From Gloeobacter morelensis MG652769 (GTDB lineage Bacteria > Cyanobacteriota > Cyanobacteriia > Gloeobacterales > Gloeobacteraceae), in assembly GCF_021018745.1 (NCBI RefSeq), contig NZ_CP063845.1, positions 4,340,001-4,404,000 on the forward strand: a DNA stretch of 64,000 bases. The letters are read 5' to 3'. The notes under the pieces were generated by a model that searched no databases, was not told the origin of the DNA, and worked only from the letters and a program-made list of their open reading frames with translations. The translations under genes were made by a program, and so were the position numbers. Below are positions 1 through 64,000 of this stretch, one piece after another; the first letter of the stretch is position 1; each line of letters begins with the position of its first letter.

Positions 1-1527
1 TCCCTCGAAGCGGTGGGTGAGCGGCTGAGGGCCGCCTGGCCCAACGGCGAGGATACTCAACGCCTCGCGCTGCTAGGAGCCTTGAGCTGCTGCACCCGCC
101 GCGCTCGCGACTACATCCGCGAGCGCGGCGCCATCGACGCGGCCGGGGTGATGGAGCTGTTCGGGCGCGTGGTGATGGGCCTGGATGCCTTCTGGGGCAG
201 CTTCGATCACCTGGTGGTCGATCGCGCCGAGGACAGCTGCGCGGTGGCACTCGATTTTTATAGCCGCTGCCAGGAGCGGGGGAAGGGGCTCTTTTTGGCC
301 TATACCGTGGGCGGCGGCGGCTTGTACGCCGGGGTGCCCCAACTGGCCGCCGAGTTCGTGGTCCGCCGCACGCGCTTTCGGTATCTGGAGCGGCCGGATC
401 CGGCCGGGGAGGCTCTGCGCTGGCTCGCCGACCGCATCGCCCGCCGGATCTACCCGGAATTTAAAAATCCCCTGCCCGTGGCGGTGCCGGATCCGATTCC
501 CCAGCCGGTTCTTCTGGAGGGCCAGACGGTCATCGACGCCGCCGAGGCCGTCGCCGCCGCCATTCGCGCTCTGTTAGCCACCGGTGTCCTCCCGGGACAG
601 ATCGCCGTCGTCGCTCCGCTCATCGACGCTCCGGCGGCCACGGTGATCGAGAATGTCCTCGGCCTGCCGCTGCATACGCCCCGCCCGCCCGCCCCCCTCC
701 TGCAGCAGCCGCTGGTGCGTGCCCTCGTCAGCGCCCTGGATCTGGCCTATCCGCAGTGGGGACGGTTTCCAACTTTTAGCGAGACGCGCCTGATGCTCGG
801 TTTGCTGCTGGATCTAGACCCGGTGCGCGCCGAGTTGCTCGCGGCCGACGTGTTCGACCCGGTGGGCCGGGGCCTCAGAAGCCGCGAGGCGGTGCGCTAT
901 CCCGAGCGCGTCGGCTTCGAGAAGCTCGATCGCTATCAAGATCTGGTCGATTGGTTGGCGGACAACCCGCCGCAGGACGCGCCCGATTGCACCCTGGGCA
1001 GGCTCTACACCGATCTGCTGAGCGAGGTGATCTGTGAACCTGCCGAGCAGGAACGATGCTTTGAACTGATCGGACTGGCCCGCCGCGTGCGCCTGAGCGG
1101 CATTGCCGCCGTGCCTGAGGGGCTTGGCGCGGTGCTGCGCTTTGCCCACGCACCCGTTAGCCGTCCCCCATCCCCCGACCGGTTGGTGTTCTCGACCCCT
1201 TGGAGCTACATCAACCAGGGTTTTGCGGCTGACTACCAGTTCTGGTTCGACATTACCTCCGAGCGCTGGTCGCGTCCGAGTTGGGTGGGACTCTACAACC
1301 ATCGGGTGCTCACCCCGGAATGGGACGGGTGCCGCTACGACTTCCAGCGCGACCAAAATAGCCGCACCCGGCGATTGGCCCGAACCCTTTTCAATCTGTG
1401 CTGCCGCACTACCCGGGGGCTCTACCTGGTGCGCTCGGCCCTCAGCGCCCGCGGCGAAGCCAACAGCGGCCAACTCGATCGGTTGATTTTGTCCGCCGCC
1501 GGACAGTCGGAACCGTTGTCTCGTTAA
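1..1527 (+). CDS. UvrD/AddB-like helicase C-terminal part, 5' truncated by window edge
   Basis: The reading frame is open from base 1, so the GTG at 13 is probably internal and the gene starts outside the window. About residues 170-200 resemble the segment of UvrD/AddB-type superfamily 1 helicases that precedes the 2A core (an 'AAIRALLATGVLPGQIAVVA' pattern), and the C-terminal 'RTLFNLCCRTTRGLYLV' resembles the family's late 'LYVALTRA..LYLV' motif. Walker motifs would lie upstream and are not visible. I infer a DNA-repair or recombination helicase or helicase-like protein; a degenerate, ATPase-dead paralogue is possible. The next gene starts about 70 bases downstream on the same strand. Confidence 0.5.
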   Translation, partial: SLEAVGERLRAAWPNGEDTQRLALLGALSCCTRRARDYIRERGAIDAAGVMELFGRVVMGLDAFWGSFDHLVVDRAEDSCAVALDFYSRCQERGKGLFLAYTVGGGGLYAGVPQLAAEFVVRRTRFRYLERPDPAGEALRWLADRIARRIYPEFKNPLPVAVPDPIPQPVLLEGQTVIDAAEAVAAAIRALLATGVLPGQIAVVAPLIDAPAATVIENVLGLPLHTPRPPAPLLQQPLVRALVSALDLAYPQWGRFPTFSETRLMLGLLLDLDPVRAELLAADVFDPVGRGLRSREAVRYPERVGFEKLDRYQDLVDWLADNPPQDAPDCTLGRLYTDLLSEVICEPAEQERCFELIGLARRVRLSGIAAVPEGLGAVLRFAHAPVSRPPSPDRLVFSTPWSYINQGFAADYQFWFDITSERWSRPSWVGLYNHRVLTPEWDGCRYDFQRDQNSRTRRLARTLFNLCCRTTRGLYLVRSALSARGEANSGQLDRLILSAAGQSEPLSR

Positions 1528-1599
1528 ACGCTTGTGGGGGCCGGAAACCAGGCTGCTGAAAAATTATGATGAAGCCAGAATGCAACCGTGGTGCAAGCG

Positions 1600-2091
1600 A
1601 TGGAAGCACAAACCGGCAACATCGACGAACGGCTCGATCGGCTTGTTGCCGCAACGGCACAGCTTCTTGCCTCTTCTGAGGCCGATCGCCGAACGATGCT
1701 TGAGGGCTTCGAGCAAACCCGCCGACAGATGCGCGAAGGTTTTGAGCAAACCCGCGAGGAGTTCGAGCAAACTCGCCAGCAAACCCGCGAGGAGTTCGAG
1801 CAAACTCGCCAGCAAACCCGCGAGGAAGCCCGCGTGCTGAGCGCCCAGATTCAACAGCAGCTTGCTATTGCCGAACAACAGCGCATCACAGTTCAAAGTC
1901 TTACTGGCGGCTTTAGCGAACAGGCGCGAGCCATCGCCGAGTTGTCGCGTGCCTCCCGCGAAGTGCTCGAAACCGCCCGCCGCTCCTCCCAGGCCAGTGA
2001 AGCCGCCGCCGTACTTACCCGCGACAACCAGTCGGCCATCCGGGATCTGGTCCACCGCATCGAGGATCTGGTGGCCGCCCTCAATCGTTGA
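1600..2091 (+). CDS. Coiled-coil hypothetical protein
   Basis: A 163-residue, Q/E/R-rich protein predicted to be almost entirely helical. It has no signal peptide or membrane segment. Residues about 30-85 are built of repeated 'FEQTRxQ/E' units of 11 residues, which would form a long coiled coil, followed by an A/S-rich helical half. Two GTG codons at 1588 and 1591 are in frame upstream; ATG at 1600 is taken as the start. It lies 12 bases from the end of convergent aroE. I do not recognise the family; a scaffold or filament-like role is only a guess. Confidence 0.6.
   Translation: MEAQTGNIDERLDRLVAATAQLLASSEADRRTMLEGFEQTRRQMREGFEQTREEFEQTRQQTREEFEQTRQQTREEARVLSAQIQQQLAIAEQQRITVQSLTGGFSEQARAIAELSRASREVLETARRSSQASEAAAVLTRDNQSAIRDLVHRIEDLVAALNR
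1756..1821 (+). repeat. Two tandem 33-bp copies inside the coiled-coil gene
   Basis: Bases 1756-1788 and 1789-1821 are identical 33-base units, each coding for 11 residues of the coiled coil. A third, diverged unit lies just upstream. Perfect identity at the DNA level suggests recent slippage or duplication and a length-variable coiled coil. Confidence 0.85.
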
Positions 2092-2102
2092 GGGTGATCT
2101 GC

Positions 2103-2963
2103 TCAGTCCATTGCCAGGGTCTTTTCGGCCGCGATTTGCATCAAGTCTGCGGGCGGCTTGCAGCCTGTCCAGAAATGAAAAGCCCCTTCAGCCTGGGCTA
2201 CGAGCATGCCCAGACCGTCGAAGGTTTGGAGCGAACGCGCCGCCGCCAGCTGCAACAGCCGGGTTGGGCGCGGCCGGTAAATCAGGTCGTAGACGCAGGC
2301 TTTCGGCGGCAACCCCCCCAAATCTTCGAGCGGACTCGCTTCTGTGGCCGGGACCATGCCGACGGGCGTGGTGTTGATCAGTAACCCCGTCCCAGGCAGC
2401 AGCGATTCTAGCTGCTCCCAAAGATAAATTTCGACGGTGGTGGCGGGATGCAGGTGCGATTTGAAAGCAGCCAGTTTGGCAAGGTCGCGGCCGACGACGT
2501 GGATGCGCGTGAATCCCAGTTGAGCACAGCCCAGGGCGACTGCGAGGGCGGAGCCGCCGCAGCCGAGGATAGTGGCCGCTCCTTGAAACGGCAACGTTTT
2601 AATCGGACCAATGAAGCCTTCGATATCGGTGTTGGTGCCGGTGAGGCTCCCGTCGGTTTCGATGCGCACGGTGTTGACTGCACCGGCGCCCTTGGCCTCG
2701 GGAGTCAGTGTGTCGAGCAAAGGTACGATCGCCTGCTTGTGGGGAATGGTGACGTTGAAGCCCACGAAGCCCGCGCGCCGCAAACCCGCCACCGCCTGGG
2801 ATAAATCGGCGGGGGCCACCGGCAGGGGCACGTAGATTAGGTCGAGGCCGAGGCGGGCGAGGGCGGCGTTGTGCATCGCCGGGGACAGCGAATGGCCGAC
2901 CGGATACCCCAACAGGCCCAACAGCCGGGTAGTGCCGCGAATAGCTGGAGAGTCGGACATCAT
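2103..2963 (-). CDS. aroE: Shikimate dehydrogenase
   Basis: AroE reduces 3-dehydroshikimate to shikimate with NADPH in aromatic amino acid synthesis. The 286-residue length fits. The N-terminal substrate domain shows 'LGYPVGHSLSPAMHN', and 'NVTIPHK' carries the catalytic Lys. The central 'NTDIEGF' includes the catalytic Asp, and 'LGCGGSALAVA' is the nucleotide-binding loop. 'NTTPVGM' and a C-terminal 'GLGMLVAQAEGAF' complete the family pattern. A second Met directly follows the first, so the start may be 3 bases in. It converges on the coiled-coil gene and is divergent from ilvB. Confidence 0.95.
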   Translation of the reverse strand: MMSDSPAIRGTTRLLGLLGYPVGHSLSPAMHNAALARLGLDLIYVPLPVAPADLSQAVAGLRRAGFVGFNVTIPHKQAIVPLLDTLTPEAKGAGAVNTVRIETDGSLTGTNTDIEGFIGPIKTLPFQGAATILGCGGSALAVALGCAQLGFTRIHVVGRDLAKLAAFKSHLHPATTVEIYLWEQLESLLPGTGLLINTTPVGMVPATEASPLEDLGGLPPKACVYDLIYRPRPTRLLQLAAARSLQTFDGLGMLVAQAEGAFHFWTGCKPPADLMQIAAEKTLAMD

Positions 2964-3056
2964 CTGCCTGTGGGAAAAACGGGGCTCCCGCCGCTACGGG
3001 ACTGATGTAGAGTAAGTGGTTACAGGGAACCGTTATATTCGCTACAGGTTAAGTCT

Positions 3057-4847
3057 ATGCAAGCCACCGGAGCCTTCGCCGTCGTCGATAGTCTGTGCTG
3101 CCAGGGCGTCCAGCACATCTTCGGCTACCCCGGTGGGGCCATTTTGCCGGTCTACGACGAGATTTACAAGGCCGAGGCCGAAGGGCGGTTTCAGCACTTT
3201 CTGGTGCGCCACGAGCAGGGGGCGGCCCATGCCGCCGACGGCTACGCCCGGGCGACCGGCCGGGTGGGCGTCTGTGTGGCCACCTCCGGTCCCGGGGCGA
3301 CGAATCTGGTGACGGGCATCGCCACGGCCCACATGGATTCGGTGCCGATGGTGGCGATTACCGGTCAGGTGCCGCGCCGGTCGATCGGTTCCGACGCCTT
3401 TCAAGAAGCCGATATTCTGGGCATCACCCTGCCCATCGTCAAGCACTCCTACGTCATCCGCAACACCGGGGACATCGGCCGCATCTTCAGCGAAGCCTTC
3501 CATATCGCAGGCAGCGGCCGGCCTGGCCCGGTGCTCATCGACGTTCCCAAGGACGTGGGCCAAGAAAGCTTCGAGTACACACCGGTCCAGACGACGCCCA
3601 AAATTCCCGGATACCGCCCAACCACGCGGGGAAACCCCCGCCAGGTGGCGGCGGCGGCCAAGCTCATCCTCGAAGCGGACCGGCCTCTGCTTTATGTGGG
3701 TGGCGGCGCCATCGCCGCCGGGGCGCACGCCGAACTGATGCGCCTCGCGGAGCTGGGTTTGATCCCGACCACCACCACCTTGATGGGCAAGGGGGCCTTC
3801 CCCGAAGATCATCCGCTGGCGGTGGGCATGCTCGGCATGCACGGCACCGCCTACGCCAATTTCGCCGTCACCGAGTGCGATTTGCTCATCGCCGTGGGGG
3901 CGCGCTTCGACGACCGGGTGACCGGCAAACTGGATGAATTTGCCGCCCGCGCCCGCGTCATCCACATCGACATCGATCCGGCGGAGGTGGGCAAGAACCG
4001 GGGGCCGGAGGTGCCCATTGTGGGCGACGTCAAACTGGTGCTGCAGGATCTGATCAAAAAGCTCATCGAATTTCAGCCGCGCACCCGGGCGTGGCTAGAG
4101 CGCATCGAGCGCTGGAAAGCCGAGTATCCGCTGGAGGTGCCGGGCGACGGCACCCGGCTCTATCCGCAAGAAGTGATGGTTGCCTTTCGCGAACTGGCCA
4201 CCGACGCCTACTACACCACCGACGTCGGTCAGCACCAGATGTGGGCGGCGCAGTTTCTCAAAAACGGCCCCCGCCGCTGGATCTCCTCCGGCGGCCTCGG
4301 CACGATGGGCTACGGCTTTCCGGCGGCCATCGGCGTGCAGGTGGCACTGCCCGACGAAGACGTCGTGTGCATCTCCGGCGACGCCAGCTTTCAGATGAAC
4401 CTACAAGAAATCGGCACGGCGGTGCAGTACGACCTGCCGGTCAAGACCGCCATCGTCAACAACGGCTGGCAGGGCATGGTTCGCCAGTGGCAAGAATTTT
4501 TCTACGACCGCCGCTTCTCCCATTCCCACATGAAGCCCTCGATGCCCGACTTTGTAAAACTCGCCGAGGCCTTCGGGGCGGAGGGCATGGTCATCGATCA
4601 CCCCGATCAGCTCAAAGAAGGCATCGAGGCGCTCATGGAGCGCGACCGGCCGGTGATTTGCGACTTTCAGGTCGTCCCCGACGCCAACTGCTACCCGATG
4701 GTGCCCCCCGGCAAAGCCAACCATCAAATGGTCGGCCTGCCCAAGCCGCTGCCGATGCAGCCGCTTGAACTCATCTACTGCCCCAACTGCGGCACCAAAA
4801 ATACCACCGCCAACCGCTTCTGCCCCGAGTGCGGCACCAAGCTTTAG
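3057..4847 (+). CDS. ilvB: Acetolactate synthase large subunit with C-terminal zinc ribbon
   Basis: This ThDP enzyme condenses two pyruvates to acetolactate (valine/leucine) or pyruvate with 2-oxobutyrate (isoleucine). The N-terminal '[12 protein letters not shown]' and '[16 protein letters not shown]' contain the catalytic Glu. A central FAD/NAD-like fold domain follows, then a C-terminal ThDP domain with 'SGDASFQMN...[12 protein letters not shown]'. After the usual family end, residues 574-596 add a CxxC-x10-CxxC zinc ribbon (Cys575, 578, 589, 592). The ATG at 3057 fits the family start; a TATATT at 3034-3039 could be the -10. No small subunit (ilvN) gene is adjacent. Confidence 0.95.
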
Positions 4848-4884
4848 CCGGGCACTTTCTGCCTGCTCAGCAGGGCTGTGGCTA

Positions 4885-5141
4885 CGTCCCAAGCTGTGGC
4901 AAACAGATGGCTCATCGGGTTGTGAACTAATATTGACGGAGTGATCTCCTTCGGATGGAAGCCCCTATATTAAAGGTGTCGTTAGTAGTTCTCCCTATCG
5001 CCCTGGAGCGAGCGACGAGTAAGCGACAAAAAGCGCTTTTCAAAAACTCAAACCTTGAAGCTGAAAACGCTCTATCTCCAGGTTCCTACCCTGATCAACG
5101 CGACTGCCCCAACCAAATACTGAAGCGTCCCAAGCTGTGGC
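4885..5141 (+). repeat. 16-bp direct repeats bracketing a non-coding segment
   Basis: The same 16 bases (cgtcccaagctgtggc) occur at 4885-4900 and 5126-5141. They bracket about 225 bases with no convincing gene. They could be traces of an insertion, a duplication, or parts of a dispersed small repeat. No terminal inverted repeats or transposase were seen between them. Confidence 0.7.
4978..5115 (+). ncRNA. Candidate structured RNA, possibly 6S-like
   Basis: In a 600-base gap without a credible protein gene, 'cctggag' near 5000 pairs with 'ctccagg' near 5074. Next, 'gagcg' pairs with 'cgctc' inside that helix. Outside it, 'gtcg' near 4979 can close with 'cgac' near 5099. This leaves facing pyrimidine-rich single strands, a rod-with-central-bubble outline like 6S RNA. 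A TATATT box lies at 4966-4971. There is no sequence-level match I can confirm, and hand-found short helices arise by chance, so this is a weak call. Confidence 0.22.
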
Positions 5142-5296
5142 GAATGGGAGTTCCGGTGAGCTTGAAAAAGCGGGAAACTCCATCGAGGTTCTAGATAAGA
5201 ATCGGGACAATTTCAGTAGAAGGTCTGGGGTTTTCGCTTGGGAAGATTTTCAAACGTTGCACCGCTTTGCGGACCTGGGCTACTATAAAAAAGCCT

Positions 5297-5392
5297 GGGC
5301 CCGTGCGGCTCGGACGCCCGAACCGTGTCAGGACCTGACGGTAGCAGCACTAAGGGATGCTCTGGGCAGGCGCGTGGTTCCGGGTTTTTTCA
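5297..5392 (+). ncRNA. ffs: Signal recognition particle RNA (4.5S type)
   Basis: The conserved SRP domain IV is readable: 'gtcaggacctgacggtagca' spans 5328-5347 and continues gcactaaggg, matching the bacterial GUCAGG-UCCGGAAGGAAGCAGC block. The outer arms 'cccgaacc' (5318-5325) and 'ggttccggg' (5378-5386) pair, closing the hairpin. A T run follows at 5386-5391. The 5' end is not exact; small bacterial SRP RNAs are about 95-115 bases. It would pair with Ffh for co-translational membrane targeting. A 100-codon ORF that overlaps it is not credible. purA begins about 80 bases downstream. Confidence 0.82.
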
Positions 5393-5469
5393 TGCTCGTC
5401 TGTGCATTGACAGGTACGGCCGTCAGGATTTACGCTTGATTGTTTGGTGGCGTAAGGGTTTGAGAGCTT

Positions 5470-6792
5470 TTGGCTAACGTAATCGTGGTCGGCGCCCAGT
5501 GGGGCGACGAAGGAAAGGGCAAGATCACCGATCTGCTCAGTGTCTCGGCGGATGTCGTCGTCCGCTACCAGGGAGGCATCAATGCCGGGCACACTGTTTG
5601 TGTCGGCGAGCAGACCTTCAAGTTGCATTTGATTCCCTCGGGCATCCTCTACCCGGAGACGCGCTGTGTGATCGCCTCCGGCACGGTGGTCGATCCCAAG
5701 GTTCTACTCGAAGAGATCCGGCACCTTGAGCAGTTGGGCATCTCGACGAAGAATTTGTTCATCGCCGAAACGGCCCACGTCACGATGCCCTATCACCGGC
5801 TCATCGACATCGCCGAGGAGGAGCGTCGGGGCAAAAACCGCATCGGCACCACCGGCCGCGGTATCGGCCCGACCTACGCCGACAAGTCCGACCGCACAGG
5901 TTTTCGGGTGCTCGATTTGATGCAACCGGAGGGCTTTCGCGAAAAACTCGAATGGATCGTGCCCCTCAAGAACGTCTTGCTCGAGAGGCTCTACAACCTG
6001 CCGCCGCTCGCGGTCGATCAGGTAGCCGAGCAGTATCTGGCCTACGCCGAGCAACTGAGGCCTTACGTTATCGACGCCTCGCTGCTGATCGACCAGGCGG
6101 TGCGCACCCACCGGAACATTCTCTTTGAGGGCGCCCAGGGCACCCTGCTCGATCTCGACCACGGCACCTACCCCTACGTCACCTCCTCCAACCCGGTGGC
6201 GGGCGGTGCCTGCGTCGGGGCGGGGGTTGGACCCACGATCATCGACCGGGTGATCGGGGTGGCCAAGGCGTACACCACCCGCGTCGGCGAAGGCCCGTTT
6301 CCGACCGAGTTGCGCGACGAGATCGGCCGCCACCTCGGGGAGCGCGGCGCCGAATTCGGCACCACCACCGGCAGGCCGCGCCGCTGCGGCTGGTTCGACG
6401 CGGTGATCGGCCGCTACGCCGTGCGCATCAACGGCCTCGACTGCCTGGCCATCACCAAGCTCGACGTGCTCGACGAACTGGAGAGCATCAAAGTCTGCGT
6501 CGCTTACCACTGCCCGAGCAAGACGGTCGAAGAATTTCCGAGCGACGCCAATCTGTTCGGCCGCTGCGAACCGGTCTACGAGACTCTGCCCGGCTGGAAA
6601 GAACCGACCGGCCACTGCCGCACCCTCGAGGAGTTGCCGCCCAAGGCGCGCGACTATCTCGAATTTCTCGCCCACCAGATGAAGACGCCCATCGCCCTGG
6701 TCTCGGTCGGTGCCAACCGCGAGCAGACGATCATCGTCGAAGATCCGATCCATGGCCCCAAGCGCGGACTGCTCGGGCACAACGGCGATTAG
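5470..6792 (+). CDS. purA: Adenylosuccinate synthetase
   Basis: PurA joins IMP and aspartate using GTP, the first step from IMP to AMP. The 440 residues open with '[15 protein letters not shown]', the GTP-binding P-loop with the catalytic Asp. 'GGINAGHTV' has the catalytic His. '[15 protein letters not shown]' and, near the C terminus, '[11 protein letters not shown]' are classic PurA blocks. The start is a TTG at 5470: an in-frame stop (TGA at 5461) lies just upstream and no ATG or GTG lies in the conserved N terminus. A weak 'aagg' at 5453 is the only ribosome-site candidate. Confidence 0.96.
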
Positions 6793-6873
6793 GCCCGTGC
6801 GATCCCCGCGGCTACCGGTGACCTGGGCTGTACTTCCCTGCTAACCTGAGTCCAGTTTCAAGCCGGAAAAGGC

Positions 6874-7746
6874 ATGCAGCAGCAGATAGGCATCTTCGAA
6901 GCCATTGTGCTCGGGTTTGTGCAGGGGATCACCGAGTACTTTCCGATCAGCAGCACCGCCCACCTGCGGGTCGTACCGGCCCTGCTGGGCTGGGGCGATC
7001 CGGGCACGGCTTATTCGGCGGTGATCCAGCTGGGCAGTCTGCTCGCGGTGCTCACGTACTTCTATAAAGATCTCGTCGAGATCCTCTCCGGGACGGTGCG
7101 GGCTTTGCGCACCGGGGACACCCAGTCGCGCGAGGTGCGCCAGTTCTGGGGAATTATTCTGGGCACGATCCCGATTGTGATCGCGGGACTCGCCCTCAAA
7201 TCCACCCTCGAAGCCCCCGCCTCGCCCCTCAGGGCGCTCAGTGTGATTGCCGTCGCCTCGATTGTGATGGCGGCCTTGCTGTGGCTCTCGGAGCGCCTGG
7301 GTAAGCGGACGCGCACGATGAAGGGCATCCGGGTGATCGACGGCATCTTGATCGGTTGTGCCCAGGCGCTGGCCCTGGTGCCGGGGGTCTCCCGCTCCGG
7401 CTCGACGCTCACGGCCGCATTGTTTCTGGGCTTTCAGCGCGCGGACGGAGCGCGCTTCTCGTTTTTGCTCGCCATCCCGGCGATTTTCTTGAGCGGCCTG
7501 CTCGAACTGAAGGTACTGGTCGACGAAGGCTTCAGCGGCGGTATCGGCCCGATTGTGGCGGGCTTTGTCTCTTCGACCATCTTCAGTTATCTGGCCATCG
7601 CCTGGCTGCTCAAGTTTTTGCAGACGCGCTCGACGCTCGTCTTTGTGATTTATCGATTTTTCTTTGGCGCCATGCTGCTTGCGCTATTGGCAGCCGGGTT
7701 ACTGCCGGACATCGAGCCGGTGCGCCAGGCGCTCAATCTTCCATGA
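6874..7746 (+). CDS. uppP: Undecaprenyl-diphosphatase (BacA/UppP)
   Basis: UppP dephosphorylates undecaprenyl diphosphate to recycle the lipid carrier for peptidoglycan and other envelope polymers. The 290-residue membrane protein begins '[20 protein letters not shown]', with the conserved (E/Q)-rich motif '[13 protein letters not shown]'. The second motif '[14 protein letters not shown]' contains the catalytic Arg/Ser. Several hydrophobic helices follow, including a reentrant-type segment. The last 14 bases overlap the 3' end of convergent gatC. Confidence 0.95.
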
Positions 7747-8020
7747 TCCGGGGCACCTTGAAGAAGTCCTCGGCCCGATCCGGAGCATTTTCGAGGATGC
7801 CCTCGCGGTTCTCGCACACCACCAACTCGTCCGGCCGCACGACGTTGTTCACCTCGATGGCGCGGGTGGTGGGGAGCACCCCCTCGGTGTCCACCTGCTG
7901 CAATTCGGCGATGTAATCGAGGATTGATCCCAACTGCCGGGTAAACATTTCCTGCTCCTGTTCGGTGATCTCAAGGCGGGCCAGAAAGGCGACTTTTTTC
8001 ACCTGTTCGCGGTCGATCAT
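7733..8020 (-). CDS. gatC: Asp/Glu-tRNA amidotransferase subunit C
   Basis: GatC is the small stabilising subunit of GatCAB, which converts Glu-tRNA(Gln) or Asp-tRNA(Asn) to the amidated form. From '[20 protein letters not shown]' the 95 residues match the family's helical N terminus, and the C terminus has 'LRPDEV'-like 'VRPDELVV' plus '[16 protein letters not shown]'. An upstream ATG at 8044 would add eight residues; the family start favours 8020. It overlaps uppP by 14 bases tail to tail. gatA and gatB are not nearby (the amidase at 32643 is exported and is not GatA). Confidence 0.93.
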
Positions 8021-8060
8021 GCTCCAATTCCCGGACGAGCGCACCTTCGGGATTATAGCC

Positions 8061-8757
8061 TCACGTCCCGCTCACTAGCCTCGGGGTAATCAAGATAATC
8101 TGCTCCAGACGGTTGGCGGCGATGGGCACGTTGGTGCCGAGGCTGGTCAGATTGCCGAAAGCAAGGGTCTGGTTTGCTTGGAATGTCAGTGTACTGGAAA
8201 TGTTTTGCCTGCCAATGTCCAATGGCCGCCCTGATGACTGTGCGCGCCCCGCTAGAAAGGAAGCATCGACCTTGATAGGTTAGTATCTTTTTGCCTGGAA
8301 GTACGGTCGGCCTCAAAGTGAGGGCTGTTCCTGAGCGTAGGGTCGCAAATGCGGGAGCTTCTTTGGAGTTAGGGTTCGATACCGAATAGTTGACATCTGT
8401 TTGCGAATTGAAGTCGCCCTGCTGACCGCTGCTTACGGTTAGTTCCGTATCAACCACCACACTTCCGTGTCCTGCGCGCACCTGCTCAAAGATAAGCTCC
8501 CTGAGCCGATTGTCGCCTTGATAGGCGGCTGCCGAAGGCTCCGCTGTAGTGATCTTGGCCAACTTTGCTTTGCTGAGCACCTGCAATCCAATGCCATTCA
8601 GCTCAACAATTTGGATAAGAAAAGTGATCTGCGGCGAAGGACGACCTCCTGCCTTTGAACTGGAGTTCACGGGTTCGGCTGTCGGTTCTTGGGCTAATAC
8701 CGGGAGAGCAAGGGAAACAAGCAAACAAGGAAGGAGGGTAAGCGGCGATATCCGCAC
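8061..8757 (-). pseudogene. Exported secretin-domain protein, broken by a frameshift
   Basis: From a GTG at 8757 the frame gives a signal peptide ending 'LALPVLAQEP' and then a mature domain like the C-terminal secretin fold of PilQ/GspD proteins: 'GHGSVVVDTELTVSSGQQGDFNSQ..' and 'LRPTVLPGKKILTYQ'. Near 8270-8280 the homology jumps frame: reading +1 continues 'VDASFLAGRAQSSGRPLDIG', then '..SSTLTFQANQTLAFGNL' and ends '[12 protein letters not shown]' at the stop 8061. One extra G after 'caa' explains it. Only about 230 residues long, it lacks the N-terminal domains of real outer-membrane secretins. A sequencing error is possible. Confidence 0.6.
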
Positions 8758-8828
8758 AGTCGAGCTCCGGGTAGAAAGTACCCACAGTGTATGTGCCTGT
8801 GCGGACAATTTGCACTCCCGAGCCAGGG

Positions 8829-9269
8829 TTAACTTTTGAGCGTCAACTGGTCGACCACCTGCACTACACCCTTGACGGACTGGGCATCCTCGAGTGCCCG
8901 GCGCCGTTGGGCGTCGTTTTTGACCTCGCCGCGCAGGATAACGACACCTTCGTTGCTCTGCACGTCGATGGCAAAGCTCTGCACTAATGGATCGGCAGCC
9001 AGGATGCCCTTGACTTTGGTGACGATGGCCGTGTCGCCGGCAGTGCGCTGCAGGTTGCGGCCGGTCTGGTCGATGTTGCGATCGACGCTCTCGGTGGCTT
9101 CCCGGGTCTGCTCGCGGATAGCCTGACCGGCAGCTTCGACCGAGCGCTCGGCATATTCGAGCGAACGCTCGGCCGATTCGCGGCTTTCGGTACCGGGGGC
9201 GCAACCGGCCACTGATGCCAGGGCCACAGCGAGGACGCCAAGGCATGGCACACCAGATAATGCTTTCAT
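8829..9269 (-). CDS. BON-domain lipoprotein
   Basis: The 146-residue protein has a lipobox ('LASVAGC', Cys23) and so should be a lipid-anchored envelope protein. Residues about 28-75 are a charged helical linker, E/R-rich. Residues 80-145 form one BON domain ('TAIVTKVKGILAADPL..' to 'VKGVVQVVDQLTLKS'), a fold linked to phospholipid binding in OsmY-type proteins. It is transcribed toward the broken secretin-like gene and follows ntcA on the same strand after a gap of about 80 bases. Role in envelope stress is inferred from family only. Confidence 0.85.
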   Translation of the reverse strand: MKALSGVPCLGVLAVALASVAGCAPGTESRESAERSLEYAERSVEAAGQAIREQTREATESVDRNIDQTGRNLQRTAGDTAIVTKVKGILAADPLVQSFAIDVQSNEGVVILRGEVKNDAQRRRALEDAQSVKGVVQVVDQLTLKS

Positions 9270-9353
9270 CGCGTCACCTATCGGGGCGGATTGATACAGA
9301 TTAGATAGTTCGCACCCGTACCGCCTCTGTCCGTAGCCAGGTATTTGCCCGTA

Positions 9354-10022
9354 CTAGGCAAAGCGCTGGCCAAGTTTGATCGGGTCGTGGACGGTGATCC
9401 GCTTTTTGCTGATCGAGATGAGCTTCTTCTTGCGCAGATCGCCCAAAAGCCGGGTAATTGTGACGCGCGTTGAGCCGATCGCCTCGGCAATCGCCTGGTG
9501 CGAGAGCCTGAGGTCGATGGTCACCCCTTCTTTGGTGGGTAAGCCAAAATCGCGGCAGAGAATCAGCAAAAAGCTCTCCAGTCGCGAACCCATGTCGCGG
9601 TGGGCGAGCGTTTCGATCATCATCTCGGTCTGCAGAATGCGCGAGGCGAGCCCCTGGAACAACAGCCGCGAGATGTCGGGGTCTTCTTGAATGATGCGCT
9701 CCATCTGCTCGACACCCACTGCAATCAGATCGACCGGCGTGAAGGCGACTGCGTGGTAGAAGCGGTCGGAGCGGTGGCCGGTGATGAGCGAGAGCACTCC
9801 GAAGACGCTGTTTTCGCGCAACAGGGCCACGGTAATTTCTTCGCCGTGCTCGTAGACCCGCGAGAGTTTGACCGCGCCGCGCTTGAGAAAATAAACGCGC
9901 ACCGCCGGATCGCCCGGAAAAAAGATCGTCTTTCCCCGGTCATAGTGCTCGACCACCGGCGGAAACTGGCTGCCGCTCTCCGCCTGACGAAACAATGAAG
10001 CGAACGGATCGTCCCAACTCAC
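9354..10022 (-). CDS. ntcA: Global nitrogen regulator NtcA
   Basis: NtcA is the cyanobacterial Crp-family activator of nitrogen assimilation genes, responding to 2-oxoglutarate. The 222 residues contain the diagnostic stretches '[20 protein letters not shown]' and '[20 protein letters not shown]' in the cNMP-like domain. The C-terminal winged helix has '[20 protein letters not shown]', the NtcA recognition helix. A consensus NtcA box lies about 63 bases upstream of the ATG, which suggests autoregulation as known in other cyanobacteria. It is divergent from a small ORF. Confidence 0.95.
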
Positions 10023-10084
10023 CGGTGACTCCCCAGCACTAGCAAAAGTTCCTTAACAATTAAGCCGAGCCCTGCAATTTTTTT

Positions 10085-10098
10085 GTATTAGGGACTAC
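10085..10098 (-). promoter_or_regulatory. NtcA-binding box, GTA-N8-TAC
   Basis: Bases 10085-10098 read gta-ttagggac-tac, a perfect GTAN8TAC. On the minus strand it is followed 21 bases later by ttaatt, a weak -10 in the range expected for class II NtcA promoters, then by the ntcA ATG. On the plus strand no -10 fits the usual 20-24-base spacing, so ntcA is the likelier target. Confidence 0.7.
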
Positions 10099-10190
10099 TA
10101 ATCTACTTTAAATTGATCGGGGGTGAACTCTTTTTATGCCGAAATTGTTCACTGCGTTCAAGATAGAAGCGAAGCGCGCGAGATTTGCCC

Positions 10191-10403
10191 GTGTCCGACC
10201 CGATTTTGCCGCCCAATGGCCGCGATTGCTGCTTCGGGGCAGACCCGGATTTGCTTGAAGCGGTGCGCAATTTACAGACCCTCGGCGATATCCAGCCGTT
10301 GCCGGTGTTCGATGCGCTGGAGCGGGCGGGCCTGACTGCCCTGCAGCAGAAAAGTCAGGCGGCGACCGAAGCGCCTGTCCGTCAGGGAGAAGCCCACGGG
10401 TAA
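10191..10403 (+). CDS. Small hypothetical protein, 70 residues
   Basis: From a GTG at 10191 the frame gives 70 residues, 'MSDPILPPNGRDCCFGADPD' onward, and runs exactly into a strong palindromic terminator. It is divergent from ntcA and could share the NtcA-box region. I do not recognise a family; there are no membrane segments, and a CC pair sits at residues 14-15. A different 40-codon frame starts at ATG 10137, so the coding call is tentative; the position against the terminator is the main support. Confidence 0.4.
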   Translation: MSDPILPPNGRDCCFGADPDLLEAVRNLQTLGDIQPLPVFDALERAGLTALQQKSQAATEAPVRQGEAHG

Positions 10404-10432
10404 AGCCCCCGGGGAATTCCCCGGGGGCTTTG
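10403..10432. terminator. 30-bp perfect palindrome, bidirectional terminator
   Basis: Bases 10403-10432 form an uninterrupted palindrome (aaagcccccggggaa and its exact complement). The A/T ends give A-stem-T geometry in both directions. It sits between the 3' ends of the small ORF (plus) and psaC (minus), as expected for a shared terminator. Confidence 0.8.
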
Positions 10433-10458
10433 GGATGATGACACTATATATGGCCGAT

Positions 10459-10776
<318 letters not shown>

Positions 10777-10816
10777 TTATTGCTCCACCCGCAAAAGATC
10801 TTAATGGTGGGTAGGA

Positions 10817-11776
10817 TCAGGCCGTGGGCGTGCGCGTAGCGCCACCGCGACTTTTGAGCGGTAGCAGCGGCCGGCCGGTGACGCTTTGCCAGTAGACACT
10901 GCCCACCCCGACCAGAAACAGGGCGTAAAAGAGTGTCTGCACCAGATAGAGCCGCTCGGCGTAGCCAAACAATGCACCGAGGAGCATGCCCGCAGGCTGG
11001 TTCTGCGGAAGTATCCGTGTGCCGTCCCAGACCTGCGGCCCCAGGACACACGAAGCGTTGCGGGTAAACCGTTCGCTCAAAAAACACAGCGACTCGGAGG
11101 CGCGGTCGATCTGGGCGAGGGCGCGCAAGGCGGCGTCGAAGTGACCGAGTGAAGTGACCACCAGCCCCGAGACAATCAGCAGCAGCAGCAGTCCCATCGT
11201 CTGAAAGAAGCGGCGCAGGTCGATACGCACACCCCACCTAAAGAGCAATACGGCGATGGCGACGGCGACCAGGATGCCCGCTACCGCCCCAAAAGCCGGT
11301 ACGAACCCCTGGCGAAAATACGAGGTGACAAACAGCACCGTCTCGAAGCCTTCGCGCAGCACCGTAAAGAGAATCAACCCGGCAATTGCCCAACCGGCGG
11401 CGCGCTCCCGGGTGAGGGCCTCGCCCACCGAGGCTTCCACCTGGCCTTTGAGGGTGCGCGCCTGGCGGGTCATCCAGATGAGCATCCAGCTGAGCATCGC
11501 GATGGCGAGCAGCCCGAAGAGGCCTTCCAGCAGCGGCTCGACGGCCGGAGCGTACTTCTGGTTGGTGGTACTCAGATTGCCCAGAAGCCAGCCAAACAGC
11601 AGGCCCACCGCGGTGCTTGCGGCAAGGCCGCCCGCCACTCCACCCCACACCCAGCGGTTGAGGTGGGTGCGCCCGGCTTTTTTGAGGCAGGCCAGCACGA
11701 TCCCGACCACCAGGGCGGCCTCGACGCCCTCGCGCAAGGTGATGGCAAAGGTGGGCAGGGCAGCGGCAAAATCCAT
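10817..11776 (-). CDS. FTR1-family high-affinity iron permease
   Basis: FTR1/EfeU proteins move iron across the cytoplasmic membrane after ferroxidase action. The 319-residue protein has about seven hydrophobic helices and two REXXE iron-binding motifs, 'REGVE' (15-19) and 'REGFE' (141-145). A periplasmic loop between the last helices contains two Cys. It is the last gene of a three-gene minus-strand run with an HhH lipoprotein 10 bases upstream and a multicopper oxidase beyond, an arrangement like yeast Fet3-Ftr1 or bacterial EfeUOB. Specificity for iron is inferred from family and context. Confidence 0.9.
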   Translation of the reverse strand: MDFAAALPTFAITLREGVEAALVVGIVLACLKKAGRTHLNRWVWGGVAGGLAASTAVGLLFGWLLGNLSTTNQKYAPAVEPLLEGLFGLLAIAMLSWMLIWMTRQARTLKGQVEASVGEALTRERAAGWAIAGLILFTVLREGFETVLFVTSYFRQGFVPAFGAVAGILVAVAIAVLLFRWGVRIDLRRFFQTMGLLLLLIVSGLVVTSLGHFDAALRALAQIDRASESLCFLSERFTRNASCVLGPQVWDGTRILPQNQPAGMLLGALFGYAERLYLVQTLFYALFLVGVGSVYWQSVTGRPLLPLKSRGGATRTPTA

Positions 11777-11786
11777 GACTATCCCC

Positions 11787-12779
11787 CTAGGCGGCGAGTT
11801 TCTGGGCGGCTTGTTCGACGGACTTGACCGAGGCGGCTACCTCCTCGACGCTCATCGTCGGGGGGTTGGGTGCCTCGATGCTGGGCCAGGCGCCGGCGAG
11901 TTTGCGCAGGCCCACGACGATCGCTTCGGCGGATTTGGGGTCGGATTGATCGAGCCGGGCGGCGATGGTCGAGTATAGTTCGCCTGCGTAGAGCACAAAG
12001 CCGCGCGAATCTTCGTACTCAATGCGCGCGGCGATCTTGCCGTTGTTGACGGCGGCGGAGTATTCAGCCGAGGCCGCTTCAAGCAATCCGTCGATCACCC
12101 CGAGTACCGTGGCCGGTTGGGAACGCTCTGCGGCCGGGATCGCCTGCTCGGCTTTGTCGATGGCCGCGAAGACGGCGGTAAGCCCCGGAGCGATCTCGGG
12201 GCTATCGGGTTTGAATTTGACCAGATCCTGGAGCTTGAGCAATGCCGATTTGAATTCCGGCACCTGCCGCTCGGCCAGTTGCTCCTCGATGTCGAGATAA
12301 ATTTCTTCGACCGGGTGACCGAAGTGGGGCAGGGCGTGCTCGGGCTGTTTGCGCTCGATGAGTTCGCGCGCAACGATCAGGTGGCCGCGCATCAGGCCGA
12401 GCTTGGTGAGGTAGTCGATGTCGCGCTCGCGGCCGGTGAGGACGATTTCTTCGACGGTCACCTGGTCTTTGATGCGATCGAACTGCTCCTGGGTGAGCAC
12501 GTTCTTGCTCACCAACTCCTCGGGACTGGCGTAGGGCCGGGCCGCCTGGATGCGGTTGGACAGCGCCGGGATGGCCAGGAGCCCTTCGAATTTGTCCAGT
12601 TCTGACAAAATCGCTGTGTTGATGTTAACTTTGCGGCCACCGCCCATCGCCATCGACTCAGTGGCGGGTGCGGAGGCGGTGGCGGTTGGCTTCGGCGCTT
12701 CGGTCTCGGCGGCGCAGGCGATGAGCAAAGCTGTGATGGCAAGGAGTGATAATAAACGGCGCACAACGGTCTGGTGCAT
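11787..12779 (-). CDS. Lipoprotein with helix-hairpin-helix domain, likely iron-uptake partner
   Basis: The 330-residue protein has a lipobox ending 'ALLIAC' (Cys22), then a Pro/Thr/Ala linker. Residues about 48-110 resemble a ComEA-type helix-hairpin-helix: 'KVNINTAILSELDKFEGL' and 'YASPEELVSK'. The remaining 220 residues are helical and acidic and include 'HFGHPVEEIY', an HxxE pattern reminiscent of the metal ligand motif in imelysin/EfeO proteins, though not the full GxHxxE. It lies 10 bases before the FTR1 gene. I infer a periplasmic iron-delivery or adaptor role instead of DNA binding. The fusion is unusual. Confidence 0.7.
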   Translation of the reverse strand: MHQTVVRRLLSLLAITALLIACAAETEAPKPTATASAPATESMAMGGGRKVNINTAILSELDKFEGLLAIPALSNRIQAARPYASPEELVSKNVLTQEQFDRIKDQVTVEEIVLTGRERDIDYLTKLGLMRGHLIVARELIERKQPEHALPHFGHPVEEIYLDIEEQLAERQVPEFKSALLKLQDLVKFKPDSPEIAPGLTAVFAAIDKAEQAIPAAERSQPATVLGVIDGLLEAASAEYSAAVNNGKIAARIEYEDSRGFVLYAGELYSTIAARLDQSDPKSAEAIVVGLRKLAGAWPSIEAPNPPTMSVEEVAASVKSVEQAAQKLAA

Positions 12780-12847
12780 GGTCTCCCGGCAAGATCGGTC
12801 CCGTTGTTAATAGTAATCACTCGCAACTATTTTGTAACCACGCAGCC

Positions 12848-13858
12848 TCAGCCGTGGCCGCCGTGGCCAGGCTCAACCGGGGTGGCCGAGCCGTCCATGG
12901 GCAGCACCCGGAACTGCCCCATGCAGCCGTTTTCGGCGATCGCGTCCTGGTGGGGGTGGAACATATAGGTGCCAGGGTCGCGGTAGGCAAATTCGAGAAT
13001 GTGGCGCTCGGCGGTGCCCATGGTGACCACGTCCGCCTCCTCGTCGGCCGCAAGGGTGCGGCCGCTGCGCAACAGTTTGAAAAAATTGGCGTGCAGATGA
13101 AAGGTGACCGCCGCGTCCCACTCGATCATATTGAGCAAATAGAGCCGCAGAGGCTGATGCTGGTAGACGGGGATGGGGTGGCGCAGGTAGTAGTTGGGCA
13201 CGCCGTTGAAGGCGTAAATGTCGTTGCGGCCGTCGTCATCGAGGTCAAAGCCGCCCATCACGAGGGCCATCTCGTCGGCGGGCGGTCTTCCCCCGGGCGG
13301 ATCGACGATGAATAGACCGTAGAGCCCTTTGCTCACGTGGCGGGCCACCGGTGCGACGTGGCAGTGGTAGAGGTGCACCCCAAACGGCTCGGCGTCGAAC
13401 TCGTAAATCGTCGCAGCCCCATTGCGCACCGGGCGCACGCCGTCCATGGCGCTCGCGTGGATGCCGTGAAAGTGCATCGAATGGGCGTGGCCGCCGTGGT
13501 TGACAAACAGCACCCGCACCCGCTCGCCGGCTTTGACCCGCAAAGTCGGACCCGGCACGCGCCCGTTGAAATTCCAGCTCACGAAGGAAACGGCCGGGTT
13601 GAGCTGGATGGCATTGGTGCGCGCTTCGATGCGAAATTCGCGCACGGTGCGGCCGTTTTCTTGCTTGAGGGTACCGTAATCAAATTCGCGCAACAGCGCC
13701 AGTGGCCGCATACCGCTTACCGGCGGGGCACTCTCAGGTAAAGGCGGCACCCGGGCGCTCTGCCACTGGCGCCACAGCCCAGGCAGTGCCGCCGCCGCCG
13801 CTACGGCCCCGGCTCCCGCCGCACCCCAGCCGATCAACTGCCGCCTTCGAAGTTTCAT
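12848..13858 (-). CDS. Two-domain multicopper oxidase, Tat-exported, putative ferroxidase
   Basis: From 'MKLRRRQLIGWGAAGAG' the 336-residue protein has a twin-arginine-like signal. The first cupredoxin domain carries 'HSMHFHGIH' (127-134) and 'HLYHCHVAPVARH' (162-174). The second carries 'HLH' (254-256) and 'FHPHQD' (300-305), with a Cys at 312. These are the copper ligand motifs of laccase/nitrite-reductase-like multicopper oxidases. The C terminus is Gly/His-rich. As first gene of the run ending in FTR1, it probably oxidises Fe(II). The upstream Met at 13924 is disfavoured because the Tat signal begins at 13858. Confidence 0.85.
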   Translation of the reverse strand: MKLRRRQLIGWGAAGAGAVAAAAALPGLWRQWQSARVPPLPESAPPVSGMRPLALLREFDYGTLKQENGRTVREFRIEARTNAIQLNPAVSFVSWNFNGRVPGPTLRVKAGERVRVLFVNHGGHAHSMHFHGIHASAMDGVRPVRNGAATIYEFDAEPFGVHLYHCHVAPVARHVSKGLYGLFIVDPPGGRPPADEMALVMGGFDLDDDGRNDIYAFNGVPNYYLRHPIPVYQHQPLRLYLLNMIEWDAAVTFHLHANFFKLLRSGRTLAADEEADVVTMGTAERHILEFAYRDPGTYMFHPHQDAIAENGCMGQFRVLPMDGSATPVEPGHGGHG

Positions 13859-14053
13859 TGGCCCGGAAAATGTACAAATCAGTTCTAACTCAAACAGCCG
13901 CGTTCTTTGCGGTGTCCTGCGCAACCGGTAAAGATGGTGCGTGTCCTATGTCAAGGAACGTAAACTCTTGCGTCAGTATGTGGTCCTTTTTCGAGAATAA
14001 ACATTTCGTGCGGTTAGGATACCCGCAGAGACTCACCTTGGAGGCGTTGGACC

Positions 14054-14689
14054 ATGCGCTTTTTCAGACCGGCCCTCCGCGAAGAGGCCCCATCTACAGA
14101 CAATCGCCGCAAGATTCTCGATGCTTCCCAGCATCTGTTTGCGCAGCAAGGCTTTGGTAACACGCCGACCAGTCAGATTGCCAAGCGGGCGGGGATCGCC
14201 GAGGGGACGATCTTCCGGTACTTTCCGACCAAAAAAGACATTCTTATCGAACTGGTGACCAGCGGTTGGGTGACGATTCTCACCGATTTGCTGACCGAAC
14301 TGAGCCAGATGGCGAGCTATACCCACGTCGAGAACGTCATGCGCAACCGCATGCGCGACATGCACACGAATATGGACCTGATGAAAGTGTGCTTTTTCGA
14401 AGCGCAGTTCCATCCGGACCTGCGCGACCGGGTGCACAGCGAGGTGATCGCCCGCATGCTCGATGTCGCCGAGGATTTTTTCCAGACGGCCATGGACCGG
14501 GGCGCCTACCGCCCGATGAATCCGAAGGTGGTGGCGCGGGTGTTTTTGGGGATGTTCACGATCGCGGGCTTCAGCGACCAGACGATGAGCGGCGGTGGCA
14601 GTATCGGCCAGATCCTGGAGATGGACGAGATGGTGCGTGGCATCAGCGATATCTTTTTGCACGGTGTGGTCGCCCGGCCCGAATCATAG
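14054..14689 (+). CDS. TetR/AcrR-family regulator
   Basis: The N-terminal 60 residues are a TetR helix-turn-helix: 'ILDASQHLFAQQGFGNTPTS' then 'IAKRAGIAEGTIFRYFPTKK'. The C-terminal 150 residues form a helical ligand domain with many Met. It is divergent from the multicopper oxidase operon with a 195-base gap between starts, so control of the iron genes is a reasonable inference. No clear operator palindrome was found in the gap. Its 3' end overlaps the next, convergent gene by six bases. Confidence 0.88.
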   Translation: MRFFRPALREEAPSTDNRRKILDASQHLFAQQGFGNTPTSQIAKRAGIAEGTIFRYFPTKKDILIELVTSGWVTILTDLLTELSQMASYTHVENVMRNRMRDMHTNMDLMKVCFFEAQFHPDLRDRVHSEVIARMLDVAEDFFQTAMDRGAYRPMNPKVVARVFLGMFTIAGFSDQTMSGGGSIGQILEMDEMVRGISDIFLHGVVARPES

Positions 14690-14977
14690 CGCCTCGGGTG
14701 GTTCTCCCGGCTGAAAGTCGCGGCAGAAGGTGTCCCCCGGCCCATGGGGATAGATGGCGCACACCAGCATCGGCGAGTGGGCGTAGTTGCGGCAGCTGGG
14801 GCAGATTGCCTCGGTACCCGGGGCCAAACTGGGCGAGAAGCACAGGCGGGCTGCGCGCCAGGAGGGCTGCCCCACGCGGCGCACCGCAAAGCGGCTTTTG
14901 AACTGCCGTTCCCGAAAGTCGCGCAGCAGAATGCTCTGGGCCAGTTGCGAGACAAGCGAGGGGGTGGGTGCGCTCAT
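14684..14977 (-). CDS. Cys-containing small cyanobacterial protein
   Basis: The 97-residue protein ends in two Cys pairs: 'CPSCRNYAHSPMLVCAIYPH' and 'CRDFQPGE'. The pattern CPxC-x10-CAxxPxG-x4-C-x-DFxP recurs in small conserved cyanobacterial proteins (I think the DUF6464 group, not certain). It could bind zinc. The start at 14977 leaves a natural N terminus; a Met ten codons upstream is also in frame. It converges on the TetR gene. Confidence 0.65.
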   Translation of the reverse strand: MSAPTPSLVSQLAQSILLRDFRERQFKSRFAVRRVGQPSWRAARLCFSPSLAPGTEAICPSCRNYAHSPMLVCAIYPHGPGDTFCRDFQPGEPPEAL

Positions 14978-15033
14978 GGGAATCGGTGCAATGCGTCCGG
15001 CTCCCATTGTACCGGGCTGTTCCGGCTGGGGGC

Positions 15034-15726
15034 TTATTCGAGCGTGGCGGCGTACTCGCTGAGTTTGGACAGCTCGACTTTGATGAATTTACCGGCCCCG
15101 ACCACGCCGCGCCGCCGCAGTTTGTTGAACAAACTGGAGCCGGTTTCGCGCGAGACGTTGATGCACTCGCTGATGTCCTTGACAGTGAGCTTGAGGGGCA
15201 ACAGCACCGTCGAGCCGTTGGAGTTGCGGTAGCCGTAGCGGTTGGCGAGGCCGGCGAGCAGATTGACTAGGCGGTAGTAGGCGGAGTGAGCGACTGTCTC
15301 GTACAGTTGTACCCGGCTGGCTTGAATTTGCTGGTTGCTCCAGGAACACAGGTACAAAAGTCCCTCGGGGGTGGTGCGCAGCGCCGCTAAAAAGTCAGCC
15401 GCCGGCCAGGCCAGCAGGCTGTTGTTCTCGATGTGGATGGCGCGCAGTTCGTTGCGGTAGAGGCTGGAGGAGACGAACAGGCGATTGGTCTGCAGCAGAT
15501 CCCCCGGGCCGGTGACGTGCACAATCGGCACCGCGCGTGCTCCGTAGTAGATGCGCTCGATAAACGCCCCCGCCTCGACCAGATAAACGATCGGCCCGGC
15601 GGTGTCGGTGGCCACGGCTTCGCCGGGCCGCAGGCTGATCTTCTGGCAAAGGCTCAAGATGCGCTTGCGTTCTTCGGCCGCGAGAACTTCCAGAAGTGAT
15701 GAACCCAAGGCGGAGACAGTTACCAT
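15034..15726 (-). CDS. Crp/Fnr-family transcription regulator
   Basis: The 230-residue protein has an N-terminal cyclic-nucleotide-like beta barrel (about 15-130) and a C-terminal winged helix with 'LTVKDISECINVSRETGSSL' as helix-turn-helix. Residues usual for cAMP binding (the RET/E phosphate cassette) are not evident. No Fnr-type Cys cluster is seen. On its own strand the 5' flank has a TATCAT box about 25-30 bases upstream. Target genes are unknown; the divergent YbjN/lipoate-ligase pair is a candidate. Confidence 0.85.
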   Translation of the reverse strand: MVTVSALGSSLLEVLAAEERKRILSLCQKISLRPGEAVATDTAGPIVYLVEAGAFIERIYYGARAVPIVHVTGPGDLLQTNRLFVSSSLYRNELRAIHIENNSLLAWPAADFLAALRTTPEGLLYLCSWSNQQIQASRVQLYETVAHSAYYRLVNLLAGLANRYGYRNSNGSTVLLPLKLTVKDISECINVSRETGSSLFNKLRRRGVVGAGKFIKVELSKLSEYAATLE

Positions 15727-15871
15727 AAAGCGCTTTGCAGGTCTTTATTATGATAGCGACGAGATGCCGCCCAGGCGACATGCAGACGGTGCCTCAATCC
15801 TGGTAGAGTACCCAGGATGGGCCAAAATAACAGACGGTACCTGCCCGACAGGGCAAGGAGAGGCACAGAGG

Positions 15872-16354
15872 ATGACCACGCACGAAGAAGCGCTTAGCAA
15901 CGCAGAGCTTCACCTCGCCACCCACCGCGAGGAAGTCGAAGCGGTGATCGCCAGTCTGGCCATGGAGGGCTCGGTTCGCTTTGCCCAGCTCAAAGAAAGC
16001 GACAAAGGGCTGATGTGGATCTTCAAGTACGGCACCGTGCGCGTCTTTGTGGTGATGAGCGGCGAATCGAACGACGACACGCTCACGGTCTGGGCACCGG
16101 TGATGAAGTTGCCCGAAAATCCCGCCAAAACCGGTGAGCTTTACGCGCACCTCTTGCGCTCCAACTGGCTTGAGACTTGGGAGGCGCGCTTTTGCCTGCG
16201 CGAAAACGAGGTGGCTTTGCACACGATGCGCACCCTCGACAGCCTCGACCCCGCCGAAATTTCGCGGGCGATCACGATCGTAGCCACCCTGGCGGACGAG
16301 TACGACGAGCCGCTCATTGAGCAGTTCGGCGGGACCGCCCCTTTTCCGGCTTGA
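15872..16354 (+). CDS. YbjN-like / CesT-fold protein
   Basis: The 160-residue protein from ATG 15872 is preceded by a good 'aaggag' region at 15854. It has the alternating pattern of YbjN/type-III-chaperone-like proteins common in cyanobacteria: 'MWIFKYGTVRVFVVMSGES', 'VWAPVMKLPENP', 'RFCLRENEVALHTMRTLDSL' and a C-terminal helix 'ISRAITIVATLADEYDEPLI'. Its stop codon overlaps the start of the next gene (TTGA), implying translational coupling. Function is unknown. Confidence 0.8.
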   Translation: MTTHEEALSNAELHLATHREEVEAVIASLAMEGSVRFAQLKESDKGLMWIFKYGTVRVFVVMSGESNDDTLTVWAPVMKLPENPAKTGELYAHLLRSNWLETWEARFCLRENEVALHTMRTLDSLDPAEISRAITIVATLADEYDEPLIEQFGGTAPFPA

Positions 16355-17070
16355 ACTTTCGCCTGCTGCCCTTGGAGCGCAAGGAGGGCGACGCGCTGAT
16401 GGCCGCCGACGAAGCGATGCTCGAAGCACTGCGCCAGGGGGTAAGCCCGCCCAGCCTGCGGTTTTATACCTGGGCGCATCCCACCCTGTCACTCGGATTT
16501 CACCAGCACGTTTTTCCGGAACACTGGCGGGCGCTCCCGAAGGTGCGCCGCCCGACCGGCGGCCGGGCGGTCTGGCACGAGGGCGATCTCACCTACGCCG
16601 TCGCCGTGCGCGGCCTGAGCGGCTCGACCGGTCAAATCTATACCCGGCTATGTGCCTTTTTGGTGGAGGGACTGGCGAATCTAGGTATCGAAGTCGGTTT
16701 CGGCCGGGGAGGGCGCGAGTACGTCCGTCGGCCCGGCTGCTTCAGCAGTGCCACCTCGGCGGACCTGCTCTGGCGGGGACGCAAGCTGGTGGGTAGCGCC
16801 CAGGTGCGCCGGGGCGACACCGTACTGCAGCACGGCGCGATTTTGCTGGCACCCAATCAGGAACGGCTTGCGCGGCTTTTTCCCGAACAGGCTCCCGAGG
16901 CGGTGGTGGGCCTTGCCGAGATCCGCCCGGAGCTGAGCGCAGACCAAGTCATAGCCTCACTGACGGCGGCCTGGGCCACCGCCTGGGAAGCGGCGATCGT
17001 GCCGGGAGAGTGGAGCGAATGGGAGCGCCAGTGGCTGGCCCAGGGCCGGGCTCGTTGGCGCTGCGGTTAG
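16351..17070 (+). CDS. Lipoate-protein ligase A / LipB-family protein
   Basis: The 239 residues match the biotin/lipoate A/B ligase fold: 'MAADEAMLEAL' helix, 'LSLGFHQH', then 'VRRPTGGRAVWHEGDLTYAV', the conserved RR(P)TGGRAV(F/W)H lipoyl-binding block. 'RKLVGSAQVRRGDTVLQHG' has the catalytic-type Lys (GRKLVGSAQ). The start is a TTG at 16351 overlapping the previous stop. Whether it is a ligase or an octanoyltransferase cannot be told; no large C-terminal accessory domain is present. Confidence 0.88.
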   Translation: MNFRLLPLERKEGDALMAADEAMLEALRQGVSPPSLRFYTWAHPTLSLGFHQHVFPEHWRALPKVRRPTGGRAVWHEGDLTYAVAVRGLSGSTGQIYTRLCAFLVEGLANLGIEVGFGRGGREYVRRPGCFSSATSADLLWRGRKLVGSAQVRRGDTVLQHGAILLAPNQERLARLFPEQAPEAVVGLAEIRPELSADQVIASLTAAWATAWEAAIVPGEWSEWERQWLAQGRARWRCG

Positions 17071-17119
17071 ACGGATGGACACACGTAAGGCAGAATGTAG
17101 GGGAGCAAGGGAACAAACC

Positions 17120-17323
17120 GTGGAGGAGACCCGGCTGGTACTGCTGTTGCGCGACACGGTTACATCGGCGGAGCCGGTTTGCACCGTGTGTTTCTACGCC
17201 GACCAGCAGGGGCGCCCCCGACACCGCGGCGAACGTCTGCTGTGTGCAAGCGAGGATATCTCCTCGCCCCACACCGGCCGATACCGTTGTCGCATGGGTT
17301 TTCACCTTGCCCAGATCCGATAG
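17120..17323 (+). CDS. Small Cys-containing hypothetical protein
   Basis: From GTG 17120 (67 residues) the frame gives 'MEETRLVLLLRDTVTSAEPV', a CxxC at about residues 22-25 and two later Cys. An ATG at 17075 is in frame and adds 15 residues. The spacing between the lipoate ligase and tic20 genes fits a small gene in the same transcript. I do not recognise it; coding status is moderate. Confidence 0.45.
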   Translation: MEETRLVLLLRDTVTSAEPVCTVCFYADQQGRPRHRGERLLCASEDISSPHTGRYRCRMGFHLAQIR

Positions 17324-17349
17324 TCCTAATTCGATAGACGAGATTTGTT

Positions 17350-17829
17350 ATGAGCTGGCGCGGCAGTACTTCTCCGAGTGATCGCATCTTCGCAAGCCTC
17401 CCGTATTTGCTTCCCATGGCAGCCTCACTGGGCTATGGCATCACGTTGCTCAGCCAGTTGGGCCTCGGCGCCGTCATCCAGATTCTGGCGCCCATCAATT
17501 TTCTGAACTCGGGCTTTATCGGCCTCGCGGTCTTCATTGCCCTGTTTGCCCTGGTGGTCAATAACACCAACATCAGCCACTTCATCCGCTTCAACGTCTT
17601 CCAGGCGCTGCTGGTAGGCATCATCCTGTCGCTGTTTTCGCTGGTGCTGCCGCTGTTGGTCAACATGTTCGCCTTCCTGCCCGGCATCGACGTCATCCAG
17701 CAGACCCTCGGCAATACGATCTTCTTGGGCATCTTCGCCTTCGGCATCTACGGCATCGTCCAGAGTCTGCTGGGTCGTTACGCGGAAGTGCCCACCATCT
17801 CCGAGGTGGTCTACAGCCAGCTGCGCTAG
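17350..17829 (+). CDS. Tic20-family membrane protein
   Basis: The 159-residue protein has four hydrophobic helices and the Tic20 pattern: 'DRIFASLPYLLPMAASLGYG', then 'NISHFIRFNVFQALLVGI' and a tail ending in 'VPTISEVVYSQLR'. Tic20 is a chloroplast inner-envelope import component; cyanobacterial homologues are of unclear function. The thiL start codon follows the stop directly. Confidence 0.9.
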   Translation: MSWRGSTSPSDRIFASLPYLLPMAASLGYGITLLSQLGLGAVIQILAPINFLNSGFIGLAVFIALFALVVNNTNISHFIRFNVFQALLVGIILSLFSLVLPLLVNMFAFLPGIDVIQQTLGNTIFLGIFAFGIYGIVQSLLGRYAEVPTISEVVYSQLR

Positions 17830-18816
17830 GTGGATATTGCCGAACTGGGTGAGCGGGGGCTGATTGCCCGGCTCGGGCGCTTTTTCGGCCATGCCCCGCA
17901 CATCCTGGTGCCGGGGGGTGACGATGCGGCAGTGGTTGTACCCGGCTCGGGGGCGCTGGTGGCCACCACCGATCTGCTCTTCGAGGAGGTGCACTTTAGC
18001 GACCGCACCACCGGCCCCTTCGATGTGGGCTGGCGCTCCGCCGCGGCCAACCTCTCGGATCTGGCTGCTATGGGTGCCACCCCCTTCGGCATGCTCGTCG
18101 GATTAGGGCTTACCTCCAGCACCAGCGTCGAGTGGGTGGAAGCGTTTTATGCAGGGTTCACCGCCTGCAGCGCGCCGGTGGGAGCCTTGCTGCTGGGAGG
18201 AGACACCTGCCGGGCCAAAAGCCGCACCGTGGCTGTCACTGCCCTAGGTACGGTCGAAGCGGGCCGTATACTCAGGCGCAACGCCGCCCGGCCGGGGGAC
18301 GCGCTGGTGGTGACGGGACATTTGGGTGCCTCGCGGGCGGGCCTTGCGGTGCTGCTCGAAGCGCAGCGCTACGCCCACCTTGGCGCACCGGTGCGCGAAG
18401 CGGTGGTGGCTGCCCACCGGCGACCCAGGCCACGCCTGGAGGTGCCGCCGCTCGTCTTTGCGCTGAGTGAGCGGGCCGCCGCCATGGATACCAGCGACGG
18501 CCTCACCGATGCGATTGCCCAGGTGTGTGCCCAAAGCGGCTGCGGCGCGGTGGTGGACCTGGCGGCCCTGCCTATCGACGCGGCGACAGCCCAGGTGGCC
18601 GCAAAGCAGGCCACCGCCTGGGCGCTCGGGGGCGGTGAGGATTACGAGCTGTTGATTGCGCTGGAGCCCGATGCCGCGACGCAACTGGTGCAACGGCTTG
18701 CAGCGATTGGTATCGGCGGGGCGATCGTCGGGCAGGCGGTGGCGGGAGACCAGGTTGTGGACACCGAAGACCGGCCGCTCGAAGCCCCCGGCTTCGAGCA
18801 CTTCAATCGACCGTAA
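17830..18816 (+). CDS. thiL: Thiamine-monophosphate kinase
   Basis: ThiL phosphorylates thiamine phosphate to thiamine diphosphate, the cofactor. The 328 residues show 'GDDAAVV', 'TTDLLFEEVHF', 'AAANLSDLAAMGATPFGMLV' (AIR-synthase-like Mg/ATP site), 'LLGGDTCR', 'MDTSDGLTDAI' and 'GGGEDYELL', all ThiL blocks. The start is a GTG immediately after the tic20 stop, with no spacer, so coupled translation is likely. Confidence 0.95.
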   Translation: MDIAELGERGLIARLGRFFGHAPHILVPGGDDAAVVVPGSGALVATTDLLFEEVHFSDRTTGPFDVGWRSAAANLSDLAAMGATPFGMLVGLGLTSSTSVEWVEAFYAGFTACSAPVGALLLGGDTCRAKSRTVAVTALGTVEAGRILRRNAARPGDALVVTGHLGASRAGLAVLLEAQRYAHLGAPVREAVVAAHRRPRPRLEVPPLVFALSERAAAMDTSDGLTDAIAQVCAQSGCGAVVDLAALPIDAATAQVAAKQATAWALGGGEDYELLIALEPDAATQLVQRLAAIGIGGAIVGQAVAGDQVVDTEDRPLEAPGFEHFNRP

Positions 18817-18844
18817 AATGGCGGTGTAGGCCCTGGAGTCGCCG

Positions 18845-20068
18845 ATGCAGTCCAAAAATTACTTCCGCAAGGGTTTCGGTCTCAAAGCCGAGGTGCAGGA
18901 CGATCTCAAGGCGGAGTACGAATCTTCGCTCATCCACGAAATTCGCGCCAACGGCTACACATTGCAGCGCGGCGGGGTGACCATTCGCCTGGCGGAGGCG
19001 TTCGGCTTTTGCTGGGGAGTGGACAAGGCGGTGTCGATGGCCTACGAGACGCACCGGAAGTTTCCCGACCGCCAGCTGTGGATCACCAACGAGATCATCC
19101 ACAACCCGCTGGTCAACCAGCACCTGCGCGCGATGGGCATCCGCTTTCTCGACGAAGACGAAAGCGGTCGGCGCGTGCCCAAGGACTTCGATCGCGTGAG
19201 CGAGGCGGATGTGGTGATTTTGCCCGCCTTCGGCGCTTCCACCCAGGAGATGCAGATTCTTGACGATAAAAACTGTGTCATCGTCGATACTACCTGCCCC
19301 TGGGTCTCGGCGGTCTGGAACCGGGTGGGCAAGTACGACCGGGCCGAATTCACCTCGATCATCCACGGCAAGTACCAGCACGAGGAGACGGTGGCGACCG
19401 CTTCGCGCGCCCGCCGCTATCTGGTGGTGCTCAACTTGGAGGAGGCCCAGCAGGTGTGCGACTACATCCTCCACGGCGGCGATCGCCGGGCGTTTTTGGC
19501 CCACTTCGGCCCGGCGGCTTGCGAGGGCTTCGACCCCGACTGCGACCTGGTGCGCGTCGGCATCGCCAATCAGACCACGATGCTCAAGGGCGAGACCGAG
19601 CGCATCGGCAAGTTGTTCGAGCGCACGATGATGCGCCGCTACGGCCCTGCGAACCTGGCCGACCACTTCATGAGCCACGACACGATCTGCGACGCCACCC
19701 AGGAGCGCCAGGACGCCATGTTCAAGCTCGTCGAGGAGCCGCTGGATCTGCTGGTCGTCATCGGCGGCTACAACTCCTCCAACACCACCCACCTGCAGGA
19801 GATTGCCGTCGAGCGGGGTCTGTCTTCCTTTCATATCGACGGGGCTGCCCGTCTGGTCTCGCCGCAATTTATCGAGCACCGCGACTTGCACAGCAAATCG
19901 CTGGTGCGCACCAAAAACTGGCTTCCGGCCGGAGCGGTGACCGTCGGGGTGACCGCCGGGGCTTCCACGCCCGACCGGGTGGTGGCCGAGGTGATCGCCC
20001 GGATTTTTGAACTGAAGGGCGTGGGCGAGCCGGGCGCCACCGCAGCCATATCCTCCTCGGCGCTCTAG
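18845..20068 (+). CDS. ispH: 4-hydroxy-3-methylbut-2-enyl diphosphate reductase
   Basis: IspH makes IPP and DMAPP from HMBPP, the last MEP-pathway step, feeding carotenoids, quinones and the hopanoids encoded nearby. The 407 residues are the longer cyanobacterial/plant form. Iron-sulfur Cys lie in '[10 protein letters not shown]', '[11 protein letters not shown]' and '[13 protein letters not shown]'. '[10 protein letters not shown]' and '[12 protein letters not shown]' match the substrate site. It overlaps the end of convergent ruvC by four bases. Confidence 0.96.
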
Positions 20069-20637
20069 AGCGCCGAGGGTAGCCCTGCGCCTTCACTACG
20101 CAGCCCAGCGCCCTTAACCGACGCGCTGTAGGCGGGAACGGCTTCGCGGGCGGCGGGGGGCAAGCGGTGGAACCAGCCGGTGAGGGCGATGGCCAGGGCG
20201 TCGGCGGCGTCGTCGGGTTTGGGCACGGCAATCAGCCCCAACTCGCGCTGCACGGCCTCCTGGATGGCGCGTTTGTCGGCGCGGCCGTCGCCGGCGAGGG
20301 CGAGTTTGACCTGGGGCGGACTGAATTCGACATAGGGCACCCCGTGCTGGGCGGCGCACAGGAGCACCACCCCCCGCGCCTGGGCCACCGAGATCGTGTT
20401 GCCCATCTTGTAGAAGAAGAGTTTTTCGATAGCAACCAGGTCGGGCTTGTGGGCAGAAAATAAACTGTTGATGTCTTCGTAGATGGCCGCAAGTCTTGCT
20501 TCGAAGGCGGTTTTTGCCGAAGTCTGCACGATGCCGTAGTCGCACACCACCGGCGGAGCGCTGTCAAAAAAGTCGAGCACTCCGTAACCGACGATCGCCA
20601 CGCCCGGATCGAGACCGAAAATCCGCATGCCGCACAT
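20065..20637 (-). CDS. ruvC: Holliday junction endonuclease RuvC
   Basis: RuvC cuts Holliday junctions with RuvAB. The 190 residues show '[20 protein letters not shown]' with the first catalytic Asp, '[20 protein letters not shown]' with the catalytic Glu, then '[20 protein letters not shown]' and the acidic '[12 protein letters not shown]'. The start may be the Met at 20628 (family-typical MRI-) instead of 20637. The C-terminal 25 residues extend past the usual end. Confidence 0.94.
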
Positions 20638-20726
20638 TTTGCGAGATACTGCCCAGACTACAACCTGCGGACGCTAAATCTTCAGGGGTTTACTATCATC
20701 GGGGGTGGATATTCGCAGGAGATGCT

Positions 20727-21167
20727 ATGCGCTGGGCCGGATATGGACTGTTGTGCACCGTGTTGCTCCTGGCCGGCTGCGGCGAAGCGAGCAAAATCGA
20801 AATCGCCCTCAAAGATCTCGTCGTCGTCGACTGCCCCCCCGGCAGTAAAGGGGGAGCGAGCATCAGCCTCAACGACTCGGTCAACGTGCCGACGCGCTGC
20901 TACCGCCTTCGGGGGACGGCGGTCAATCCTGCCGAGAAACCGGCCAAAAATGTCGACGTTTTCGGCAAGATCACCGACGCCAACGGCACCCTCGCCATTA
21001 CCCGGCGGCGGGTAGGTTCGCTGGCTGAGGTTGCGGCGGGGACCAGTGCGATCGCACTCGATGTCTACCTGCCCGAGACGGCCAAGCCTCCCTTTAAACT
21101 CGAAAATATGAAAGCGGCGGGTTTTCCCAACCAGGTCGACCGGCGCCAGAACGCCGGGGGCAGCTAG
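20727..21167 (+). CDS. Small exported lipoprotein
   Basis: The 146-residue protein has a lipobox 'LLLAGCGEA' (Cys18). The mature part is a beta-rich domain; two Cys may form a disulfide. The pattern 'GTAVNPAEKPAKNVDVFGKI' to 'VAAGTSAIALDVYLPE' resembles FxLYD/immunoglobulin-like extracytoplasmic domains that describe comparative terms, but I cannot name the family. The ATG at 20727 follows a 'aggaga' ribosome site at 20717. Confidence 0.7.
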   Translation: MRWAGYGLLCTVLLLAGCGEASKIEIALKDLVVVDCPPGSKGGASISLNDSVNVPTRCYRLRGTAVNPAEKPAKNVDVFGKITDANGTLAITRRRVGSLAEVAAGTSAIALDVYLPETAKPPFKLENMKAAGFPNQVDRRQNAGGS

Positions 21168-21182
21168 AGCAGGTGTCAGGCG

Positions 21183-21368
21183 TCAGGTGGCCAGACGAAA
21201 CGCCTGCGATTCGAGGGCAAGCACCACCGGGCCGTACTCGTCCCCTTCGTCCAGTTCGATAATCCACAGCCCGGAGCGATCGAGGGCGCGAATGCGGCCG
21301 AGTTGTCCCCAGTAGCACTCGTAGAGGACAATCACCTGCCGGCCTAAAAAGCTGAGTCCCTGTAACAT
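21183..21368 (-). CDS. 61-residue hypothetical protein
   Basis: A short beta-rich sequence, 'LGRQVIVLYECYWGQLGRIR' then 'LWIIELDEGDEYGPVVLA', looks like a small SH3/KOW-like barrel. It lies tail to tail with the lipoprotein gene. The pattern of hydrophobic and charged residues looks protein-like, but no family is recognised. Confidence 0.5.
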   Translation of the reverse strand: MLQGLSFLGRQVIVLYECYWGQLGRIRALDRSGLWIIELDEGDEYGPVVLALESQAFRLAT

Positions 21369-21527
21369 CTCCTACTTCGCTCCCACCGTGTACCCCTTAA
21401 CCTACTGACCACTGCGTCCGGCTGGTCTGTGCCCGGACCGGTTGTTATAATTTATTCCGTGAAAGTCGGTTTTGAGTGTATTTTACATAGCAAAAGTCAA
21501 AATATCGCGGAATCCTACATAGCTATC

Positions 21528-22004
21528 ATGCCGAAGGCCACGGGGGAGAAGAAAAAGGGTAAGACCGGGCGACCAAAAAAGTTTGGACGTCCCTCGAAGT
21601 CTTATTATCTGGTCTTACCCGAGGATGTGGTGATTCGCCTGCGCGAGATCGACTCCGACATGGCGACGGCAATCGTCAAGCTGGTGGAGGGCACCCAGTT
21701 CACCCCGGTACCCGACGGTGTCGAGGTGCACCTGCTGGCTCCGGAGACGGCGCTGGTGTGGGTGGGGGAGATTGCCCCGCTGTTGAGCTGGCCGGGAGTT
21801 TTCCTGCACAAAGTCGAGGTGGGTCGCTTTTTACTCGTGCTCGACCGCCACTACGATCTGGCGCGCTTCGAACTCGATGTGCGCGACTGGATCGAAGCGG
21901 GAAAATCTACCGGTGAGGAGGCCGACGCTTTTGAGAAACTGGCCGAGGGCTTGCGCCAGATGCGCCTGCAAAACCAGTCGCTGCGCGGTGCCACCTTTTT
22001 GTAA
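21528..22004 (+). CDS. Hypothetical protein with AT-hook-like N terminus
   Basis: The 158-residue protein begins with a basic tail, 'KKGKTGRPKKFGRPSKSYY', holding two GRPxK cores like AT-hooks, so DNA binding is possible. The body is a mixed alpha/beta domain ending in a long helix. The frame is open 33 codons upstream, but the ATG at 21528 gives the sensible start. It is separated from fur by 110 bases. No family recognised. Confidence 0.6.
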   Translation: MPKATGEKKKGKTGRPKKFGRPSKSYYLVLPEDVVIRLREIDSDMATAIVKLVEGTQFTPVPDGVEVHLLAPETALVWVGEIAPLLSWPGVFLHKVEVGRFLLVLDRHYDLARFELDVRDWIEAGKSTGEEADAFEKLAEGLRQMRLQNQSLRGATFL

Positions 22005-22115
22005 CAAATTGTAGAGAGTGGATCACATTTATTTAGATCTCCACTGGTCGGGGCTGCCCATTCCTGCTGCTGCTCGTGTATATTGTCAATAAGCAAAGCT
22101 TTTTGAGAACGGCCC

Positions 22116-22577
22116 ATGGTCAACTCTACCCAGTACACATCGGCGGCCCTCAAAGCGGAACTCAATTCGAAGGGCTGGCGGATGACTCCCCAGCGCGAGA
22201 CGATCTTGAAGGTGTTCCAGGAGCTGCCGGAGGGCAATCACCTCAATGCCGAGGAGCTGCACGCGCGGCTGGAGACATCGAGCGGCATCAGTCTTTCGAC
22301 GGTTTACCGCACGTTGAAGCTCATGGCGCGCATGGGCATCCTGCGCGAGCTTGAACTGGCCGAAGGCCACAAGCACTACGAAATTAACCAACCCTACCCC
22401 CACCACCACCACCATCTGGTCTGCGTCAAGTGCTACCGCACCATCGAATTTAAAAGCAACCCAATTCTCACCATCGGTTCGAAGGCGGCCATCGAGCGCG
22501 GCTTCAAGCTGCTCGACTGCCAGCTGACCATCCACGCGGTTTGCCCGGAGTGCCAGCGCTCGATCGTGCCGCTGTAG
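22116..22577 (+). CDS. fur: Ferric uptake regulator (FurA-like)
   Basis: Fur represses iron-uptake genes when bound to Fe(II). The 153 residues match cyanobacterial FurA along their length: winged helix 'KGWRMTPQRETILKVFQELP' and 'ISLSTVYRTLKLMARMGILR', then 'EGHKHYEI' and the His-rich 'PHHHHHLVCVKC'. A second CxxC, 'CPECQ', ends the protein; the two CxxC pairs form the structural zinc site. No textbook Fur box was found by eye in the 110 bases upstream. The iron uptake operon at 10.8-13.9 kb is a plausible target. Confidence 0.93.
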   Translation: MVNSTQYTSAALKAELNSKGWRMTPQRETILKVFQELPEGNHLNAEELHARLETSSGISLSTVYRTLKLMARMGILRELELAEGHKHYEINQPYPHHHHHLVCVKCYRTIEFKSNPILTIGSKAAIERGFKLLDCQLTIHAVCPECQRSIVPL

Positions 22578-22602
22578 CGGTCCCCGCCCTTAAAATAGGG
22601 CG

Positions 22603-24309
22603 ATGATTTCCCGCCGGTTGTTTTCTCTGTTCGCCCTGGGCGGGCTGTGGCCGCTGCTTCAGCCTACTGCGGTGCTGGCCCGCGAGCGCCGCAACTGGGT
22701 GGAGCGCACCCTGGCGAGCCTGAGCCTCGAAGCGAAAATCGGCCAAGTCATGATGCCGATGCTCGAATCGCCCGAGGAGGGGCGCGTTTTAGTCGAGCGC
22801 TTTGGAGTGGGGGGATTGATCATCTACCGCACCGGCGCGCGCGCCCTGGCCGAGCAACTCAATGCCCTGCAGGCGGCCAGTGCCGTGCCGCTGTTGGTGA
22901 GCGCCGATTTCGAGCGCGGGGTGGGTGCTTACATCGACGGGGCCACGGACTTGCCTATCGCCATGGCCCTGGGGGCGGCGGGGGATACGGCTCTGGCGCG
23001 CGCGGCGGGGGAGATCACCGCCCGCGAGGCGCGCGCCCTCGGGGTGCACGTCGTCTTTGCGCCGGTACTCGATGTCAACAACAACCCGCGCAACCCGATC
23101 ATCAACGTGCGCTCCTTCGGCCAGTCGCCTGAGTTGGTAAGCCGCCTGGGAGCAGCCTACATCGCCGGGCTGGAGTCCCAGGGGGCGATGGCCACCGCCA
23201 AGCACTTTCCCGGCCACGGCAACGTCAGCGCCGACACCCACCGCGAATTGGCCGCCCTCCCAGGCAACCTGGTCGCTCTGGAACAAGTCGAGCTGAAACC
23301 CTTTCGCAGTGTGCTGTCCGGCCGCGCTCCCCACGGCGTCATGGCCGCCCATCTCTGGGTACAGGCGATTGATCCCGAGCCGGTGCCTGCCACCTGTTCG
23401 CCCCGGGTAATCGAGGGCTTTTTGCGGCGGGAGTTGGGTTATGGCGGCCTGGTCTACACCGATTCGCTGGGGATGGGGGCGGTCGTCGAGTACGCAAAAG
23501 GCGACTACGCCCGCGCCCAGGTGCTCGCCCTCGAAGCGGGCTGCGATGTGCTGGTCATCCCGACCGGCCTGAATGCGAAGGGCGAACAGTCACCGCTAGT
23601 AGGTGTGGAGATCGGAACGAAAGCGATTCGTACGGCTCTTCGCGAAGGGCGCCTGAGCGAAGCGCGCCTGGACCGCTCGGTGCGGCGCATTCTGGAGGCC
23701 AAAGCCTGGGCGGGTCTGGATCGCTCCTCACAAGTCAATCTGGCTGGTCTCGCCATCCTGGGCAATGCTGCCCACCAGCAGGCAGCCGAGCGCATCGCCC
23801 GCCGCGCCCTCACCCTGGTGCAAGATCGCGGTCCACTATTGCCGCTTGCCCCCGAACGCCGGTTGGGGGTGGTGAGCCTCACCAACTTTGAAGGGGCAGG
23901 AGCCTTCGGCCGCGACAGCGATGAATTTGTTCCTGCCCTCAGGCGTTTGCGCCCCTTTGAGCATGTTCGTTTGTCGCTGGTACCCACCCCCGCCGAACTG
24001 GAGGCCGCCCGCACCCTGGCGCGCAACTGCGACGCGCTGGTGGTGGCCGCTTACTTGAAAGTCTTCGTGGGCGACAACAGCGCGGATCTGATCCCCGTAC
24101 ACCTGAAGGCCCTTGAGGACCTCCGGGCCGTCAATCCGCGCATCGTATTTATCTCCTTCGGCAGCCCCTACGCCCTGACGGCCATGCGGCAGCTGCCGAC
24201 GCTCATTTGCGCCTACGACGATTCCAAAGCGAGCCAAGTGACGGCTGCCGCCGCCCTATTTTCCGCTGAGCCTTGGCGCGGCAAACTGCCTGTCAGCATC
24301 GAGCGTTAA
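22603..24309 (+). CDS. Glycoside hydrolase family 3, NagZ-like beta-N-acetylhexosaminidase
   Basis: The 568-residue protein has an N-terminal signal ('FALGGLWPLLQPTAVLA'). The GH3 barrel (about 30-350) has 'VSADFERG', 'FAPVLDVNNNP', the NagZ hallmark 'AKHFPGHGNVSADTH' whose Asp/His act in catalysis, and 'VYTDSLGMGAV' with the nucleophile Asp. A C-terminal alpha/beta domain (about 380-568) is like that of two-domain NagZ/NahA proteins. Likely role is release of GlcNAc during peptidoglycan turnover outside the cytoplasm. It follows fur by 25 bases. Confidence 0.9.
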   Translation: MISRRLFSLFALGGLWPLLQPTAVLARERRNWVERTLASLSLEAKIGQVMMPMLESPEEGRVLVERFGVGGLIIYRTGARALAEQLNALQAASAVPLLVSADFERGVGAYIDGATDLPIAMALGAAGDTALARAAGEITAREARALGVHVVFAPVLDVNNNPRNPIINVRSFGQSPELVSRLGAAYIAGLESQGAMATAKHFPGHGNVSADTHRELAALPGNLVALEQVELKPFRSVLSGRAPHGVMAAHLWVQAIDPEPVPATCSPRVIEGFLRRELGYGGLVYTDSLGMGAVVEYAKGDYARAQVLALEAGCDVLVIPTGLNAKGEQSPLVGVEIGTKAIRTALREGRLSEARLDRSVRRILEAKAWAGLDRSSQVNLAGLAILGNAAHQQAAERIARRALTLVQDRGPLLPLAPERRLGVVSLTNFEGAGAFGRDSDEFVPALRRLRPFEHVRLSLVPTPAELEAARTLARNCDALVVAAYLKVFVGDNSADLIPVHLKALEDLRAVNPRIVFISFGSPYALTAMRQLPTLICAYDDSKASQVTAAAALFSAEPWRGKLPVSIER

Positions 24310-24397
24310 ATGTTGTGTGGGTGATTCGAGGATGCCGCACCAACTTGAGTAGATGTGTGCGTGCCATTGCGCGCTATTGCCGGTTCAGCAAAGCTTA

Positions 24398-25225
24398 TTA
24401 AGATAGCGAAAAGTCCAGATTGACGGGCTCTTCCAACAGGACATTGATCATATTCATGTTGGTGCTTTGGACCTCCGGGCTGACCGACTCGACTTGAAAA
24501 TTGCTCGTCCATACACGGCCTTCGCCACCGAGCAAAACGCCAAAAGCAATGTGCATGCTGGTGGGTGGGATATCGAGTACAACCGCGTAGCGCGCCCAGT
24601 CTGTCGTGCCGCGAACCGGCCGGTTGTGCATGTTGTCAAAGCCTAACACCCTGCCCATGTCTCCATCGATGCGCATCCACAACCCCGCCCAGGTTGCAGC
24701 CTCGGTTTTGAGATTCGCGGACAGACGCAGGCGCATACCCAGGTAGCGCGAAGCGCTAATTGTCTGCACAAGAGTACCGAAGCCAGCGGGTGTGGCGACG
24801 ATACTCTGCATCAAAATACCAGTCTTGCCCTGCGGGTCCGTCGTCCCATTTCTATAGACGGCATAGTCCTGGGGATGACTGCCGACAAGCATCCAGCCTT
24901 CAGGAACCCGTTCTTGATTTTGAGCACATTGCATAGAATCCTCGCTTTTGATGTTGGCTTGGTTAGTAAAGTCGTCGTCTTCCAAGTTCAGGTGGAAGGC
25001 CCTGAATAAATAGAAGAGGGTTTGCCGGTCCACGCCAGTATCGCCATTGAGCACCTTGGCGATCGTGATCGGAGCCAGCCCAGTGAGCCCGCTCAGCTCT
25101 TCGAGGGTATAGCGATCCCCATCGTTGCTCCAAATTTCCATGTTGTGTTTGGTGTCCTGGAGTTTCTTGAAGCCCTTGGCTGTGAGGATGACGCCACGCC
25201 TGCGCTTGGGAGCTAAACTTTTCAT
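24398..25225 (-). CDS. HTH protein with C-terminal beta-sandwich-like domain
   Basis: From 'MKSLAPKRRRGVILTAKGFK' (275 residues) the N-terminal 85 residues are the cyanobacterial HTH module also seen fused to WD40 or pentapeptide proteins: 'YTLEELSGLTGLAPITIAKV' and 'DRQTLFYLFRAFHL'. Residues about 105-265 form a beta-rich domain with 'DWARYAVVLDIPPTSMHIAF', resembling the jelly-roll-like domain found in some bacterial AraC-type regulators. A longer start at 25312 is possible. No target is evident; its neighbour is a truncated SDR gene. Confidence 0.65.
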   Translation of the reverse strand: MKSLAPKRRRGVILTAKGFKKLQDTKHNMEIWSNDGDRYTLEELSGLTGLAPITIAKVLNGDTGVDRQTLFYLFRAFHLNLEDDDFTNQANIKSEDSMQCAQNQERVPEGWMLVGSHPQDYAVYRNGTTDPQGKTGILMQSIVATPAGFGTLVQTISASRYLGMRLRLSANLKTEAATWAGLWMRIDGDMGRVLGFDNMHNRPVRGTTDWARYAVVLDIPPTSMHIAFGVLLGGEGRVWTSNFQVESVSPEVQSTNMNMINVLLEEPVNLDFSLS

Positions 25226-25385
25226 TTTCGCCGGTTCCTTGGAGCCTTCGGCCAGTCTCTGGTTGCGTGCGATGCCGCGTAACCCGTTCTGAGCACCAAT
25301 ATGGGGCAGCAAGGGCGTCTATGCCAGCAAAGATCTATGCGATAAGACAAAAGCTCTGGGACCGTAGCCTGCGAACAAACGGACC

Positions 25386-25738
25386 TCAAACATGCATGAA
25401 ACCGCCATTGACGACGAGATCTTCGCCGGTGATGTAGGACGCTTCGTCGCTGGCTGGAAACACCACCGCCTGGGCGATTTCCGCCGGTGTGCCCGTGCGG
25501 CCAAGGGGAGCCGACTGCTTGACGAAGGCGGCAAAGCCGTCGAGCGCTGCTTGGGAGAGGCCCATCTTGCCCTGGAAGGGTGTGGGAATTAGGCCGGGAC
25601 TGACCGCGTTGACCCGGATCCCGCGCGGGGCCAGTTCGGCGGCGAGGGTGCGGGCCAACGCGCGCACCGCCGCCTTGGTGGCAAAGTAGACGCTGCCCAT
25701 TGCCATGCCCTTTTTGTGAACCGCCGAGGCGTCGCCTT
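25386..25738 (-). pseudogene. Short-chain dehydrogenase, N-terminal half lost
   Basis: About 110 residues match the C-terminal half of an SDR: 'SVYFATKAAVRALARTLAAE' with the catalytic YxxxK, 'LAPRGIRVNAVSPGLIPTPF', and the family end 'DEASYITGEDLVVNGGFMHV'. The Rossmann GxxxGxG half and catalytic Ser are missing. Homology stops at about 25738, where an IS30-type transposase end begins on the same strand, so the gene was probably cut by that element. Confidence 0.8.
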
Positions 25739-25739
25739 C

Positions 25740-25851
25740 TCAATTTTGAAGTGCCACAGGGCCTGACTCACCCAAGAACACCTCTCGCGAGGTCCGATAA
25801 CCCAGCGATTTTCGCAGCCGGTCATTCAGCAAGTCTACGGCCTGCTGCATT
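25740..25851 (-). pseudogene. IS30-family transposase C-terminal remnant
   Basis: The frame encodes 'LLNDRLRKSLGYRTSREVF' and stops at 25740, the typical C-terminal end of IS30-type DDE transposases (LNxRPRKxLGYxTPxEVF). The catalytic core is absent; the DNA upstream (25860-26080) shows no homology I recognise and no gene. It abuts the truncated SDR. Confidence 0.7.
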
Positions 25852-26087
25852 CGACGCGGCAGAGCACCCCACGTCTGTCCTTGGCCGTTACCGCGGCTCC
25901 GCCCGGGGAGCGCTTTCGGGCTCACCAGGGTCCTGCGGCGCGCTGCTCTCGTTCGGCTGCGCGGATGGCTCACAGAAAACCCGACGGCTATACAACCGGA
26001 AGGAGAAAGCATTGTGTCCACCGGCAGAGGGGATAGATGCCGTTAAAGCATTAGTTTTGATTCACAAACTTGCACAGGGCCACGGCC

Positions 26088-26282
26088 ATGGAAAATCTTG
26101 AAACCGCCAGAGATATGCCCGAGACGCTACGCAGCTCGATCGAGATGCTCATGCTCGACACTACCGAGCCGCTCGATCCGCTGCTGTCGCTCAAGCTCAC
26201 CAACCTGACGATGAACGTTGCCAAGATCGTCTACATGATGGGATTACAGGACGGCCGCTCCGGTTCTTCTGTGTACTCCTGA
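26088..26282 (+). CDS. 64-residue hypothetical protein
   Basis: From ATG 26088 the protein is mostly helical: 'METLR..IEMLMLDTTEPLDP'-type N half and 'LKLTNLTMNVAKIVYMMGLQ'. It has no signal peptide. An upstream in-frame start at 26070 adds six residues. It stands alone between the IS30 scar and the peroxidase gene; no family recognised. Confidence 0.5.
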   Translation: MENLETARDMPETLRSSIEMLMLDTTEPLDPLLSLKLTNLTMNVAKIVYMMGLQDGRSGSSVYS

Positions 26283-26424
26283 GCATACGCCGCACTGCAA
26301 AGTCGATATAAATTGTATTTGTACATCTATGTAGCGCCGACAATGTGCGGCGCAGTAGAAAAGTCGGCCGAAGCATTTGTCCGACGGTAGCATCTGAAAG
26401 CTGCTCGCAAAAGCGAGGATTTCA

Positions 26425-26907
26425 GTGGCTACCGTCAGCGATATTACTGTCCAGACCATGGATGGACAGGCCCGTTCCCTTGGCGAATACAGAGGACATG
26501 TCCTGCTTATTGTCAACGTCGCTTCCTACTGTGGCTATACGCCCCAGTATGCGGGCCTCGAAAGGCTCTACCGCCGCTACAAAGATGCCGGGTTGCGGTT
26601 GCTGGCCTTTCCCTGCAACGACTTCGGAGGACAGGAACCGGGTTCCAACGCCGAGATCGTCCAGTTTTGCAGCCGCTACGACGTCAGCTTCGAACTGTTC
26701 GACAAGGTGGGTGCGCGCGGCTATTACAAGCACCCCCTGTACGTGCGCCTAAGCGAAGCGGTCGAACCTGCGGGAGATGTGTCCTGGAATTTTGAGAAAT
26801 TTTTGATCGCCAGATCGGGGGAGGTCATGGGCCGTTACCGCAGCGGCATCGGCCCGGAAGATCCGCAACTGGTTGGCGATATCGAACGCGAGCTGGCGAA
26901 AAGTTAG
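26425..26907 (+). CDS. Glutathione peroxidase-family peroxidase
   Basis: The 160-residue thioredoxin-fold protein has 'VNVASYCGYTPQYAGLE' with a Cys at the catalytic position (Cys variant, not selenocysteine). 'LAFPCNDFGGQEPGSNAEI' includes the resolving-type Cys and Gln, and 'WNFEKFLI' the conserved Trp/Asn. Such enzymes reduce lipid or organic hydroperoxides, often with NADPH or thioredoxin. The start is a GTG at 26425 by the domain boundary. Confidence 0.93.
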   Translation: MATVSDITVQTMDGQARSLGEYRGHVLLIVNVASYCGYTPQYAGLERLYRRYKDAGLRLLAFPCNDFGGQEPGSNAEIVQFCSRYDVSFELFDKVGARGYYKHPLYVRLSEAVEPAGDVSWNFEKFLIARSGEVMGRYRSGIGPEDPQLVGDIERELAKS

Positions 26908-26908
26908 T

Positions 26909-27397
26909 TTATTGCTTGTTGCCTTTGCTGCCCTTAACTTTGCTGTCCTTGACCGCATTGCCAAATTTGCTGCTCAGGAAGCTGCGGAACTTGTTGATCA
27001 AGTTGGGTTTTGGGCGCTGGGCAAGCTGGATCTGGTCGTCGGGAAATTCCTTGCGCCGAAAACCGTACTCTAGTGGATTGGTGGCCTTGCGCAAAGCGGC
27101 GTACTGCCTGAGGGCGCTCTGGCGCAGTTTTTCTTCGGAATCGAAAATCGCCTGCTCGACGAGATTAGAAGCAACGGCGATCGCCCCGGCCGCCTTCCAC
27201 TCGTCCTGGCCGGACTCGCGCACGAAAATTTCAAAGGTCGGCTCACCCTTTTTCTCGGCCGCCTCGTAGCGGCGGCGCGCCTGAAATTCTTCGTCACTCA
27301 GCCGCGGTGCCGCACGACGGCGCTTGGGCGCGGCAGGTTTGGCGGGCTCGACGGGTTTGCCGAAGCCTTTCGCTCGGGGGTCCGATTGCTCTGCCAT
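26909..27397 (-). CDS. Conserved cyanobacterial protein, possibly HHL1-like
   Basis: From 'MAEQSDPRAKGFGKPVEPAK' (162 residues), preceded by an 'aaggag' ribosome site. The N-terminal third is Pro/Lys/Arg-rich and disordered. The core 'FVRESGQDEWKAAGAIAVAS' and 'KATNPLEYGFRRKEF' recalls plant/cyanobacterial HHL1-type proteins linked to photosystem II protection; I hold this only loosely. The C terminus is basic. It converges on the peroxidase gene with one base between stops. Confidence 0.6.
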   Translation of the reverse strand: MAEQSDPRAKGFGKPVEPAKPAAPKRRRAAPRLSDEEFQARRRYEAAEKKGEPTFEIFVRESGQDEWKAAGAIAVASNLVEQAIFDSEEKLRQSALRQYAALRKATNPLEYGFRRKEFPDDQIQLAQRPKPNLINKFRSFLSSKFGNAVKDSKVKGSKGNKQ

Positions 27398-27476
27398 TTT
27401 TTCTCCTTGCACTGGGTCCGGTCTTTCGATTATCGCGGCAAAGGCGGCTCGCGCGGCGAATCGATTGCCCGGCTCA

Positions 27477-27782
27477 TCAATGGTACTTGAGCGCTTCCAT
27501 CAGTTCTTCGACGATCCGGCCCTGGTCGCCCCGCTCGTAGGCGGTGGTGACGTGCGCTTCGAGGTGACCGCGCAGAACCACCTCCCCGGCCCGGCTGAGG
27601 GCTCCCTGCACCGCCTTGAGCTGGCGAAGCACATCGATGCAGTAAATTTCTGGGTCGTCGAGCATCTTCTGGATGCTCTCCAGATGCCCTTTGGCAATCG
27701 CAAGCCGGCGGGCCGCCTGTTGGCGGCTTTGCGCCGGCATGCACAGATGGTGGGTGGCACCCTGGACGGCTTTTTTGCTCAT
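27477..27782 (-). CDS. CsoR/RcnR-family metal-sensing repressor
   Basis: The 101-residue all-helical protein matches the CsoR/RcnR/FrmR family. The ligand positions read Cys48 ('DPEIYCIDVL'), His73 and His77 ('RGHLEAH'), with His33 in helix 1 ('KGHLESI'). Cys-His-His is the RcnR/Ni-Co pattern; copper CsoR has Cys-His-Cys, InrS His-Cys-His-Cys. It is coupled (ATGA overlap) to a copper chaperone gene and sits beside copA, so copper or nickel response is likely. Two matching operator-like sites lie in the divergent region. Confidence 0.9.
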   Translation of the reverse strand: MSKKAVQGATHHLCMPAQSRQQAARRLAIAKGHLESIQKMLDDPEIYCIDVLRQLKAVQGALSRAGEVVLRGHLEAHVTTAYERGDQGRIVEELMEALKYH

Positions 27783-27988
27783 CGTGCCTCCACCAATTCC
27801 GCTCCAAACCCTTGGGCGGCGACAGCCGCCGTGAGCCGCTCAGGGTCGGTGTCCCCTTCGACGATTGCCCGTCCGGTGCTCAGATCTACCGCCACGGCCT
27901 CGACGCCCGGTTGCGCTTTGAGAATCCAGGCGACGCTCTCCTCACAACCGGCGCAGGTCATGCCGGTGATCTTTAACTCGATGGCCAT
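27779..27988 (-). CDS. Heavy-metal-associated domain chaperone (CopZ-like)
   Basis: The 69-residue protein from 'MAIELKITGMTCAGC' is a single HMA ferredoxin-like domain; 'MTCAGC' is the Cu(I)-binding MxCxxC. It should carry copper to the adjacent ATPase. The in-frame TTG at 28003 is disfavoured against the ATG at 27988. Its stop overlaps the start of the csoR-like gene. It is divergent from copA, with 173 bases between starts. Confidence 0.9.
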   Translation of the reverse strand: MAIELKITGMTCAGCEESVAWILKAQPGVEAVAVDLSTGRAIVEGDTDPERLTAAVAAQGFGAELVEAR

Positions 27989-28009
27989 GTCCTCAATCTC
28001 CAATGCTGA

Positions 28010-28026
28010 CCCCCCTGGGGAGGATA
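28010..28026. promoter_or_regulatory. Operator-like C/G-tract site near copZ
   Basis: ccccccTggggaggata at 28010-28026 is a C-tract/G-tract imperfect inverted repeat like CsoR/RcnR operators. It differs at two positions from a site 133 bases away and lies about 22 bases before the copZ start. Confidence 0.6.
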
Positions 28027-28142
28027 TGAATTTATTCTACTGTCGGCCTAGCTCCCGCGACGAGCATTTTCGGTCTGCCTAAAGAAACACAGGGTTTTTG
28101 CACTGCTATCATATTAGTGGATTTCCGGGCAAGGGAAGTTAA

Positions 28143-28159
28143 CCCTCCAGGGGAGGATA
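28143..28159. promoter_or_regulatory. Operator-like C/G-tract site overlapping copA ribosome site
   Basis: ccctccAggggaggata at 28143-28159 matches the copZ-side site at 15 of 17 bases. Its G-tract 'ggggagga' doubles as the copA ribosome-binding site, three bases before the GTG start, so binding or metal-dependent control could act close to translation start. Confidence 0.6.
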
Positions 28160-28161
28160 GG

Positions 28162-30432
28162 GTGAGTAAATCTTTTGAAGTCGAAGTGCGCGGAATGACC
28201 TGTGCCTCGTGCGCCAGCCGGTTGGAGCGGGTGCTGGGCCGGCTGGACGGGGTGGTGGCCGCGAGCGTCAATCTGACCACCGAACGGGCACAGGTGAGTT
28301 ACGTGCCGCCCGCCGAGCCGGGGCACTTGCGCGCGGCCATCGAAGCAGCAGGGTTCAAAGTTCCCGCTGCTGCCGATACTGCTGATACTGCCGCAGAAGC
28401 CTCCGCCCCCGACACCGACGCGCGCACCCAGCAAACGGCAGCACTGAAGGCATCGGTGATCTTCTCGGCCGCCTTCGCCGTGCCGCTGGCAGTCCTTGCA
28501 ATGTTGCCGATGCTCTGGCCGGTCCTGGAGACGGCCATGATGGCCGCCGCTCCCGAAACCGTCTGGCGCTGGTTGATGCTCGCACTGGCCACCCCGGTGC
28601 AGTTCGGGCCGGGGCTGAGGTTCTACCGCAGCGGCTGGGCGAGCCTCCGCCACGGGGCGCCCGACATGAACGCGCTGGTAATGATCGGCACTTCCGCTGC
28701 CTACTGCTACAGTGCTACGGCGGTGCTGTTTGCGGGGTGGTTTCCAGCGGGTACCGGCCACGTCTATTTCGAGGCGAGCGCCGTGGTGATCGCCTTGATT
28801 TTGCTGGGCCGCTACTGCGAGTCGCTGGCCAAGGGGCGCGCCTCCGAGGCGATGAAGCGTCTGTTGAACCTGCAGCCGCCCACCGCCCGGGTGGTGCGCG
28901 GCGACAGCGAGCAGGAGGTGCCCGTCGCGGCAGTCGCGGTGGGGGATGTGGTCGCCGTGCGGCCCGGTGAAAAGGTGCCGGTCGATGGCGAGGTGCTCTC
29001 AGGCGCCAGTTACGTCGATGAGAGCATGATCACCGGCGAGCCGCTGCCGGTGGCCAAGGGCAAAGGGGCGACGGTCGTAGGGGGGACGATCAACCAGAAC
29101 GGCGCCTTTCGCTTCTGGGTAAGCCGTGTGGGAGCTGGGACCGTACTGGCACAGATTATGCGGCTGGTGGAGACCGCCCAGGCATCCAAACCGGCCATTC
29201 AGGGGTTGGCGGATAGAGTCGTGGCCTACTTCGTGCCCGTCGTGCTGGTCATCGCCGCGCTTACCTTCGTGCTCTGGGTGGTCTTCGGCGGCCCTACCGC
29301 CATCGGTTTCGCCCTGGTCAACACGGTGGCGGTGCTGATCATCGCCTGCCCCTGCGCTATGGGTCTTGCCACCCCCACCTCGGTGATGGTGGGCACCGGC
29401 AAAGCGGCCGAACTGGGGGTGCTCTTCCGGCGGGGTGCGGCCCTGGAGGCGCTCGCAAACGTGCAGGTGGTGGCCCTCGACAAGACCGGCACCCTCACCC
29501 GCGGCCGGCCGGAGTTGACCGATTTTCTGGTCCAAAGCGGTTTTGAGCGCCAGGCGGTCTTGATCCTGGTGGCCGCGGCCGAATCGGTGAGCGAACACCC
29601 GCTGGCGCGGGCGCTGAGCGCTGCGGTGGGCGACGTTCCTTTGCCCGGGGCGGAGCACTTCGCCGCCATCCCCGGTTACGGCATCGAAGCGGTGGTGCAG
29701 GGCCGCCAGGTGCAGGTGGGGTCTGAGCGCTATATGCGTCGCCTCGGCGTTGCCACCGACTCGGTAACTTCCCAGGCTACTGCCCTTGCTGCGGCGGGCA
29801 GAAGCCCAATCTACGCTGCCCTGGACGGGCAATTGGCGGCCGTACTCGCCGTGGCCGACCCGATCAAACCTGAAAGCCGCGCCGCTGTCGAGCAATTGCA
29901 CCGCCAGGGTCTGCAAGTAGTCATGGTGAGCGGCGACAACCGCCGCACCGCCGAGGCGATCGCCCGCGAACTGGGCATCGAAACGGTGATCGCCGAAGTG
30001 CTCCCGGAGGCCAAAGCCGAAACGGTGCGCAAGTTGCAAAGCGCCGGCCGGCCGGTGGCGTTCGTGGGAGACGGCATCAACGACGCCCCGGCCCTCGCCC
30101 AGGCCGACGTCGGTATCGCGATCGGCACCGGCACCGACATCGCCATCGAGACCGGCGAGGTGATCTTGCTGGCGGGCGATGTGGGCGGTGTGCCCAACGC
30201 CATTGCCCTTGCCCGCGCCACCCTGACCAACATCAAGGTCAACTTGTTCTGGGCTTTTGCCTACAACATCTTGTTGATTCCGGTGGCGGCAGGGGTGCTC
30301 TATCCGGCCCTCGGCTGGCTGCTCAACCCCGTGCTTGCGGCGGCGGCGATGGGTTTTTCGAGCCTCTTTGTGGTCAGCAACGCCCTGCGCTTGCGCCGCT
30401 TCCGCCCGCCGCTCGCCCACCATGCGGCCTGA
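28162..30432 (+). CDS. copA: Copper-exporting P1B-type ATPase
   Basis: The 756-residue pump exports Cu(I) across a membrane using ATP. One N-terminal HMA domain ('[12 protein letters not shown]', Cys14/17) is followed by two helices, the actuator loop '[15 protein letters not shown]', and the transport-site helix '[12 protein letters not shown]' (CPC at 396-398). Then come 'DKTGTLT' (Asp440), 'SEHPLARAL' HP motif and hinge '[20 protein letters not shown]'. The C-terminal helix pair has an '[14 protein letters not shown]' pattern typical of Cu ATPases. The GTG at 28162 follows a ggggagga site; an ATG 15 codons upstream would pass through the operator. Confidence 0.95.
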
Positions 30433-30462
30433 CAAAAGAGATCGTTACAGAGTGTGTTCGAG

Positions 30463-30493
30463 TTGATCTCGCCCGAAAACAGCTCACTATAAT
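30463..30493 (+). promoter_or_regulatory. Candidate sigma-70 promoter
   Basis: TTGATC at 30463-30468 and a perfect TATAAT at 30488-30493 with 19-base spacing, just after copA. It would drive the hypothetical gene at 30615 and the phosphorylase after it. Confidence 0.45.
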
Positions 30494-30524
30494 GCGCGAA
30501 CCACCGGCGGGATTGGGTCTGCCG

Positions 30525-30572
30525 TTCGCCATCGCCACCGCCTGAAAGTCGGCAGTGGCGATGTCAAGCGAA
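30525..30572 (+). other. Hairpin in 5' leader of the 30615 gene
   Basis: catcgccac (30530-30538) pairs perfectly with gtggcgatg (30555-30563), and flanking ttcgc (30525) pairs with gcgaa (30568). It lies between the TATAAT and the ATG at 30615, so it would be in the mRNA leader. No T run follows. A regulatory leader or protein-binding hairpin is possible. Confidence 0.4.
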
Positions 30573-30614
30573 TCTCGGCCCACCGCCTTCCGGCTCGCAG
30601 CGTCGGAGGCTACC

Positions 30615-30905
30615 ATGTTCTCGCAAAACCGCAAGATCGTCGTTACCGTCAAACCGGAGCATTTTCACAAAGAATGGCGGCTGGTGGGCAAGTTTCATCG
30701 CCGCACCAACGAGTTGCTGGAGTTGCTGGTGATGCCGCCGGAGGTCACCTGCCCGGCCGACGCCCGGCAGTATTACTGCCTGCTGATGCTCAACGGTTCG
30801 ATTCGCGATACGTTGCGTCTGCGTGGCCTCAACAATCTCGATCGGCCCCTCACCTGGACGTTCGATTCCGGTGGTCAAGAACTAGGCTGGAGTCCGGCAG
30901 TTTAG
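30615..30905 (+). CDS. 96-residue hypothetical protein
   Basis: From ATG 30615 the sequence is 'MFSQNRKIVVTVKPEHFHKE' then beta-rich segments 'ELLELLVMPPEVTCPADARQ' and a Leu/Arg/Asn-rich end. No membrane segment. An ATG at 30555 lies inside the leader hairpin and is less likely. The next gene begins 13 bases after its stop, so the two are probably co-transcribed. No family recognised. Confidence 0.55.
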   Translation: MFSQNRKIVVTVKPEHFHKEWRLVGKFHRRTNELLELLVMPPEVTCPADARQYYCLLMLNGSIRDTLRLRGLNNLDRPLTWTFDSGGQELGWSPAV

Positions 30906-30918
30906 GCAAACTTCGACA

Positions 30919-31581
30919 GTGCCAATTGATTACATTCTGGTGCCCCAAGGGGCGGAGTACGAGGCGGTACGCCAGGGCGTTTCAGACCGCAACGTTGCGG
31001 TGATTGCTATTCCCGCCGGCCCGACGGCGGTGAAGCGGTTCTTGAGCGAATTCTCCTGCCGAAACGGTAGCCGGATCTGGTCTGTGGGCCTGTGCGGCGG
31101 CTTGAGTGAGCAGCTTCCCGTGGGGCAGGTGGTCGTCTACCGCGACTGCCAACCGGTCCGGCCGGGGGCTGCAACCCTTCCTTGCGACCCCGAACTGGTA
31201 CAGGCATCGCTCTTGCGCCTTGAACGGGCGCGGTTGGTCAGTGCCCTGGGCACCGACCGGGTGATTGTCTCTGCTGCCGAGAAGCAAGCCCTCGCTCGGC
31301 AATTCGCCACCCGGGTGGTGGATATGGAAAGTTACACCGTCCTCGAAACCCTACGACCGGCAGGTATCGCAGTCGGGGTGGTGCGGGTGGTGAGTGACGG
31401 TGCTGCGGACGATCTGCCGGATCTTAGCGGCGTATTTGATGGCGCGGGCAACCTGCAACCCCTTGCCCTGGCAGCCGCCCTCGTGCGCTCTCCCCTCGCC
31501 GGGGCGCGGCTGGTGGGCGGCTCGCTGATCGCGCTGCAGGTCTTGCGGATAGTTGCCAAGCGGCTGTCAAGCCCGGCTTGA
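30919..31581 (+). CDS. Nucleoside-phosphorylase-like protein
   Basis: The 220-residue protein has the fold signature of the PNP/MTA-SAH nucleosidase superfamily: 'WSVGLCGGLSEQLPVGQVVV' and 'ATRVVDMESYTVLETLR', the VxDMES ribose-binding motif, then 'VVRVVSDGAADDLPDL' with the catalytic-type Asp. Hopanoid makers often carry a member called HpnG; the squalene-hopene cyclase is 5 kb away, so an HpnG-like role is possible but unproven. Confidence 0.75.
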   Translation: MPIDYILVPQGAEYEAVRQGVSDRNVAVIAIPAGPTAVKRFLSEFSCRNGSRIWSVGLCGGLSEQLPVGQVVVYRDCQPVRPGAATLPCDPELVQASLLRLERARLVSALGTDRVIVSAAEKQALARQFATRVVDMESYTVLETLRPAGIAVGVVRVVSDGAADDLPDLSGVFDGAGNLQPLALAAALVRSPLAGARLVGGSLIALQVLRIVAKRLSSPA

Positions 31582-31736
31582 TATCAAGAAGGCAGAACTG
31601 ATGTCGATCGCAATTTCTGATATTCAGATCAGCATAAGTGGGTATTGGCGGTCACAAATCCCCACATGGGCAGATTTCGCACCCTCTCTTTAGAGTTAAA
31701 TTGGTAGCGTTGAATACAAATGACAAGGAGCAGCGC

Positions 31737-32147
31737 ATGGCAAGCATTGTTGATACGGCCGTTCAAGCAGGCACCTTCAAGACCCTGGCGCAGGCATTGA
31801 CCGCCGCCGACCTGGTGGACACGCTGAAGGGCAGTGGTCCTTTCACCGTTTTTGCGCCCACCGACGATGCCTTTCAAAGCCTTCCTGCCGATACTCTGAA
31901 CGATCTGCTCAAGCCGGAGAACAAGTCCAAGTTGGCGAATATTCTCAAGTACCACGTCGTCTCCGGCAAAGTGATGTCGAGCGACATCAAGCCCGGCAAC
32001 GTCGCGACCGTGGCGGGTGAGTCGATTTCGATCCAGACCCAGGGACAGCAGGTGATGGTCAACGAGGCCCGCGTCACCAAAGCCGACATCGCCGCCGACA
32101 ACGGCGTCATCCATGTGATCGACAAGGTTCTGCTGCCCAAGGGCTAA
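31737..32147 (+). CDS. Fasciclin (FAS1) domain protein
   Basis: The 136-residue protein is one FAS1 domain: '[20 protein letters not shown]', '[17 protein letters not shown]' (H1 motif), '[15 protein letters not shown]' and '[15 protein letters not shown]' (H2 motif). No signal peptide is seen, unlike many homologues, though an upstream frame is open. A good 'aaggag' precedes ATG 31737. FAS1 domains mediate adhesion or surface roles. A strong terminator follows. Confidence 0.93.
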
Positions 32148-32180
32148 CGGTCGTACTCGCCCCCAGGCGTTCACATCTTT

Positions 32181-32210
32181 AGCACCCGCCGGAGCACTCC
32201 GGCGGGTGCT
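32181..32210. terminator. Hairpin terminator between convergent genes
   Basis: agcacccgccgga (32181-32193) pairs perfectly with tccggcgggtgct (32198-32210) around a four-base loop. It sits between the fasciclin gene and the convergent 84-residue gene and probably serves both. Confidence 0.8.
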
Positions 32211-32212
32211 TG

Positions 32213-32467
32213 TTAATAGCGGGCGCGGCTCGGCTGCAATACCAGACCGAATTCCTCCTGCACCGCCCGGTCCCGCGCATCCTCGCAACGATAGAAATAC
32301 GCCTGCAGGTGGGCGCTGTAAACCAGTTCGGCAAGGCGCGCTTCGCCGGTGGCTGCAAGCAGCCAATCGGCGATGTCCGCCGCCGGGGTGTAGGTCACCC
32401 GGCGGCCGTGTCCGGCGGCGTCCGGATTTTCGAACGTTTTGAACAGAAACTCGGGCAGGTTTGCCAT
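32213..32467 (-). CDS. 84-residue hypothetical protein
   Basis: From 'MANLPEFLFKTFENPDAAGH' the protein contains 'YTPAADIADWLLAATGEARL' and 'YFYRCEDARDRAVQEEFGLV'. It looks helical and soluble with one Cys. The longer frame to 32533 lacks a good start. I do not recognise it. Confidence 0.55.
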   Translation of the reverse strand: MANLPEFLFKTFENPDAAGHGRRVTYTPAADIADWLLAATGEARLAELVYSAHLQAYFYRCEDARDRAVQEEFGLVLQPSRARY

Positions 32468-32642
32468 CGTTATCGGGTGGAATTTGGACCACTTTATAGC
32501 ACCACAGACGCAACTTTGTCGTCTGGATAACATTCTAGCTAGCGCGGTAGACTTTCCCGCCGCTTTGCAGTGTCCGGGATTGCTGTATTCGGTTTAGCGA
32601 ACGTGGTATGGATATCCAGCAATCCAAGTTGCTGGGGGCTCT

Positions 32643-34232
32643 ATGGTGTTGAGGAAACAAAGCTTCGCGACGATGACGGCCGCGGGCGGGCTGTCGATTT
32701 TGCTGGGTACCGGCCAGGCGTTCGCCGCCACCTGCCCGCCTGCCGGCCCGCCGCTATCGGAGGCGACGGTGGCCGCTCTGCAGGAGGCCCTGGCCTCCGG
32801 GGCACTCACCTCGCGCCAGATTGTCCAGGGCTACCTCGATCGGATCGCCTGCTACGACAAGCAGGGTCCAAAGATCAACGCCGTGCTCGAAATCAACCCG
32901 GACGCGCTCGCCATCGCCGACGCGCTCGACGCCGAGCGGCGGGCGGGCAGGGTGCGCGGACCCCTGCACGGCATTCCGGTCCTCATCAAGGGCAACATCG
33001 CCACGGGCGACCGGATGCTCACCACCGCCGGTTCGGTGGCGCTCGTCGATGCGCTGCCCCAAAAGGACGCCTTTATCGCCACCCGTCTGCGCGAGGCGGG
33101 GACGGTGCTGTTGGGCAAGGCCAACCTGACTGAGTTTGCCAACTTCATGTCCTACTACATGCCCTCGGGCTACAGCTCCCAGGGCGGCCAGACCCTCAAT
33201 CCGTACTTTCCGGCCCTCGAAGACAACGGTGTGCCCACGGTCACCCCCTGCGGCTCCAGCGCCGGTTCGGGGGCGGCGACGGCGGCAAACCTGACGGCCA
33301 TTTCGATCGGCACCGAGACCTCCGGCTCGATTCTCTGTCCCTCCAGCTTCAATTCGCTGGTGGGGATCAAGCCGACGGTGGGCCTGGTGAGCCGCACCGG
33401 CATCATCCCGATCTCAGCGAGCCAGGATGTGGCAGGACCGATGACCCGCACGGTGGCCGATGCGGCGGTGCTGCTCGGTGCCATTGCCGGGTACGACCCG
33501 GCCGACCCGGTGACCGCGCGCAGCGTGGGTCAGATCCCGGCCGATTACCGAACTTTTCTTAAACTGGATGGTCTGGTGGGGGTGCGCATCGGCTTGCCGC
33601 CGGAATATCTTGATTTTTTGGGTCCGGAGACCCGTCCCGCCTTCGACCGGGCCCTCGAAGTATTGCGCGCCCAGGGAGCGGTGATCGTCGATGCGCCGAT
33701 CGCCACCACCGACGCGCTGTTTGCCTCCCCGTCGGTGATCACCGTCCTGACCTACGAGTTCAAGCGAGATCTCAATGCCTACCTGGCCAAGGTCAAGCCC
33801 GGCACGACGATCGACACGCTTTCCGAAGTAATCGACTTCAATTTTCGCAAACGCGAAGTGGCCCTCAAGTACGGTCAGGGACTGCTGGTGGATAGCCAGC
33901 AGCGCCGATTGCAGAACGGCACCGCGATCACCGCCCAGGGGTACCGCGACGCCCTGGCGGAGAAGCAATTACTCGCTAAAACCGAAGGGATCGACGCGAC
34001 CATCGCCAAATACGATCTCGACGCGCTGTTGTTTCCGACTTATTACGGCTCGTTTGTCGGCGCGGCGGCCGAATATCCTTCGGTGATCGTGCCGGCGGGT
34101 TATGCCACAGGCGGGCTGCCGATCGGCATCACCTTCCTGGGCAAAGCCTTCAGCGAGCCGCAACTGATCCAGTACGCCTACGCCTACGAGCAGGCTTCCC
34201 TCGCCCGCCGTCCACCGGAAGCTACGCCCTGA
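32643..34232 (+). CDS. Exported amidase-signature family hydrolase
   Basis: The 529-residue protein has a signal peptide ('AGGLSILLGTGQAFAATCPP') and the Ser-cisSer-Lys amidase core: Lys116 ('PVLIKGNIATGD'), the GSSAGSG loop with Ser205/206, and the nucleophile Ser229 ('IGTETSGSILCPSSFNSLVG'). Such enzymes hydrolyse amides or peptides; the substrate is unknown. Export and lack of GatB/C neighbours separate it from GatA. Its 3' end overlaps the convergent membrane gene by 11 bases. Confidence 0.92.
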   Translation: MVLRKQSFATMTAAGGLSILLGTGQAFAATCPPAGPPLSEATVAALQEALASGALTSRQIVQGYLDRIACYDKQGPKINAVLEINPDALAIADALDAERRAGRVRGPLHGIPVLIKGNIATGDRMLTTAGSVALVDALPQKDAFIATRLREAGTVLLGKANLTEFANFMSYYMPSGYSSQGGQTLNPYFPALEDNGVPTVTPCGSSAGSGAATAANLTAISIGTETSGSILCPSSFNSLVGIKPTVGLVSRTGIIPISASQDVAGPMTRTVADAAVLLGAIAGYDPADPVTARSVGQIPADYRTFLKLDGLVGVRIGLPPEYLDFLGPETRPAFDRALEVLRAQGAVIVDAPIATTDALFASPSVITVLTYEFKRDLNAYLAKVKPGTTIDTLSEVIDFNFRKREVALKYGQGLLVDSQQRRLQNGTAITAQGYRDALAEKQLLAKTEGIDATIAKYDLDALLFPTYYGSFVGAAAEYPSVIVPAGYATGGLPIGITFLGKAFSEPQLIQYAYAYEQASLARRPPEATP

Positions 34233-35019
34233 AGGTGGGGCCTGAGGCGATTAGCCGCAGGCAAAAGCACATATAGAGTGTCCAGCCCAGGGGACCCACC
34301 AGCCGTAAAGCCGGGATAATCCCGGCTACAGCGGCGTTGCCGGGCAGCAACCGCTCGGCCCACGGCGTGCCTGCCAGCGCAAAGTTCAGCAGCAAAGCGA
34401 GCAAGACGACCAGCAATCCCAGGGGCACAAACGCCAGGGCGGCGGCCCACCAGTGTCCTTGGGTGAGCCCCCAGCTTCTGGGCAAAGGCGAGAAGGCTGC
34501 GTGCTCCTCGGCAAAGTGCAAGGGCACTGCGACAAAAAGACGCACCCCCAGGTAAATTCCCGGTGCCGCCAGGACAATCATGGCTGCAAAAGGCACCGCC
34601 ACCGCCCAGAATTGCTCGCCGCCCAGCAGCGCCGCCTCGAAGCGGCGGTAGGCGAAATAAAAAAGCCAGGCAGTCGGGAGGATGGCCGCCCCCACCGTGA
34701 GGATGCTGGTAGCAACCAGCCTGGGCCAGGTGCGCACTGCCCGGCCGAGGGCCGCTCCAAAATCGCGGTCGCCTGTGGCGGTGAGCGCCTGATGGGCGTA
34801 GGCGAGGCTGGTGCCGGTGAGGATAGGGTCGAGTACCAGCGGCACCAGGGCCTGGGCAGCGCCGCGAATCGGTCCTTCAAGATTTGCCGCCGTGAGATTG
34901 GCTATGAGGGCGACAAGTTGCAGCACCAACAAGGGCAGATAGACGCGGGGGGCGACCCGCACCAGTTCGCGGTAGAGCGAGGAGAGGGACAAATCAGCGT
35001 CAGTCACGGCGGCGGGCAT
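34222..35019 (-). CDS. Polytopic membrane protein of unknown function
   Basis: The 265-residue protein has about six hydrophobic helices, including 'PRVYLPLLVLQLVALIANLT', 'LVATSILTVGAAILPTAWLF' and 'ALAFVPLGLLVVLLALLLNF'. The pattern resembles DUF975/'glycerophosphoryl diester phosphodiesterase membrane domain' style proteins, but I cannot place it. Its start overlaps the end of the hpnB-like gene by 20 bases, so it is co-transcribed and may take part in hopanoid or envelope lipid handling. Confidence 0.7.
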   Translation of the reverse strand: MPAAVTDADLSLSSLYRELVRVAPRVYLPLLVLQLVALIANLTAANLEGPIRGAAQALVPLVLDPILTGTSLAYAHQALTATGDRDFGAALGRAVRTWPRLVATSILTVGAAILPTAWLFYFAYRRFEAALLGGEQFWAVAVPFAAMIVLAAPGIYLGVRLFVAVPLHFAEEHAAFSPLPRSWGLTQGHWWAAALAFVPLGLLVVLLALLLNFALAGTPWAERLLPGNAAVAGIIPALRLVGPLGWTLYMCFCLRLIASGPTFRA

Positions 35020-36202
35020 TCGGGTAGACCCTACCCTTCCAGGATCCACCCTCCCCCAGCCAGTGGCGCCAGGCCGAATCGACGGTCATCGCCGTGTAGA
35101 GCGCGGCGATGACCGGTAGGGCCGGGGCGAGCCAGGGGGGCAGTTCGTAAAAGCGCAAGGTTGGCCCGTAGGCCACGGCCATGGCGAGCCACCCCGCCCC
35201 CCCGAGGGCCACCAGCAGCGGGCTGGCCGTGAGCCCCCCGGCCAGAAAAGCGGTCGGAGGCACCAGGTACAGCAGCACCATCGCCGCCACCGTGAGCGCC
35301 AGCAGCGCAGGCGAATAGTCGAGTTGCGTAAAAGCCGTGCGCGCCACCATCTTCCAGATCTGCCCAAGGCCGGTGTAGGACCTGAGGCTGCGGGTGCGCC
35401 GGGTCAGCCCCAACCAGAGATTGCCGCCGGTGCGCTTGACCTGTACTGCCAGAGCGCAATCGTCGATCAGGCAGTCGCGAATGTCGGCGATCCCGCCGGC
35501 ACGATCTAGGGCGGTGCGCCTCACCAGAATGCAGCCGCCGGCCGCCGCGGCGGTGGAGTCGTTCGGATCGTTTACCCAGAAAAACGGGTAAAGCTTTTGA
35601 AAGAAAAACACGAACGCCGGAATGAGCAGCACTTCCCACGCATCGCGGCAGCGCAGGTGCACCATCAGTGAGACGAGATCGCGGTTTTCTTGTTGGGCCT
35701 TTTGCACCAGAGCGGCCAGATTGTCGGGGTGGTGGCAAATATCGGCGTCGGTGAGCAGCCAGTACTCGGGCTCCAGGGCTTCGCCGCGGCGCAGACCCTG
35801 CTCGATGGCCCAGAGCTTGCCGCTCCAGCCCGGCAGGAGCGTTTCCCCCGGTACCACCGTGAGCCGCTCCTCGCAGCCGTACGCGCGGGCCAGTGCCTCC
35901 GCCAATGCACCGGTGCCGTCGCCGCTGCGGTCGTCCACCAGCACGATGTGCAGCAGCCCCGGATAGTTCTGGGTCAACAGCGAAAGCAGCGTCTCACCCA
36001 GCACCTCCGCCTCATCGCGCGCCGGAACGACTGCCACCACCGGCGGCAGGGCTCCTTGCGGCAGGTCCGCCGCCTCCGGATCGAGCACCGCCTCGCAGCG
36101 CCAGAACCGACCGCGCCAACCCAGCAATCCTGCCCAACCGACCGCCGCCGCCAGAGCCAGGCCCGCCAACCCAGAAAAACTATCCACCGCAAGCATTCCC
36201 AT
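35000..36202 (-). CDS. hpnB: Hopene-associated glycosyltransferase HpnB
   Basis: The 400-residue membrane-bound GT2 enzyme starts with a helix, then 'PVVAVVPARDEAEVLGETLL', 'VLVDDRSGDGTG', 'WLLTDADICHHPDNLAALV' (DxD), 'FFWVNDPNDSTAAAAGGCIL' and 'DDCALAVQVKRTGG', all HpnB-type blocks, and ends with four helices. HpnB is found in hopanoid clusters; its exact reaction is not settled. It is divergent from the cyclase with 51 bases between starts, a typical shared control region. Met at 36202 is preferred to 36220. Confidence 0.88.
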   Translation of the reverse strand: MGMLAVDSFSGLAGLALAAAVGWAGLLGWRGRFWRCEAVLDPEAADLPQGALPPVVAVVPARDEAEVLGETLLSLLTQNYPGLLHIVLVDDRSGDGTGALAEALARAYGCEERLTVVPGETLLPGWSGKLWAIEQGLRRGEALEPEYWLLTDADICHHPDNLAALVQKAQQENRDLVSLMVHLRCRDAWEVLLIPAFVFFFQKLYPFFWVNDPNDSTAAAAGGCILVRRTALDRAGGIADIRDCLIDDCALAVQVKRTGGNLWLGLTRRTRSLRSYTGLGQIWKMVARTAFTQLDYSPALLALTVAAMVLLYLVPPTAFLAGGLTASPLLVALGGAGWLAMAVAYGPTLRFYELPPWLAPALPVIAALYTAMTVDSAWRHWLGEGGSWKGRVYPNARRRD

Positions 36203-36253
36203 CGATCTAGAACCGTACAATAACTGCGACAGGAGTGAACGGAACAGTTAAAA

Positions 36254-38167
36254 ATGCAAGTCCAACCGCGCATCGAAAAAAAACACGTAGACAGAGCGAT
36301 CGAAGCGAGCCAGGCGTACCTATTGGGCCGTCAGTACTCCCCGGGCTACTGGTGGGCCGAACTGGAGTCGAACGTGTCGATGACCGCCGAGGTGGTCCTC
36401 CTGCACAAAATCTGGCGCACGGACACCGGCCGTCCCCTCGCCAAGGCGACCGCCTACCTGCTGGGTGAGCAGCGCGCCCACGGCGGTTGGGAGCTGTTCT
36501 ACGGCGACGGCGGCGATTTGAACACATCGATCGAGGCGTACATGGCCCTGAAGCTGCTGGGTCTCGCCGCCGATCACCCCGCCCTGGCGCGCGCCCGCGC
36601 GTTTATCCTCGCCAAAGGCGGCATCAGCCGCGCGCGCATCTTCACCAAGATCCACCTGGCGCTCATCGGCTGCTACGACTGGCGCGGCGTCCCGTCGATT
36701 CCACCCTGGGTGATGCTGCTACCCGAGGCCTTTGCGGTCAACATCTACGAGATGTCCAGTTGGGCGCGCGGCAGCACGGTACCGCTGCTGATCGTCTTCG
36801 ACCGCAAGCCGGTCTTTGCCGTCGAGCCGGCCATCACCCTCGACGAGCTATTTGTCGAAGGACGCACCCGGGCCCGCTTCGATCTACCCCGCAGCTCGAG
36901 CGACTGGTGGGCGAATCTGTTTGTCGATCTCGACTGGGGTTTCAAGCTCGCCGAGAGTCTGGGGGTGGTTCCCCTGCGCGAAGAAGGGCTGAAAGCCGCC
37001 GAGCGCTGGGTGCTCGAGCGCCAGGAGGCGACCGGTGATTGGGGCGGGATTATCCCGGCGATGCTCAACTCGCTGCTGGCGCTGCGCTGCCTCGATTACG
37101 ACCCCCACGACCCGGTGATCGAGCGGGGGATGGCCGCGGTCGATCGCTTCGCCATCGAGACCGAAAGCACCTATCGCCTGCAGCCGTGCGTCTCCCCCGT
37201 CTGGGATACGGCCTTGACCATGCGCGCCCTGGTCGATTCGGGATTGCCGCCGGATCACCCGGCCCTCGCGGCGGCGGGCACCTGGCTACTGGAGAAGCAG
37301 ATTCTCGACTACGGCGACTGGGCGGTTAAAAACCGAACCGGATCGCCCGGCGGCTGGGCTTTCGAGTTCGACAACCGCTACTACCCGGATGTAGACGACA
37401 CAGCCGTCGTGGTGATGGCCCTCGACGCCGTGCAGCTGGCCGACGAGACCGCCAAGGGCCAGGCGATCGCCCGGGCGGTGCGCTGGGTAGCCTCGATGCA
37501 GTGCCAGGGCGGCGGCTGGGCGGCCTTCGATATCGACAACGACGCTCACTGGCTCAACAGCCTTCCCTACGCCGATCTCAAGGCGATGATCGATCCGAAT
37601 ACCGCCGATGTCACCGCCCGGGTGCTCGAGATGTACGGCCGTTGCCGCCTGATTCCTGCGGCCGCCGGTGCCCAGCGCGCCCTCGATTATCTGCGGCGCA
37701 CCCAGGAGCCGGAGGGCTGCTGGTTCGGCCGCTGGGGGGTGAATTATCTCTATGGCACCAGCGGCGTGCTCTCAGCTCTGGCTGCCTTCGCCCCGGCCGA
37801 ACGCACGGCCATCGAGCGCGCTGCCGCCTGGCTGCGAGGTTGCCAGAACGTGGACGGTGGTTGGGGGGAAACCTGCCAAAGTTATGTCGATCGCACTTTG
37901 ATGGGCCAGGGACCGAGCACCGCTTCCCAGACTGCCTGGGCGTTGCTCGGCCTCATCGACGCGGGCCGGGTGGCCCGCTTCAGCGACAGCAGCGCCCTCG
38001 AACGCGGCATTGCCTATCTGGTGGAAACCCAAAAAGCGGACGGCAGTTGGGACGAACCGTACTTCACCGGCACCGGTTTTCCGGGGCATTTTTACCTGAA
38101 GTATCACCTCTATCAACAACACTTTCCTTTAAGTGCTCTGGGCCGCTACCGCCGCCTGCTCAGTTAG
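36254..38167 (+). CDS. shc: Squalene-hopene cyclase
   Basis: The enzyme cyclises squalene to hopene/hopanol, giving membrane hopanoids. The 637-residue length is standard. The catalytic 'DVDDTA' is at 379-384, and QW-type repeats (e.g. 'LEKQ..YGDWAVKNRTGSPGGW', 'QCQGGGWAAFDIDN', 'CQNVDGGWGE', 'TQKADGSWDE') are present. The C-terminal 'FTGTGFPGHFYLKYHLYQQH' is family-specific. It is followed by squalene synthase, so substrate and product enzymes are paired. Confidence 0.97.
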   Translation: MQVQPRIEKKHVDRAIEASQAYLLGRQYSPGYWWAELESNVSMTAEVVLLHKIWRTDTGRPLAKATAYLLGEQRAHGGWELFYGDGGDLNTSIEAYMALKLLGLAADHPALARARAFILAKGGISRARIFTKIHLALIGCYDWRGVPSIPPWVMLLPEAFAVNIYEMSSWARGSTVPLLIVFDRKPVFAVEPAITLDELFVEGRTRARFDLPRSSSDWWANLFVDLDWGFKLAESLGVVPLREEGLKAAERWVLERQEATGDWGGIIPAMLNSLLALRCLDYDPHDPVIERGMAAVDRFAIETESTYRLQPCVSPVWDTALTMRALVDSGLPPDHPALAAAGTWLLEKQILDYGDWAVKNRTGSPGGWAFEFDNRYYPDVDDTAVVVMALDAVQLADETAKGQAIARAVRWVASMQCQGGGWAAFDIDNDAHWLNSLPYADLKAMIDPNTADVTARVLEMYGRCRLIPAAAGAQRALDYLRRTQEPEGCWFGRWGVNYLYGTSGVLSALAAFAPAERTAIERAAAWLRGCQNVDGGWGETCQSYVDRTLMGQGPSTASQTAWALLGLIDAGRVARFSDSSALERGIAYLVETQKADGSWDEPYFTGTGFPGHFYLKYHLYQQHFPLSALGRYRRLLS

Positions 38168-38346
38168 ATGTGGCCAGCAAGACCGGCGCCAGTTCACCGC
38201 TCAATCTGGCAGAAACAACCCGGTTTTGTTGCGAGTGTGTCGCCGCTCGGGGGGTTGAGCGAAGGTCGGGTATGCGCGCGATCAGATAACAAATCCGGTA
38301 AGCTCATCGTAAAATTCCTAGATGGTGTGTGCAGGGGTGAAGAACA

Positions 38347-39438
38347 ATGCAAGGTACCCATGGGGCAACCGGGGGTCAACAATCTGCTTTGCTATTTTGC
38401 AACGCAATTCTTCCCCGGGTCTCCAGGACTTTCGCGATTAGCATCCGCTTTTTACCGGGTCGACTGGGCAGGGCTGTCCTCACCGCTTACTTGCTGTGCC
38501 GGATAGCCGACACGATCGAAGACGATCCGGCGGCGAGCGCGGGCGAGAAGGTGCGACTTTTGGGCGAATTTATGGCGGGTTTTGACGAGGTTGAGACGGC
38601 CAGAAAGTTTCCGACTCTGGCGCAATCGGTGAGCGGCGAGGCGGCCCACGTCGAGCTGGTCCACCACACCGATTTGGTCTTCGAGTTGTTCGAGGGCGTA
38701 CCCGCTCCTTCGCGCCAAATCGTCAAGCGCTGGGTAGGCGAGATGGTCGCAGGGATGCAGAAGTTTGTCGCCCTCTATCCCCATGGCATCCGCATCCAGA
38801 CGCTCGAAGAATACAACGAATACTGTTATTACGTCGCAGGCACGGTAGGGCATCTGCTCACCGACCTGTGGCATGCCCACGCCCCCAGCATCGATCAGGC
38901 CAAGTACACGGCCCTGCTCAAGCATTGCGAGGCCTTCGGCGAGGCGCTCCAGACGGTCAATATTCTCAAGGACATCGCCTGGGACGCCGAGCACGAAAAT
39001 TCGATCTATGTTCCTGAGCAATCGCTGCGCGAGCACGGCAGCAGCCAGCAGACCCTGCTCAGCCCGCACTGTCTTGAGCAGAACCGGGCAGCAATCGCCT
39101 CGCTGGTGGCTCTGGCCTGGACGGATCTCGACGCCGCCCTCGTCTATTTGCTTGCCATCCCCCGGCGGGCCGTGCCGATTCGTCTGTTCTGCATTCTGCC
39201 GCTGCTCTTTGCCTACGCCACGCTACGCGAGATTACCCGCTCGACGGCGATGCTCACCAGCGGCGGCACCGTCAAAATCTCGCGCGAAGAGGTCAAATCG
39301 CTGATGATGGCCGGAGTAGCCACCGTCTTGAGCAATCGCGGGATCGAACGGCTGGTTGCGCGGGTGCGCACCGACGCTTATGGGTTGGGGTGGGGGGGAT
39401 CCCCCCCCTGCCCCCCCCTGCCCAAGGGGGGGTCGTGA
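38347..39438 (+). CDS. Squalene synthase (squalene/phytoene synthase family)
   Basis: The 363-residue protein condenses two farnesyl diphosphates. It has 'VSRTFAISIRFLP', first Asp motif 'DTIEDD' (55-60), 'YCYYVAGTVGHLLTDLW', and second motif 'QTVNILKDIAWD' (DxxxD at 209-213). It is nearer to eukaryote-type squalene synthases than to phytoene synthase, and the position after shc supports squalene. The last 15 or so residues ('WGGSPPCPPLPKGGS') come from a G/C-tract repeat and are probably not functional. There is no C-terminal membrane anchor. Confidence 0.9.
   Translation: MQGTHGATGGQQSALLFCNAILPRVSRTFAISIRFLPGRLGRAVLTAYLLCRIADTIEDDPAASAGEKVRLLGEFMAGFDEVETARKFPTLAQSVSGEAAHVELVHHTDLVFELFEGVPAPSRQIVKRWVGEMVAGMQKFVALYPHGIRIQTLEEYNEYCYYVAGTVGHLLTDLWHAHAPSIDQAKYTALLKHCEAFGEALQTVNILKDIAWDAEHENSIYVPEQSLREHGSSQQTLLSPHCLEQNRAAIASLVALAWTDLDAALVYLLAIPRRAVPIRLFCILPLLFAYATLREITRSTAMLTSGGTVKISREEVKSLMMAGVATVLSNRGIERLVARVRTDAYGLGWGGSPPCPPLPKGGS
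39391..39432. repeat. G/C-tract palindromic repeat in 3' end of squalene synthase
   Basis: gggggggatcccccccc followed by two 'tgccccccc'-type units and 'cccaagggggg' form interleaved inverted repeats. Such G/C-tract elements are dispersed in many cyanobacterial genomes. Here the open frame runs through it, adding a Gly/Pro tail to the protein; it may also act as a terminator. Confidence 0.65.
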
Positions 39439-39470
39439 GGCGCCGCGGCGGACCGGGTGCCCGGGCCGCC

Positions 39471-39866
39471 TTACACTGTGGCCGATGAGGCTGGGGCGAG
39501 CAGTTCGATGGGCAGGCCGTCGGGGTCTACGACAAAGGCAACCGTGAAGGTCCGATCGCCAATCTGCTGCGGGCGGGGTTCGAGCAGGACCGGGACGCCC
39601 GCCTGTTGCAGGCGCCCGACGAGCGCGGGTACGTCTTCGACTTCAAATGAAGTGTGGTAGTAGCCGGTGTAGTGCTCGTCGAACCAGCTTTCGGGAGCAG
39701 GTTTGGGTTCGGGGATTTGAATGAGTTCGATGCGGCCCAGGGGGCCTGTCAGCCAACAGGCGAGGGTCATGCCGGTGGTGAAGCGCACCTCGACGGTGAA
39801 GCCCAGGAGTTCGTAAAAGGCCATCGAGCGAAAAATGTCGGCGGTGCGGATCGAGACGTGGTGCAT
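39471..39866 (-). CDS. VOC/glyoxalase-fold protein
   Basis: The 131-residue protein is a vicinal-oxygen-chelate domain: 'MHHVSIRTADIFRSMAFYEL' with the metal-ligand-type His, 'GRIELIQIPEP' with Glu, 'YYHTSFEVEDVPALVGRLQQ' with His, and 'AFVVDPDGLPIELL' with the terminal Glu. Glyoxalase, dioxygenase or resistance roles are all possible. Its ATG shares a base with the stop region of the upstream gene, so the two are coupled. Confidence 0.88.
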   Translation of the reverse strand: MHHVSIRTADIFRSMAFYELLGFTVEVRFTTGMTLACWLTGPLGRIELIQIPEPKPAPESWFDEHYTGYYHTSFEVEDVPALVGRLQQAGVPVLLEPRPQQIGDRTFTVAFVVDPDGLPIELLAPASSATV

Positions 39867-40174
39867 CAGCTTTTTCCTTCGAGGCGGGCGATGAGCAACT
39901 CCGCCACGGCGTTGGCCACGACAAATTCGCTGCAGGCGGTCATCGCATAATCGTCGTGGCGCATCTCGGCAAGCAGGACAACGTGGATGGAAGCGAGCAG
40001 ATCCTCGCCCTCCATGCGCTGGCGGGCGTAAATCGATGCGGCGCGCTCGGCAATGTGGGGGTGGATCGCCTCGGCCAGAAATTCGCGGTCGAGCCAGGCG
40101 AGCAGCGCCCCCGCGAGCCAGCGTCTTTCGGACTCCACGTCGGTGGCCGGGGGCAGCCAGATGTCCTGTACCAT
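39866..40174 (-). CDS. Hypothetical protein upstream of the VOC gene
   Basis: From 'MVQDIWLPPATDVESERRWL' the 102-residue protein is helical, with 'AIHPHIAERAASIYARQRME' and 'LLAEMRHDDYAMTACSEFVV'. No membrane segment or signal. Similar sequences occur in cyanobacteria as far as I recall, but no function is known to me. It overlaps the VOC start. Confidence 0.6.
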   Translation of the reverse strand: MVQDIWLPPATDVESERRWLAGALLAWLDREFLAEAIHPHIAERAASIYARQRMEGEDLLASIHVVLLAEMRHDDYAMTACSEFVVANAVAELLIARLEGKS

Positions 40175-40281
40175 GGCTCCAACTCTACCAGCCCCGCCCC
40201 GGGTCGGTTCAGTCTCTCGGGCAGGTTTGCGCACCGGTGGGTTGCGGTAGGATGCTCTTTGAATATTCGCAGAAGGACGGT

Positions 40282-40584
40282 ATGGAAGAAGCTTCCGCGC
40301 GGATGAGCTGGTTCGACGAAGGACAGGGCCTGACGCACCTGTCGGAATATTTTCAGCGCATGGAGTCCTGGCAACAAGCGATCGCCGATGGCGTCATCAC
40401 CCCCGAAGAAATTCGCGAGCAGGCGCAACGGGTGATCGGGTTGCTCAAAGAAGTGGAGCCGCTGGTGGGCGAGACCGAACGGCGGACGATCACCGAGACC
40501 CTCTACGAAATGGCCGTGCTGGGGGCGATGCAGACTTCCGCCGTCTCCGCTTCGCTGCGGACGGCTGCTAAGGGGGAAACATGA
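40282..40584 (+). CDS. Helical protein, first of a paralogous trio
   Basis: The 100-residue helical protein follows an 'aagga' site at 40273. Its core 'YFQRMESWQQAIADGVITPE' is nearly repeated in the C-terminal half of the gene at 41039 ('FFQRMESWQRAIADGRIDQE'). Its stop overlaps the start of the next gene (ATGA), so translation is coupled. No known domain. Confidence 0.72.
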   Translation: MEEASARMSWFDEGQGLTHLSEYFQRMESWQQAIADGVITPEEIREQAQRVIGLLKEVEPLVGETERRTITETLYEMAVLGAMQTSAVSASLRTAAKGET

Positions 40585-41027
40585 AAGTCAAGGCGTACAA
40601 GATTCCCGATACTTCGCCCTCGTTCCTGGCGACGGCTATCGAGTCGTGGTTTCGCTCCGAAGGGTTCGAGGCGCAGAGTTTCGCCGGCCCGGAGGGGACT
40701 TACGTGATCCAGGGGCGCAAGGACAACTTTCTGCGTTTTATCGTGGGGCTTTCGGCGGCGCTCACCGTCACAGTCGGTACGCAGCCGGACGGGGCGCTCA
40801 CCGTGGCCATCGGCGCGGGCAGCTGGGTGGACAAGTTTCTAGCCGGCTTTGCGGGGGTGTTTTTGTTCGCTCCCCTCGCCTTTACTGCCGCCTACGGCGT
40901 CTGGAAACAGGACAATCTCGAAGACAAGCTCTGGGAATATATCGCCGGACGCCTGCCCGCAGCGGTCGAAGTCCCGGTGCAGATTCCCGCCCCCCAGTTT
41001 CACCCGGTCAAGCTGACTCCCTCCTGA
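40581..41027 (+). CDS. Membrane-associated protein, second of the trio
   Basis: The 148-residue protein has an alpha/beta N-terminal part ('FLATAIESWFRSEGFEAQSF') and a hydrophobic segment near residues 85-108 ('FLAGFAGVFLFAPLAFTAAY'). It is paralogous to the N-terminal half of the next gene: both have 'W(F)xxxxFExQSFA', 'ALTV', 'GGxWxDK'. Function unknown; together with its neighbours it may form a membrane complex. Confidence 0.72.
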   Translation: MKVKAYKIPDTSPSFLATAIESWFRSEGFEAQSFAGPEGTYVIQGRKDNFLRFIVGLSAALTVTVGTQPDGALTVAIGAGSWVDKFLAGFAGVFLFAPLAFTAAYGVWKQDNLEDKLWEYIAGRLPAAVEVPVQIPAPQFHPVKLTPS

Positions 41028-41038
41028 GGACATCCACC

Positions 41039-41776
41039 ATGCAAACCCGTACCTACAGTGCGCCGGGGATCACGGCCGAGGCCCTCGCCGAGAGGGTGCG
41101 CGCCTGGTTCGTTGAAAAAGAATTCGAAACCCAGTCGTTTGCTACGGCGGGCGGTGGCCAGATCGTGCAGGGCTACCGCGACGATTTTTGGCGGGTGGCG
41201 GTGGGGCTCGCTGCGGCCCTGACCGTGCAAATCAAACCGCTGCCGGGGGACACTCTCGAAGTGAACATCGGGGGCGGTGCCTGGGGCGACAAGCTCTTTG
41301 TAGCCGGGATCGGTCTGCTGCTCTTTTTGCCGTTGGTGCTGCCCGCCGCCTGGGGCACCTGGGAGCAGTACCGCCTCGACAAAGATGTCTGGGAAGCGAT
41401 CGAAGCGGCGCTCCCGGCGGGCAGTTCCCCGGTCGCATCTGCCCCCGCCGAAGCTGCCCCCGCCGCCGAATTGCCCGACACCTGGTTCAACGAAGAGACC
41501 AACGAGATCTATTCGGTACAGTTTTTTCAGCGCATGGAGTCGTGGCAGCGCGCCATCGCCGACGGCCGGATCGACCAGGAAGAGATCCAGAGCCAGGGCG
41601 AGCGGGTGACGGACTTGCTTCGTCGTTTGGAGCCTACCCTCAGCGATGAAGCCCACGCCAAGCTCACCCAGGTGTTTCGCGAAATGGCGGTTCTGCAGGG
41701 GATGCAGTCGTTCGTGCTGGTGCAGCAGATGGGCAGTGCCGCCTCAGGCCCAACCCCGAAGCCGGTAAACGAGTAG
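41039..41776 (+). CDS. Fusion paralogue of the two preceding genes
   Basis: The 245-residue protein has an N-terminal half (1-125) like the gene at 40581, with a transmembrane segment 'LFVAGIGLLLFLPLVLPAAW', an Ala/Pro linker (126-148), and a C-terminal half (150-245) like the gene at 40282. So the separate order (helical, membrane) is fused as (membrane, helical). This implies the two domains act together. Its 3' end overlaps the convergent ydcF-like gene by 33 bases. Confidence 0.78.
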   Translation: MQTRTYSAPGITAEALAERVRAWFVEKEFETQSFATAGGGQIVQGYRDDFWRVAVGLAAALTVQIKPLPGDTLEVNIGGGAWGDKLFVAGIGLLLFLPLVLPAAWGTWEQYRLDKDVWEAIEAALPAGSSPVASAPAEAAPAAELPDTWFNEETNEIYSVQFFQRMESWQRAIADGRIDQEEIQSQGERVTDLLRRLEPTLSDEAHAKLTQVFREMAVLQGMQSFVLVQQMGSAASGPTPKPVNE

Positions 41777-42526
41777 ACCGACCCATTCCTTGAGGGCCAG
41801 GGTCGAACTTTCGAGCGCCGCAGCGCTGGGCAGCCAGGCGAGCAGCCAGTCGTCGAGGTCCATGCCGCTGCGCACGTCGGTCGAGGCTGCGATCACCGCG
41901 AACCCGGCGCGCTCGAAGATGGCGACCGAGCGGGGCATGTGGCTGGCGCTGGTGACCAGCAGGATGCGCTCGATGCGCCGCGGCTTGAGCACCTCGGCGC
42001 TGAGGGCGGCGTTTTGAAACGTATTCCAGGAGCGCTCCTCGGTGAGGATAGCCCCTGCCGGTACCCCCAATTCTCGGGCGAAGGCGGCCATCTGGGTCGC
42101 TTCGGGGGGTTGGTCGGGCCTGGTATGAAAAGGCGGGTTGCCGCCGCTCATCAGCACCACCGGCGCTTTTTTCGCCTTGAATAGCCGCGCGGCGTGGAGC
42201 ACCCGGTCGCTCGCTTCTGCTAGTTCGTACGTGCGGTGGCGCGCGTTCGGCAGATGCAATGCCCCGCCTAGTACGACGATCGCTTGGGCTGTGGGGCTTT
42301 TCTCTACAGGAACCTCGGGATGCTGCGATTCGAGTGACCACAGCAGCGCGTCGGCCACAATGGGGGCGCTAAAGGTGCCCAGCAATAGGACGATTGCGCC
42401 ACATAGCCAGATGGCAAGTTTCGCCCGCCCGAAGCGAAACGCAAGTGCTGCCGCAATAGTGAGCACCACGCTCAAGCCAAGCGGGTAGAACAACAGCGGC
42501 AGCACTTTGCCCAGGTAGATGAACAT
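41744..42526 (-). CDS. YdcF/SanA-like DUF218 membrane protein
   Basis: The 260-residue protein has two N-terminal helices and a DUF218 domain: 'AIVVLGGALHLPNARHRTYE', 'PVVLMSGGNP', 'ILTEERSWNTFQNA' and 'ILLVTSASHMPRSVAIFERA'. YdcF/ElyC/SanA proteins act in envelope integrity or cell-wall lipid handling. Its end overlaps the fusion paralogue. Confidence 0.88.
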   Translation of the reverse strand: MFIYLGKVLPLLFYPLGLSVVLTIAAALAFRFGRAKLAIWLCGAIVLLLGTFSAPIVADALLWSLESQHPEVPVEKSPTAQAIVVLGGALHLPNARHRTYELAEASDRVLHAARLFKAKKAPVVLMSGGNPPFHTRPDQPPEATQMAAFARELGVPAGAILTEERSWNTFQNAALSAEVLKPRRIERILLVTSASHMPRSVAIFERAGFAVIAASTDVRSGMDLDDWLLAWLPSAAALESSTLALKEWVGLLVYRLRGWA

Positions 42527-42718
42527 CCCGGCTCTCCGGCGCGAACTGCTTTAACTTACTTTGCTTTTTCCGCTTCAGGTTTGCCATGGTGAAATTTTCT
42601 TGGTTCTGGTCAGAACTTACTTTACATAGTCCGGGAAAACACAACGGCGAATGATTTCTTCATAAAGTGATTTACACTATTTACTGTTGCCAGAGCGAAT
42701 GTATGGAGTATACTCATT

Positions 42719-42778
42719 GCGAAACGAAGCTCGTTTCTCACGAATGAATAACGATTCTCGGTGAATTCTTCGTTTCGC
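42719..42778. promoter_or_regulatory. Inverted repeats upstream of the RHS gene
   Basis: The 480-base gap before the RHS gene has no convincing gene. It contains gcgaaacgaa at 42719-42728 and its exact complement ttcgtttcgc at 42769-42778, and within the first arm a tight hairpin (gaaacga-agc-tcgtttc, 42721-42737). These could be regulator sites for the toxin gene, about 230 bases before its start, or IS-end scars. Confidence 0.4.
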
Positions 42779-43012
42779 TCTGTCCACCCAGTTCTTGCGG
42801 AGCCTCGTGCAGTCTATTGGCTGCAACGGCTTTTTTGGCTCTGACTGCCGTCAAAGCGGCTAACTTGCCTGCCTGCCTGCTTTGCGTTCTATAGTTGCGC
42901 CGCAATGCCCCCGACAGGCCACAGTCCCTGCTGAACATTTGACTGACCGATGGTATTTTCGTCGCCACCGGTTATTACTTCCATGACAAATTAACCTACT
43001 CTTGCTGTGGCT

Positions 43013-46000
43013 ATGGTATCCCGTTCCATCGGTTTTTTCGCGCGCAAGCTCTTCAGCCTGCTCGTCATCTTTGTGATGACCTGTAACCAGTTGATCCTGC
43101 CGGCGAGCGCTGCTGTCGATGTCACCCAGGGCTTCTACTCCTACGACACGGTGGATTTGACGCTCGGCGGCACCTACCCGCTTTATGTCTGGCGGCACTA
43201 CCAAAGCGCCAATCAGGACGGCACACCCATTGGCAACCGGCCAGGACCGTTCGGCCTTGGCACCCACATGGGCTTGTATAGTTTGCGGGCAGAAACCGTC
43301 AGCCTGGAGGGGAAAACCCAGGTTCGCCTCTGGATGCCTACCGGCGGCCAACAGTACTTTGTCAATAGTGTGACACCGGGTCTTTACGCTAACCAGAACC
43401 CAAGTGATCCTATCCGCGGAACGGTCGAGGTCGCAGGCGAAGAGATCACGCTCACCGTCGAAAGCGGCACCAAGCTGAAGTTTCGGGCCAAGGCGGACGG
43501 CACGCGCACCCTCGAATCGATCGCCAACCGCTTTGGCAAGGCCATCACCTTGAGTTACTCGGGCAGCAAACTTACCCAGGTTACAGACCCTTTCGGCCGC
43601 TACATCGCCTTCAAGTACGAAAATACTACCTTCCCGTCTCAGGTCACCCGGGCAGAGTTATTTGATGATGGCGGCCAGAGTTTCGGGTTTGTCAAGTACG
43701 CCTACAACAGTGCGGGGGACCTCAAAACCTTCACCAATGCAATCGATGGCAAAAGCGTCGCCACCGTGGGCGGTACCCGCGTCGCAAAAGGGCAAACCCA
43801 ATACACCTACAACAACCACTATCTGCAGACGATTAAAGAGCCGAGGGGTATTGTCAAGCTCACCAACACCTACGGCAACTACAACACCACAGGCACCGCC
43901 GGCAAGGTCACTCAGCAGAAGTTGCCGGGTGCCAAATCAACTGTGACTTCGGACGATATTATCAACCGTTATGTCTACAACCCCGACAACACTGTCGTCA
44001 ATGACACCCGCAATCAGACAGCCGGTGAGATCACCGTGGCTTTCGACCCTGAAAAACAGAACGTCACACAGGTTAGCCATGCCTTCGACGGCAGCAGCAT
44101 TTCTATGGGTTATGACTCGGATTCTAATCTGTTGAATTCTTTTGTAAACACCTTTGACCAGGCCACCAGTTTCTCCTATGTGAACGACACCCCGTTTTAC
44201 CATCTCTCTGCCATCGAACTAGCCGACGGAAGCACGACCGATTTCAGTTTTACCGGTCCTTTTGGCCAGCTTCAGCAAGTCACCAGCGCCGAGCAGCACT
44301 CCACAACTTTTACCTATAACCCCGAAGACGATGCCTCCAAGGGTTCGTTGCAATCGGTGGCCGATCCATTGCCTGCAAGCACAGAATTTAATGCTTACAA
44401 TAGCCACGGTCAATTGCTCGAAAGCACCGACGGTCTAGGCCGAAAGTCTACTTTTATCTATCACGATGAGGCCTCCGGAGGCTACCAAGATCTTCAATCA
44501 GTCATTGATCCCTCTGGAGTCGATCGCTGCTTCAACTACGACAAATTCTCGCGTATCAAAGAGGCCTATTTCTGCAAGTTCAGCGGCCAGAAAACCCTAT
44601 TTGCTTACGACCAACTCAACCGCGTCATCAGCGTCACCGAGCCCAAGCAAAACAACACTTCTCGGGTCACAAAGTTTACTTACGACGACAACGGCAACGT
44701 CACCGGTGTGATTGCCTCCAATGGTGTAACGACTACCTACGCCTACAACGACCAAGATCAACTCGCCAGCCGCACCGAAGGCAATAGAACAGAAAGTTAC
44801 CAGTACAATAACCTGGGCTTACTCGAAGAGTACATCGATAAAAAAGGGCAAATCACCGGTTATACCTACGACGCCAAGCAGCGTTTAGAGAAAGTTACCT
44901 TCGCGAAGGGCTTTTCGAGTAGCACCGCGTTGACATACAGCTACAATGAACAGGATAAACCCATCTCAATTACCGACAGCAGTGACGCTTCTGGAGCCAA
45001 GGACATCCAGTTTGTCTACGAGACGGGCAGCAGTCAGGTAGGCCGCCTCAAGCAGGAAATCACCGCCCAGGGCACGCTCGATTACGAATATGATTCCGTC
45101 GGCAATCTCCTCAGTGTCAAGCGCGGTGGAACGGCCTTGCTGCGCTACGAGTACGCCAATGACGATGCCAGTTTACTTGCCGCTACGCTTGGGGGTGACG
45201 CCTCGGCAACAGAGCTGCGCATCGCTTTTGGCTACGACCCATCTGGCGCGCTTGCAACCATCACTTACCCCGGAGGTTTGAGCGGTACTTTTGCTTACAA
45301 CAGTGCCGGGGATATCGCCAGTCAGACTTTCGCTTCTTCTGCCGGTACTTTGCGTCAAATTGATTACAGCTACGATTACGAGCAGAGCGGCGTCAACGGC
45401 AAAGGCTACCTCAAAAATCGGACCGAGTCGGGCACTGTCGCCAACGCCCGCATCCCCGGCATCGCCGTCAGCCAGAGCTTCAACTATGACGAAATCGGCC
45501 AACTAACCTGCACCCAGACCAACGGCAGCGCCACCAGTTGCCCCAACACCGGTGCGGGGGTGTATCTCACCAGCTACGACCTGGACGGCAACGCGGTATC
45601 GATCTCCAACAGCGGCACGACCAGGAACCTGACTTACGAAAGCGCGCCGCCGACCAACCGTCTGACCGCCTCCGGCTCCACGACCGTTGACACCGATGCC
45701 AACGGCAACATCCTCAAAGACCCCGACGCGGCCTATGTCTGGAATGCGCGGGATCAACTGACCCAAGTCACCTACGGCGGCAAGACCACAAAATTTACTT
45801 ACGACGCGCTGGGTCGGCGGATCTCTGCGACCACCGACGGGGTGAAGACGCAGTACGTCTACAGCGGCGATCAACTCATCGAGGAGAACACAGACGGTAC
45901 TAAAAAACGTCACCTGGTGGCGTTGGGTCTGGACTCTGTGCTGGCCAGCCGCACGGGCACGGCTGATGAGTATTACCTCAAGGACGCCTTGAACGGTTCG

Positions 46001-49000
46001 GTGGCGGCGGCGGTGGCCGGGGGCAGCAGCCCCTCGGTGAAGACCGGCTACGGTTACAGTCCTTTTGGAACCGTCAGCACCGCCAGCGGCAGCCCGGCGA
46101 GCGCCAACGCCTTCCAGTTTGCCGGGGCGCAAAAGGACGCCTCGGGATTGATCTATCTGCGCAACCGGTACTACTCGCCGAAGTTGCAGCGCTTTATCAG
46201 CGAAGACCCGATCGGTTTTGGCGGGGGAGATACCAACCTGTACCGCTATGTCGGGAACACCCCGCATACGGACAACGACCCGACGGGCCTGCGGCAAAGC
46301 GGCCACGCGGCCCGCGGGGTCAGTTCGGTATACGGCCTGCGCGCGAACACTGCGGCGCCTCAAGCCGCAGCCCGCAGGCCCGCCCCGGTCCCGGCCGCAG
46401 CGGTGGCGCGTCTTTCCCCCGCGCAGCGCCCTCCGGCCGCCCCGTCCCAGTTGGCCCAGGCAGCTACTCCCCCAGCGGCTCCGGCAGCCACTCCCCCAGC
46501 AGCCCCGGTGACGCTCCACAGCCGACCCGCCGCTCCGGTCCCGCCGCAACAGGCCGCTTCCGCGTCGGGAAAAAGCCCTGCGGCACGCTGGCGAAACGCT
46601 TCGAAGCAGTCGGGCGCTACCGAGAACAGCGTCGGGACTTACAGCCTCACCGCCGGGACCACCATTCCCATCCCCTTGTTTTTCGAGTGCTTCGGATGCA
46701 GCCAACCGGTCGATCTGCGCATCGACGGCGGCCTGCCGTCGGGTGCTTCCGGCAGTTTCCAGCCTGATCCGCTCAATGTCTCACCGGTGTATTCGCTCTA
46801 CGAGTTTGCGCTGATCATCGCCACCTCGACCACCACGCCACCGGGCACCTACACCGTCACTTTCTCCGCCACCAGCTCAGAAATCGGCACGGTCACCTCG
46901 ACGCTGCAGCTGCAGGTACAGCCAACCCCCAGCCAGACGATCACCGCAGGCGGGTCGGCCACCTACCCTTTCTTTTACAACTGTCCGCCGGAGTGTCCGC
47001 CCGCCAGTCTGAGCGTGTCGGGATTGCCCTCCGGCGCCGGCGGCAGCTTCAATCCCAACCCGGTCTCGGCGGGCCAGAATTCGACGCTGACGGTGACGAC
47101 GCCCAGCAACCTCGCCCCCGGCACCTACACGCTCACCATCAACGGCAGCGCCAGCGGGGTGACGATCTATCCACTGCCGGTGTTTTTGACCGTCAACGCC
47201 GCTCCCACCGTGGCGCTCTCGGTCGCTCCCACCAGTGCGACGGTCAACCAGGGTGCCACGGCCAGCTACACGATCAACCTGGCACGCAGCAATTTCACCG
47301 GCCCCGTCGAACTGTCGGTAAACGGTTTGCCTTCCGGCGCCCTCGCTTCGATCGCTCCTTACCCGACGACGGGCAACAGTTCGACGCTGACGATCACCAC
47401 CGACAGCAGCACAGCAGCCGGTACCTGGCCGCTTACGATAAACGGCACAGCCTCGGGTGCATCGGTCGCCTCGGCTTCGGCAAGTTTGACGGTCAATCCG
47501 CCTCCCAATGTGGTCCTTTCCGCCACTCCTGCCAGTTCGACAGTTTTTCAGGGCTCGACGGCCACCTACACCGTCAACCTGGCGCGCACGAACTTTTCAG
47601 GCAATGTCGACCTCTCGGTGAGTGGTTTGCCTTCAGGAGCGACGGCCACCATCAGCCCGGACAACACCACCGACAGCAGCGCCACTTTGACGGTGACCAC
47701 CAGCACCGGCACCGCCGTCGGCGCAAAGACGCTCACGATCAGCGGTACTGCCTCGGGGGCCACGGTTAGTGCGACCACGGTCAACCTCACGGTCAACCAG
47801 CGTTACTTTGGGAATCTCGATGGCGTCACCTGCAGTGCCATCAGCGGCTGGGCGCTCGACCAATCGCAAATCACCACCCCTATCAGCGTCGATATTTTTG
47901 CCGACGGCCTGCTCCAGAGCACCGTGCTTGCCGACGGCTTCCGTCCGGATGTCGGTGCCATTTACGGTAATGACTACCACGGCTTCAGTCTGAGCACGCC
48001 CGCCTCACTATTCGACGGGGCAGCCCACAGCATCGATGCCTTTATTGCCGGTACGGGCATCCGGCTGGGCAGTGCTCCCAAGACCCTCACCTGTGCCCCT
48101 CCGGCCGTGGCTCTCAGTGCCACTCCCACCACGGCAACGGTCAACCAGGGGGCGACCGCCAGCTATACCGTCAACTTGGCGCGCACCAATTACACCGGCT
48201 CGGTGGACCTGTCGGTGAGCGGTTTGCCTGCCGGCGCCCTCAGCTCGCTCGCCCCGGATCCGACCACAGGCACCAGTGCGGCCCTGACGATCACCACCGA
48301 CACCACCACCGACACCGGGGCGAGCACTCTGACGATTGGCGGCACCGCCTCGGGGGCGGCGGTGAGCCCAGCGACTGTCAGCCTGACGGTCAATGCCGCT
48401 CCGAAGGTGACTTTGTCGGCCACCCCCACCAGTGCCACGGTGCTCCAGGGGGCAACCGCCACCTACACCGTCAATCTGACGCGCACCAACTTCACCGGTG
48501 CAGTCGATTTGTCGGTCAGCGGTCTACCTACGGGTGCGACGGCCACCCTTAGCCCGGACAACACCACGGCCGGCAGTGCCACTTTGACGGTGACCACCAG
48601 CACCGGTACCGCCGTCGGCACCAAGACCCTCACAATCAGCGGTACTGCCTCCGGGGCGACGGTCAGCTCGACCACGGTCAACCTCACGGTCAACCAGCGT
48701 TACTTTGGGAATCTCGATGGCGTCACCTGCAGTGCCATCAGCGGCTGGGCGCTCGATCAATCGCAAATCACCACACCCATCAGTGTCGATATTTTTGCCG
48801 ATGGTGTCTTGAACACGACGGTGCTCGCCAACGGCTTCCGTCCGGATGTCGGCGCCATCTACGGCAATGACTACCACGGCTTCAGCTTGAGCACGCCCGC
48901 CTCACTGTTCGACGGGGCGGCGCACAGCATCGATGTGTTCATTGCCGGGACAGGCATCCGGCTGGGCAATTCTCCCAAGACTCTCACCTGTGCCGCTCCG

Positions 49001-50926
49001 GCCGTGGCCCTCAGTGCGACGCCCACCACGGCCACGGTCAACCAAGGCACGACCGCCACCTACACCGTCAATCTGACGCGCAGCAACTTCACAGGCTCAG
49101 TCGATTTGTCGGTGAGTGGTTTGCCCCCAGGAGCGACCGCCACCTTCAGCTCTGACCCGACGACCGCCAACAGCGTCACCCTCAGTGTGGCGACCAGTAC
49201 TGCCACGGCCACCGGCGCTAAGACCCTGACCATTGGCGGCACCGCCTCGGGAGCGACCATCACCCCGACGACCGTCAGCCTGACGGTCAATGCCGCTCCC
49301 ACCGTGGTTTTGAGTGCCACCCCCACCAGTGCGACCGTCAATCAGGGGGCGGCCGCCAGCTACTTCATCAATCTCACCCGCAGCAATTTCACCGGCTCGG
49401 TGGACTTGAATCTCAGCGGTCTACCTTCGGGAGCGACCGCCAGCTTCACTGCCGACCCGACGACGGGCACCGCGGTCACCTTGAACGTGGCGACGACCAC
49501 TTCCACCGCCACCGGCACCAAGACCTTGACCCTTGGTGGTACCGCCTCGGGAGCGACCATCACCCCGACGACCGTCAATCTGACGGTCAACGCCGCTCCG
49601 AAGGTGACTTTGTCGGTCTCCCCAGCTACTGCCACCGTTGCCCAGGGCGGGTCGGTGCCTTTGACGGTCACGCTGACGCGCACCAACTTCACCGGTGCAG
49701 TGGACCTGAACTTCAAAGGTTTGCCTTCTGGGGCAACCGCCAGTTTCAATCCCGACAACACCACCGCGACCAGTTCAACCCTGACGGTCAGTGCTAACCC
49801 GACGGCGGCTCCTGGCAGTTACACACTGAGCATCACAGGCAGTGCTTCAGGAGCCACGGTGACGGGCACCTCTGCCTCGGTCTCGATCACCGCCACGGGG
49901 GCACCACCTGCGGCCCAACTCGACTTGAAGCTGGCCGCCGAGCAGATTGACTTGACGGCGGGAGTGCCTGATTGGTTGGGGTTTGTGCCGGTGCTCGGTT
50001 CGGCTTTGCAGGCGCTCGGTGATTTTCAGGCGGGTCGCACCGGTTGGGGCATCGTCAACACACTGCTGGCGATTTCTGACTTGTTCCCGGCCAAAGCGTT
50101 GACCACTGCGGCGGCGCGGGCGGGATTGCGCGGAGTGGGTCGGGCGGTGGTGGCTGGGTGCACTTGCTTCGCGGCGGGCACGCTGGTGGCCACCGAAGTA
50201 GGAGCCAAACCTATCGAGCGAGTTGAACCGGGCGAAAAAGTCTTGGCCAAAAATGAGCACACCGGCGAGCAGACATTGCGCAGGGTCAAGAGTACCTTTC
50301 AGTTTGACGAACGGCCCGTCTACCGGTTGGAGTTGCGCGAAACCGATGGGGCTGGTGAGCGTGATGCGCTGACGGTGACCGGCGAGCATCCGTTCTTCCT
50401 GCAGGACAAGGGCTGGACACCGGCAGAGCGACTGAAGAGCGGAGATCGGGTGCAGGCAGCTGATGGAGGCTGGCTGCGGGTAACCGGACTGGCGGCACAA
50501 GAGCAGGCGCGGAAAACGTACAATTTGGAGGTCGAGGGGGACTACTCCTTCTTCGTCGGCGACACCCAAGCCTGGGTACACAACGCTTGCCCCAATCCCT
50601 TTGGTAAGCTCGGTGATCCCGTTACTCAGAAAACTGCAAATAGTGTAATTTCAGATCTCCAAGCAAGGGGATTTACGCGAGTTCGACAAGAAGTTCCCTT
50701 TGCTAAAGGTCCTTTTGGAACAAGGAACAGGTTTGTAGATATCATCGGCACAAATCCGGCTACAGGCGAGTCTCTTTTGATCCAAATTGGCAAAGTTACA
50801 AAGCGCGGAGTGCCAGTTATTCGTGAAAGAAGAGCTTTGGACGACATAATCTTTTCTCCAACCATTAGGGAATTCCCCAGCTCGCGTATAATCTTTGTCG
50901 AGAAGGGTAAACTTGGGCTTCCTTGA
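43013..50926 (+). CDS. Secreted RHS-repeat polymorphic toxin with Ig-like stalk, HINT domain and toxin tip
   Basis: About 2,637 residues. A signal peptide ('VMTCNQLILPASAAVDVTQG') is followed by YD/RHS repeats to about residue 1090, closing with the RHS-core end '..RFISEDPIGFGGGDTNLY' and 'DNDPTGL'. A Pro/Ala linker, two divergent and about seven similar ~100-residue Ig-like repeats, and two copies of a 'GNLDGVTCSAISGWALDQS' domain follow. A HINT domain begins at 'CTCFAAGTLVATEVGAKPIE' and ends 'QAWVHN'. The last 113 residues are the tip, with 'RNRFVDIIGTNP..LIQIGK' suggesting a nuclease-like fold. GTG 43007 is an alternative start. The immunity gene is 22 bases downstream. Confidence 0.92.
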   Translation: MVSRSIGFFARKLFSLLVIFVMTCNQLILPASAAVDVTQGFYSYDTVDLTLGGTYPLYVWRHYQSANQDGTPIGNRPGPFGLGTHMGLYSLRAETVSLEGKTQVRLWMPTGGQQYFVNSVTPGLYANQNPSDPIRGTVEVAGEEITLTVESGTKLKFRAKADGTRTLESIANRFGKAITLSYSGSKLTQVTDPFGRYIAFKYENTTFPSQVTRAELFDDGGQSFGFVKYAYNSAGDLKTFTNAIDGKSVATVGGTRVAKGQTQYTYNNHYLQTIKEPRGIVKLTNTYGNYNTTGTAGKVTQQKLPGAKSTVTSDDIINRYVYNPDNTVVNDTRNQTAGEITVAFDPEKQNVTQVSHAFDGSSISMGYDSDSNLLNSFVNTFDQATSFSYVNDTPFYHLSAIELADGSTTDFSFTGPFGQLQQVTSAEQHSTTFTYNPEDDASKGSLQSVADPLPASTEFNAYNSHGQLLESTDGLGRKSTFIYHDEASGGYQDLQSVIDPSGVDRCFNYDKFSRIKEAYFCKFSGQKTLFAYDQLNRVISVTEPKQNNTSRVTKFTYDDNGNVTGVIASNGVTTTYAYNDQDQLASRTEGNRTESYQYNNLGLLEEYIDKKGQITGYTYDAKQRLEKVTFAKGFSSSTALTYSYNEQDKPISITDSSDASGAKDIQFVYETGSSQVGRLKQEITAQGTLDYEYDSVGNLLSVKRGGTALLRYEYANDDASLLAATLGGDASATELRIAFGYDPSGALATITYPGGLSGTFAYNSAGDIASQTFASSAGTLRQIDYSYDYEQSGVNGKGYLKNRTESGTVANARIPGIAVSQSFNYDEIGQLTCTQTNGSATSCPNTGAGVYLTSYDLDGNAVSISNSGTTRNLTYESAPPTNRLTASGSTTVDTDANGNILKDPDAAYVWNARDQLTQVTYGGKTTKFTYDALGRRISATTDGVKTQYVYSGDQLIEENTDGTKKRHLVALGLDSVLASRTGTADEYYLKDALNGSVAAAVAGGSSPSVKTGYGYSPFGTVSTASGSPASANAFQFAGAQKDASGLIYLRNRYYSPKLQRFISEDPIGFGGGDTNLYRYVGNTPHTDNDPTGLRQSGHAARGVSSVYGLRANTAAPQAAARRPAPVPAAAVARLSPAQRPPAAPSQLAQAATPPAAPAATPPAAPVTLHSRPAAPVPPQQAASASGKSPAARWRNASKQSGATENSVGTYSLTAGTTIPIPLFFECFGCSQPVDLRIDGGLPSGASGSFQPDPLNVSPVYSLYEFALIIATSTTTPPGTYTVTFSATSSEIGTVTSTLQLQVQPTPSQTITAGGSATYPFFYNCPPECPPASLSVSGLPSGAGGSFNPNPVSAGQNSTLTVTTPSNLAPGTYTLTINGSASGVTIYPLPVFLTVNAAPTVALSVAPTSATVNQGATASYTINLARSNFTGPVELSVNGLPSGALASIAPYPTTGNSSTLTITTDSSTAAGTWPLTINGTASGASVASASASLTVNPPPNVVLSATPASSTVFQGSTATYTVNLARTNFSGNVDLSVSGLPSGATATISPDNTTDSSATLTVTTSTGTAVGAKTLTISGTASGATVSATTVNLTVNQRYFGNLDGVTCSAISGWALDQSQITTPISVDIFADGLLQSTVLADGFRPDVGAIYGNDYHGFSLSTPASLFDGAAHSIDAFIAGTGIRLGSAPKTLTCAPPAVALSATPTTATVNQGATASYTVNLARTNYTGSVDLSVSGLPAGALSSLAPDPTTGTSAALTITTDTTTDTGASTLTIGGTASGAAVSPATVSLTVNAAPKVTLSATPTSATVLQGATATYTVNLTRTNFTGAVDLSVSGLPTGATATLSPDNTTAGSATLTVTTSTGTAVGTKTLTISGTASGATVSSTTVNLTVNQRYFGNLDGVTCSAISGWALDQSQITTPISVDIFADGVLNTTVLANGFRPDVGAIYGNDYHGFSLSTPASLFDGAAHSIDVFIAGTGIRLGNSPKTLTCAAPAVALSATPTTATVNQGTTATYTVNLTRSNFTGSVDLSVSGLPPGATATFSSDPTTANSVTLSVATSTATATGAKTLTIGGTASGATITPTTVSLTVNAAPTVVLSATPTSATVNQGAAASYFINLTRSNFTGSVDLNLSGLPSGATASFTADPTTGTAVTLNVATTTSTATGTKTLTLGGTASGATITPTTVNLTVNAAPKVTLSVSPATATVAQGGSVPLTVTLTRTNFTGAVDLNFKGLPSGATASFNPDNTTATSSTLTVSANPTAAPGSYTLSITGSASGATVTGTSASVSITATGAPPAAQLDLKLAAEQIDLTAGVPDWLGFVPVLGSALQALGDFQAGRTGWGIVNTLLAISDLFPAKALTTAAARAGLRGVGRAVVAGCTCFAAGTLVATEVGAKPIERVEPGEKVLAKNEHTGEQTLRRVKSTFQFDERPVYRLELRETDGAGERDALTVTGEHPFFLQDKGWTPAERLKSGDRVQAADGGWLRVTGLAAQEQARKTYNLEVEGDYSFFVGDTQAWVHNACPNPFGKLGDPVTQKTANSVISDLQARGFTRVRQEVPFAKGPFGTRNRFVDIIGTNPATGESLLIQIGKVTKRGVPVIRERRALDDIIFSPTIREFPSSRIIFVEKGKLGLP
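47800..49000 (+). repeat. Two near-identical ~290-bp copies of a 'GNLDG' domain within the RHS gene
   Basis: Bases about 47797-48090 and 48694-48987 both encode 'YFGNLDGVTCSAISGWALDQ' through 'GTGIRLG..PKTLTC', with only a few differences. Each is spliced between Ig-like repeats, so the stalk is a tandem of larger ~900-base units made by duplication. Confidence 0.85.
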
Positions 50927-50948
50927 ACCTTAATCTGAGGGATCATAG

Positions 50949-51491
50949 ATGGGTATTCAGGTCAGCTTCTACATGACGCCTCTGGATGAAAGTCGTTTTC
51001 TAGAAGAAATTAAAAAATTTGGGAATTATTCAATAGCTAGGAACACTTTTCGCAATCCAAAGGAGATGCTTGTGGAGCACTCTTCCGCATTAGATTGGAA
51101 GCTAGATGAACAGATGTGGTATTTATTCAGTACCGAGTTTGACTCACAAATCTACACGAAGTTTATCGAGACTATATCAACCTACACCGTTGATTTTGTC
51201 GAATCGGAAGTCATACAGTTTGCCCGATCCCACAAATCCCAAGATTGGCTTAGCAATGGAAGGCTGTGGTACAGTAAAGTGCGTCTATCTGGAGAAAAGA
51301 ACCCGCAATTTCTGTCTTGGGCTAACAGAATAATCAATTTTATCAGAAGGAATTACCAAAAAAAATCCACCGGGATTTACTATGTTGGCCCAGATGCATT
51401 AATGAAGAGTAATGAAGGACATCTTCAACTTGGGCCGAGTTTTGAACCGTCATGGGACGAGATACGAAAAAAACTTGAGTCAGGGCAATAA
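50949..51491 (+). CDS. Candidate immunity protein for tip 1
   Basis: The 180-residue protein ('MGIQVSFYMTPLDESRFLEE') follows the RHS stop by 22 bases. Its DNA is clearly AT-richer than the RHS gene, as usual for toxin-immunity genes. It is rich in aromatic residues and soluble. Position, strand, size and composition define it as the cognate immunity gene; no family is recognised. Confidence 0.75.
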   Translation: MGIQVSFYMTPLDESRFLEEIKKFGNYSIARNTFRNPKEMLVEHSSALDWKLDEQMWYLFSTEFDSQIYTKFIETISTYTVDFVESEVIQFARSHKSQDWLSNGRLWYSKVRLSGEKNPQFLSWANRIINFIRRNYQKKSTGIYYVGPDALMKSNEGHLQLGPSFEPSWDEIRKKLESGQ

Positions 51492-51600
51492 ACTTGCTGA
51501 GTATCTGTGGTTTTTCTCTCAGCAAGTCTGTAGAAACAACTATACTTATAGGAATTTTGGCCCCTCGACTGTGAAGAGGCGGAATCGAATGCTAACAATT

Positions 51601-52563
51601 ACGTCAGTTCGGGTTAAGCATTGAGCTGGTCGGCATCAGACGCCACCGACGGCTTGTTCGGTTTGTGGCAGTAGGCAATCAACCCACACACCAGGTTCAC
51701 CAAAAAATTCACTTCGCTGCGATGGCGGGTGTGCTCTATCTGCGAAATGTTCTTCAACTGGTCATTGATTGCTTCGATGATCCCGCGCTTGCGCAACAGC
51801 AGTTTGTCCGTCATCACCATCAGCCGATTGGTCATCTTGCGCCGCAACTTGGTGATCAGCGCCATGCCCAGCTCCTCGCGCAATTGCCTGCCAAGCTTGC
51901 TGCTGATGTAGCCGCGGTCGCCAAACACTTTGCCGTGCAAGTCTTTGAGCAGTTCAGGCACAGGCTTGCGATCGTCAGTGTTCCCAGCCGTCACGCTCAT
52001 CGCCAGCAATTCGCCGCGCTCATTGACCACCAAGTGCAGCTTGAAGCCGTAAAACCAGCCCACCGAGCTTTTGCCCCAGGCGGCCAGACCGACAAAGACT
52101 TTGTGGGCGTGGACGCGGCGCACATGGCAGACGGCAAGTGGAGTCGAATCGATAAAACTGATGCCGGTGCAGGGGCCAAAACAGTGGCGCAGGTAGGCAC
52201 TGAGCGGCATAAGGGTAGAGGGCATCCACTCGACGAAGCGCGCGTAGCTGACCAGTCCAGGAAAAGCGCTTCGCCAGTAAGCGCAGACCATTTCGGTGTA
52301 GAAGGCCTTGAAGTGGCGGTAGGCGGATTGGTGAAAAGCAATCAGAATCGTCAGGATTTCGCTGAGGCAGAGTCGGCGTGGCCGTCGCCTGTGTCGCAGG
52401 CCATCGTCGAGCAATTGTTGCTGCCAGAGCGGTTCGAAGCGTTGGCAGAAGTCATCGACATGGCAAAAGAGCGCTTCTAGACTGGGCATAGCGAGCGGTC
52501 CGTGGCTTGTGATGTGCTAATCCCAGCCTAGGCGGACCGCCTTTCCTTATCCCGAACTGACGT
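51601..52563 (-). mobile_element. Complete IS982-family insertion sequence
   Basis: Ends carry an 18-base inverted repeat with one mismatch (acgtcagttcggg-t/a-taag). Both sides are flanked by the 8-base target duplication taacaatt (51593-51600 and 52564-52571). The element is 963 bases and contains one full transposase gene, so it appears recently inserted. Confidence 0.9.
51614..52489 (-). CDS. IS982-family transposase
   Basis: The 291-residue protein has the IS982 DDE pattern: '[11 protein letters not shown]' (first Asp), '[20 protein letters not shown]' (second Asp), and '[20 protein letters not shown]' (Glu). The frame is intact from '[20 protein letters not shown]' to the stop near the left inverted repeat. 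The element lies between immunity gene 1 and the second cassette. Confidence 0.93.
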
Positions 52564-52635
52564 TAACAATTGACTTCGGTAGGGTTTAGGGCAACAACTG
52601 CCGTGGACCCTTAAGCGCGAGGGTCTCCGACACCG

Positions 52636-52765
52636 CGTTGATCAATGGCACGAATCTGAACAACCTCAACTCCGTGACCGTCAACGGGGTGGCGGCCTAC
52701 GTGGTGGCAGTGAGCGCCACCCAGATCCAGGTCTCGCTGCCGGAGAACATCACGACCGGACCGTA
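52636..52765 (+). pseudogene. IPT/TIG-domain fragment
   Basis: A plus-strand frame reads 'INGTNLNNLNSVTVNGVAAY' and 'VSATQIQVSLPENITTGP', the end of an IPT/TIG Ig-like domain, then meets a stop. Restoring one G at about 52764 would join it to 'VVVKVAGVNLTAAASFKV', the first residues of the next cassette ORF. It is a remnant of a different stalk. Confidence 0.65.
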
Positions 52766-54199
52766 GTGGTCAAGGTCGCTGGAGTCAACCTGACGGCCGC
52801 TGCCAGTTTCAAAGTCCACACTTCGAGCGCTCCTCCTTCGGCACACCTGGATTTGGTTGGAGTGTTGGGAGCTGCGGTGACCCCGACCACCGTCAATCTG
52901 ACGGTCAACGCCGCTCCGAAGGTGGTGTTGTCAGTCTCCCCGACCACCGCCACCCTTGCCCAGGGTGCCTCGGTACCTTTGACCGTCACGCTGACGCGCA
53001 CCAACTTTACCGGTGCGGTGGACCTGAACTTCAAAGGTTTGCCTTCCGGGGCAACCGCCAGTTTCAATCCCGACAACACCACCGCTAGCACTTCGACGCT
53101 GACGGTCAGTGCCAATCCGACGGCTGCACCCGGAAGCTACACACTGACCATTAGCGGCAGTGCTTCAGGAGCCACGGTGACGGGCACCTCTGCCGCGGTC
53201 TCGATCACCGCCACCGGGGCACCACCTGCGGCTCAGGCGGATCTCAAGCTGGCCACTGAACAGATTGACTTGACGGCGGGAGTGCCTGGTTGGTTGGGCT
53301 TCGTGCCAGTGATTGGTTCGGCTTTGCAGGCGATTGGGGATTTTCAGGCCGGTCGCACCGGTTGGGGAATCTTCAACGCTTTGTTGGCGATTTCTGACTT
53401 GTTCCCGGCCAAGGCGCTGACGTCTTTGGCGGTGAAGGGGGCGGCACGGGCAGGATTGCGCGGAGTAGGTCGGGCGGTGGTGGCTGGGTGCGCCTGTTTT
53501 GCAGCGGGCACGTTGGTGGCCACCGAAGTCGGAGCCAAACCTATCGAGCAAGTCGAGCCGGGCGAGAACGTCCTGGCCAGGAACGAGCACACCGGCGAGC
53601 AGTCTTTGCGAAGAGTGAAGAGCACCTTCCAGTTTGACGATAGGCCCGTCTACCGGCTGGAGTTGCAGGAGGAGGCGGGTGGAGAACAAGACCGCGATGC
53701 GCTAACGGTGACCGGCGAGCACCCGTTCTTCCTCAAAGACAAGGGCTGGACAGCCGCAGACAAGCTGCAAGCCGGGGATCAAGTGCAGGCGGCTGACGGC
53801 AAGTGGCTGCGGGTGGCCGGACTGGCAGCACAAGAGCAAACGCGGAGGACTTACAATCTGGAGGTCGAGGGGGACCACACCTTCTTCGTCGGCGACACTC
53901 AAGCCTGGGTGCACAACGAGTGTCTGCCGACCGGCTTGGCTTCTGAATACTTAGATGTAACGAAGCGTAGCAGCGATGTAAGAAACGTCAAAACGGATAT
54001 ATCCCTTGATGAATTTAGGGAGAACCTGTTGGATAGTGGATTCGCCGAACTGCCGACGATCAAGGCATCGAAAGGAGATATATTACCCTTCGCAAAAGGG
54101 GATACTGTGTACTATCTCCGCGGTTTTTCGAAATCTGGTCCCCCAACTACCGAACTCCTAGTCAACGGTCAGCGGGTACTAAAGTTGCGGCTTAAATAG
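52766..54199 (+). CDS. Silent cassette 2: Ig-like repeat, HINT domain, unknown tip
   Basis: The 477-residue frame starts at GTG 52766 without signal peptide or clear ribosome site. It has an IPT-stalk tail, one Ig-like repeat ('KVVLSVSPTTATLAQG'), the conserved pre-HINT region ('DLTAGVPGWLGFVPVIGSAL'), HINT from 'CACFAAGTLVATEVG' to 'QAWVHN' (Asn at 53915-53917), and a 93-residue tip, 'ECLPTGLASEYLDVTKRSSD' onward. The tip has no family I recognise. Lack of RHS core and signal means it is probably a donor module, not an expressed effector. Confidence 0.8.
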   Translation: MVKVAGVNLTAAASFKVHTSSAPPSAHLDLVGVLGAAVTPTTVNLTVNAAPKVVLSVSPTTATLAQGASVPLTVTLTRTNFTGAVDLNFKGLPSGATASFNPDNTTASTSTLTVSANPTAAPGSYTLTISGSASGATVTGTSAAVSITATGAPPAAQADLKLATEQIDLTAGVPGWLGFVPVIGSALQAIGDFQAGRTGWGIFNALLAISDLFPAKALTSLAVKGAARAGLRGVGRAVVAGCACFAAGTLVATEVGAKPIEQVEPGENVLARNEHTGEQSLRRVKSTFQFDDRPVYRLELQEEAGGEQDRDALTVTGEHPFFLKDKGWTAADKLQAGDQVQAADGKWLRVAGLAAQEQTRRTYNLEVEGDHTFFVGDTQAWVHNECLPTGLASEYLDVTKRSSDVRNVKTDISLDEFRENLLDSGFAELPTIKASKGDILPFAKGDTVYYLRGFSKSGPPTTELLVNGQRVLKLRLK

Positions 54200-54211
54200 C
54201 TGGAGAAATAC

Positions 54212-54766
54212 ATGCCCTATATCACTGACCCAGACAGGTTCATTGCCCTTTATTCCATCGCAAAGAAATTCCCTGGCATTGACAAAGCAGAAGATCCTGT
54301 TTTTGCCAAAACATCCATTTTCTTTGACCCTGATAACTTGCTGTCTAAGGGGTTTTTCGCTTTCCTGAAAGAGGCATTAACAATCAGTGCCGACAGATCT
54401 TTCGTGTACATAATGGTGGACCCGGATCCACTAGAAGGCATCATCAGGCATGGAGAGAGGACAGGAACCTTCCTTCAACTCTACGATACCTACCCAGCGG
54501 TGGGGTTCACGACCGAGGATACCGAATCCGACTACTATCCGACGTTGGGGGGTATTTCAGCCCCCCCTATTGTATTTGTCGCCTCGGTGTACGCAGTTTT
54601 TCCACCCTCCTTACGCTGGTGGATCTACGGAGACGTGGAGCTTGAGGTTGCCTACCTTCACAGCCCGTACTCAACAGTATTCGACCGCATTCAAGCCGCA
54701 TACGGATCCAACGTTATGCCGGTGGAGGAAGTGTTGGAGGCGGTGAAGCGTTTGCACGAAGGGTAG
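54212..54766 (+). CDS. Candidate immunity protein for tip 2
   Basis: The 184-residue protein ('MPYITDPDRFIALYSIAKKF') begins 12 bases after the cassette-2 stop. Sequence includes 'SFVYIMVDPDPLEGIIRHGE' and a Tyr/Pro-rich middle; it looks soluble, acidic and encoded by AT-richer DNA. Recognised by position only. Confidence 0.7.
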   Translation: MPYITDPDRFIALYSIAKKFPGIDKAEDPVFAKTSIFFDPDNLLSKGFFAFLKEALTISADRSFVYIMVDPDPLEGIIRHGERTGTFLQLYDTYPAVGFTTEDTESDYYPTLGGISAPPIVFVASVYAVFPPSLRWWIYGDVELEVAYLHSPYSTVFDRIQAAYGSNVMPVEEVLEAVKRLHEG

Positions 54767-54841
54767 AACCCGCCCAAGTCTACACGGGCGGATAGAGCTG
54801 CACTGCAACCGAGCAACTGAAGCTGGGGAAAAGCGGCCGGG

Positions 54842-55080
54842 GTGAGTCTGACGGCCGCCTCCAGTCTGAAAGTCAATGTCTCCACTGCTCCCCCCTCGGC
54901 CCATTTGGACCTGGGCGGAGTGCTCGGGGCGTTGCAGTTGCTGGCAGATGTCGGTGGGTTGATCCCCGGACTGAACGTGCCCTCGGCTTTGCTGGGCATC
55001 GGCGCTTCGGTGGTGTTGGGCGATGCGGTCGGTGCGCCCGGTTTCGGACTTTCGTTCTTGCCTTTCGGAGGCTCTGCCAA
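54842..55080 (+). pseudogene. IPT-stalk fragment before cassette 3
   Basis: The frame reads 'GVSLTAASSLKVNVSTAPPS', then 'HLDLGGVLGALQLLADVGGL' and a hydrophobic Gly/Leu stretch, matching the start of cassette 2 ('GVNLTAAASFKV..PPSAHLDLVGVLGA'). At about 55080 the frame breaks relative to the Ig-like repeats that follow, so it is a degraded junction. Confidence 0.6.
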
Positions 55081-55790
55081 AGAAAGCTGGACTGGGTCTG
55101 CTCAAGGCCGGGGTCGGACTGGGCAGTTCTCCCAAGACTCTCACCTGTGCCGCTCCGGCCGTGGCTCTCAGTGCGACGCCCACCACGGCCACGGTCAACC
55201 AAGGCACGACCGCCACCTACACCGTCAATCTGACGCGCAGCAACTTCACAGGCTCAGTCGATTTGTCGGTGAGTGGTTTGCCCCCAGGAGCGACCGCCAC
55301 CTTCAGCTCTGACCCGACGACCGCCAACAGCGTCACCCTCAGTGTGGCGACCAGTACTGCCACGGCCACCGGCGCTAAGACCCTGACCATTGGCGGCACC
55401 GCCTCGGGAGCGACCATCACCCCGACGACCGTCAGCCTGACGGTCAATGCCGCTCCCACCGTGGTTTTGAGTGCCACCCCCACCAGTGCGACCGTCAATC
55501 AGGGGGCGGCCGCCAGCTACTTCATCAATCTCACCCGCAGCAATTTCACCGGCTCGGTGGACTTGAATCTCAGCGGTCTACCTTCGGGAGCGACCGCCAG
55601 CTTCACTGCCGACCCGACGACGGGCACCGCGGTCACCTTGAACGTGGCGACGACCACTTCCACCGCCACCGGCACCAAGACCTTGACCCTTGGTGGTACC
55701 GCCTCGGGAGCGACCATCACCCCGACGACCGTCAATCTGACGGTCAACGCCGCTCCGAAGGTGACTTTGTCGGTCTCCCCAGCGACTGCC
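54962..55790 (+). repeat. 664-bp near-identical copy of part of the RHS stalk (55121-55784)
   Basis: Bases 55121-55784 match 48962-49625 of the RHS gene with only two differences that I could see in a base-by-base reading, covering two Ig-like repeats and the start of a third. A shorter piece (about 62606-62710) matches the same region. Such identity implies recent duplication or gene conversion and provides homology for recombination. Confidence 0.85.
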
Positions 55791-56672
55791 ACCCTTGCCC
55801 AGGGCGCTTCGGTACCGCTGACGGTCACTCTGACGCGCACCAACTTTACCGGTGCGGTGGACCTGAACTTCAAAGGTTTGCCTTCTGGGGCAACCGCCAG
55901 TTTCAATCCCGACAACACCACCGCGACCAGTTCAACGCTGACGGTCAGTGCCAATCCGACGGCTGCACCCGGAAGCTACACACTGACCATTAGCGGTAGT
56001 GCTTCAGGAGCAACGGTGACGGGCACCTCTGCCGCGGTCTCGATCACCGCCACCGGGGCACCACCTGCGGCTCAGGCGGATCTCAAGCTGGCCGCCGAGC
56101 AGATTGACTTGACGGCAGGCGTACCTGGTTGGTTGGGGTTTGTGCCGGTGATTGGCTCAGCTTTGCAGGCGATTGGTGATTTTCAGGCGGGACGCACCGG
56201 TTGGGGAATCGTCAACACACTGCTGGCGATTTCTGACTTGTTCCCGGCGAAGGCGCTGTCGTCTGTGGCGGTGAAGGGGGCTCTCGAAGTAGGCATAACG
56301 GGAAGAGCGGCTCTTGATGCCAATACCCTAATTCGAGGGCTTGAAGCTGGCGAGCTTGCTGCTGTAGATAGGGCGTTGGCTGGAAGGGCACCAATCATAT
56401 CGATTACAGCGGCCAAAGAATTCTTGCGCAAAGGAGATGCCAACATTCTTCGGGAGTTTCTCAGGGCCCGGAGTGGGGGCATAGGACGTGCTGCAACCGC
56501 ACAACAGATAGCCGATCTTCGGAACCAAGCTACAATACTTGGAAGAGTTATCAAGTACAAAGATGCTTCGGTTGCTGGCTCCGCTTTACGAGAAGGAATT
56601 CCACTCATTACTCGTGACGATTCTCTTTTCAAGTTTTTGAAAGCCGTCGGTGTCCCTGTGGAGAAGTTCTAA
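55023..56672 (+). CDS. Silent cassette 3: Ig-like repeats with PIN-domain toxin tip
   Basis: The 549-residue frame carries three Ig-like repeats and the pre-HINT region, but no HINT. After 'SSVAVKGA' it switches to a ~130-residue PIN-like nuclease: 'AALDANTLIRGLE' (Asp), 'ISITAAKEFLRK' (Glu), 'VIKYKDASVAGSALREGIPL' (Asp) and 'ITRDDSLFKFLKAVG' (Asp). Those acidic residues are the PIN metal site, so RNase activity is predicted. The first ~30 residues are out-of-frame junction sequence and there is no signal peptide. Confidence 0.8.
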   Translation: MRSVRPVSDFRSCLSEALPKKAGLGLLKAGVGLGSSPKTLTCAAPAVALSATPTTATVNQGTTATYTVNLTRSNFTGSVDLSVSGLPPGATATFSSDPTTANSVTLSVATSTATATGAKTLTIGGTASGATITPTTVSLTVNAAPTVVLSATPTSATVNQGAAASYFINLTRSNFTGSVDLNLSGLPSGATASFTADPTTGTAVTLNVATTTSTATGTKTLTLGGTASGATITPTTVNLTVNAAPKVTLSVSPATATLAQGASVPLTVTLTRTNFTGAVDLNFKGLPSGATASFNPDNTTATSSTLTVSANPTAAPGSYTLTISGSASGATVTGTSAAVSITATGAPPAAQADLKLAAEQIDLTAGVPGWLGFVPVIGSALQAIGDFQAGRTGWGIVNTLLAISDLFPAKALSSVAVKGALEVGITGRAALDANTLIRGLEAGELAAVDRALAGRAPIISITAAKEFLRKGDANILREFLRARSGGIGRAATAQQIADLRNQATILGRVIKYKDASVAGSALREGIPLITRDDSLFKFLKAVGVPVEKF

Positions 56673-57002
56673 ATGGGTGCATTCAACGTTGTCAAAGTTG
56701 AGCGAACTTGTCCAAGCTGCAACGAAACAGTTGAACTCAGAGTTCAGTTCAAGTACGGAGATACTTGGCAGTACGAATATCGGATTGGGGACCGACTTCG
56801 ATGGGGAGGAAACGATACAGGCAAGCCAGGTGCAAAACGGGTTGTAGTTTACGGCATAGACGAACATTGCCCCTATTGCGGACTTGAGGAAGGGGACTAC
56901 GAGGTTTGGTTAGAGAACGATGTAATTGTTTCTGTTCAACCAAGCACGGGCGCTTACGACTTTGTCAACACTCAAGAAGTATATATTGTCGTAGAGCAGT
57001 GA
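56673..57002 (+). CDS. Candidate immunity protein for the PIN tip, zinc-ribbon
   Basis: The ATG directly follows the cassette-3 stop (taa-atg), so expression is coupled. The 109 residues have two CxxC pairs, 'CPSCNE' (13-18) and 'CPYCGLEEGDYEV', which would form a zinc ribbon, with a beta-rich acidic body. It is the position-defined partner of the PIN toxin; no immunity family named. Confidence 0.72.
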   Translation: MGAFNVVKVERTCPSCNETVELRVQFKYGDTWQYEYRIGDRLRWGGNDTGKPGAKRVVVYGIDEHCPYCGLEEGDYEVWLENDVIVSVQPSTGAYDFVNTQEVYIVVEQ

Positions 57003-57118
57003 CACTGATTATTATTTGAGTGTAGAAAGAAGAAATAGAGAAAGAATTCCTGAACTGCGTGTTCGGTGGACTCGCCTGTAAGCAGCCGTACTGAAATGCA
57101 CGAACTCCGTGGGATCAG

Positions 57119-57202
57119 TTAGACCTGAGCGTCAGTAGTCTGTCGTCGGATGCCATTGGCAATTTTCAAGCGGGTCGCACCGGTTGGGGTATTTTCAACG
57201 CT
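57119..57202 (+). pseudogene. Deletion scar at the 5' end of cassette 4
   Basis: The frame reads a stalk piece like 'LDLSVSSLSS' fused to 'DAIGNFQAGRTGWGIFN', joining the middle of an Ig-like repeat to the pre-HINT region and so deleting about 250 residues relative to the RHS gene. No ATG or GTG start exists between the upstream stop and 57203. Confidence 0.6.
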
Positions 57203-58072
57203 TTGTTGGCGATTTCTGACTTGTTCCCGGCCAAAGCGTTGACGTCTGTGGCGGTGAAAGGAGCGGCACGGGCGGGATTGCGGGGGGTGAGCCGGGCGGT
57301 GGTGGCTGGGTGCACTTGCTTCGCGGCGGGCACATTGGTGGCCACCGAAGCCGGAGCCAAACCCATCGAGCTTGTTGAGCCGGGTGAGAAAGTCCTCGCC
57401 AGAAACGAGCAGACTGGCGAGCAGTCTCTGCGCAGGGTCCAGAGTACTTTCCAGTTCGACGAGCGGCCCGTCTACCGGTTGGAGTTGCGGGAGGAGGACA
57501 GGGACGGTGAGCGTGATGTGCTGACGGTGACCGGCGAGCATCCGTTCTTCCTCCAAGGTCAAGGCTGGACGGCAGCGGAGAAGCTGCAGGTCGGGGATCG
57601 GGTGCAGGCAGCCGATGGCCACTGGCTGCGGGTGGCGGGTCTGCAGGCACAGAAGCACAGGCAGAGGACATACAATTTGGAGGTCGAGGGGGACCATACC
57701 TTCTTCGTCGGCGATACTCATGCCTGGGTGCACAATGCCAGGTGCTTTACCTCGCCTGAGCCTCTCGTTGCTAAAGTTGCCAATGAAATAGAGGCCCGCT
57801 ATCCAGGTCTCGTACAAGGAGTAAACATTACTCGTGGCGGTGTAGAGATAGACATTGAGACAGTCAACGCTATCATTGAAGTCAAGGAGGGAGGAAAAAA
57901 GCTGACTAAGCAAGTCATTAAGCGTATCACTGATACGAAGATTAATCCTCTTGGCAAACCTGTTTTTGCCTACTCACCAAAACTGGGCAAGTTTGCGATA
58001 AGAGATATCAATGAATTAGGAGGGCTGGCAACTCGAAACCTGCAGGATATCTTGGACCTGCTTGCACCTTGA
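57203..58072 (+). CDS. Silent cassette 4: HINT domain with PD-(D/E)xK-like nuclease tip
   Basis: Only a TTG could start this 289-residue frame. It includes the HINT domain ('CTCFAAGTLVATEAGAKPIE' to 'HAWVHN', Asn at 57734-57736) and a 111-residue tip. The tip reads 'EPLVAKVANEIEARYPGL', then 'GGVEIDIETVNAIIEVKEGG', a D...(I)EVK arrangement typical of PD-(D/E)xK endonucleases, so a DNase tip is predicted. The absence of start, signal and RHS core marks it as a silent module. Confidence 0.78.
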   Translation: MLAISDLFPAKALTSVAVKGAARAGLRGVSRAVVAGCTCFAAGTLVATEAGAKPIELVEPGEKVLARNEQTGEQSLRRVQSTFQFDERPVYRLELREEDRDGERDVLTVTGEHPFFLQGQGWTAAEKLQVGDRVQAADGHWLRVAGLQAQKHRQRTYNLEVEGDHTFFVGDTHAWVHNARCFTSPEPLVAKVANEIEARYPGLVQGVNITRGGVEIDIETVNAIIEVKEGGKKLTKQVIKRITDTKINPLGKPVFAYSPKLGKFAIRDINELGGLATRNLQDILDLLAP

Positions 58073-58087
58073 AAAGGATCAACTTCA

Positions 58088-58591
58088 ATGAATGAAATTT
58101 GCTACTGGACCAGAGACAAATTGACACTGGAAGATATGGCGAGATTAGCTTTGAACAAAGGTTATCAGCCCGAGATTTTTGCATCCCGTGGCACGGGAAT
58201 GCCGTGGCTAAAAATCTATCACAATTGGAGTGAGCAGCGTGGCTGGGAGATTGACGGTGCTTTCTCCGATGAAGAACTGCTTGACATACTCAATAGTTTT
58301 GAACCAGAGCATGCATACAGGGTCATTGACTGTGAACCCAAGGCTTTCTTCGGAATTGCTTACCAGTATGACACGCGAGAAGAGTTGATTGATTTTTTGA
58401 AATATATCCTGGAAGAGTATGGAGGCTGGATCGGGGATGATGACGATGAATTTACCATTTACACTCTTGAGAATATTGACTGCTTGAATCTAGATTATTC
58501 GCCGGAGTTTCTGGCTAGCTTTGAGGAGGAGTTAAGACAATCTCAAGCTGCATGGAAGGCAAAACAAGCCCTGAAAGACAACAGCCTTTAG
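58088..58591 (+). CDS. Candidate immunity protein for the nuclease tip
   Basis: The 167-residue protein begins 15 bases after cassette 4 ('MNEICYWTRDKLTLEDMARL'). It is strongly acidic, with 'GGWIGDDDDEFTIYTLENID', a feature common to DNase inhibitors that mimic nucleic acid. AT-rich DNA. Assignment rests on position and charge. Confidence 0.72.
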   Translation: MNEICYWTRDKLTLEDMARLALNKGYQPEIFASRGTGMPWLKIYHNWSEQRGWEIDGAFSDEELLDILNSFEPEHAYRVIDCEPKAFFGIAYQYDTREELIDFLKYILEEYGGWIGDDDDEFTIYTLENIDCLNLDYSPEFLASFEEELRQSQAAWKAKQALKDNSL

Positions 58592-58592
58592 C

Positions 58593-58757
58593 GGATCTGT
58601 CAAGAATTTTGTGTAAGTGATTTTGTTATACCTTTAGCCTTCCTCCGAACTCAATCATCAGCCGGTTCAAGGCAGGACGCCAGGCCCGAATCGGCATCGT
58701 CCACTTCTTCATCTGGTTTTGAACTGCCAAGTACACCCAGGGTAAGCGCATCTTAAT
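58593..58757 (-). pseudogene. IS256-family transposase C-terminal remnant with one IS end
   Basis: On the minus strand the frame ends 'QMKKWTMPIRAWRPALNRLM' then 'IEFGGRLKV', the IS256-type C terminus (KKWTMPIRxWxxALNxxxIxFxxR). The terminal 'ggatctgtcaagaattttgt' at 58593 resembles an IS256-family inverted repeat. The rest was lost where the ISAs1 element begins. Confidence 0.75.
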
Positions 58758-58759
58758 TG

Positions 58760-60001
58760 CTATTGACAAACTGGCTCATTTTTGCTCCCCGCCTCAGGTA
58801 GACAGGCTATCAGCACCGTGAGCATGTAATTGTCATCCATTGCTGCCCGATTCGATTTCTGCCGCGTACTACGACGACAACTCTGTTCTTGACCCAGGGC
58901 GTTGAGTGCCAACCGACGTAATAAACTCAGATTCTGCGGCGCATGACCCGTTCGGATCCGGCAGGCATCCTCCCCAAAGCTGACATCCAACCGCCAGTGC
59001 AGTGCGTTCTCGATCCCCCAGTGCCGCCGGATAGCCTGACCCAGGACCCGAGCCTCGCTCAGTAGGCTGCTGAGGTAAAACTGCACCTCCCGCGTTGTCT
59101 TGTTCCACAACCGCCGTTCGCGCACGACCATCACCACGCTCTTTAGGTCCTGCCAGTCCGCCGCGCCGTGCAGTTTTGGCAGGGCCGACACCGGCACACT
59201 CCACACCTGCCGCCTCTCCAAGCGATGGTGGCCTGCCTCCACCCGCTGGTCATAGCTGTGGGCGATATCGACAAATTGCTGGGCCTGCGCCTGGGCAAAC
59301 CAGTCCTTGACCTGCTGATACAAAGTCGGGTGATTGGCTTTCAGTGCCAACACGTAGTCCGCTTTTGCTTTGCGAATACATCCAGCAATCTCCGTTTGGG
59401 TACCCATTGCATCGATGGTGACGATACAGCCGCACACTTCGAGTACCTCTAACAGTGCTGGGATAGCGGTGATCTCATTGGATTTGTCGCTGACTTTGAG
59501 TTGTCCGAGGGTCAGGCGATGCTCACTTGCCCAAGCACTGACCATCTGCAGGGCCGCGGTTTTGGTACCGCGCTCGTAGGAGCCTTTAAGTGTTTTACCG
59601 TCGATGGCGATCACCTGAGCACCCAGGGAGCAGACCAGAGTCTGGACCCAGGCCCGGAAGCTCTGCTCGAAGGCGACCGGGTCGATGCGCTCGAAGGTAC
59701 GACGGAAGGTGTCGGCACAGGGAATGCCACCGGGCAACTCCAAGAACTGCGCGAGCCAGTGCTGTTTGCTGTCGCCGTAGTTCTCGATGTCTTCCCAGCC
59801 CCTGGCCCCAGCAATGACAGCCAAGATGGCAATCATCAGGATGTCGGTGAGGTGATGGGCACGGATACGCTCGACACGCGGGTCGGGAATGTTGCAGAAA
59901 AAGCCCAGCAAATGTCTGCTCAGAGCAGCAGCGGAGGCAGTGGGTCTGGGCAGGGTTTTGCGGCGGGGACGGCGGTGGGGCTGGAAGCCTTTGTCGTGCA
60001 T
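58760..60001 (-). CDS. ISAs1-family transposase
   Basis: The 413-residue protein matches ISAs1 transposases: 'LLGFFCNIPDPRVERIRAHH', 'AVIAGARGWEDIENYG', 'VIAIDGKTLKGSYERG' (DGK, first Asp), 'IVTIDAMGTQTEIAGCIRKA' (second Asp), 'RRHWGIENALHWRLDVSFGE' (Glu) and 'DDNYMLTVL' near the end. The frame is intact. Clear terminal inverted repeats were not found by eye. It separates a toxin tip at 60007 from the rest of its cassette. Confidence 0.92.
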   Translation of the reverse strand: MHDKGFQPHRRPRRKTLPRPTASAAALSRHLLGFFCNIPDPRVERIRAHHLTDILMIAILAVIAGARGWEDIENYGDSKQHWLAQFLELPGGIPCADTFRRTFERIDPVAFEQSFRAWVQTLVCSLGAQVIAIDGKTLKGSYERGTKTAALQMVSAWASEHRLTLGQLKVSDKSNEITAIPALLEVLEVCGCIVTIDAMGTQTEIAGCIRKAKADYVLALKANHPTLYQQVKDWFAQAQAQQFVDIAHSYDQRVEAGHHRLERRQVWSVPVSALPKLHGAADWQDLKSVVMVVRERRLWNKTTREVQFYLSSLLSEARVLGQAIRRHWGIENALHWRLDVSFGEDACRIRTGHAPQNLSLLRRLALNALGQEQSCRRSTRQKSNRAAMDDNYMLTVLIACLPEAGSKNEPVCQ

Positions 60002-60006
60002 GATGG

Positions 60007-60450
60007 GTGCTGGAGCGCGGCAGAATCTACAACTACACCACCCAGCACATTTCTCACCAATATTTAGATGCGCTTACCCTGGCGGCGAAGGGAGCGGCGC
60101 AGGCGGGAACCAGGGTGCTCAGAGCCAGCGAATCGGTCAATCTGTTCAGGGCAGTCTCTCCAGATGAATTCGAGGATATTTTCAGAATCGGAGGGTTTAG
60201 ACCCAGACCTGACGGCAGAAGTTTGGAAGCTAAGGAATTTGGCTTAAATCTTGAAGAGACGATCAAGTTTGCCGACACCTATTCGGATCTGGCGGCCGTC
60301 GTCAAGGTAACAGTGCCTCGTGAACTACTCAATTCTCTCGACACAACCATTGTGGATAGCGCTATCTTCCGCAGCGGCACAGTGATCGTTCAGTTCAAGA
60401 AATTGGGTGTTTTCAATCGAAGTATCATTAAGATTGAGCAAGCATTTTGA
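60007..60450 (+). CDS. Cassette 5 remnant: ADP-ribosyltransferase-like toxin tip
   Basis: The first ~20 residues lie in sequence next to the ISAs1 end. From about 60066 'LDALTLAAKGAAQAG' matches the pre-HINT region ('KALTSVAVKGAARAG') of other cassettes, then the tip begins without HINT: 'NLFRAVSPDEFEDIFRIGGF', 'SLEAKEFGLNLEETIKFADT' recalls the R...S/Y...E fold of ART toxins in RHS proteins. No signal or stalk remains. The 147-residue frame may not be expressed. Confidence 0.65.
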   Translation: MLERGRIYNYTTQHISHQYLDALTLAAKGAAQAGTRVLRASESVNLFRAVSPDEFEDIFRIGGFRPRPDGRSLEAKEFGLNLEETIKFADTYSDLAAVVKVTVPRELLNSLDTTIVDSAIFRSGTVIVQFKKLGVFNRSIIKIEQAF

Positions 60451-60532
60451 ATGCCGTAGCGAGCTTGGCATTGCAATCTTGTTGAGAAGTCTTTCTTGTT
60501 TTAATGGTCTGAAGTTATTCGGGAGGAGATTC

Positions 60533-60850
60533 ATGTTTAATATTCGCGCAAAAATTTACCTCAAAACGGTTGAAGAAGATGGTCATTCAACCCCTTGGTT
60601 TTCGGGCATCAGACCATCGTTCAATTTGAATGGTGAGCTAATCACATGTGTAGTGATTGAGCTAACTGGAAAAGAATGGATGCCTCTTGGACACGAATAT
60701 GAAGTCAGAATTGATTTTCCTTACGGGGACGAGTACCTGGATTCTTTTAAACCACATGAACGAGAAGAAATCATGAAAAATTTCGAACCAGGAGCCCGTT
60801 TTTTCCTCCATGTTGGTGCAAAGATTATTGCTTGGGGAGTCGTATTGTAA
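60533..60850 (+). CDS. Candidate immunity protein for the ART-like tip
   Basis: The 105-residue beta-rich protein ('MFNIRAKIYLKTVEEDGHST') starts 82 bases after the tip, preceded by 'ggagga' at 60524. It resembles small EF-Tu-domain-II-like barrels ('LTGKEWMPLGHEYEVRIDFP'), a pattern seen in some immunity-type proteins. Low GC. Assigned by position. Confidence 0.65.
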   Translation: MFNIRAKIYLKTVEEDGHSTPWFSGIRPSFNLNGELITCVVIELTGKEWMPLGHEYEVRIDFPYGDEYLDSFKPHEREEIMKNFEPGARFFLHVGAKIIAWGVVL

Positions 60851-60984
60851 TCTGCTAAAATTTGCGCCTGATATGCGATTCACAAACATAGTACGCACAT
60901 CAAAGCCGCCGAATTTTGCGGGGTTTGTTGTGCTTAATGTATCTTTTTCTTCAGACAGACCTCCCATGCCCGCTTCGGGCTCGA

Positions 60985-61022
60985 CACCCTGTCCGGTACG
61001 AGCATCCGGCTAGGTAGTGCTT
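60985..61022 (+). repeat. Tiny vestige of the RHS stalk
   Basis: ccggtacgagcatccggcta (60992-61011) and the following 'ggtagtgct' match the 'GTGIRLGSA' coding stretch near 48055 with a few changes. It is an isolated scrap of the 'GNLDG' domain end, showing another lost cassette. Confidence 0.6.
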
Positions 61023-61204
61023 GTGAATTTTTTTAATTCTGGCCGCTAGATTTCGGAAACTCTGGCCGCTTTTAACATCGTCTGAGCCTTCGTACTTGTC
61101 TTGATGGGGTGACAGAGGGCCTAGAAAGCTTGCCCCATCCGGCTTCTGTGCTCCTATTCTAAGAAAGAAGGGCTGGCCACTGTGGGCAAACCCCCATCAA
61201 TCAA
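61023..61204. other. Non-coding stretch with short repeats, possible IS end
   Basis: No gene is visible. 'ctggccgct' occurs twice (about 61040 and 61066), which may be the multiple-repeat end of an IS21-like element, but no transposase accompanies it. Confidence 0.3.
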
Positions 61205-61300
61205 ATGTGGCCTCCCTTCTACCAGCAGTTCCTTCAGCAACAACTTGGACTGGACAAAGCTGTATTCTTGCACATCCTCCTCCATACCTTGCAGACCGGA
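61205..61300 (+). pseudogene. N-terminal fragment of an IS4/IS701-like transposase
   Basis: The frame begins 'MWPPFYQQFLQQQLGLDKAV' then 'FLHILLHTLQT', resembling the first 30 residues of cyanobacterial IS4-type transposases. The match stops near 61300, just before the end of the convergent Rpn-like gene. Confidence 0.5.
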
Positions 61301-61334
61301 TCTTCGCGCGCACCCCGGCATGTTCGCCACTGGA

Positions 61335-62207
61335 CTACCGCTCGCTCAACCACTGACGCAGTGACTCCGGGCCGCTAAAATCCAGCAACGCTTCGCCCAG
61401 CCGCTCCAACTGGTCCACCGACAGCCCTTCAACTTGCTCGCGCTCAGAAGCTTCCAACGTTCCTATCCGTCGCACCAGCTGACGGAGCACGATGTTGCGG
61501 GCCTCCTGTGCGCGGCCTTCCTCGCGGCCTTCCTCGCGGCCTTCCTCACGACCGCGCTGTTCGCCCTCGCGCAAAATGCGTTGGTAAATCACAGACTCAC
61601 GCATCAGTTCCTCCCGCAGCAGCGCATCGATGATTGCTTCCGAGAAGCGTAGACCCGCCAGAATCTTTGCATACCCCAGCGTATTCGCCCGCAGCCCCGG
61701 CTCTTCTATACTACCGATGCGCTCTGCAACCCGCTCCAGAAGTGCTTCGGCTGAATCTGTCCGGGCAAGGGCGGCCAGCGGCAGCAACGCCGGGCGTTGC
61801 AATAGCGGTGCCGGGTCTTCTTCCCACAGGCGCACCACCCGGTAGCGATGCACCATCCGACCGGTACGGTACTCCTGCTCGATCGTCGTGTTCACTGAAG
61901 GTTGCTTCAAAAGAACGATGAACTGCTCGACCTCGCGCACCGGCTGCCGGTACAGCCGCATCAGGCGAATGTAGTAGTCGGCCATGCGCAACGGCAAAGG
62001 CGGATCAGAAGCGTACTCCGTTTGAAACTCGGCATGGACGATGGTGCCGGGTGTCTCCAAAAAAACGACCGAATCGGCGCGGATCGGGTCGAGGCCCAGT
62101 TCTGTGGGCAGGACAGTGGTCTGGCGGAGGGTACGGCCCAAAAGCCAGGAGGCGAAAGCGACCGGATCTTGCCGGGCAAGTTCTTTGCAGGCATCGTCGT
62201 AGGCCAT
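61335..62207 (-). CDS. Rpn-family/PD-(D/E)xK putative nuclease with DUF4351-type tail
   Basis: From 'MAYDDACKELARQDPVAFAS' the 290-residue protein matches the Rpn/transposase-like nucleases abundant in cyanobacteria. 'DSVVFLETPGTIVHAEFQTE' contains the D...ExQ metal site, followed by 'YYIRLMRLYRQPVREVEQFI'. A charged 'REEGREEGREEGR' repeat and a C-terminal 'VEGLSVDQLERLGEALLDFS' form the usual tail. Related enzymes raise recombination, which fits this rearranged locus. A longer start at 62402 is not favoured. Confidence 0.88.
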   Translation of the reverse strand: MAYDDACKELARQDPVAFASWLLGRTLRQTTVLPTELGLDPIRADSVVFLETPGTIVHAEFQTEYASDPPLPLRMADYYIRLMRLYRQPVREVEQFIVLLKQPSVNTTIEQEYRTGRMVHRYRVVRLWEEDPAPLLQRPALLPLAALARTDSAEALLERVAERIGSIEEPGLRANTLGYAKILAGLRFSEAIIDALLREELMRESVIYQRILREGEQRGREEGREEGREEGRAQEARNIVLRQLVRRIGTLEASEREQVEGLSVDQLERLGEALLDFSGPESLRQWLSER

Positions 62208-62503
62208 GGTCCTATCTTCGGGCAGCCGGTATCGGGATTGAGGGTATCGCCCGCACCGTCCGGAAGCATAAACGGCTGGAGTCGGCGCGGGATGGCCCCA
62301 CGCAAGCTGTCTCCCTGACTGAAATTTTTGCTTTTCTCGTTCGAGCTCTCCGGCAAGTGCACCGGCGGTGGGCTGCGGCATCACCTGCGCCCAGAGGCGC
62401 ACGACGGTAGATTAGAACTCTTGGATGAACCAGCATTTGGAACGAGCTACCAACCAATGGTTTGCGCTGTTCATCTTGGCGTCTATTCAAAGACCTGGCC
62501 TGA

Positions 62504-64000
62504 GGCTGTGTAGGATGCCGCTGTGGTGGAGCGCTCCGCGGCAGCGCCAGCGGGGTGACGATCTATCTCCTGCCGGTGTTTTTGACCGTCAGCCTGACGG
62601 TCAATGCCGCTCCCACCGTGGTTTTGAGTGCCACCCCCACCAGTGCGACCGTCAATCAGGGGGCGGCCGCCAGCTACTTCATCAATCTCACCCGCAGCAA
62701 TTTCACCGGCGCCGTCGATCTCTCGGTGAGTGGTCTGCCCCCAGGAGCGACCGCTAGCTTCACTGCCGACCCAACGACGGGTACTGCAGTCACCTTGAAC
62801 GTGGCGACGACCACTGCCACTGCCACCGGCACACAGACTTTGACTGTCGGCGGTACCGCCTCGGGAGCTGCGGTGACCCCGACGACCGTCAGCCTGACGG
62901 TCAATGCCGCTCCGAAGGTGACTTTGTCGGTCTCCCCAGCGACTGCCGCCGTTGCCCAGGGCGCTTCGGTACCTTTGACGGTCACTCTGACGCGCACCAA
63001 CTTCACCGGTGCGGTGGACCTGAACTTCAAAGGTTTGCCTTCGGGAGCGAGCGCCAGTTTCAATCCCGACAACACCACCGCGACCAGTTCGACGCTGACG
63101 GTCAGTGCTAACCCGACGGCTGCACCCGGAAGCTACACACTGACCATTAGCGGTAGTGCTTCGGGGGCGACGGTGACGGGCACCTCTGCCTCTGTGCAGA
63201 TCACCGCCACCGGGGCACCACCTGCGGCTCAGGCGGATCTCAAGCTGGCGGCCGAACAGATTGACTTGACGGCAGGCGTACCTGGTTGGTTGGGCTTCGT
63301 GCCAGTGATTGGTTCGGCTTTGCAGGCGATTGGGGATTTTCAGGCCGGTCGCACCGGTTGGGGAATCTTCAACGCTTTGTTGGCGATTTCTGACTTGTTC
63401 CCGGCCAAAGCGTTGACGTCTTTGGCGGTGAAAGGAGCGGCACGGGCGGGATTGCGGGGGGTAGGTCGGGCGGTGGTGGCTGGGTGCGCCTGTTTTGCGG
63501 CGGGCACACTGGTGGCCACCGAAGTAGGAGCCAAACCCATCGAGCAGGTTGAACCGGGCGAAAAAGTCCTGGCCAAAAACGAGCAAACCGGCGAGCAGTC
63601 CTTGCGCAGGGTCAAGAGCACTTTCCAGTTCGACGAGCGGCCCGTCTACCGGTTGGAGTTGCGCGAAACCGATGGGGCTGGTGAGCGTGATGCGCTGACG
63701 GTGACGGGTGAACATCTGTTCTTCCTCCAAGGCAAGGGCTGGACGGCGGCAGAGCAACTGAAGAGCGGGGATCGGGTGCAGGCGGCTGACGGCAAGTGGC
63801 TGCGGGTAGCGGGTTTGCAGGCGCAACCGCAAAGGCAGAGAACGTACAATCTGGAGGTCGAGGGGGAGCATACCTTCTTCGTCGGCAACACCCAAGCCTG
63901 GGTGCACAACGAGTGCTTAAACTTTGGAAGAAAGCTTGACTTTCTCTTCAATCGCAACATAGATCCGTCAGTTCCTAAAAATCTCGATAGAGCCGCCGGT
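62504..64000 (+). CDS. Silent cassette 6: Ig-like repeats, HINT and start of a new tip, cut by window end
   Basis: The frame is open from 62504 (after a stop at 62501) to the window end, with no good start; GTG 62555 is the first plausible codon. It begins 'SASGVTIYLLPVFLTVSLTV', a shortened copy of the RHS stalk junction, then two Ig-like repeats, pre-HINT, HINT ('CACFAAGTLVATEVGAKPIE' to 'QAWVHN', Asn at 63908-63910). The new tip starts 'ECLNFGRKLDFLFNRNIDPS', differing from all others. The rest and any immunity gene lie outside. Confidence 0.8.

Follow-up and report, generated by a model that had tools for sequence, protein, structure and literature searches.

The window, a stretch of 64,000 nucleotides from the genome of Gloeobacter morelensis MG652769, carries a compact trio of small genes on the plus strand, the third of which unites in a single chain the domains that the other two encode separately. 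Gene 1 (40282..40584), recognised as an open reading frame by its translation, encodes a stand-alone C domain, an acidic protein of 100 aa with three predicted helices that is homologous to the C part of gene 3. Gene 2 (40581..41027) encodes a stand-alone N domain of 148 aa ending in a tail conserved among the Gloeobacterales. Gene 3 (41039..41776) encodes a protein of 245 aa in which BLASTP against genes 1 and 2 delimits an N domain, a linker and a C domain. Its N domain covers residues 1-126 (41039..41416) and is followed by an Ala/Pro-rich linker (41417..41479), visible in the sequence and the alignment, and by a C domain of residues ~148-230 (41480..41728), placed by BLASTP, alignment and the AF2 helices 159-174, 180-200 and 203-234. 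The stop codon of gene 1 and the start codon of gene 2 overlap as ATGA, 11 bases lie between genes 2 and 3, and the three genes form one tight operon. Two terminators were observed within or around the trio against 1.8 expected, so a split of the operon is not indicated.

The sequence-only reading had described gene 3 as a fusion of homologues of genes 2 and 1 lying beside both separate genes, and the alignments bear this out. The N part of gene 3 is identical to gene 2 at 53 of 127 positions (BLASTP, E 8e-29) and its C part to gene 1 at 39 of 92 (E 3e-23), so that for each domain the fused and the separate version share about 42% identity. Local alignment scored 270 for the N pair (shuffle maximum 58) and 193 for the C pair (shuffle maximum 55), scores reached by 0 of 1000 shuffles in either case, and the negative control, gene 1 against gene 2, stayed at shuffle level. 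The shared block that had caught the eye in that reading is also present, as YFQRMESWQQAIADG at residue 23 of gene 1 and as FFQRMESWQRAIADG at residue 162 of gene 3. All three are real, constrained genes under purifying selection: dN/dS was 0.06-0.23 in the seven of 12 pairwise comparisons with dS below 2 and 0.065 for gene 2 against its counterpart in G047, at a dS of 2.2, the remaining four being saturated. Additionally, the C-terminal tail of gene 2, EVxVxxPxxxFxPVxLx (window 40956-41024), is kept in 8/8 gene 2 proteins, and relatives in Chloroflexota carry zinc ribbons at the same site. It is perhaps a short binding motif, still putative.

The surroundings of the trio are of mixed character. 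Divergent from gene 1 on the minus strand lies a small conserved gene of unknown family (39866-40234), which occupies the same place in two other genomes (G033, G072) and gave no Pfam row of weight. Further upstream, a squalene-hopene cyclase gene adjoining a gene of the squalene/phytoene synthase family makes up a small hopanoid cluster (36254-39438). Downstream, an RHS-repeat protein of 2639 aa (43007-50926) has a pretoxin HINT domain close to the C end, and the small open reading frame after it (50949-51491) has no Pfam match; together they resemble an interbacterial polymorphic toxin and the corresponding immunity gene. A bacterial small SRP RNA is found at 5292-5389 (58.5 bits).

The known families offered little guidance to the trio itself. 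Neither domain reaches a cut-off in Pfam or NCBIfam, PHROG returned no row of weight for the three proteins, and PDB profile searches with them found nothing. PADLOC gave no defence match, its best row (E 0.03) belonging to a model named Unknown. A mobile or phage origin was considered and rejected, as no relative occurs in plasmids, phages or viral contigs and the best viral-structure match stands at E 0.022. Among the papers listed in literature searches, no title or abstract opening described the trio.

Structure prediction was more informative for the N domain. The AF2 model of gene 3, built on 20 sequences, has a mean pLDDT of 74.6 and a pTM of 0.58; within the N domain it is good for residues 1-50 and 61-80 and poor for 81-93 (pLDDT < 50). 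From this model the N domain is predicted to adopt a KA1/TBP-like alpha/beta fold, with a beta-alpha-beta-beta-beta-beta-alpha arrangement. By VIA-align, the N part of spermine synthase, the C-terminal domain of AMPK alpha and KA1 domains scored Z 9.2-9.6, the best rows having an rmsd of ~2.1-3.0 over 87-99 residues with many other folds of the class close behind. KA1 and AMPK chains stood at Z 9.5-9.6, unrelated chains lay within 1 Z and the fold class is crowded. Foldseek gave no row at E 0.001 for the N model, Pfam no KA1 row at E 5, and the best hit of a PDB profile search, at E 1.3, was unrelated. The likeness to the KA1/TBP-like fold lies in the predicted arrangement (Z up to 9.6), whereas the N domain differs from KA1 domains in having neither a sequence match nor a kinase and in carrying an extra hydrophobic stretch. 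A passage of PMC4958294 describes phospholipid binding at the membrane by the KA1 domains of yeast kinases.

This hydrophobic stretch is a consistent property of the N proteins. It comprises residues 86-104 in gene 2, with a central proline and conserved (window 40836..40892; Kyte-Doolittle mean 1.96 over 19 residues), and residues 86-104 in gene 3, likewise conserved (41294..41350; mean 2.45). All Gloeobacterales N proteins examined have a 19-residue hydrophobic stretch from residue 86-88, and across N proteins of every kind, 28 of 31 have a mean hydropathy of at least 1.6 over 19 residues, with values up to 2.6. One explanation is that the stretch forms the core helix of a KA1-like fold, buried inside it, and that the two domains form the same complex in soluble form, as a cytosolic adaptor or ligand-binding assembly with no role at the membrane. 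AF2 does place a long helix, residues 97-124, within the fold, where it takes in much of the stretch; the block pLDDT is 85-88 for residues 111-130, and a helix occurs at this position in KA1-type domains. However, residues 81-93, which form part of the stretch, have a pLDDT below 50, and a mean hydropathy of up to 2.6 together with a conserved proline would be unusual for a soluble core. A soluble complex is considered rather unlikely, and the working place of the pair is probably the cell membrane.

For the C domain, the AF2 model of gene 1 (mean pLDDT 78.4) consists of three helices, 19-35, 41-61 and 64-96. No known fold was matched at the sensitivity of these searches, the five Foldseek rows all having E > 7 and the best VIA-align row a Z of 2.4, an outcome that says nothing on whether the fold is new. 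Like SHOCT and DUF1707, the C domain appears to be a small helical adaptor with an 'A..DG.I..EE' turn, and some relatives of the N domain bear true SHOCT tails. SHOCT and DUF1707, however, are short two-helix modules, and the C domain is modelled with ~90 aa and three helices over ~80 residues. Membership of these families was not supported: gene 1 scores 13.1 bits against DUF1707, for which the Pfam cut-off is 27.6, and has no SHOCT row. Weak DUF1707 rows occur for 3 of 16 C domains (best E 0.011), and hhalign of the C-domain profile against SHOCT tails aligned 17 columns at 3.3% probability.

Within the cyanobacterial class, the gene 2 query found matches in 26 of 388 genomes and the gene 1 query in 13 of 388. 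Nine of the matched genomes, the own genome included, belong to the same genus, family or order, and the counts for the trio refer to matched genomes. The trio is complete and tight in eight of these nine Gloeobacterales; in the ninth (G104) the contig stops within gene 2. Named records of this set are Aphanocapsa lilacina HA4352-LM1, uncultured cyanobacterium PMM_0068, Gloeobacterales ES-bin-313 and Candidatus Cyanaurora vandensis LV9. Two genomes (G083, G094) possess an additional cluster of gene 1 and the fusion without gene 2. A fourth, stand-alone copy of the C domain lies beside coaBC in six genomes, directly 3' of it in all six carriers. The copy in the own genome, away from the trio, begins within the end of coaBC, which encodes a flavoprotein of CoA biosynthesis (L096:4852-6323 = C1:2845351-2846822). 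The gene coaBC also adjoins an N-C fusion in the Chloroflexota genome G921, and in G083 about 2.6 kb separate it from the second cluster. Besides L096, the loci L097:5751-7800 and L103:5475-10413 belong to these coaBC observations. A coaBC link was set aside as the main reading, being post hoc. The remaining 17 gene 2 matches, in other cyanobacteria, comprise 14 N-domain proteins and three that look like chance (L028-L030) and were dropped. Pfam scans of 9 of these 14 proteins gave six SHOCT tails, two zinc ribbons and one without a tail match, and no C-domain gene was found within ~1.5 kb of the 14 N genes. Four gene 1 matches in other cyanobacteria (L044-L047), situated in long frames unrelated to the trio, were likewise discarded as chance.

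The pair also extends beyond the cyanobacteria. A scan of genome contigs gave three loci outside them: two, in a Thermoflexus (L084) and an Anaerolineae genome (L085), have a C-domain gene and immediately after it an N-domain gene that also encodes zinc ribbons, and on a Polyangiaceae contig (L086) the C-domain gene terminates near the contig end. The C profile matches 3 of 301 genomes in Chloroflexota and 4 of 235 in the Polyangiaceae phylum. The N domain is present in 4/4 Chloroflexota genomes known to have the C domain and in 0/4 of the C-bearing genomes of the Polyangiaceae phylum. Three of these Chloroflexota genomes have split C-N pairs, 0-12 bases apart, with an N protein ending in zinc ribbons, and in the fourth (G921) an N-C fusion of 260 aa comes after a truncated C gene of 65 aa. 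In the Polyangiaceae phylum two C genes follow an AAA ATPase gene; at L099:4110-6730 and L100:5329-8883 the C-domain gene has an AAA ATPase gene on one side and on the other a small conserved gene whose family is not known, with ABC-transporter-like genes upstream.

The N domain alone is more widely spread, with matches in 37 of 281 Chloroflexota genomes. Among eight Chloroflexota N proteins scanned with Pfam, five long ones continue into a zinc ribbon and an FHA domain and three short ones into zinc ribbons alone. An N-only gene stands beside a long N-zinc-ribbon-FHA gene in 6 of the 11 Chloroflexota regions fetched (L134-L144), and one further region of the 11 holds two long FHA-type N genes in tandem. 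These Chloroflexota proteins resemble the trio in having the same N domain and, often, a bare N gene alongside; they differ in that the tail is not a C domain and that a PadR-like regulator is the neighbour in four loci (L135, L136, L140, L143), as Pfam confirmed in 4/4 tested. The N domain is a module of wider occurrence that can bear zinc-ribbon, FHA or SHOCT tails, so that its fusion to the C domain would be one of several tail swaps.

Two domains found together in this way need not touch each other. Repeated duplications could have left paralogues adjacent as mere genomic neighbours, a possibility to which the many genomes with N without C or C without N lend some weight. In two phyla, however, the genes are fused or lie 0-15 bases apart, an arrangement that is hard to keep without a functional link, and simple neighbourhood seems very unlikely. 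Because the same pair recurs in a distant bacterial phylum, the N and C domains are instead likely working partners, as judged from sequence. The trio further resembles composite ('Rosetta stone') fusions, in which the two halves are homologous to separate proteins and the genes are split in some genomes and joined in others, and it differs from them in keeping the split and the fused forms side by side in one operon.

The phylogeny of both domains speaks for related origins. In the N tree, gene 2 forms one clade (100/99), the gene 3 N parts of the order form another (94/95), and the two join at 80/49, which is weak. In a wider N tree, gene 2 and the gene 3 N parts join with the G921 fusion at 88/79, and the 18 Gloeobacterales rows on their own, G921 set aside, group at 77/29. 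The Chloroflexota FHA group stands apart from Gloeobacterales there (99/94), and its N-only genes are not one clade. The C tree of all rows gives 81/56 for gene 1 and 75/95 for the gene 3 C parts. After omission of long branches (5 of 33 rows), these values become 92/96 and 90/92, and the two groups unite with support of 94/91, to the exclusion of the Chloroflexota and fourth-copy rows. Neither C tree includes the truncated C gene of G921, and rooting was by midpoint. The unrelated origins that would have undone the proposed kinship of the halves were not seen. The AU test did not reject a single fusion clade including G921, with p-AU values of 0.339 in the N and 0.355 in the C domain.

Accounts of how this arrangement arose differ in the direction of change. 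The favoured one, drawn from the trees, is that both domains were duplicated before the radiation of Gloeobacterales and that one copy was fused. The C-N gene pair would have been duplicated as such, one copy would have become a single N-C chain, and both forms would have been retained. Since a split C-N pair exists outside the order, in Chloroflexota, split-then-fused is the simpler order. In the reverse direction, the fused N-C chain would be ancestral and the separate genes would be partial duplicates of it that lost one half. Such fission can draw on the truncated C gene that precedes the G921 fusion, on the compatibility of one fusion clade including G921 with both trees and on the second clusters of two genomes, which pair gene 1 with the fusion and lack gene 2; against it stand the three other Chloroflexota genomes with a split C-N pair and a zinc-ribbon tail on N, and the greater number of steps that splitting would take. 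Fission is regarded as improbable. The duplication-fusion history put forward by the sequence-only reading is largely borne out, as duplication of both domains and fusion fit the trees, but in view of the G921 fusion and these p-AU values the fusion may also be older.

Taken as products of a duplicated pair, the domains may be assigned a role, which we propose with slightly less than even confidence: N as a platform at the membrane surface and C as a partner adaptor, both binding and location being inferred. The N domain would lie on the inner face of the cytoplasmic membrane by means of its hydrophobic stretch and the C domain would dock onto it, the gene 3 product representing the covalently tied form. 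The products of genes 2 and 3 would assemble into a hetero-oligomer through their N domains, and the ratio of fused to free subunits would fix the proportion of C sites. Counted in favour of the platform are the homology of both halves, the conservation of the trio, the Chloroflexota C-N pairs and fusion, the trees, the folds and the hydrophobic stretch, as well as the N-only genes beside N-zinc-ribbon-FHA genes in Chloroflexota. Counted against it are the possible burial of the stretch, much of which is held by the AF2 helix 97-124, the crowded class to which the fold match belongs and the lack of any hit in PDB sequence searches, the fourth C copy standing alone away from the trio in the same genome, and the occurrence of N without C, as in most other N-bearing cyanobacteria and Chloroflexota, and of C without N (4/4 genomes of the Polyangiaceae phylum). 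As N and C are each found alone, neither strictly needs the other. Regarding possible analogues, a role of SHOCT-like domains in tethering proteins at the inner membrane is proposed in PMC11237479, which also connects membrane-stress systems with zinc-ribbon and PadR-like partners, and PMC3581485 reports that a SHOCT domain did not serve as an oligomerisation domain in its authors' test. Both would fit a membrane-surface adaptor role.

The recurrence of the same platform with zinc-ribbon, zinc-ribbon plus FHA and SHOCT tails elsewhere suggests a general scaffold for signalling or assembly at the membrane surface, and the tie of N to FHA and zinc-ribbon proteins hints at phosphorylation-linked signalling. 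More speculatively, and on balance doubtful though still a real possibility, the N domain would found an undescribed bacterial family of membrane-surface platforms, hetero-oligomers in which a bare subunit combines with a tailed one and the tail (C, zinc ribbon, zinc ribbon plus FHA, SHOCT) can be exchanged. Gloeobacterales and a Chloroflexota lineage would each have arrived separately at the layout of bare beside tailed. If true, this separately reached layout would make the mixing of subunits the conserved principle. For two unnamed domains, the link by operon and fusion in two phyla already yields a direct prediction of partners. Gloeobacterales are cyanobacteria without thylakoids that carry out photosynthesis in the cytoplasmic membrane, as stated in the abstract of PMC13326532, so that a conserved scaffold at the surface of that membrane would be worth knowing.
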